A stretch of 22,440 nucleotides of DNA from a virus. The notes beneath the pieces were generated by a model. It worked only from the letters and a program-made list of their open reading frames with translations. It had not been told where the DNA came from and did no database searches. Of the stretch, positions 1-22,440 are shown piece after piece (the first letter of the stretch is position 1; each line of letters begins with the position of its first letter). The translations under genes were made by a program, and so were the position numbers. Where the stretch lies: positions 1 through 22,440 of the IMG/VR virus record IMGVR_UViG_3300049893_000455; one strand, 5' to 3'.

Positions 1-1107
1 CGCAGCCACCAAAGCAGTTGTTGGTTTATTGCCGACGCCAACCTTGCTCCAAGTCATCGGCGTGGCAATTTCCGCAAGCAAAACTGCATCAACGAATCCA
101 GAATTTGTCACCTGAACCGAATAAGCCTGTGAACACGACAAATACCAAGCCATATTGCATTTGTCAATGTTGATAACGCCACCGCCCGTGCAAGTAAAAT
201 CGTATCTTGTAGCGAGGGTCGCGTTTGGTATCGCGTTTGCAGTTCTGGCTGCCGTTGTATCATTTTCAAGAAAGATGTTTCCAATAACGACTTTCAGCCC
301 TGAAACTGGGACATATCCATTCAATCCTGTTCCGCCAGAGTTGCCGATTGTAACTAACCCAGCGTTGTTTATCCAAACGACTTTGCCTCTAGCGGCTTCA
401 TTACCAGTGGCTACCGTTGAACCAGTGGTGGTCGTGGTGCCTCCATTGGGATAGAATTCATAGTTATTGCTACCCACGCTTGTTTCAATGAAAACTCCTG
501 CGGCGTATCTCTGCAAGCCATTGTTTGGAATTTGCATTGTCTGTCCTGCCGAGCCGTTGGTAGTTCCAACTTCATACCAATCCCCAATGATATTGAATGT
601 GCCCAAGCGATTAGCATTGACGGTAGATGCTTCGTCACCAACAATTTCAATCCAACCAATTCTACCAGCGTTATCGGCAGTTGCTCCAATACCCGTTAAT
701 GCTCCAGCAGCAAAAGTCCCAGATTTCTGCTTGATACGAATAAATCCCGTAGCTGGCATAGCGGCCCCGGTGGCCGTAGATGCGGCTGTAAGAGAAGAAT
801 GGACGGCAATAAGCTTTCCAGTTCCAGTTTGCCCAGATTGAGTGATTACAGTATTCCAAGCTGGCACGTTTCCCGTCCCGCCAGAATAAGGAATGAGCCA
901 AATGTCTGTCCCTCGGATATTAACGATACCGCCAAGAGAAGCAGAAAGAGTAATGTTACCAAGAGTTGAAGATGTTGATTGGTTTTGCCCGACACGACTA
1001 TCTTGGTCAATCGTCAAAGTTCCACCATTGACATTGTAAAGGTCGCCACCAGTTTTGCTGGTAAGCTCGTCAATGTTTTGGGCCGTTGTAATTGTAAAGG
1101 TCGCCAT
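1..1107 (-). CDS. Phage fibre/adhesin-like structural protein, 5' part only (runs off left edge)
   Basis: This reading frame starts with ATG at 1107 and stays open for 369 codons to the window edge, so the C-terminus is missing. The start follows an AAGGAT Shine-Dalgarno-like sequence and lies 9 bases after the stop of the preceding fibre gene. The protein begins MATFTITTAQNIDELT and continues with a Gly/Thr/Ser-rich, beta-strand-like sequence (GGTLTIDQDSRVG, GNITLSASLGG, ATGFIRIKQKSG, IGWIEIVGD, FNIIGDWYEVG, AAGVFIET). This style is typical of long structural or receptor-binding proteins in environmental phages. No enzyme motif, signal peptide or membrane segment is visible. Its place at the end of the fibre cluster suggests a virion surface role, which is inference. 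The length of the full gene is unknown. Confidence 0.85.
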   Translation of the reverse strand, partial: MATFTITTAQNIDELTSKTGGDLYNVNGGTLTIDQDSRVGQNQSTSSTLGNITLSASLGGIVNIRGTDIWLIPYSGGTGNVPAWNTVITQSGQTGTGKLIAVHSSLTAASTATGAAMPATGFIRIKQKSGTFAAGALTGIGATADNAGRIGWIEIVGDEASTVNANRLGTFNIIGDWYEVGTTNGSAGQTMQIPNNGLQRYAAGVFIETSVGSNNYEFYPNGGTTTTTGSTVATGNEAARGKVVWINNAGLVTIGNSGGTGLNGYVPVSGLKVVIGNIFLENDTTAARTANAIPNATLATRYDFTCTGGGVINIDKCNMAWYLSCSQAYSVQVTNSGFVDAVLLAEIATPMTWSKVGVGNKPTTALVAA

Positions 1108-1116
1108 TTTCTATCC

Positions 1117-2439
1117 TTATAGATATTCTACTCCCGTAATCAAATCTCCACCATACAAAATCAACTTTTTGTATGTTCCATAGTGGATTCCGGTGATTTG
1201 GTCGCTTGAATTGTAATACAGCTTCGTCATCGAGGAATCCGCATATTGGATTCCCGTAATGTAGTCTCCACTGCGAGCAATTGAGAAATTCACACCAAAA
1301 TGCGCTGGCTCAAATCCAGACGGATTAGTTCTGGGATAGTAATTTGCGTCAACCCACGCTTCACTAGCCCCACTTGAAATCGCTCCACCGCTTGAACTCC
1401 CGCTGAAAACGACACTGTTTCCAGATTGAGTTATTTGAATTCCGCCCACGCCGACTAAACGTGGGTAAGTGAGAAACTCTCCTGTCTGGGAAGGTAAGAC
1501 AGTATTTTGATTCGACCAAACCATTTTAGAAGAATCATAAATCAGAGTCTGACCACTTTGAATTCCACTTATTGATATGTCGCAAAGTTCTCCTAAGTCT
1601 AACCATTTGTGAATGTTTATGAATACTTCGCCATGATTCTGATGCTGCCTTAAAACCCAACCCATGTCCACGACATGGTTTGGAGGAGCGGGCTGGATTG
1701 TCGTTGGTTGTCCACCCGTTCCCAGATAAAACACCGTCCCTTCATCAAAGGCGTTTGTATTTAACCCGTGAACAATACCAAAGGTAGTGATATATCCCAT
1801 TTGATTTGTGGGTGTATCACAAGTAACCATTCCTACAACTTTATGAGATTGAGAGGAAGAGGTATTTGAAGCTCGATACATTGTTGGGGTGTTTCCTCTC
1901 GCTCCAGAAATGTAAACGATAGAACCATTGAGCATTGTATCAGCTTCGCCATTGACGGCACCCAACATTTGCTCTTGTCCGATATTAACCGTTACGTTTG
2001 AATTATTGTTGTAATAAGATAGCGCGTGACTACCGGAATCGTAGAATACCCGTCCCTCTTTCCAAGCTGGCGCTCCAGCAGCAAATTCAAGAAATCCCGT
2101 TCCATCAATGATGACAGAACCCATTGTGTAGATTTCATCAGCAAACGTCTTTCTCCCACTAATTGTCTGCTCTCCAGTGGTGTAAACGACGTTTGGAATA
2201 CCAGTAATGAATCCACTTGGATTCGAGGCGGGATAGAAATCCCCGGAGACGCTTCCAGAACCCGGAGTGCCTTGCGGCCCCTGTATTCCAGCCGTCCCGA
2301 CGCTAACAAGGACATCTGGATTTGTATCAACGGAAAGGTTAATTGGAGAATCAGAAGACGGAGTGACGTTTACCGTTGGGTCAGAATTAACAACCAAGGT
2401 AATTGGAGTCGTTTGAACTGTGAATTCAACATCTGGCAT
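1117..2439 (-). CDS. Collagen-like tail fibre protein, 440 aa
   Basis: This is a modular fibre protein. Residues 11-25 and 31-45 are a tandem repeat (TPITLVVNSDPTVNV and SPINLSVDTNPDVLV). A short collagen-like stretch follows at about 48-62 (GTAGIQGPQGTPGSG). Next comes the module FYPASNPSGF...GEQTISGRKTF, which is shared with the fibre at 5237-6106. The central part (NGSIVYISGARGN, GYITTFGIVHGL, GTVFYLGTGGQPT) is of a kind common in phage fibre shafts. A second YYPRTNPSGF copy lies near residue 367. The C-terminus carries three short repeats centred on ITG at 394, 415 and 434. The start lies 1 base after the stop of the 2441-2779 gene, so translation is probably coupled. Role in host attachment is inferred. 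No intramolecular chaperone or enzyme domain is recognised. Confidence 0.88.
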   Translation of the reverse strand: MPDVEFTVQTTPITLVVNSDPTVNVTPSSDSPINLSVDTNPDVLVSVGTAGIQGPQGTPGSGSVSGDFYPASNPSGFITGIPNVVYTTGEQTISGRKTFADEIYTMGSVIIDGTGFLEFAAGAPAWKEGRVFYDSGSHALSYYNNNSNVTVNIGQEQMLGAVNGEADTMLNGSIVYISGARGNTPTMYRASNTSSSQSHKVVGMVTCDTPTNQMGYITTFGIVHGLNTNAFDEGTVFYLGTGGQPTTIQPAPPNHVVDMGWVLRQHQNHGEVFINIHKWLDLGELCDISISGIQSGQTLIYDSSKMVWSNQNTVLPSQTGEFLTYPRLVGVGGIQITQSGNSVVFSGSSSGGAISSGASEAWVDANYYPRTNPSGFEPAHFGVNFSIARSGDYITGIQYADSSMTKLYYNSSDQITGIHYGTYKKLILYGGDLITGVEYL

Positions 2440-2440
2440 A

Positions 2441-2779
2441 TCATCGTGTCACTTCCGGTAAAATCTCTGCGTATCCACGCACGGCTTTGAAAGTGTAGCC
2501 GTTGCTGGCATAAACCTCTATGTCATAAACCGCTTTCGTAACAGGCAAAGATGATGTTTGTTCTGGCGTTAGAGAAACGTTGATAATCCCACTGACGTAA
2601 CTGGGGTCAATTGAAGAAGTTAGGTTCAAAAGAACCCCGGTAGAACCGAAACCGTATCTGATTGCGCCCGTAGCGGCGTATCCTGAAAGATTAAGGGGGG
2701 TTCCAGACGAATCTTTGGCAACCAGATTCAGGTTGAAGCTGGAGCCTTGCTCGATTGATAAATCATAGACGTTTGCCAT
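2441..2779 (-). CDS. Small phage structural protein with QG.SF...TR architecture, 112 aa
   Basis: The protein starts MANVYDLSIEQGSSFNLNL, contains a predicted beta-rich core (NLSGYAATGAIRYGFG, SGIINVSLTPEQTSSLP, VYDIEVYASNG) and ends EILPEVTR. Small proteins of this pattern (an initial YD...QGs/t.f, a GY.A...IR segment, an LT..QT..LP segment and a C-terminal VTR) occur often beside tail fibre genes in phages and are usually annotated as hypothetical or as baseplate/tail-associated. I recognise the type but not a precise function. It precedes the collagen-like fibre with 1 base between stop and start, so the two are probably translated together. It might be an adaptor or trimeric cap for that fibre, which is inference. 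Its own start has no Shine-Dalgarno sequence and sits inside a possible hairpin. Confidence 0.85.
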   Translation of the reverse strand: MANVYDLSIEQGSSFNLNLVAKDSSGTPLNLSGYAATGAIRYGFGSTGVLLNLTSSIDPSYVSGIINVSLTPEQTSSLPVTKAVYDIEVYASNGYTFKAVRGYAEILPEVTR

Positions 2780-2805
2780 GCTTATTATTACACGGCAAAA
2801 GCGTC
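2768..2805 (-). other. Possible hairpin around the start of the 112-aa gene
   Basis: Minus strand arms GACGCTTTTGCC and GGCAAACGTC pair over 10 bp with a 2-base bulge, leaving a 16-base loop that holds GTGTAATA and most of the start codon. It could present or hide the start. One arm is coding (Ala-Asn-Val), so chance is possible. Confidence 0.35.
2786..2793 (-). promoter_or_regulatory. GTGTAATA motif upstream of the 112-aa gene
   Basis: Minus strand GTGTAATA occurs in GTGTAATAATAAGCATG, again without a Shine-Dalgarno sequence, and forms the loop of a possible hairpin around the start codon. Confidence 0.35.
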
Positions 2806-2826
2806 TGATGGAGCGTTTTTAGCTGA

Positions 2827-3048
2827 TTAGGTCAGGCTAATATTAGAGGCTTGAATTGCGGTTTGCTGCGTCTCCGCCTGAATCTTCTGCTGGCCGTAAA
2901 TAGCTTGGCTTTTTATCAATGCAGCAATTCTGTTTTTGGCCCATTGAGCCTTTGTCAAACCAGAACTCACTTGGTAGTTTGAAGCCGCGCAAATGCCATC
3001 AATGATTTCTTGGGCAACATCATCAGGTATGGTTAATGTAATGTTCAT
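2827..3048 (-). CDS. Small phage protein of the MNITLTIPDD type, 73 aa
   Basis: The N-terminus MNITLTIPDDVAQEIIDGIC is followed by a tyrosine (NYQVSSG), a KAQWAKNRIAALIKS helix and a Gln/Ala-rich amphipathic tail. This arrangement (a short beta strand ITLTIPD, a helix, then a helix starting near KAQ.AK) is common in small proteins of tail regions of many phages. Function is unknown to me. The gene begins 5 bases after the stop of the exported helical protein and ends 47 bases before the next start. No Shine-Dalgarno sequence is evident in the leader GTAAGTAATCAAA. It lacks a signal peptide and membrane segments, so it is presumably cytoplasmic or in the virion. Confidence 0.8.
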   Translation of the reverse strand: MNITLTIPDDVAQEIIDGICAASNYQVSSGLTKAQWAKNRIAALIKSQAIYGQQKIQAETQQTAIQASNISLT

Positions 3049-3053
3049 TTTGA

Positions 3054-4160
3054 TTACTTACGAAGATAATTGGTTTTCCACCTTTCGGCCTGCTCTTTTG
3101 TAAAGCCGTAATTCTTGTAGATGTATCCCCAAGATGAGTGCATATCGGGCTTTCTTAGCCCAAATAGGACATCTTCCCCCTCTAGGATTCTACCAACGCT
3201 GTTAGTGGTTGGAGTGGGGCCTATTGGAGTAGAAGGCTCTTTGGGGTCTGGCATGGTCGCAGAAAGCGAGCGATGGAACCCGCGAAGCCATCCAATTGAC
3301 CTAGCTTCATGTTGGGTAGCTGGAGAAGCATCGCCCGCGATTTTTCTGAGGAATTTTCTCAATTGGGTGACTTTATTGGTGTCATTGCCTGCATTTACGC
3401 GCAGCCACATGAGTTGTAGTTTCGCGGATTCACGCTCCGATTTTGCAGAAGGGAAATTATCCGTAAGACAACCGACAACCAAATCGCGGATGCGTGCCCT
3501 ACCATTCAGATTAGTCACATAATTCTCCCATAGATTGGTGTTGTTGAAGATGGACTCGCTAAAACCAGTTCCTTCTAGGATATTGTTGACTGTTATGAAA
3601 CGCTGCGCTGAATTTTGATTCGTGGCTGCTTCTGCAAGATTCAAAGCTTGCGCCTTGTAGCCCAGATAAATCAACGCCCTTACTTTCGGGCCAGCGCCAA
3701 TACCGGCTCCTACTTGAATATTGGAGGCAGCCAGATTTGCGGCATTCGTGTCTCCCAAACCGAGATAGGCCCGGACAACGTTAAACCAAACGCGGTTTGA
3801 TGAGTTTATTCCATCAGCCGGAATATGAAGAGCAAATTGATTTGTGGCCAATTCATTCAATATGTTGGTCGCGTTAATGATTCTTTGCGCGGCTGGAATA
3901 TTGGGCTTTATTTTCCCAAAGGAAAGCGTGTCAAACGCCTGCATACCAACATGTGAGACTTGATTTTTTCGGGCGGGCGGTATTCCAACGAGGTTGAAGG
4001 CAACAACAGCATTACTATAAGTAGATTCTGCCATTGTAATATCGCTCGGGTCGGCTGACTGGAGAGCAACAACCGATGGATGGCTGATTGACCAATTATC
4101 CGCATTTGAGAATAAGATTCCCGCGAGGAGAATTCCGATAATGATAGTGGTAATTTTCAT
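3054..4160 (-). CDS. Exported helical protein of unknown function, 368 aa
   Basis: I place the start at ATG 4160. There the protein begins MKITTIIIGILLAGILFSNA|DN, a typical signal peptide with a likely cut after SNA. The longer in-frame start at 4265 would bury this signal 35 residues in and overlap the preceding gene by 71 bases. The mature part looks helical, with TPR-like segments (VRAYLGLGDTNAANLAA, KVRALIYLGYKAQALNLAE) and many Asn, Ala and Thr residues. A Pro/Thr-rich linker (PKEPSTPIGPTPTTNSV) precedes a final helical segment. The leader CACTAGAAACAACAAACAATAAC has no Shine-Dalgarno sequence. The neighbouring upstream gene also encodes an exported protein. An envelope or extracellular role during late infection, or a host-derived cargo (moron) gene, are both possible; neither is shown. 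Confidence 0.82.
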   Translation of the reverse strand: MKITTIIIGILLAGILFSNADNWSISHPSVVALQSADPSDITMAESTYSNAVVAFNLVGIPPARKNQVSHVGMQAFDTLSFGKIKPNIPAAQRIINATNILNELATNQFALHIPADGINSSNRVWFNVVRAYLGLGDTNAANLAASNIQVGAGIGAGPKVRALIYLGYKAQALNLAEAATNQNSAQRFITVNNILEGTGFSESIFNNTNLWENYVTNLNGRARIRDLVVGCLTDNFPSAKSERESAKLQLMWLRVNAGNDTNKVTQLRKFLRKIAGDASPATQHEARSIGWLRGFHRSLSATMPDPKEPSTPIGPTPTTNSVGRILEGEDVLFGLRKPDMHSSWGYIYKNYGFTKEQAERWKTNYLRK

Positions 4161-4194
4161 GTTATTGTTTGTTGTTTCTAGTGATATTTGATAT

Positions 4195-5235
4195 TTATGG
4201 GTCAATTGTTTGTGTAAATTTAACCCAATTTGCTCCGTTATACACGCGCAATCCCGGCGTGTCATCCGTCTGGTAAATCATCATACCCATAGCAGGAGAT
4301 GCGATGTTATCTCTCATTAACCTCGACATATTCGGGAGAACGACTGCTCCTTCGGGCGTAACTCGAAACGCGCCGCCGCTACCTCCACAATTGATAAAGT
4401 CTCTGTATGAACCTCCAGCATTCTGAATATGAAGCATTGGAGAAGTTGCATCGGAATCTTCACCATTTCCAGAAAAAATCCTAACTGTGGGAGGAAGTCC
4501 GGCTCCAGCTCCCAACGCCCAATTCCTCTGCGAAAATTTAGCTGCCATACCCTCTTTTGAAAGTCCCCAAACTGCAATGCCAGCGTCTGATTCGGAATAT
4601 ATTCCGGGGGTGCTATAGGCCGAAACCACTAATCGCGCCGACTCGGGCGAAAAATAAGAAGAAGACTCAATGTTACCAATATCACCGACAACTGCTTGCC
4701 CAGACGACGCCGAGGCAGAAAACACTACCCCGTCAGCAGAATTGTAAACAGTCAGCCAGCCATCTGCCCCGGCTCCTCCTGACGTTATTCCACTAGCTAA
4801 TCCAAGGCTATTCCCGCTTATCCCTCCCGTTTCTCCGTCCAAGGTTATTATGTTGTAGGGACTTCCACTACCATAATTCTGTAAAAATAGTTTTCCGTTA
4901 CCAAGCGCCCCGCCCATAGTAATATCAACGCTAGTATTACCACCGTTTCTACGGACATCCAAAAAGTTAGAACCATCTGCGCCCTTTACCTCCAATATAC
5001 CATCTTTGTTATTCGCGCCGATGGTCGCAGTAGCAGAAGGGCCATTAAGATAAATACCCTTCTGGTTAGATGCATCAAACAAAGACAAGGTTCCTCCCCC
5101 AAACAACGAAACATTAGCAGAACCATCGCTTTTGACTTTCCCATAATCGAAGTTCATTAGATTCTGCGCGCCAAATGCAGAAAGAATCGTGGCCCAAATA
5201 GCGACCAAACAGAGTATTGTCTTGAGTTTTTTCAT
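4195..5235 (-). CDS. Fibre-like beta-rich protein with signal peptide, 346 aa
   Basis: The protein starts MKKLKTILCLVAIWATILS followed by AFGA|QN, a good signal peptide (lysine n-region, hydrophobic core, AFGA cut site). The rest is Gly/Ser/Asn-rich and beta-like (SLFGGGTLSLFDASN, GILEVKGADGSNFLDVRRNG), like the shaft of a phage fibre or bacterial surface adhesin. The C-terminal part, about 317-341, reads GMMIYQTDDTPGLRVYNGANWVKF (listed here only in outline: GMMIYQT, then NGANWV). This is the closing element often seen in tail-fibre-like and surface proteins of Bacteroidota and related bacteria. The start lies 1 base after the stop of the 5237-6106 fibre gene (ATGTAATATG), so translation is probably coupled. 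A cleavable signal is unexpected on a cytoplasmically assembled virion protein. Confidence 0.85.
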   Translation of the reverse strand: MKKLKTILCLVAIWATILSAFGAQNLMNFDYGKVKSDGSANVSLFGGGTLSLFDASNQKGIYLNGPSATATIGANNKDGILEVKGADGSNFLDVRRNGGNTSVDITMGGALGNGKLFLQNYGSGSPYNIITLDGETGGISGNSLGLASGITSGGAGADGWLTVYNSADGVVFSASASSGQAVVGDIGNIESSSYFSPESARLVVSAYSTPGIYSESDAGIAVWGLSKEGMAAKFSQRNWALGAGAGLPPTVRIFSGNGEDSDATSPMLHIQNAGGSYRDFINCGGSGGAFRVTPEGAVVLPNMSRLMRDNIASPAMGMMIYQTDDTPGLRVYNGANWVKFTQTIDP

Positions 5236-5236
5236 A

Positions 5237-6106
5237 TTACATTATATTCCAAAAGCTACCATCATTACAAAGAATGTAAGCGTCCCCAGAATACAGTGGG
5301 AAGGTCTTCGTTCCCGAGTTGTAAAACAGGAAGTCTGAACCAGCGCCCGAAAGCGTCAGGGTATTGCCCCTGTTTTTGATGAGATACATCCTATCAATTG
5401 AAGACGCAATGCTCGGCATGGTTGCTACACCGCTAGATGCTCCGGTATAGACGTAAAGTGTTCTGATGCCTAATGTGAAAGAGCCGCTAGAACTAGACGA
5501 ACCCACCGAAAGATTTTCACCCACCCGAAGACTTTGCGAGAAATTTCCAGAACCATTAACATCAAGGGTGTAATTGGGAGATTCTGTTTTGATACCAATG
5601 TTGTAATAGGGAGCGGTATTGATGAAAAAAAGAGGGTATGAATTACCCTGCTGCACTGAAAACGCTGGTTGAACCCCATCAGATTTTATCAAAACCATCG
5701 CATATCCTATATTGGGATAGCCCATTGTAATAGTTTGAGAAGTAAGCGTGCCGCTGATGCCGTTCACAAAACTTTTGACACCGCTAACAGTTTGATTTCC
5801 AGTAAGAAGGACTATGTTGCTAGTAGTGCTTACGTATCCGCTCGGGTTAGTTCGTGGATAATAGGTAGAATTGATGTATGCGTTGTTTTGCGCGATGGAA
5901 CCATCAATATCTGTCTGGGTAGAAAAATCTCCAGACTTCGCATAGTTCTGGGGATTGGAGTTCAGGGGATAGAAGGCCCCGGTTAGCTTGCCTGTCGGCG
6001 CTACAACCGTATTTACATTCGCAAGAATTCCAGAAGTGACTTGGGAACAGTAACCAGAAATTTCCGACTGGCTGATTTGTTTTAACCTGATTGTAGAGTC
6101 TGGCAT
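5237..6106 (-). CDS. Tail-fibre-like protein, 289 aa
   Basis: The N-terminus MPDSTIRLKQISQSEISGY closely matches that of the 823-aa fibre at 17537-20008 (MADSTIRVRQLNAAELTGF). This suggests a common attachment module. A region of FYP/YYP repeats follows (FYPLNSNPQNY, then YYPRTNPSGY), and then LLTGNQTVSGVKSF, which is shared with the fibre at 1117-2439. The middle contains YTLDVNGSGNFSQSLRVGENLSVG-type beta repeats (shown in part: TLDVNGSGNFS), typical of fibre shafts. The end (MYLIKNRGNTLTLSG ... DAYILCNDGSFWNIM) resembles the C-terminal tip of fibre proteins in environmental phages. No enzyme domain is seen. The gene is the second after the capsid terminator and overlaps nothing upstream. 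Confidence 0.88.
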   Translation of the reverse strand: MPDSTIRLKQISQSEISGYCSQVTSGILANVNTVVAPTGKLTGAFYPLNSNPQNYAKSGDFSTQTDIDGSIAQNNAYINSTYYPRTNPSGYVSTTSNIVLLTGNQTVSGVKSFVNGISGTLTSQTITMGYPNIGYAMVLIKSDGVQPAFSVQQGNSYPLFFINTAPYYNIGIKTESPNYTLDVNGSGNFSQSLRVGENLSVGSSSSSGSFTLGIRTLYVYTGASSGVATMPSIASSIDRMYLIKNRGNTLTLSGAGSDFLFYNSGTKTFPLYSGDAYILCNDGSFWNIM

Positions 6107-6112
6107 GATTGA

Positions 6113-6120
6113 TATTACAC
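6113..6120 (-). promoter_or_regulatory. GTGTAATA motif upstream of the 289-aa fibre gene
   Basis: Minus strand GTGTAATA lies 6 bases before the ATG in GTGTAATATCAATCATG. No Shine-Dalgarno sequence is present in this leader, so the motif could act at the RNA or DNA level. Confidence 0.35.
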
Positions 6121-6134
6121 TCAGGAAAGACGAG

Positions 6135-6157
6135 GAGGGAAGTGATTATCTTCCCTC
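6135..6157 (-). other. Hairpin across the stop codon of the 117-aa gene
   Basis: The minus strand has GAGGGAAG, a 7-base loop and CTTCCCTC, a perfect 8-bp stem that includes the stop region of the 6146-6499 gene. No T-run follows, so it is not a standard terminator. It may protect mRNA ends or be fortuitous. Confidence 0.35.
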
Positions 6158-6499
6158 GTTAAGAATTTGCTGAACTTGTCGAGAAAGGGGATTGGACTTG
6201 ACTGTTGGAGACGCGGGTTTTTGGAGGGATAAAACATAAGCGCGGAACTGCTTCAATAGAGCCTCGCGCATTCTTTCAGAACTCTCCAGAACCATGCATC
6301 CAACCGAACGAGCATGATTTTCCAAATCAGAACGGGTCATATCACGAAGACGGACAGAGTATTCCCCCTCGTCAATTGTCCCATAGCGCGACAATTCATT
6401 AAATCCCCAAACTTGGTCAAGGGATGTTAGCTCCTTGGAATCAACCTTGGCGTGAACTTGTTTCAGATTTTCCAACTTTGTTTTTTTGGTGCGTGGCAT
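6146..6499 (-). CDS. Small basic protein with a SAP/HeH-like helix pair, 117 aa
   Basis: This 117-aa protein has a basic N-terminus (MPRTKKTKLENLKQ) and a region at residues 54-88 with the pattern MTRSDLENHARSVG ... REALLKQFRAYV. It recalls helix-extended-helix folds (SAP or Rho-N-like), which often bind nucleic acid and also occur in small proteins near phage capsid genes. The C-terminal tail is polar and probably flexible. The gene directly follows the intrinsic terminator of the capsid gene. Its leader TATAATAGGATAAGACATT contains a -10-like sequence and a weak AGGA. A head-completion or DNA-binding role is possible, but no specific function is established. It occupies the place where many phages keep head-tail connector genes, yet shows no connector motif I can name. 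Confidence 0.75.
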   Translation of the reverse strand: MPRTKKTKLENLKQVHAKVDSKELTSLDQVWGFNELSRYGTIDEGEYSVRLRDMTRSDLENHARSVGCMVLESSERMREALLKQFRAYVLSLQKPASPTVKSNPLSRQVQQILNEGR

Positions 6500-6512
6500 A
6501 ATGTCTTATCCT

Positions 6513-6540
6513 ATTATAGTGCAAAACCCATAAAATCAAA
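6513..6540 (-). promoter_or_regulatory. Possible promoter just after the capsid terminator
   Basis: On the minus strand TATAAT (6518-6513) is a perfect -10 hexamer. A weak -35 candidate TTGATT lies 15 bases upstream (6539-6534), overlapping the terminator T-tract. A start site would lie only a few bases before the ATG at 6499, giving a nearly leaderless message and leaving the AGGA site partly outside it. It is therefore tentative, though a promoter here would explain how the distal genes are expressed past the terminator. Confidence 0.3.
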
Positions 6541-6544
6541 AAAA

Positions 6545-6568
6545 AACGGAGGGCCGAAGCCCTCCGTT
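6545..6568 (-). terminator. Intrinsic terminator after the major capsid gene
   Basis: On the minus strand a perfect 10-bp stem (AACGGAGGGC and GCCCTCCGTT) closes a TTCG tetraloop and is followed by a run of T (9 in a row, the first two within the stem). It begins 16 bases after the capsid stop codon. This is the clearest transcription signal in the window. It would end or reduce transcripts coming from the head genes before the fibre cluster. Confidence 0.93.
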
Positions 6569-6584
6569 CTGAATTGGGGTTATC

Positions 6585-7754
6585 TTAGATAACGATACCG
6601 ACGATGGAACGGGCGTCCAAGCAGACGCGTCCTTCTTCGAGGAACCCGTAGAAGCCGACCTTCTGAACGCGGGAACCATACATATCGAACTGACCGTCAG
6701 GGAGAACCGAGAAGGTTCCGCCAGATTCGGCCTGCACGGCGACAGGGCGAACAAACGCGCCACGGGTGTTGTCCACGCCGACGCAGATTTGCTGCGTGGC
6801 TTGGTTCGTCCAGTTGGCCGAACTGTTAGCTCCCTGAACCTGAGAAGCGGCGTTATTGCCTGCCAGTGCGAACTGGTTGAACAACACGTTATACTTCTGG
6901 TTGGTTCCGAATTCAATCAATTCGTTGATGTTGACGCCATAGATGCTCTGCATACCAGCATTGCGCCAGATTTCATCGCGGAGAGTGTCCGAGAGGAACT
7001 GGTCACCACGAGACAGCGTTGCGGCTGCATCGGTGCGAATCGGCTGATAGGCGAATGCGCGAATCTGAGCCTTGATTTCAGGCGACACATACAGGTCTGT
7101 GATGCCGTGAGAGTAGGGCTGAACAGGGGTGTTACCGCTGTATGACTCGTTGATTCTCTTGATGCGAACAATCAGGTTGTTCAAGTCTTGGAGCAAGAAG
7201 TTTCCACCAGTCGTCGCCGCAACGGTGTGGCCGTAGGTGGCGGTAGGGGTAGAGGTTCCAGCCAAGATTGGGGTGTAAGCTTCGGCCAAAGCCTTCAGCA
7301 CAACCGCCCAACCATTGCGTTCCTGCTTAACGAGAACTTCGTTAACCATACGCTCGATGGACTTGGAAACGACATCCAAGCGGCTCTTGCGAGCATACTT
7401 CTTGTTGAAGGACACGGCGGAGTCGAGGCGGTATGTTCCGAACTTGACTTCCTTCATGCCTTCGACCTGTGAGGTAGGAAGACCACCAGCTTGTGACTGG
7501 CTCCAAACCGTCACATATCCAGCGCCTTCATTGTAGAACAAGTCTAGCGGGATGGACGGGTCGGAATCCTCATCGAACTCCACATCACGATAAATCGTGG
7601 AAACCGTGCCTGCCGTCATCAGAACCTTCTTGATGACTGGAGCGAGGAACGCGGCGATTGCTTCAGTAGCTTCGCGAGCCACGGCGGAGTTCTTGGAACC
7701 CATAGCCTTGATTAGCTCGATTTGCTCTGGCGTATTCTTGAGTTGAATTTGCAT
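6585..7754 (-). CDS. Major capsid protein (HK97-fold, probable), 389 aa
   Basis: The call rests on length (389 aa is usual), on the gene order protease/scaffold - decoration - capsid, and on the C-terminus. There residues 367-389 (VGFYGFLEEGRVCLD then ARSIVGIVI) fit the P-domain ending of HK97-fold capsid proteins of T4-like and related phages. The N-terminal 50 residues are helical (NTPEQIELIKAMG, REATEAIAAFLAPVIKKVL), like an N-arm or delta domain. There is a well-placed AAGGAG Shine-Dalgarno sequence 11 bases ahead of the ATG. The gene ends 17 bases before a strong intrinsic terminator, as expected for the most abundant virion protein. No cleavage site for the prohead protease can be fixed from the sequence alone. 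Function is self-assembly of the capsid shell. Confidence 0.92.
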   Translation of the reverse strand: MQIQLKNTPEQIELIKAMGSKNSAVAREATEAIAAFLAPVIKKVLMTAGTVSTIYRDVEFDEDSDPSIPLDLFYNEGAGYVTVWSQSQAGGLPTSQVEGMKEVKFGTYRLDSAVSFNKKYARKSRLDVVSKSIERMVNEVLVKQERNGWAVVLKALAEAYTPILAGTSTPTATYGHTVAATTGGNFLLQDLNNLIVRIKRINESYSGNTPVQPYSHGITDLYVSPEIKAQIRAFAYQPIRTDAAATLSRGDQFLSDTLRDEIWRNAGMQSIYGVNINELIEFGTNQKYNVLFNQFALAGNNAASQVQGANSSANWTNQATQQICVGVDNTRGAFVRPVAVQAESGGTFSVLPDGQFDMYGSRVQKVGFYGFLEEGRVCLDARSIVGIVI

Positions 7755-7787
7755 AAATCTTTTTTCTCCTTATGTGTTTTCTAAAAA

Positions 7788-8345
7788 TTACAGGGCCAGC
7801 TTAATCAGCGCGCTGCCGTCTGCGCCAGTGACGCCAAGGGCGATACCAACGACCTTACCGCTGCCTTGCTGAGTCGCAGTAATTGTTCCGCTTACGCCAG
7901 CGTAAATAGGTGCGCCGGGAGTAATGGTTCCAGTAAGACCACTGTAGAGGAAGATACCACGAGTAACGATAGGAACCGTCTGACCCGAGATGCAAGCTTC
8001 CAATTCAGCCGCCTTGCGAGGATTATACTTGAGCGGAATAGCGTTCTCGTCAAGTTCACGAATGTCGAACAGTGTAATTCCGAGTGGATATTCAGTAGCA
8101 CCCGTTCCGCACAGGCCGACTTTCGCGACTGTGCCGTAACGTTGGGCTTGAACGTTCCAAACAGAGAAATCACCGTAGCTTCCCAGCATTTCGATTGGTT
8201 CGACATCGTTTCTCCAACCTTCACCGACGACTTTCACAAGGGTTCCCTTGTTAATAATGTCGGTCATCTGGCGAGCGCCCGAGAAGGTATAGATGTTCAG
8301 CACATCCTTCTCGTTGTAGTCTCTCATTGGTCTTAGTTGTGGCAT
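7788..8345 (-). CDS. Putative head decoration (capsid cement) protein, 185 aa
   Basis: The gene lies between the protease/scaffold and the major capsid genes, the classical place for a decoration protein such as lambda gpD. The N-terminal part starts MPQLRPMRDYNEKDVLNIY. The C-terminal third is beta-rich with the pattern GIFLYSGLTGTITPGAPIY, AGVSGTITATQQGSG, KVVGIALG, ADGSALIKLAL. This G-x-PVY / VG-x-AL pattern recalls DUF2190-type capsid-cement proteins. The start is supported by TAGGAG 9 bases upstream. It begins 19 bases after the scaffold stop and ends 33 bases before the capsid start, so the three genes form one unit. An alternative is a minor capsid protein of another kind. The family assignment comes from memory of the pattern. 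Confidence 0.65.
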   Translation of the reverse strand: MPQLRPMRDYNEKDVLNIYTFSGARQMTDIINKGTLVKVVGEGWRNDVEPIEMLGSYGDFSVWNVQAQRYGTVAKVGLCGTGATEYPLGITLFDIRELDENAIPLKYNPRKAAELEACISGQTVPIVTRGIFLYSGLTGTITPGAPIYAGVSGTITATQQGSGKVVGIALGVTGADGSALIKLAL

Positions 8346-8364
8346 AATTTAGTTCTCCTAGTTG

Positions 8365-9090
8365 TTATTTCCTAATAACGAAATTTTCTTCTGCGAACGC
8401 CGTCGCAAATCTTTCCTTGAGTCCCGGCGCGCTTGCGCTGGACGAATTTGGCAATCCCGCGTCCTTCTTCTCGGCATTGTCCAAGGCGGTTTCAACGGCA
8501 GATGCTACGGCCTCAGTGGAAGCCTTGCAGTCTTTCTTTTCTTCCTTCTCTTCCTTTTCGCCGTCTTTCTTTTCGCCGTCCTTCTTTTCGTCCTTCTTTT
8601 CAAAGGGCGGGGCCTTCTTGGCTTCGGCTTCTTCTTGTTCAGCCTTGCACTTTGCCTTCGCAGCGGCTTCGGCAGCTAGAGCTTCCTTTGAGTAGCCCTT
8701 GAAGATTGTGGCGGCCTTTGTCTTCCAAGCGGCAAAAGCTTCTTCGGAAGCGATGGCGCGCAAATCTTCGACGACGACCTTAGCAACGTCTTCGGGGAAT
8801 TCGTAAGAAGCCATGACTTCACCCATTCGGGCGTTGAAAGCGTCAACCTTGGCGCGGGCTTCCTTTTCCTTCAACAGAGTATCAAGAGAAGCCTGCATTT
8901 CTGTCACCTTGGAGGCGAGAACATCAGCACTTTCCTGAAGCTTTTGTGCAGCAGATGCTTGCTGCGCCTTTTCCGAAGTATAGACATCGCTGGCTTTCTT
9001 CAATTCTTCCTGAATGAAGCTTGTGATAACGGAAGCAGTGCATTGCTTCAAGTTTTCATCGGTGATGTCGGCAATTGACGTAATTTTCAT
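8365..9090 (-). CDS. Probable separately translated scaffold protein, nested in the protease gene (241 aa)
   Basis: An ATG at codon 294 of the protease gene (9090-9088) is in frame and begins MKITSIADITDEN, exactly where the sequence changes from linker to scaffold. The purine-rich leader GAAGAAAGAAGACTT just before it acts plausibly as a ribosome site and matches the leaders of the portal (AAAAAGACTTT) and capsid (AAAAAAGATTT) genes. Producing excess scaffold from an internal start inside the protease gene is known from lambda (C and Nu3) and other phages. Here it is inferred. No stop separates the two products, so the full-length fusion must also be made unless the ribosome starts only internally. 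Confidence 0.5.
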   Translation of the reverse strand: MKITSIADITDENLKQCTASVITSFIQEELKKASDVYTSEKAQQASAAQKLQESADVLASKVTEMQASLDTLLKEKEARAKVDAFNARMGEVMASYEFPEDVAKVVVEDLRAIASEEAFAAWKTKAATIFKGYSKEALAAEAAAKAKCKAEQEEAEAKKAPPFEKKDEKKDGEKKDGEKEEKEEKKDCKASTEAVASAVETALDNAEKKDAGLPNSSSASAPGLKERFATAFAEENFVIRK

Positions 9091-9969
9091 AAGTCTTCTT
9101 TCTTCATTTACAATATTTTGGGGGCTTTGTGAAATAGATTCTTGATTTAATTCTATTTTTTTGTCTTCTGCTGTTGACTCTTTCTGCTCTGCGATTGCTG
9201 GCTCTGCGGGAACAGCTACTTCTTCTACAAGCTTTACTGCTACTCCGCATACTTCTGCGGCTGGTTTTTCAGTTAAACCAATGCCCATTGCTACTACATT
9301 TTCGCTAGGCATCCGATAGTAAGACTTTCCATCTCTTACTCCCGAACCACCGAAACACTTCAAATACTTCTTGATTCCCTCTTTGAATTCTGGGTTATCA
9401 ATGACAATTGCATCACCGAGGTTTCTGTTGCCCTGCTCAGTTTCAACAATGCGATAATCAGAAAATCCCAGTTCCCAACTCGCAGATACCTTCATGTATT
9501 TCTCTGAGGTGGGGTCGGCTGCCTCTTCAACCAAATCACACAAATCTTCATTAACAGCCTTCCAAAGAACTCCCCCGAGAGTGATATTGAATGGTATGTC
9601 TCTGCCACGGACTTCCTCTTCACGCAGCGGCCTGTTTGTGCCAAACTCCGAAAGGCCCGCCGTCAAAACTACACCAATAACCCTCTTCCTATCATGTTCT
9701 GTATCAATGAATTTGTGGATGAAGGTCTTGTAGGTCGCCAATGCGGTATCTGTATCAATTAAATCCCCATTTTTATTGCCGCGATTAACAACACAAGCAT
9801 CAAAAGCAATAGGCAGGAGGTCAATATTCTTCTCCAAATCAATGTTTGGAACGAAGGTTGATAGCTCCTGCATGGATGCAATAGCAAGAAGCCTGTCCTT
9901 TTCTTCAGAAACGACGGGGCGAATCACTGATGCAAAAATTTGGCGATACGGTAAATCTCTTGCCAGCAT
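8365..9969 (-). CDS. Prohead maturation protease fused to capsid scaffold, 534 aa
   Basis: Residues 1 to about 235 form a prohead protease of the herpesvirus assemblin-like serine class. His92 lies in FIDTEHDRKRVIGVV, a glycine turn follows (NITLGGVLWKA), and a candidate nucleophile lies in MKVSASWELGFSDY (Ser162, less likely Ser164). Residues 240-293 form a Glu/Ala/Pro/Ser linker. From Met294 onwards the sequence is scaffold-like: helical, with a coiled coil (LQESADVLASKVTEMQASL), Ala-rich, then a Lys/Glu/Asp stretch at about 457-480, and a basic C-terminal helix (LKERFATAFAEENFVIRK) of the sort that binds capsid protein. The role is to guide procapsid assembly and then cleave head proteins. 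The start at 9969 has only a weak AGGGA. An in-frame internal start is described separately. Confidence 0.9.
   Translation of the reverse strand: MLARDLPYRQIFASVIRPVVSEEKDRLLAIASMQELSTFVPNIDLEKNIDLLPIAFDACVVNRGNKNGDLIDTDTALATYKTFIHKFIDTEHDRKRVIGVVLTAGLSEFGTNRPLREEEVRGRDIPFNITLGGVLWKAVNEDLCDLVEEAADPTSEKYMKVSASWELGFSDYRIVETEQGNRNLGDAIVIDNPEFKEGIKKYLKCFGGSGVRDGKSYYRMPSENVVAMGIGLTEKPAAEVCGVAVKLVEEVAVPAEPAIAEQKESTAEDKKIELNQESISQSPQNIVNEERRLMKITSIADITDENLKQCTASVITSFIQEELKKASDVYTSEKAQQASAAQKLQESADVLASKVTEMQASLDTLLKEKEARAKVDAFNARMGEVMASYEFPEDVAKVVVEDLRAIASEEAFAAWKTKAATIFKGYSKEALAAEAAAKAKCKAEQEEAEAKKAPPFEKKDEKKDGEKKDGEKEEKEEKKDCKASTEAVASAVETALDNAEKKDAGLPNSSSASAPGLKERFATAFAEENFVIRK
8531..8601 (-). repeat. 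Low-complexity purine tract encoding a Lys/Glu/Asp run
   Basis: On the minus strand this 71-base tract is nearly all purine and contains repeated units such as GACGGCGAAAAGAA. It encodes residues about 457-480 of the protease/scaffold protein (KKDGEK repeats). It is prone to slippage in copying and sequencing, so length variation between relatives would not be surprising. Confidence 0.7.
9091..9105 (-). promoter_or_regulatory. Candidate internal ribosome site for the nested scaffold
   Basis: The purine-rich GAAGAAAGAAGACTT immediately precedes the in-frame ATG at 9090. It lacks a full AGGAG core but shares AAGACTT/AAGATTT with the portal and capsid leaders. Confidence 0.4.
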
Positions 9970-9978
9970 AGTCCCTGT

Positions 9979-9987
9979 TAATTACAC
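9979..9987 (-). promoter_or_regulatory. GTGTAATTA motif upstream of the protease/scaffold gene
   Basis: Minus strand GTGTAATTA lies in the 32-base gap after a T-rich stretch (TTTTTTGTGTGTAATTAACAG in outline) and 9 bases before the ATG. Thirteen bases (GTGTAATTAACAG) recur inside the fibre gene at 17676-17688. Confidence 0.35.
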
Positions 9988-10001
9988 ACAAAAAATGAAC
10001 T

Positions 10002-11834
10002 TTAACATCCAACAACGCCATAAGGACAAGGAACAGACCAAGATATGCGAGTATTGAAAATTGGGTATTGTTGTGCAAATAGGTCGTTGTAGTCAGCATT
10101 ACCATGCCCGGTAATAATTGCCCCAGTAGAGCTATTTACTATGGTTTCACCCGTTTGGATTCCCGGTATGAAAACGGGCGGAGATGCATTTGAAATCCCT
10201 GATAAAACCGAATCAAAAAATGGAATCAAATTATCCTTATCTCCACCGAATGCGGAAACCCCGTAAGCGATGTCCTTATATCCAGCTACGAAGCTTCGGC
10301 ATTTCAAGCTGGTTCCTCCTTGATAATTGGTGAACTCGTGGGAGTATCCAACAGCACCGCTTCTAGCCGAGGTGCTTACATAAAGGAGTAGATTGGTAAC
10401 GGAAGATTTGTTGGCTTTGTATATCCTAGAATTCATGGCGGTCGTTGAAGTGACATCATTAACGTCCGGCCCGAATCCCTGATTTTTTCTGATGTTGAAA
10501 TAGTTTGGGTGTTTAGACCAATACAAAGAGTCCTCAATTGACTCGTTATTGTGATTACGGAACGGCATTACGCCGCTGCTGGAAACTTGAATTTCCTTCA
10601 AATAACCCAAGTCTTCCCAGTAGGTTATGTCAGTCAAAAAATGGCCAGAAGATGGATTTGGATAGATGTATCTGTATGAGCTACTTCCGCTTGATAGAAT
10701 GTCTCCTTCGGAGAAGACAATATCCATGTATCCTTCCTGCCAAATATTCCAAGGCGCATAATGCCCAGTATCAGAAAAATTGCCTCCGGTTGGACTGACC
10801 AAAAATTGAAGATTGTCCTCGGATAGATAAACTTCCACGTTCTGGTTTTGAGAGTCGTTTGTTAGAAAGAAATTCGATGGTTCGAGCGGAGCGCCCCAAG
10901 GAGGGACGAAAGATTCTCCGTATTCATAATCAAACGTATAGGGATGATATGAATTACCAAACGAATAATCAAAATGCTGTAATCGAAGATTGTCGTTGGG
11001 CGCTTTTGGATACGGGTAAGTTCCATCGTTAATCAACATTACGCCGGGATTAGTAATAGAGTGGTAAAGGCGAATACTTTCATTCCAATTAGGATTACCA
11101 TCGGGACGAGAATAGGGAAGATAAGAAAATCCGAGGCCCGTATTGACGATGACATTCAACCGATAAGTAACGACCAGAATTTCTCCAGTGTTCATTGAGA
11201 ACGTATTCAGGACTCTTGCGAAAGCGGGCGTTGCCTCGCACATTCCAAGGCGCTTTATCTGATTTACTGTTCGGTATCTTCCAGTGACCCAACGATAATA
11301 TTCTGATGTCGAAGAACAGTCTTTTCCCGTTGCATAATCGTCGTATTCGTCGCACGAACAAAACTTTACTCCCCCTAGTCCAGTGACATAAGGACGCCCC
11401 GGCGAAACCATGAACTCATTAAAAGTAATCGGCGTTGTAAAAAATCCCGTGTTGTCTGGCAGAATCCATTGGCGTAATAGGCTTACTCCATTTTCATTGT
11501 TAACGTATCCGCAGCCAGCATCAAATTCACCGGGTCTAGTATAGTATGAAGAGTCTTTGGTTGAATCCCAAGTAGGTCTTCCCCCGACGTAGAGGAAATT
11601 ACTAATTGGGCTATCCAATCCCGTAGTCGGCGGATTTTCGATTGTGTTTGACGCTATTCCATTCCCGACACTCAAGAACCGGAAGCAGTCAGCGAACGCA
11701 AAGTGATATGGATACATCACACCAGTATTGGTAATGAAGTTATCCACATAATCTGACGAACGTATCAATTGGCCATCTTTATGATATACGTCAAATTTGA
11801 ACTGGCCTTGTAGTTTAAGGGCCGCGTGCGCCAT
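10002..11834 (-). CDS. Large structural protein of unknown function, paralogue of the 932-aa neighbour (610 aa)
   Basis: The protein is aromatic and Gly/Ser/Asn-rich and has no recognised domain. It is clearly related to the preceding gene product at 11838-14636. Both share FKFDVY/YKFDLY near residue 15, YPYHFAFADCFRFLSVGNG (41-59 here), FMVSPG (141-146 here), SFVPPWGAPLEP (308-319) and YLSEDNLQFLVS (336-347). There is no signal peptide or membrane segment. The start has a strong GGAGGTTAATCT leader, whose GGAGG is also the last codons of the upstream gene; the two are 3 bases apart. Cysteines are unusually frequent in the first 200 residues (for example FCSCDEYDDY, KDCSS). A fibre, whisker or other virion appendage is a reasonable inference from position and composition. 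Confidence 0.85.
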   Translation of the reverse strand: MAHAALKLQGQFKFDVYHKDGQLIRSSDYVDNFITNTGVMYPYHFAFADCFRFLSVGNGIASNTIENPPTTGLDSPISNFLYVGGRPTWDSTKDSSYYTRPGEFDAGCGYVNNENGVSLLRQWILPDNTGFFTTPITFNEFMVSPGRPYVTGLGGVKFCSCDEYDDYATGKDCSSTSEYYRWVTGRYRTVNQIKRLGMCEATPAFARVLNTFSMNTGEILVVTYRLNVIVNTGLGFSYLPYSRPDGNPNWNESIRLYHSITNPGVMLINDGTYPYPKAPNDNLRLQHFDYSFGNSYHPYTFDYEYGESFVPPWGAPLEPSNFFLTNDSQNQNVEVYLSEDNLQFLVSPTGGNFSDTGHYAPWNIWQEGYMDIVFSEGDILSSGSSSYRYIYPNPSSGHFLTDITYWEDLGYLKEIQVSSSGVMPFRNHNNESIEDSLYWSKHPNYFNIRKNQGFGPDVNDVTSTTAMNSRIYKANKSSVTNLLLYVSTSARSGAVGYSHEFTNYQGGTSLKCRSFVAGYKDIAYGVSAFGGDKDNLIPFFDSVLSGISNASPPVFIPGIQTGETIVNSSTGAIITGHGNADYNDLFAQQYPIFNTRISWSVPCPYGVVGC

Positions 11835-11837
11835 AGA

Positions 11838-14636
11838 TTAACCTCCAGACCAGATGAAGTCGCAGAACATCTGCAATCCGTTCTCCATACTCAATCCGGG
11901 GAATGAGCCGCCTCTCACTGGTGAATAGTAATTGATTTCTTGGTTGTTTGGATAAGCGTAATTTGGGAGCAATCTGCGTCCCGTGCCATTCCAAGATTCG
12001 ACGTGGCGGATTACGCCGGAAGGGCTTCTCCATCGTGTAGGAACAATGCGAAACCCACCAGCAGAATTCAAAATACTAACAGAGCCATACAGTCCATCTG
12101 GACAATATCCCAACAAAACTCCGCCCGCCACATTAGAATCCCAACCGACGTGAGAACTAGCTCCGCTCCAAGAAAATCCAGTAATATCACCATACGACCA
12201 AGTTTTGCCGATTCCCCTACTAAGAGCAAGGTTCGTTGGGTCAATTCCAGTAACAGCGATATATCCGTTTTCTTCTCCCGTTAGAAGACCAGCAAGTATT
12301 CCCGAGTTTCCAAGAAGGCTTTTCATCACTATTCCAGTCATGTCCAAAGACGATGAATATGATGACGGAATTAAACCATTCGAGCTATAAGTTCCATTTG
12401 AGTAAGAAACGTCTTCACTTCCCAAAAACCATTTGGTATAATTAACGTCATTTTCTGGAACATTTACCTTATCTCCTGCTCCCAGAGGGGAACCCGTATA
12501 GGTAAAGTCCTGAGCGACTTGATAAACTCCATTGGAATAGAAATTCGCAGAATCTGAATAAGAACCATATCCTTTAAGATAATATCCCAAGCCAGTGATT
12601 CTTAACCCCAGCCCGCTTCCACTGTATGGCCAGAAAATTCGGGAAGTTTCTCCAGTTTCATTTGGATAACTTGAAACTCCAGAATCTCCACTAAATCCAG
12701 AAAAAAGTTGCCCATACCACCCTTGATTATCAATCAAACAACAATCCATCTTGTTCAAATAAAATCCAGTATCTGCAACAACGCCATAAACGCATCCCCA
12801 CCCAGTTCCCTCGTTTTCTGTCGTGCTTCCACTATTGGAAGTGGACGGAATTACTCCACCAAAAACATAACCAGATGGATAATAAGAATTGCCGATTTGG
12901 ATATTGTCTGTAAACATGGGATGAGAAACATCCAATCCAGACGGCGTATTCGGATTGTCGGAATCAACTCCCGGCCCCATGAATCCGTAGATTGTATGGA
13001 ATCGGTTAATTGAGTCTGGTCTTCCGCCATCCGCGCCTGTAATATCAAATCTTACAGAAGCAATGCCACTTCCCCGATTCGTTAGATAAATTTCTGGAAT
13101 CAAGCGGTAGTGCGGCATATTTGCCGCTCGGCCAGAATTATCGAAGAACAAGAAGTCAATGTATGGCTGCAAGGTCATTTCACCGATTTCTCCAGCAGAA
13201 CTAAGATATGCCAAAACCAACGAGGCATAGCGGCTGTTGGTTCCCATGCTGTTGATTGGAGAAAAATAGGCCGTGCGCGAGACTCTCTTAGACCTTTGTG
13301 GTGTTCCTCCAATGCCAGTTGGAGAATTCAATCCACTATTCGGTAAAGTTCTGAGATATGTTGAGAAAACGGCTCTCTGTCCGTAATCTGGCGCATTTGA
13401 ATCAAATCCATTTTTGCCCCTCGTCGCATAGGAAACTGGCCACCTGCTCAAGTTGGGAGAAACGTATCCCAAAGTCTGATATGTATAGTTTACTGGGTCG
13501 AGATTTGTCGCATAATCTCTGATAGAAATAAGATTTTCCAATCGAATATTGGTGGGTGTTGCTACAGTAACAACACTGGTTGATTCCTCTTGGGATTGAC
13601 CAGAGTAATACCATTTATCCGGCTCAGTTGGCCAATCGTTTTCCCTATCTGAATGGATATACGCTCCACCAGTTGCGAGTTTTGAATAGTTGCCCATCAA
13701 TCCATCCGAATTATAGGCTCCTGATTCAGTTGTCGGGGCGACACCATTATCGCTTACCGCAAACTGAGAATTGTCTGGTGATAGATAGAAATAAAGCTTC
13801 TTGCATTGGCGATATTTAGGCTCCATCTGGTCGCCCCAAGCGGGAATAAAACTCGAACCGAGTGCGTCAACCATTTGAAGACCCGGCAAGACTTGACGAT
13901 AAATACCGCTGCAATTTGCCCATTCATAAAGCATTCCCGTTTCTGAGCCGTTGACACCCGTTGCGGCGTTTCCTGTATAGAACCATCCATTTCCGTCATT
14001 CTTGCCAGAGAAGAACGTTCTGTTTTTGAAGTTTTGGAAGTTAAGGCTTAGTTGATAGAAAATGGTGGCAGTAAATCCACTTGGCAAAGTAACTGTGCGG
14101 TCTGCAATACTAAAGGCCCCTCTTCCTGTTATGTCTGAACCGCTTCCCGGCGAAACCATGAAAGAAGTAATGGTGATTGTCTGGTTGGAGACGGTTCCAT
14201 TCTCGATTGCGCCAGTCGGGATTGTCCATCCACGATAAAGGCTGATTCCTTGGTCGGTGAATTTGCTTCCACATGAAGAAGATTGGGCATTTGAATATGT
14301 CTCGTCGTGAGGGCCGCCGATTTCATATCCTTGCCATCCAATATACTGCCCGCTTTGAGCGCCGATTCCAACATATCCATTCGATACTTGGAATCCGGTA
14401 AGAGGAAATCTAAGGCCCGTTCCCGTTTGATTGTTCGCGTGAGTAGAGCCAGTTCCAAGAGACAAAAATTTGAAGCAATCAGCAAAAGAATAGACGTAAG
14501 GGTAATTCAAGCCAGAGCAGGTGATGTCGTTGTCGAACCATTCTGTTGATTCGACTAGCCTTCTTTCGGCTCCTCTTCCGCTATACAAGTCAAACTTGTA
14601 TGAGCCTTTTAATTCGCATTGTATGCTTGAATTCAT
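11838..14636 (-). CDS. Very large structural protein of unknown function, 932 aa (paralogue of next gene)
   Basis: This is the longest gene in the window. The product is Gly/Ser/Asn/Tyr-rich, with no enzyme motif, signal peptide or membrane segment. Shared landmarks with the 610-aa protein are YKFDLY (13-18), YPYVYSFADCFKFLSLGTG (45-63), FMVSPG (159-164), SFIPAWGDQMEP (262-273) and YLSPDNSQFAVS (284-295). The second half has little counterpart in the shorter protein and holds many TG/SG turns (SGLGLRITGLGYYLKGYG, DMTGIVMKS, AVTGIDP, GDITGFSWSG). The start follows AAGGAAAAAG and, further up, the motif GTGTAATTA. A virion appendage such as a head or tail fibre is inferred from location between portal and protease genes and from composition. 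Confidence 0.85.
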   Translation of the reverse strand: MNSSIQCELKGSYKFDLYSGRGAERRLVESTEWFDNDITCSGLNYPYVYSFADCFKFLSLGTGSTHANNQTGTGLRFPLTGFQVSNGYVGIGAQSGQYIGWQGYEIGGPHDETYSNAQSSSCGSKFTDQGISLYRGWTIPTGAIENGTVSNQTITITSFMVSPGSGSDITGRGAFSIADRTVTLPSGFTATIFYQLSLNFQNFKNRTFFSGKNDGNGWFYTGNAATGVNGSETGMLYEWANCSGIYRQVLPGLQMVDALGSSFIPAWGDQMEPKYRQCKKLYFYLSPDNSQFAVSDNGVAPTTESGAYNSDGLMGNYSKLATGGAYIHSDRENDWPTEPDKWYYSGQSQEESTSVVTVATPTNIRLENLISIRDYATNLDPVNYTYQTLGYVSPNLSRWPVSYATRGKNGFDSNAPDYGQRAVFSTYLRTLPNSGLNSPTGIGGTPQRSKRVSRTAYFSPINSMGTNSRYASLVLAYLSSAGEIGEMTLQPYIDFLFFDNSGRAANMPHYRLIPEIYLTNRGSGIASVRFDITGADGGRPDSINRFHTIYGFMGPGVDSDNPNTPSGLDVSHPMFTDNIQIGNSYYPSGYVFGGVIPSTSNSGSTTENEGTGWGCVYGVVADTGFYLNKMDCCLIDNQGWYGQLFSGFSGDSGVSSYPNETGETSRIFWPYSGSGLGLRITGLGYYLKGYGSYSDSANFYSNGVYQVAQDFTYTGSPLGAGDKVNVPENDVNYTKWFLGSEDVSYSNGTYSSNGLIPSSYSSSLDMTGIVMKSLLGNSGILAGLLTGEENGYIAVTGIDPTNLALSRGIGKTWSYGDITGFSWSGASSHVGWDSNVAGGVLLGYCPDGLYGSVSILNSAGGFRIVPTRWRSPSGVIRHVESWNGTGRRLLPNYAYPNNQEINYYSPVRGGSFPGLSMENGLQMFCDFIWSGG
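11840..11846 (-). promoter_or_regulatory. Strong ribosome binding site of the 610-aa gene
   Basis: GGAGGTT lies inside the last codons and stop of the upstream gene, with GGAGG 7 bases from the ATG. It fixes the start at 11834 and allows independent initiation on the downstream paralogue, arguing against a frameshift fusion of the two genes. Confidence 0.75.
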
Positions 14637-14650
14637 CTTTTTCCTTTTGA

Positions 14651-14659
14651 TAATTACAC
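14651..14659 (-). promoter_or_regulatory. GTGTAATTA motif upstream of the 932-aa gene
   Basis: Minus strand GTGTAATTA lies 14 bases before the start codon and contains the stop (TAA) of the repeat-protein gene, whose last codon is GTG. Because coding constraint explains part of it, this copy is weaker evidence than the purely intergenic ones. Confidence 0.3.
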
Positions 14660-15415
14660 TACCCTGCTGCTAAATGAACCGATTTTGTAATTTAAGTCGC
14701 ATTCATCGTCAAAAATCCCTGTCACTATTATTCTATTGAGTCCCAGAGAAAACTCTGGTATCGAATAATCTAAATTGCAGGAATCTGTCATGGTGGGAAT
14801 GAATTTCCCACTCAGTTTCATGTTTAAGATACCTCTTTCTGCGTTACCGCTCGTAATGCTTCCTGAAATATAGCAGCGAACATTCGGCCTTTCTGGTAAG
14901 CCGTTTATCAATTCGCCAGAAATAATCAGGGTAAATTGGTTCACGTCTGGCGCGCAACCAGAAACTACTCCCGACAAAACAACGTCAATGGGCGAGCTAT
15001 CTTTGGGAGCGCCAGAAAACATTCCCGAAAGGATAACCTGATTTGATTCTTCATCAAGGACTCTGGGATAAAAAGAACCCGAAATTTTCGTCTCCGCGAA
15101 GTCCGAATCTTTTCCTCCTTCAAATCTTCCAGAAAGAATGACGAACGCCGTCCCAGCCCTTAGTCCTGTTGAGAATTCGCTTTCGGTATATGAATCACAG
15201 AAAAGGCTGACTCGGTATCCGGCCCCTAGACCTTCGTAAATTTCCTCTGGGATTGTTCTGCCTGCGTATGGAAATTGCCACATCTGGTCAGAGACGCGAC
15301 CAATCCTTCCTCCACTAGCGGGGACTTCTGACTGTCCATACGTTCCACGAGTAGGAATAACGCCAGTGTTCGGCTGCTGAAAAAAGTTAAATAAATTTAG
15401 GGTTCCAAATGACAT
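14654..15415 (-). CDS. Repeat protein with an 18-residue SG repeat, 253 aa
   Basis: The first 87 residues are non-repetitive (MSFGTLNLFNFFQQPN, QMWQFPYAGRTIPEEIYEGL). From residue 91 on, the sequence is a tandem repeat with the core hydrophobic-x-x-[IL]-S-G-x-[FVLI]. The SG pairs fall at 95, 112, 130, 148, 166, 184 and 202, so the spacing is 17 and then exactly 18 five times. A last degenerate copy (IIVTGIF) lies at 229. Examples are VILSGRF, TKISGSF, VILSGMF, VVLSGVV, LIISGEL, CYISGSI and MKLSGKF. This suggests stacked beta strands or a short solenoid. The ATG directly abuts the portal stop (TAAATG), so translation is coupled to the portal. No known function is recognised; a portal-associated or fibre-base component is inference. 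Confidence 0.85.
   Translation of the reverse strand: MSFGTLNLFNFFQQPNTGVIPTRGTYGQSEVPASGGRIGRVSDQMWQFPYAGRTIPEEIYEGLGAGYRVSLFCDSYTESEFSTGLRAGTAFVILSGRFEGGKDSDFAETKISGSFYPRVLDEESNQVILSGMFSGAPKDSSPIDVVLSGVVSGCAPDVNQFTLIISGELINGLPERPNVRCYISGSITSGNAERGILNMKLSGKFIPTMTDSCNLDYSIPEFSLGLNRIIVTGIFDDECDLNYKIGSFSSRVV
15062..15143 (-). repeat. Part of the 18-residue protein repeat (first copies)
   Basis: This stretch encodes the first copies of the SG repeat in the 253-aa protein. The repeat is obvious in protein but not in DNA, so the copies are old or under selection at protein level only. The repeat array continues to about 14718. Confidence 0.6.
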
Positions 15416-17527
15416 TTACTGCCTTCTGCTTGAGTAAAGCAGGGCGGCAACATGATTATCAAGTTGGTGTTCCGCAGCCACACCCAAGACTTTGTTAACA
15501 CGACTCTGCTTTTGGTCAACTGGGTTCTCGCAATACGCCTCAACCGAACTCTTCCAATCCGAAGGCTCTTCGTTGGCTACGATTACCGTCATAATTTCAG
15601 AAGCAATAGAAAGTTGCTCGGGCGTCAATTTCTTGACCTTGTATTTCTTCTTGAGGTATGTCGCGACATCCTTTTCAACATCCTGCGCGAGAATCATATT
15701 GTCTCGTAGTGCAGACAGGCTAAATTCCATTTTCGGAGCTTCCTCACTACCCTTACTTCCCATCGGAGAAATTTTCTTCGTGCCTTGTGGGACTCCTGTA
15801 GAGCCTTGTGGGCGGCCCTTGCCATTTTGACCAGCCTCCGCCGCCCCGCCCTTTCCTGCTCCGACGAGAGGTTGATACAATCCCTTGTCTCTGGCTTCCT
15901 TGTATTTAATTTGGGCGGACTCCATATCTTCTGGTTCTGGAAGCTCGTTATCTTGGATGGCGATAAGCCCCTGCTCTGGAGTCAGGACGCCAATATCAAC
16001 CAAGTGACTGTAAATCTTGGAATCCGATACGATGTCCCTGAACTGGTTTTCATCGTAGTATGGCTGTGGGCATACCCTGAAATTCAGAGACTTGGCAATA
16101 CGCTTCATTTCGGGCCATAGGAAATGATGAATGAAGGCTTCCTTGGCCTGCTGCAATCTCTTAATGAACACATCAATCTTCTTAGCTTGGTTGGCGAACT
16201 TTTCGCCTCCCGTTCCGAAGAAAATGTTGTTCAATCCGATATTGATGTCGCGGTCAATCACTTCATACTTGCGCGGGTCAAGCAATTCAGCAATCTTCGG
16301 AACAATGAATTCTGCCTTGGTTGTATAGTCAGCAATCAGGACGCGGCCAACCGATTGATTGGTAAACAAAGCCTTGAGGGTATCAAGGTTTTTCTGGTTA
16401 ATTCCGCCCTTTTCAGGCTCGGTTCCAGCAGTAACAAGCAGAACAATTTGCTGCATTGTGCGGGTAATCGCCATGTCAATGCGGCGCATTTCAATCTTCG
16501 CATTGATGTCTTCAAGGACGGGATAACCCATAGGGACAGCAAACGGCTCGTAGTCTTGCTTTTTGTAGAAGATGATTTTGACCTTCTTGGTGTCGAGCGG
16601 GATATACACGCTGCGAATACCAGCCTTGATTTGGTCTTGGGTAAACTTGGGAAGGGAATTAAACACTTCAATGTCTTCTTCTGTTTGCAGGTTCCTCAAT
16701 CTCGAAACTTCGTATTCAGTCAATATCTTGTAGTAAATTCCGTATGAGAAATTGGCTGTTCCGAGCATGTTGATGTCGGCTGGGTTTAGGATGATGTAGC
16801 GCGCAGGCATCATCATAGGCTCGATTTCGAGTTTTACTGGCGCATCTTGATTAAGAGGATTGCCCTTGCCATTAGGCCCCTTGCCCGTCGGGTATCCCAT
16901 TTGCTGATTTTGGTCTAGGACGGGGTCGCCAATCAATGTTGATTTTCCTGATGGAGAAGTAGGATTCCAATCGGCTGCCATGCTTTGAGAAAGGCGGCGA
17001 ATATCATTCGGCTTGACTTCAGCATCAAATCTGTAAACGAAAACGTTTCCAGAGCGGTAGTATTCACGGAAAAACTTATCCTGCAAGTCCCAGATGTTGA
17101 TTTTGTCAAAAAGGGCCTTGAAGAAAGCGCGGCTTTGTTTCGTGCCTCCACGATAACGAATTTCATCAATCGAAAATTCAGTCATCAAATCAATGATATT
17201 GCGGAAAAGAGCGAAGTTGTAATAGCATTTTTGACACAGAATTACCGCGTCACGAATATCAACCGTTGACTTGTTTGGGCCGTAAATCGCATTTGAATTC
17301 CTGAATGGAACTAGGCCGTTATCAATGTTCGCAAAGCGGTCTGTCCGCTCAATACTTCCGGCAGCATCGCGGCGAGACAGAGTATCTCCGCGCTCTGAGG
17401 CTTCAGACACCATCTCTGGCAAAACGCTCTTGGCTTTCGAGGCGCGTTTGGTCGCTTTCAATGACGAACCGCTCTGCGCTCCGGTCATTTGCACTTCTGG
17501 CATCTTTTTCTTGTTTTTCCTCTTCAT
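15416..17527 (-). CDS. Portal protein, 703 aa
   Basis: The portal forms the dodecameric DNA entry channel at one capsid vertex and docks the terminase. Supporting features are the amphipathic start of the core (YYNFALFRNIIDLMTEFSI, 102-120), FFREYYRSGNVFVYRF (152-167), PARYIILNPADINML (241-255), a helix-rich clip/stem region with RRIDMAITRTMQQIVLL, and DRDINIGLNNIFFGTGGE followed by a long helix ending WPEMKRIAKSLNFRVCP. VLTPEQGLIAIQDNELPEPE is also typical of portals. The basic N-terminus (KRKNKKK) and a Gly/Gln/Lys insert at about 190-230 look disordered. A flexible Gly/Lys linker (556-600) leads to an extra helical C-terminal domain (601-703). The leader AAAAAGACTTT contains no GGAGG. It abuts the repeat protein gene downstream. 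Confidence 0.94.
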   Translation of the reverse strand: MKRKNKKKMPEVQMTGAQSGSSLKATKRASKAKSVLPEMVSEASERGDTLSRRDAAGSIERTDRFANIDNGLVPFRNSNAIYGPNKSTVDIRDAVILCQKCYYNFALFRNIIDLMTEFSIDEIRYRGGTKQSRAFFKALFDKINIWDLQDKFFREYYRSGNVFVYRFDAEVKPNDIRRLSQSMAADWNPTSPSGKSTLIGDPVLDQNQQMGYPTGKGPNGKGNPLNQDAPVKLEIEPMMMPARYIILNPADINMLGTANFSYGIYYKILTEYEVSRLRNLQTEEDIEVFNSLPKFTQDQIKAGIRSVYIPLDTKKVKIIFYKKQDYEPFAVPMGYPVLEDINAKIEMRRIDMAITRTMQQIVLLVTAGTEPEKGGINQKNLDTLKALFTNQSVGRVLIADYTTKAEFIVPKIAELLDPRKYEVIDRDINIGLNNIFFGTGGEKFANQAKKIDVFIKRLQQAKEAFIHHFLWPEMKRIAKSLNFRVCPQPYYDENQFRDIVSDSKIYSHLVDIGVLTPEQGLIAIQDNELPEPEDMESAQIKYKEARDKGLYQPLVGAGKGGAAEAGQNGKGRPQGSTGVPQGTKKISPMGSKGSEEAPKMEFSLSALRDNMILAQDVEKDVATYLKKKYKVKKLTPEQLSIASEIMTVIVANEEPSDWKSSVEAYCENPVDQKQSRVNKVLGVAAEHQLDNHVAALLYSSRRQ

Positions 17528-17536
17528 AAAGTCTTT

Positions 17537-20008
17537 TTAGATATAGCGATACGGATTAGAATACGTTCCGAAGCAGGACAATCCTCCTTCATCTGGAAAC
17601 CTCAATATTGTATAAACGTAGGCTTCTTTGTCGTTTGGACGCGTATAGGTATCCATCGGCCATTTTATCTGGCTGCTGTTAATTACACCAACCCCATCAA
17701 AATAAAACAAGGGCGGATTGTCATTTCCATAAGGAATGCCACTGTTTCGGATTTTGAGAATTAAGGATTGGCCAGTTTGGACTCCACTCCAATTGAAATC
17801 AATCGTCGCAGCCTGCATTCCGTATGGCTGAATCCCGTTTCCCGTAATCATCACGCAAAAACAATCAATACCCGTTCCACCAGTTATGTTAACGCCCGTG
17901 GGGTTAAGTATCAAGCTGGCTCCGGTGGAAATGGTGTATGTCTGTGTTCTCATTGCGGAGGCCGCACCGGGCGCTCCTTGAATACCTTGAATTCCTTGGA
18001 TTCCCTGCGCGCCACTCATCACATTTGCGCCAAGATTGATTGTTGCGTTATTCCAATTCCACCAAGAGAAATAACCGCCAGACACAGTAACGTTATTGAT
18101 GCCTGTTCCTCCAGACGGCGAGAAGGCTAAAATGCCACTGTTTCTATCGAAAGAAACGACTGTAGCGTAGCAATATGTTCCAGTGTATGAATTGGTGGAA
18201 AGGACGATTTGTTGGTATGGCGTGAAGGAATACCCGCTCAATCCAGAATTCCTAAAAGCAACCGCGTCGTTAATCCTAAATCGAGAACCTGTTCCGCTGA
18301 CGTTAACTCCATTAACCGTCAATCCAGTTATTCCAACCCCAAATGTTCCAGCGCCAGTTGGGTATCCAGAAACAACCAAGAAAGATGAACTATACCTATC
18401 GGCTACTCCTGTGGCGCCAGTCGGGCCTACGTCTCCTGCCTTCGCGAGCATCTGCCAATAAGTCGTATTTGTAACTGGCTGTCCTGCGGCTGGCGTTCCA
18501 AAAACATAAACATAGGAAGAGCCACTGTTGGAAACAGTATCATTTTGAGAATAAGTTGTAGAGGGAGAATACTCACCGCTAAAATAATTTGTCAGACCGC
18601 CCTTGGCTCCAGAAGGGCCAGCTACACCAGAAGGGCCGCCGCTTGGCATATCAATCCAAGGCCCAATATTTCCATCGGAGAAAATGAATTGAAGTTGGTA
18701 TTGGTTTGGCCCGACAACCTTTTCAACATAGTTGACAACACTCGCGCCTACATCTCCCGATGGCCCCTGAATCCCGACGCCGGGAATACCTTGAATCCCC
18801 GGATTTCCTTGGGGGCCGATTGGCCCAACTGGGCCTACGCCAGAAGAAAAATATACATCTCCTAAAACATAAGCGCGCCCGGTGCTGATAGAGGCTAGGT
18901 TTACATCAAGCGAAGTATCTCCACCGATGGTATAAACCATGAAACCATACTTGTAATGGTTTTGGGCGGTAAATCCAGCCATCAGAGAAAAGGATGTCCG
19001 ATAAAGATTGGGAGCGCCGATGTCTCGGTAAACTTCAAAATTACTTGCTTCATCAAATACTTGGCCTCCCATTCCAAGTTGAGAATAGTATCCAGTTGCA
19101 GTATTCGATGGGAAGAAGGAGAATCTCCAATATCCAGTGTCGTTTCCTGATGTATAGTAATTGACTTGGTCGTTCTCATTCCAAGGAGGGACTTGTCCTC
19201 CAGTAAAGATGAGACTGAAATTTGCCAAGTCCTGAGCGGTAATTGTATGGGTATGAAGACCACTGGCGTCAACATCGTAAATCATTCCCCTCATCATTGA
19301 GATGGTCGGGGCGCGCTCGCTAACGTAGTATGGGTCAATGGTCGGGACACTTGGGAAATTCGTTCCTTGAGGCTCTACATCTGAACCAGACTTCTCGAAA
19401 TAAAAGTGGATGCTTCCCGGCGCTCCTTGAGGCCCAGCGGGAAGATTTATTCCTTCTCCAGTCCCCCTATAATGGTCAAACTGTGGATAAATTACAGCGC
19501 CGCTTTGAAAAAAACCAGTTACCGATACACCAGTATCTCCACTCAATCCTTGGAAGTTGAAGCTGTTCGAGCCTCCATTGGAATAGTAGAAAGTCAGGAT
19601 GTGAGAATTTGTATTGTAAGTAGCTCCAGTGACCCCGACGCCGCTTACGCCAGTTGGCCCTTGAACACCGCTCGGCCCCTGTTTTCCGCTTGGCCCAGCG
19701 ATGTAAATGGAATCTCCCGAGGAAGATATTGTGACTCCACCGACGCTTACATAGGCAAATCCACCAGAATTATAGGCCCTGAAGAAAGATGGGCCGAAAT
19801 TGATTCCGCTCCCAGATGGAAGATTGAGTTGATTGACGTAGATTTGGGAATACGGATAAGAGGAAGACCCTAGATTTGCTACTCCAGAGCCAGAGGGAAT
19901 AATGCTTCCTGTGACTGTCGTTTTAGGATAAGCATTGATAACGCCAGACACAAAACCCGTAAGTTCTGCGGCGTTTAATTGCCTTACCCTAATTGTTGAA
20001 TCAGCCAT
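17537..20008 (-). CDS. Large collagen-like fibre protein with carbohydrate-binding-like module, 823 aa
   Basis: The N-terminus (MADSTIRVRQLNAAELTGF) matches that of the 289-aa fibre at 5237-6106 and probably serves as attachment module. Then come GVANLGSSSYPYSQIYVNQL (43-62), typical of fibre proteins, and six short collagen-like Gly-x-y tracts: about 105-124, 192-199, 392-422, 458-471, 525-535 and 666-681. Between them lie globular or beta parts, including residues 474-522 (EYSPSTTYSQNDTVSNSGSS, then TYWQMLA). This fits the small carbohydrate-binding module (CBM5/12-like) often inserted in phage fibres. The C-terminus (IKWPMDTYTRPNDKEAYVYT) resembles fibre tips. Host surface binding is inferred. 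The gene lies between terminase and portal, which is unusual. Start at ATG 20008 is preceded by CGGAG 20 bases upstream and by GTGTAATTA. Confidence 0.9.
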   Translation of the reverse strand: MADSTIRVRQLNAAELTGFVSGVINAYPKTTVTGSIIPSGSGVANLGSSSYPYSQIYVNQLNLPSGSGINFGPSFFRAYNSGGFAYVSVGGVTISSSGDSIYIAGPSGKQGPSGVQGPTGVSGVGVTGATYNTNSHILTFYYSNGGSNSFNFQGLSGDTGVSVTGFFQSGAVIYPQFDHYRGTGEGINLPAGPQGAPGSIHFYFEKSGSDVEPQGTNFPSVPTIDPYYVSERAPTISMMRGMIYDVDASGLHTHTITAQDLANFSLIFTGGQVPPWNENDQVNYYTSGNDTGYWRFSFFPSNTATGYYSQLGMGGQVFDEASNFEVYRDIGAPNLYRTSFSLMAGFTAQNHYKYGFMVYTIGGDTSLDVNLASISTGRAYVLGDVYFSSGVGPVGPIGPQGNPGIQGIPGVGIQGPSGDVGASVVNYVEKVVGPNQYQLQFIFSDGNIGPWIDMPSGGPSGVAGPSGAKGGLTNYFSGEYSPSTTYSQNDTVSNSGSSYVYVFGTPAAGQPVTNTTYWQMLAKAGDVGPTGATGVADRYSSSFLVVSGYPTGAGTFGVGITGLTVNGVNVSGTGSRFRINDAVAFRNSGLSGYSFTPYQQIVLSTNSYTGTYCYATVVSFDRNSGILAFSPSGGTGINNVTVSGGYFSWWNWNNATINLGANVMSGAQGIQGIQGIQGAPGAASAMRTQTYTISTGASLILNPTGVNITGGTGIDCFCVMITGNGIQPYGMQAATIDFNWSGVQTGQSLILKIRNSGIPYGNDNPPLFYFDGVGVINSSQIKWPMDTYTRPNDKEAYVYTILRFPDEGGLSCFGTYSNPYRYI

Positions 20009-20033
20009 AATCTATTCTAGCTCCGATACACCA

Positions 20034-20042
20034 TAATTACAC
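20034..20042 (-). promoter_or_regulatory. GTGTAATTA motif upstream of the 823-aa fibre gene
   Basis: Minus strand GTGTAATTA lies 4 bases after the terminase stop and 25 bases before the fibre start. A second GTGTA follows ten bases downstream (GTGTATCGGAG). It is one of five similar intergenic motifs in this window; role unknown. Confidence 0.35.
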
Positions 20043-20046
20043 GGTT

Positions 20047-21894
20047 TTACAGCAGGACGGGAGAGAATGTCGCGGCTGTATCGTCTTTCGGCTGACGTAT
20101 GATGTCGCCATAGCATTTCAATGCCCAAGTGGCAAGCATCAGGGCTGTGTAGGAGTCGCGGCGCATACGGGAAGCCGAAGTATCTCGTTTCATAATCTGG
20201 GGAAGGTCGAAGCTTTGAGTTCCCTTGGCGGTTGTTTTGACTTCGATGGAGGCACATTCATACTTTTGCTGCTTGATAAGAATTTCTTGAGTGTCAATGA
20301 ATTCAGACGTATTTTCTTCGTCCACCAGAGACAAATCCACCTTGGCGGAAGTGGCTTTCTCAAAAGCACTTGAGTTGGCTCGGATGCCTCCGCCAAACCA
20401 GATTTTCTTGTAGTCAATGGCTCCTTGGAGATTTTCATTTCCCTTGCGGATGAAATCTGTCGTGAAGTATTGGGTAAAGGCAATCCTGTAGATTTCCTTA
20501 TTCCAAGTCCTGCGGGCATTTTTCAATTCTTGTTCAAGGTCTGCGCCGTCTTTTTCTGGGTAGAAATCGAAAATCTTGATTTCAATGTTGTCCTTTTTGA
20601 ACAGTTCATTCTCATTTGCCGCTTCAATAAACTGGTATCCAGCGTAGTCAATGATTATCATCTCGATATTGAAGTTTTTCAGTATGTAGTAGAAGTATTT
20701 GATGTGGTCTTTGAGGTCTTTGCCGCATTTGGCGTAGTTGTGAACAACGGTTCCTCCAAGCCTTCCCTCGGATATTTTGCTGTCGTCTATCTCCATCACG
20801 CACATCGCAAAATTATCAGCGGTTGGCGAGTTAGAGAAGTTTGGGTCAATGGACAGGATGTATTTCTTGTCCTTCGCGCCCTGCAACAATAGCGTGTCAG
20901 GTTCTCCATCAGGTATGGTGCAGTCAATCATCTTCTTCATGGAGAAGTAGCTATCTGAACCGTCAATGAACTGGCCGCCATATTCGCGGGCGAAAGTAGC
21001 TTGGTGAGCCTCATTGCCTTGGGCCATTTCAATGATTGCCTTGTCAATACGGTCTTCTGGAACGGAGTCAAAGGACAATTGGCTGACGAAATATCTGGCA
21101 TTGGATTCGGGCATCGTCTCCGCGTAAATCTGCTTCACAAACTCGTCATACTTCTTGTAAAGATACTCGCATGTGTATGAGGCGGAAGATAGCCCAATCA
21201 GTTTGGCGTTGTTGTCGAACTTGATTCTTTCTGATTCTTTGAGGACTCCCTTGCGGATAAGTTCATCCTCCTTTTCACGAATCATCTGGCGCTCTTTGAT
21301 GTCCTGCGGGGCTACGAGATAAGGTATGAGAACGCGCTCGACCAATTCCTCATTCATCAGCAGGAACTCGTCAATAACAAGGACGTTAGCGCGGAAGCCA
21401 CGAATCTTTTCGCCGTTCAGCGGGATGGCAATGATTTGACCGCCATTGATTGACCACTTGAATTCGTCATTTCTTTTACTCTTTACTCCCATTGCTTGAA
21501 ATAGGAGGGTCGCCTCTGGGCTATCGCAGATTTTCTCAATATGATTGAAGATGAATCTGGCCGTTCTGAAAGTCGGGCCAGCAATCAAGATGCTGCTTTT
21601 GGGGAAAAACACGCATTGCAGGATGCAGAACATCGCCGCTGAAAATGTCTTACCAAGACCACGGCCCCACACGCAAAGGGTATTGTTGCTTTGGAGCATC
21701 CCTTTGATGTTGATAATCTGGTCGGGGTAAAGGCGGATTCCTGTAAGGAGTTCCGTAGTTAATCCGAGATTGCGATAGAGAAATTTGGCAAGAAGTATCC
21801 TAGCCTCGCGCTCCTCAAGTTCTCCCTTGATGTTCGCGATGACCTTGTTTACATCTTCAATCGGTCTATCGTATTTTGGCGGCGAATACCACAT
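20047..21894 (-). CDS. terL: Terminase large subunit (ATPase-nuclease), 615 aa
   Basis: This protein is the DNA packaging motor that docks on the portal and cuts the concatemer. The ATPase domain shows Walker A GRGLGKT (77-83), Walker B VLVIDE (171-176, with catalytic Glu176) and a coupling motif LSSASYT (235-241). The RNase H-like nuclease domain shows three acidic positions: Asp350 in ILSIDPNFSNSPTADNFAM, Asp416 in MIIIDYAGYQ and Asp580 in RRDSYTALMLATWAL. Length is usual for the family. The start lies 3 bases after the stop of the 119-aa gene; the leader has no good Shine-Dalgarno sequence (GTTTAAGAT), so coupling is likely. No small subunit is recognised beside it. Confidence 0.97.
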   Translation of the reverse strand: MWYSPPKYDRPIEDVNKVIANIKGELEEREARILLAKFLYRNLGLTTELLTGIRLYPDQIINIKGMLQSNNTLCVWGRGLGKTFSAAMFCILQCVFFPKSSILIAGPTFRTARFIFNHIEKICDSPEATLLFQAMGVKSKRNDEFKWSINGGQIIAIPLNGEKIRGFRANVLVIDEFLLMNEELVERVLIPYLVAPQDIKERQMIREKEDELIRKGVLKESERIKFDNNAKLIGLSSASYTCEYLYKKYDEFVKQIYAETMPESNARYFVSQLSFDSVPEDRIDKAIIEMAQGNEAHQATFAREYGGQFIDGSDSYFSMKKMIDCTIPDGEPDTLLLQGAKDKKYILSIDPNFSNSPTADNFAMCVMEIDDSKISEGRLGGTVVHNYAKCGKDLKDHIKYFYYILKNFNIEMIIIDYAGYQFIEAANENELFKKDNIEIKIFDFYPEKDGADLEQELKNARRTWNKEIYRIAFTQYFTTDFIRKGNENLQGAIDYKKIWFGGGIRANSSAFEKATSAKVDLSLVDEENTSEFIDTQEILIKQQKYECASIEVKTTAKGTQSFDLPQIMKRDTSASRMRRDSYTALMLATWALKCYGDIIRQPKDDTAATFSPVLL

Positions 21895-21897
21895 ATC

Positions 21898-22257
21898 TTA
21901 AACGGGATACTTCCCAGATTCCAAGGTTCCTAATCCAACAGTCCAGTTGGCTGCCCAGCCTGTTCCACCCATGCAAATCCAGTATTGGCCGAATTTGTCC
22001 TTGGCGATGCTAGTGCTGTCCTGCTGATACATTCCATTTATCTCTTCGCGGTAGTTGTCCCACATGTTCAGCTTACCGATGTCTTCTTTGGAGATGGGCC
22101 TGCTAACATCAGACCAGTGCTTGCGGACTCCCGTGGGGAAAGTCATTTCGCAAATTCCATCTTCTCGCCTAACAATAGGCACCAATGGAAACCCGAAATA
22201 CGCATGGCTGAACTGGTTGTTGATGCCAAACTCTGCTGATGATTGTTCTACTTTCAT
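21898..22257 (-). CDS. Unknown small protein upstream of the terminase, 119 aa
   Basis: The protein reads MKVEQSSAEFGINNQFSHAY at the start and KFGQYWICMGGTGWAANWTV near the end. It has several Trp, Gly and aromatic residues and no signal peptide, membrane segment or helix-turn-helix that I can see. Its position directly before the large terminase is where many phages keep the small terminase subunit, but the composition does not resemble one (no N-terminal DNA-binding helices), so I do not call it that. Its ATG overlaps the stop of the preceding gene (ATGA), and its stop is 3 bases from the terminase start. The three genes are therefore co-translated. Confidence 0.78.
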   Translation of the reverse strand: MKVEQSSAEFGINNQFSHAYFGFPLVPIVRREDGICEMTFPTGVRKHWSDVSRPISKEDIGKLNMWDNYREEINGMYQQDSTSIAKDKFGQYWICMGGTGWAANWTVGLGTLESGKYPV

Positions 22258-22440
22258 AAATTGCCTGTATCGTATAGTAGCTGCAAATCCACGTTTTTCA
22301 CCTGCTCGTCGGCAGCAAATAGCTTTTTGATTACTCGGCTGGCTTCATCCCTGTCCCTCACAAAGAGAAATTGGATGTGTTGATATTTCTGGGACAAATC
22401 TCGAATACTGTGATAGACGAACTCCACAGGAATCTTGATT
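22254..22440 (-). CDS. Unidentified protein, C-terminal 61 residues only (runs off right edge)
   Basis: A frame open from the window edge ends at TGA 22256-22254, overlapping the next ATG as ATGA. The visible part reads IKIPVEFVYHSIRDLSQKYQ and then FLFVRDRDEASRVIKKLFAAD, ending LLYDTGNL. It looks like a charged helical domain end with no diagnostic motif. The overlap and the absence of a competing frame support it as real. Function unknown; the N-terminal part lies outside the window. Confidence 0.7.
   Translation of the reverse strand, partial: IKIPVEFVYHSIRDLSQKYQHIQFLFVRDRDEASRVIKKLFAADEQVKNVDLQLLYDTGNL

Follow-up and report, generated by a model that had tools for sequence, protein, structure and literature searches.

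Superinfection exclusion by a small-lipoprotein blocker encoded beside the receptor-binding gene is known from T5-like phages, and exported proteins are also encoded among late genes by the lom and bor morons of lambda, which are autonomous units expressed in lysogens and not linked to fibre tips. As described in PMC9586334, the T5 gene llp adjoins the receptor-binding gene downstream, and Llp stops the protein encoded there from binding its receptor; the Llp of BF23 is reported as non-homologous, yet cognate to its own receptor (PMC4728585), and the link between Llp and the receptor-binding protein is itself described as loose in some T5-like phages (PMC12980165). In Porphyromonas gingivalis phages, genes with signal peptides following the Q-rule (PMC5837995) have been suggested to modify the host outer membrane (PMC10367356), two Bacteroides phages are reported to have one or two signal peptides (PMC5723332), and Pantoea WceF is described as an exported enzyme with a tailspike fold that trims the exopolysaccharide of its own producer (PMC7949094). 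The gp38 protein of PMC12946066, given there as having no signal peptide, is irrelevant here. A literature search that mostly left out subscription journals and preprints returned no description of cassettes combining a fibre tip with an exported pair, nor of tail fibres with signal peptides.

Gene order and predicted export

The window, by which we mean the whole 22,440-nucleotide (22.4-kb) stretch, is one virus record, a contig of Caudoviricetes with no isolated relative. Every recognisable gene lies on the minus strand, in the order terminase, collagen-like fibre, probable portal, MCP-like protein, P0003, P0001, P0002, a 73-aa gene, a PHROG-1084 protein, and the fibre P0004 (Table 1); the portal and MCP-like labels follow from gene order and size, no family match naming either. 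The terminase, MCP-like, and fibre genes share the strand of P0001 and P0002, bearing out the placement of the pair within a virion operon by the first-pass annotation. Related terminases were found in 354 IMG/VR stretches and the MCP-like gene in 75 related IMG/VR loci. Among isolated phages, the terminase matches at only 25-28% identity and the MCP-like gene has no match, so that collection contains no cultured representative of the clade. The closest kin found for the window itself is a single 6.7-kb contig around the terminase (L002).

Table 1. Features of the window and of two further viral contigs (strand as given; E, expectation value)
Feature	Position	Strand	Basis or remark
Terminase large subunit	20047-21894	-	PHROG E 2e-23
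MCP-like protein	6585-7754	-	Order and size
P0003, tail-fibre gene, 289 aa, no signal peptide	5237..6106	-	PHROG virion structural protein E 3e-4; N-terminal half resembles relatives' fibre genes behind the MCP gene
Tip domain of P0003, residues 201-289	5240..5506	-	Common to G001 P0012 and G008 P0011 (alignment A5)
P0001, putatively exported fibre-like protein, 346 aa	4195..5235	-	Predicted signal peptide; 1 nt after the P0003 stop
Predicted signal peptide of P0001, residues 1-23, cut after G22 or A23, before Q24	5167..5235	-	Aligned with two G001 proteins, same cut place
Mature N-terminal module of P0001, QNLMNFDYGKVKSDGSANV..	5104..5166	-	Common to two tandem G001 proteins with otherwise different body
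C-terminal motif of P0001, residues 292-344, ..RDNIASPAMGMMIYQTDDTPGLRVYNGANWVKF	4204..4362	-	Matches exported Bacteroidota proteins
P0002, putatively exported, probably helical, 368 aa	3054..4160	-	Predicted signal peptide at the 4160 start
Predicted signal peptide of P0002, residues 1-20, cut SNA/D	4101..4160	-	n/h/c score and shuffles
Tail-fibre-like signal-peptide proteins of L230 and L231	L230 3268-6252; L231 3205-6270		

The intergenic gaps are 1 nt between P0003 and P0001, 34 nt between P0001 and P0002, and 5 nt between P0002 and the next gene, and both genes are thus positioned as members of the fibre run. Their GC contents (0.466 and 0.464; whole window, 0.461) and codon use are unremarkable, and one promoter-like site overlaps the P0003 end (10/12 matches), the number of such sites not exceeding that in shuffles. 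The reading as an autonomous moron was rejected on these grounds. Directly behind the MCP gene, a 12-pair terminator-like hairpin with a T run is found at 6543-6570 (minus strand), so that the fibre block may be transcribed separately. Two large adjoining genes of the virion region (10002-11834 and 11838-14636) have N-termini that look alike by eye and are perhaps paralogues.

Signal peptides were predicted with a home-made n/h/c-region score (a K/R start, 8-16 uncharged hydrophobic residues, and the -3/-1 rule) at a cut-off of 4, which flagged only P0001 and P0002 among the 19 called window genes. Their N-termini read MKKLKTILCLVAIWATILSAFGA followed by QNLMNF, and MKITTIIIGILLAGILFSNA followed by DNWSIS, the predicted cuts lying before Q and D, respectively. 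The observed score was reached in 4/5000 own-composition shuffles for P0001 and 5/5000 for P0002, and when the N-termini of every window gene were shuffled, 14 of 9500 passed the cut-off. The same cut-off, applied to 45 annotated E. coli CDS, selected modA, ybhC, ybhG, ybiJ, and two polytopic membrane proteins, with no cytosolic protein (0). The claim that two adjacent genes begin with strong signal peptides therefore held, both showing the canonical Sec pattern with scores that the shuffles seldom reach. The P0001 cut (GA/Q) fits the Q-rule if placed after A23, and that of P0002 (SNA/D) does not. Neither protein has a lipobox, a second transmembrane segment, or Cys at the cut; with no lipobox or other recognised surface signal, both would be confined to the periplasm and set free only at lysis. 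Since both look Sec-exported, they are unlikely to be ordinary virion parts assembled in the cytoplasm (an ordinary tail fibre or spike has no cleavable signal peptide, and one is predicted in each), and the earlier suggestion that the pair acts in the envelope or outside it is supported.

Regarding the starts, the longest open reading frame of P0002 begins at 4265; this start overlaps the P0001 end and was rejected, the ATG at 4160 being the signal-peptide start and giving 368 aa. A dual translation start at Met27 of P0001, also considered, is not general to other exported families.

The first ~43 aa of P0001 are 49-50% identical to those of two tandem proteins of a 97-kb relative, G001 (E about 1e-8). 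At E<=1e-3, the full protein has matches in 24 of the 296 Bacteroidota genomes, for the most part via its C-terminal motif, though a few fall elsewhere in the protein; all of the inspected Bacteroidota proteins with this motif (11/11) begin with a signal peptide and then Q, and a weak match was seen in one cyanophage (E 0.01). The description of P0001 as fibre-like with an adhesin-style C-terminus held, on this match of residues ~292-344. No full-length homologue of P0001 was found among INPHARED phages, IMG/VR, and the 296 Bacteroidota genomes, and no homologue of P0002 among INPHARED phages, IMG/VR, and GTDB contigs; P0002 also had no match in the 296 Bacteroidota genomes, where an empty result carries little weight. 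Neither protein matched an enzyme or lectin family in Pfam or NCBIfam, or gave a significant PHROG or PDB match. AlphaFold2 models of the two mature proteins had mean pLDDT of 33.6 and 33.5 and were left out of fold searches. For P0002, the earlier description as TPR-like and helical is only compatible, the model being helical but unusable (mean pLDDT 33.6).

The fibre tip and its predicted exported neighbours in relatives

An HMM of the P0003 tip domain, searched against the initial set of viral loci (identical genes collapsed, Bacteroidota and E. coli loci left out), matched three unique genes at E<1e-40, in three phages, and two tandem signal-peptide genes follow directly in 3/3, an association noted post hoc. 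One further gene, matched weakly (E 0.034, L048), does not stand before two such genes. The bodies of the pairs differ: fibre-like and helical in the window, two small fibre-like paralogues in G001 (tandem 173-aa genes, P0001-like in their first ~43 aa), and two spike-like proteins in the 163-kb G008 (609 and 586 aa). Across the 840 called genes of 12 records, 28 carry a non-lipoprotein signal peptide, and 5/840 lack one themselves and precede two genes that have it, namely the three tip genes, the G001 fibre P0005, and an 86-aa G003 gene; L093 was left out of this count (later genes in L159), and the pieces were <=20 kb, so that genes at piece ends are cut. In the record-by-record listing of signal-peptide genes, two from G001 appear twice (under L093 and L159). 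The tip HMM gave no support for a copy of the fibre's own tip domain in the exported proteins, the best E being 0.03 (a 157-aa G010 protein).

The sequences of P0001 and P0002 are not conserved as a pair: phages and viral contigs yielded no full-length homologue of either, nor did GTDB genomes for P0002, and the pair cannot be traced over time for this reason. What recurs, judging from predicted signal peptides, is a slot, that is, a tandem pair of differing exported proteins behind the same type of fibre tip.

The contents of this slot were compared between two near-identical phages. G001 and G010 have MCPs 96.6% identical and fibre genes 87% identical up to residue 249, after which G001 has 1385 bp comprising the tip and two signal-peptide genes, and G010 has 483 bp encoding another tip and no signal-peptide gene; homology returns at the stop codon, and the following genes are 94.5-97.8% identical. 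This replacement between near-identical flanks points to exchange of the tip and the exported pair as one cassette, seen in this one comparison and not in the window or its closest kin. Upstream of the terminase, five of six flanking proteins of G010 and G011 are 90-99% identical (the sixth, 44%), and their exported proteins have only the first 55 aa in common (51%), with bodies unrelated and of differing length. The two G001 paralogues show 8 synonymous and 2 non-synonymous codon changes in the signal peptide, against 28 and 37, respectively, in the body (Fisher one-sided p 0.03); by these counts, the predicted signal peptide is more constrained than the body.

Other predicted exported proteins of the clade occupy a second place upstream of the terminase, not beside a recognised tip. 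In G003, exported proteins with scanned lengths of 457, 622, 921, and 1660 aa are encoded in tandem, and a GDSL esterase domain (E 4e-13) and DUF4838 (E 1e-9) occur among them; these four, upstream of the terminase, take up about 11 kb (L189 6808-18013), and three have a WTNYP-type mature N-terminus, a module found only in phages of the compared set and not in the 296 Bacteroidota genomes. G001 carries three further exported genes behind a P0004-like fibre, and its P0007 has a LamG lectin-like domain (Pfam E 5e-16). Three tandem LamG-like proteins (by eye) with no signal peptide lie in the fibre block of the same record (L093 8505-10536), with an exported LamG-like protein further downstream. 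P0009 and P0010 are spike-like by a weak match. The P0010 body is 33% identical over 181 aa to the 622-aa G003 protein, both with a signal peptide, and 28% over 284 aa to a 388-aa L152 protein that has none, so the same type of body is predicted to be both exported (G008) and non-exported (L152).

The trait is patchy, since no signal-peptide gene passed the cut-off in G004, G006, G009, G012, and G013 (the last two being 20-kb records), and those of G005 lie only far from the fibre block. In more distant MCP relatives, scanned with genes open at the 5' side left out, signal-peptide genes are mostly small, several kb before the MCP gene, and in several cases lipoprotein-like, which we take to suggest a lysis block. 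Two small exported proteins (L180 1929-2534 and L172 9623-10210) gave weak outer-membrane beta-barrel matches (OmpA_membrane, OMP_b-brl).

The tip domain is also present in four further viral contigs. In L228 and L229, it has no adjacent exported gene (L229 has one signal-peptide gene 2.3 kb downstream); in L230 and L231, it forms the end of large proteins (994 and 1021 aa) whose own N-terminus is a signal peptide with Gln behind it, and further signal-peptide genes come next, the L230 neighbour possibly being a membrane anchor. The premise that virion proteins carry no cleavable signals thus needs qualifying, as these two unrelated viral contigs encode tail-fibre-like proteins of roughly 1000 aa with a signal peptide. 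A reverse transcriptase is encoded at L231 3-458 (PHROG E 1e-53). Among isolated phages, the domain occurs in proteins of Streptomyces phages, some of which bear the annotation minor tail protein. It was further found in 10/296 Bacteroidota genomes, where the N-terminus is visible in seven proteins and six of these have a signal peptide and then Gln (one of the six by eye).

Bacteroidota or PVC bacteria are candidate hosts. The terminase profile matches one Flavobacteriales MAG contig (53%), and Gln stands at +1 in all five exported proteins of the G001 fibre block (two by eye, the score choosing another cut); the exported proteins of G003, G010, and G011 have none there. An odd phage cargo in G005 (L179 18746-19477), a prepilin-like/pseudopilin protein with an N-methylation motif, DUF1559, and an H-X9-DG motif, suggests a PVC host, the DUF1559 pseudopilin with this motif being presumably a PVC signature.

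Possible roles of the exported proteins

Exclusion, one of the functions proposed in the first-pass annotation, was judged a reasonable role. Tentatively, we favour receptor masking or stripping, in which P0001 and P0002 would form the exported half of an exchangeable host-recognition cassette consisting of the fibre tip (the P0003 C-terminus) and two cognate exported proteins. This proposal draws on the predicted signal peptides, the gene order, the recurrence behind the same tip type, the joint exchange in relatives, the constrained signal peptide of the G001 paralogues, and the T5 parallel. Counting against it are the tip with no adjacent signal-peptide gene in L228 and L229, its presence in Streptomyces phages, the lack of full-length homologues of P0001 and P0002, the second place of exported genes upstream of the terminase, the large size and missing lipobox that set the pair apart from Llp or Cor, the loose Llp link in some T5-like phages, and the post hoc nature of the tip-pair count. 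P0001 and P0002 would probably be expressed late, together with the tail genes, pass the inner membrane via Sec, and shed their signal peptides. They would then act in the periplasm or, after lysis, outside the cell, on the envelope structure presumably bound by the tip, which the fibre-like P0001 and the G001 pair may mask and the spike-like G008 pair may strip. As the outcome, the infected cell would escape re-adsorption, and progeny would not be trapped on debris.

A role with no tie to the receptor, in which exported glycan-active or adhesive proteins loosen or bind the matrix around the infected cell and aid progeny spread, seems rather unlikely. The predicted exported proteins of the clade do include the LamG lectin-like P0007, the GDSL esterase-domain and DUF4838 proteins of G003, and the spike-like P0009/P0010 (weak), and WceF sets a bacterial precedent for an exported tailspike-fold enzyme that trims its own exopolysaccharide (PMC7949094), but no enzyme or lectin family was detected in P0001 or P0002, and the joint exchange with the fibre tip would be left unexplained.

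That the pair represents captured Bacteroidota-type host surface genes, retained for altering the infected-cell surface or as passengers, appears decidedly unlikely. The capture proposed earlier gains from the P0001 motif, which is characteristic of exported proteins in Bacteroidota (signal peptide plus Q in 11/11 inspected), and from the tip domain in 10/296 Bacteroidota genomes (signal peptide and Q in 6/7 visible N-termini, one by eye), and it loses from GC and codon use that are not foreign, the lack of a full-length host homologue in the searches above, and the conserved signal peptide of the paralogues. The spacing also leaves little room for a moron promoter or terminator, despite the one promoter-like site at the P0003 end.

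Loading from outside is another route, quite improbable in our estimation, by which exported fibres would fold in the periplasm and join virions at or after lysis via the conserved mature N-terminus. Branched tailspikes share N-terminal modules and have variable bodies, and the common mature N-terminal modules with variable bodies seen here match that layout. The roughly 1000-aa signal-peptide proteins of L230 and L231, and the spike-like body with a signal peptide in G008 and none in L152, point the same way. Against this, L230 and L231 might encode exported adhesins that never form part of a virion, and no tailed-phage virion is known to be built by loading exported fibres. Very improbably, the hydrophobic N-termini are virion anchors or mis-called starts, with P0001 perhaps starting at Met27, which is conserved in three P0001-type proteins, and with the prediction resting on a home-made score; the canonical n/h/c pattern in unrelated families, with the -3/-1 rule and often Q at +1, and the signal peptide being more tightly constrained than the body, speak against it.

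Extending receptor masking or stripping beyond this locus, Sec-exported tail fibres and tailspikes might be widespread in Bacteroidota and PVC phages, swapped together with the virion tip as one cassette and serving outside the cell as soluble receptor blockers or strippers, or even mounted on virions after export; we regard this wider scheme as unlikely. If receptor masking or stripping is true, phages with no known host or receptor would reveal their receptor class through the exported neighbours, and surface-active enzymes would be obtainable from exported spikes.

Comparison with described systems

The exported proteins of lambda lom and bor resemble the pair in being encoded among late genes, and differ in being autonomous and having no fibre-tip link. 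The P. gingivalis phage genes are not tied to a fibre tip or to joint exchange in what PMC10367356 reports of them, and of the window pair only P0001, if cut after A23, would fit their Q-rule. WceF is likewise an exported protein with a tailspike fold, but it is a bacterial gene product with a Tat signal and acts on its own exopolysaccharide. The exported Bacteroidota proteins with the ..RNAIASPATGLLIYQTD..YNG..W motif share with P0001 the predicted signal peptide, the motif, and, for a P0001 cut after A23, Gln at +1; they are chromosomal, the motif lies near the N-terminus rather than at the C-terminus as in P0001, and the rest is unrelated.

The T5 oad(pb5)/llp and BF23 hrs/llp modules resemble the present locus in three respects: an exported gene lies directly downstream of the receptor-binding gene (receptor binding by P0003 being putative), sister phages can carry cognate exported proteins with no homology to one another, and the receptor gene and blocker are exchanged together, as G001 and G010 suggest here. 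Llp is one small periplasmic lipoprotein, whereas two large non-lipoproteins are encoded here, some with fibre or spike bodies. Given their length (346 aa for P0001, 368 aa for P0002), the lack of Cys at the cut, and the fibre- or spike-like bodies found in this group, the two are not filed as Llp or Cor. An uncultured clade of large environmental phages appears to do a comparable thing by means of large exported proteins of fibre-, spike-, lectin-, and esterase-like type, which move with the tip.

Follow-up and report, generated by a model that had tools for sequence, protein, structure and literature searches.

A phage protein family with seven 18-residue Ser-Gly repeats, a possible component of a virion appendage module

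Introduction

Repeats of 18 residues are found in the left-handed β-helix, where three hexapeptide repeats make one coil, and in the RTX β-roll, which has 18 residues per turn. Known fibre shafts often vary in their number of repeats, and intertwined fibres typically cause structure prediction from the monomer to fail. Among viral stalks, the triple β-spiral has 17 residues per 15 Å (PMC7565637), and the Orsay virus delta fibre forms a pentameric β-bracelet of five-residue strands and three-residue loops (PMC7565637). Here we describe a protein with an 18-residue Ser-Gly (SG) repeat encoded in the window, the whole 22,440-base stretch of an IMG/VR virus record that was analysed. We tentatively propose, at a little less than even confidence, that it forms a structural part of a fibre or spike module, appended to the virion, in one clade of uncultured tailed phages.

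The SG-repeat gene

The SG-repeat protein (P0001, 253 aa) is encoded on the minus strand at 15415..14654, with its ATG at 15413-15415 and its stop at 14654-14656, an assignment based on the open frame, its relatives and dN/dS. The plus strand across 14654..15415 contains many stops. SG pairs are present at 11 positions in the protein (residues 34, 95, 112, 130, 134, 148, 152, 166, 184, 189 and 202). The original prediction named seven of these (95, 112, 130, 148, 166, 184 and 202), all of them correctly, and the five spacings of exactly 18 residues that it reported were confirmed along 112-130-148-166-184-202, with 17 residues separating 95 from 112; the pairs at 34, 134, 152 and 189 were absent from it. 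When the sequence was shuffled 100,000 times with all 11 SG tokens kept, the longest run of spacing 18 was three as opposed to the five observed, and a run of five at any period between 5 and 40 appeared in 1 of the 100,000 shuffles. Five consecutive 18-residue spacings are far beyond what chance would give. The flanking pattern first described for the seven pairs held in part: Ile or Leu is found directly before the pair and a hydrophobic residue two after it in seven of seven, while the hydrophobic residue expected at −2 is found in only five, with Lys at residues 110 and 200.

Relatives were gathered by protein and portal searches of IMG/VR, giving 17 further distinct complete proteins at about 20–38% identity to the window protein and two incomplete ones (L106 and L107) whose contigs end inside the gene. 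Looking for the repeat beside portal genes in other phages had been suggested as a check, and all 17 complete relatives carry it there, with one ORF in between in L174. The seven repeats (residues 86-211 in the window protein; 14783..15160, minus strand) are found in nearly the same register in all 18 complete members, with an occasional one-residue shift, and SG-SG distances over 17 members include 71 pairs at 18 residues compared with 12 at 17 and 3 at 19. From the 126 units of the 18 proteins we derived the consensus h-x-h-x-h-S-G-x-h-x-[GPS]-x-x-x-D, with hydrophobic residues (h) at −5, −3, −1 and +3, Gly, Pro or Ser at +5 and Asp at +9. Position −1 is hydrophobic in 93% of units, Ser is present in 86%, Gly in 98%, a hydrophobic residue at +3 in 96% and Asp at +9 in 56%.

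Conservation and selection

Outside the repeats, the best conserved region is the N-terminal motif MSFGTxxLFNFFQQPNTG (residues 1-18; 15362..15415, minus strand), a proposed docking peptide with a mean majority fraction of 0.87, and a motif of the same kind is still present in remote members. A second conserved box at residues 39-52 (15260..15301, minus strand; 0.79) reads G-x-V-A-D-F-N-W-x-F-P-Y in relatives, as compared with 0.40–0.47 in the variable regions. The C-terminal region, defined from the alignment (residues 212-253; 14657..14782, minus strand), contains two NIxYxF-like stretches. Inside the repeats the SG columns are conserved at 0.96 and the non-anchor columns at 0.39, and conservation there is limited to structural positions. 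Close pairs that were tested gave dN/dS values of 0.12–0.38, indicating purifying selection, and therefore the SG-repeat protein is real and selected.

The length of the protein is 230–265 aa over the 18 complete members, a coefficient of variation (CV) of 0.035 that is close to that of the portal protein (0.036) and far below those of two neighbouring fibre-like proteins of 932 aa (0.179) and 610 aa (0.107). Identity between the window and the relative L002 is 72–81% for portal, TerL, cement and major capsid proteins, 60% for the protease, 45–50% for the fibre neighbours and 36% for the SG-repeat protein, making it the least conserved and fastest evolving of the genes compared in this block, although its length varies no more than that of the portal protein. 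Such a combination of fast divergence and fixed length fits a structural element built of repeats, constant in size but with a surface that is free to change.

The repeat itself appears to be confined to this family. A three-repeat profile searched against the ORFs of the loci collected by then matched SG-repeat proteins only, and no SG repeats were found by it in the neighbouring fibre proteins. Searches with the 932-aa protein and two remote SG-repeat proteins returned no clearly new family members, and when other ORFs were searched for the N-terminal motif, all matches were out of place.

Database searches and fold prediction

The original prediction did not recognise the repeat as a named family, and this was borne out, with no convincing match in Pfam, PHROGs, NCBIfam or PDB. 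Profile matches in Pfam, PHROGs and NCBIfam included no family common to more than one SG-repeat protein and no named PHROGs connector family. Three groups of database matches were rejected. Those to coronavirus spike in the PDB depend on one short segment, with domain E values of at least 7.9 in the two alignments shown, and are due to chance; helicase matches in phage records (E at least 0.7) were likewise due to chance; and a match of the three-repeat profile to designed pentatricopeptide proteins (PDB, E 2.6e-6) is an artefact, being the sum of many 2-bit hits from a 15-residue coincidence with a 35-residue helical repeat. No match to the portal or major capsid protein was found in 50,697 phage records, and nothing was found in the literature on an 18-residue phage repeat or on this fibre module. 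The family is restricted to one phage clade and is undescribed in the literature and databases searched. The tailed phages that carry it are part of a large uncultured group with almost no relatives among sequenced isolates.

Hydrophobic residues at the alternate positions −5, −3, −1 and +3 form the pattern of a β-strand across the 126 units. AlphaFold2 (AF2) gave models unusable as such, with a mean pLDDT of 35.6 for the window protein (18 sequences) and 41.4 for the repeat region of the relative L010, although the low-confidence window model has strands at 108-112, 125-130, 143-148, 161-166 and 179-184, which match the register of five of the seven repeats. Failure of the monomer prediction is not evidence for an intertwined fibre since shallow alignments also give it. 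Foldseek returned nothing significant with these models (pLDDT 36–41) and is uninterpretable at such confidence.

From these data we built the following tentative picture of a fibre-module component. The conserved 18-residue N-terminus would dock the protein, presumably part of the virion, to the particle or to a partner fibre; each repeat would contribute one β-strand (about −5 to +4 around the SG pair) and a loop; and the seven repeats, probably of several chains in an oligomer, would stack into a rigid β-stalk or solenoid whose length is fixed, with the C-terminal ~42 residues as a distal or capping domain. At 17 residues per 15 Å, a stalk of 126 residues would be ~110 Å long. Counting against a stalk, the number of repeats is fixed, unlike that of many fibre shafts, and a fold that is closed or capped would agree with this as well.

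It is possible, though we consider it unlikely, that the protein is instead a monomeric parallel β-solenoid with 18 residues per turn, which would decorate the head or act as a spike or receptor-binding surface and not as an oligomeric stalk. A short β-solenoid was also among the folds first suggested. The exact 18-residue period and the fixed number of turns would suit this, and most Foldseek matches of the low-confidence model are left-handed β-helices, but with E values of at least 2.3 and probabilities of at most 0.04. The repeat also departs from the hexapeptide pattern of left-handed β-helices, and monomeric solenoids are often predicted above a pLDDT of 36–41, which counts against a monomer.

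Gene neighbourhood and co-inheritance

In favour of a fibre-module component, two fibre neighbours of the SG-repeat gene match tail-fibre PHROGs. The first encodes a collagen-like fibre protein of 823 aa (17537..20008, minus strand; phrog_5073 tail fibre, 9.6e-16) and is present in all SG loci, and the second encodes the 610-aa protein (10002..11834, minus strand; phrog_4176 tail fibre, 1.5e-4), present in those loci long enough to show it. The 932-aa fibre-like protein (11838..14636, minus strand), with an N-terminus like that of the 610-aa protein, is again in all SG loci. Against such a component, no sequence link was found between the SG-repeat protein itself and any fibre family, and its repeats are absent from the neighbouring fibres. 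As far as the contigs reach, SG loci follow the order TerL, 823-aa fibre, portal, SG-repeat, 932-aa, 610-aa, protease/scaffold, cement and major capsid, with L174 carrying one extra ORF in this otherwise common order. The 703-aa protein encoded at 15416..17527 (minus strand) is provisionally named the portal from a weak match to phrog_16240 (portal, E 0.063) and gene order, its homologues forming a large IMG/VR family located between TerL and the protease, cement and major capsid genes.

Portal similarity was used to sample sister phages, of which nine had their layout compared gene by gene; neither the SG-repeat gene nor the 823-, 932- and 610-aa genes were found in those nine loci. The four that were examined further have other ORFs between portal and protease, including small lipoprotein-like ORFs, and in L023 this interval has a pesticin/T4-lysozyme-like gene (Pfam E 1.1e-8). 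In the portal tree all SG phages fall in one clade with support of 100/99. The only row in that clade labelled as lacking the gene, L107, comes from a contig that ends 87 bases past the portal, and before the end an SG-type N-terminus, MPFPLNFYQ, begins in the position of the SG-repeat gene. The gene is inherited together with the three fibre-like genes.

Co-inheritance of this kind could also be expected of an assembly factor outside the virion, such as a fibre-folding chaperone or an antiparallel β-barrel acting on the co-inherited fibres, and a closed barrel would suit the fixed number of repeats. We consider this quite improbable, as the protein has no similarity to known fibre-assembly families and its repeats lack the even/odd alternation of an antiparallel meander, their similarity being 0.22 at distance 1 and −0.05 at distance 2.

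Two further features of these genomes were observed. An N-terminal module, I-R-x-K/R-Q-x-N/S-x-x-E-L-x-G-F/Y, is common to otherwise different fibre-like proteins (window 17537-20008 and 5237-6106, both minus strand; L012:11885-12292; L018:11916-12659; L040:11838-12596) and is probably a common docking peptide. On the 124-kb contig of a relative (G001; L189:18746-19477) there is a pseudopilin-like gene whose product has DUF1559 and a methylation motif at its N-terminus, features typical of Planctomycetota/Verrucomicrobiota and a hint at the host.

The position after the portal gene

The SG-repeat ATG abuts the portal stop (15416-15418) with zero gap, as originally described, and in all complete members but L174 the gene directly follows the portal with a gap of −17 to +12 nt (L007 is listed at −44, or about +1 at a better start). 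In L174 a 188-aa ORF (L174:5376-5942) with a CxCxCG-type motif and no Pfam match intervenes, and resembles a mobile insert of the homing type. Neighbouring genes across this block are mostly separated by no more than a few tens of bases, and since tight packing is ordinary here, the abutment does not show stoichiometric coupling. With variable gaps and the L174 insert as well, the earlier proposal of production matched to the portal is unsupported.

The same position was surveyed in related phages using the 79 distinct ORFs that begin within 60 nt after the portal. These comprise 28 fibre-like ORFs, 26 of a ~400-aa family, 17 with the SG repeat, 6 in a tubulin group and 2 that stand alone, and the slot appears to be filled by one of four unrelated families (SG-repeat, fibre-like, ~400-aa tail-like or tubulin). 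A tubulin/FtsZ-like gene directly follows a portal of the same family at L052:2175-3362, L048:4755-5891, L077:3028-4173 and L130:6731-7903. Three members of the group that were tested match Pfam Tubulin (3.1e-14, 1.5e-9 and 2.2e-13), one of them also matching TubZ-like_C below its cut-off, and the L130 ORF was placed in the group by clustering. The SG-bearing 124-kb contig yielded no counterpart of the tubulin gene. The ~400-aa tail-like family, which is common behind the portal in sister phages, occurs as two adjacent copies at L109:10583-13050, L027:13583-16050 and L142:13074-15541. Since this slot is shared out among unrelated families, a gene's function is poorly predicted by its place beside the portal gene; the portal link of the SG-repeat gene is positional and says little about what the protein does.

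Genes of 168, 147, 189 and 183 aa follow the capsid genes in L012, and their counterparts in the SG-bearing G001, which have no PHROGs or Pfam match, lie shortly before the tape-measure gene. By position only, these are likely connector genes, kept with or without the SG-repeat gene. A ring or adaptor located at the portal vertex, with its synthesis matched to that of the portal, as first suggested, would suit the adjacency and the portal-like constancy of length, but it is very doubtful given the unrelated families in the slot (tubulin included), the ORF that intervenes in L174, the likely connector genes conserved elsewhere in both clades and a rate of evolution, the fastest of the block, unlike that expected of a portal-contacting ring.

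Comparison with known systems

Returning to the fibre-module component, we compared the SG repeat with the four described systems. The RTX β-roll shares its 18-residue period, Gly and Asp, but RTX repeats are tandem GGxGxDxUx nonapeptides whereas the SG consensus has no GG and no second nonapeptide, and HemolysinCabind did not turn up when 17 members were compared with Pfam at E ≤ 1. The left-handed β-helix has the same period per coil, and here the hydrophobic fraction of the SG repeat is 0.93 at −1, 0.02 at +5 and 0.37 at −7, out of keeping with a hexapeptide pattern. The Orsay virus delta fibre likewise repeats a short β-strand and loop along its stalk, as predicted for the SG-repeat protein, with the difference that the SG repeat is 18 residues long.

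It is also possible, although we hold it to be an unlikely outcome, that the SG unit is a new viral β-fibre/solenoid motif with a geometry of its own and the protein a fixed seven-repeat spacer by which the virion holds a fibre complex specific to the clade. Should the repeat of this undescribed family fold into a stalk, the viral β-fibre motifs would gain one of unusually fixed length. The triple β-spiral shafts of adenovirus fibre and reovirus sigma1 share with it a similar repeat length and alternating hydrophobic residues. Their repeat is a pair of antiparallel strands joined by a Gly/Pro turn within a homotrimer, and they dock on the virion through an N-terminal peptide, features for which the SG-repeat protein has possible counterparts in its own turn residues and N-terminus. 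Gly, Pro or Ser at +5 together with the alternating hydrophobics are compatible with the triple β-spiral pattern, the AF2 confidence being too low to give strand order. Unlike these shafts, the SG-repeat protein has no PDB sequence match, places Ser-Gly inside a hydrophobic stretch, carries Asp at +9 and keeps a fixed number of repeats.
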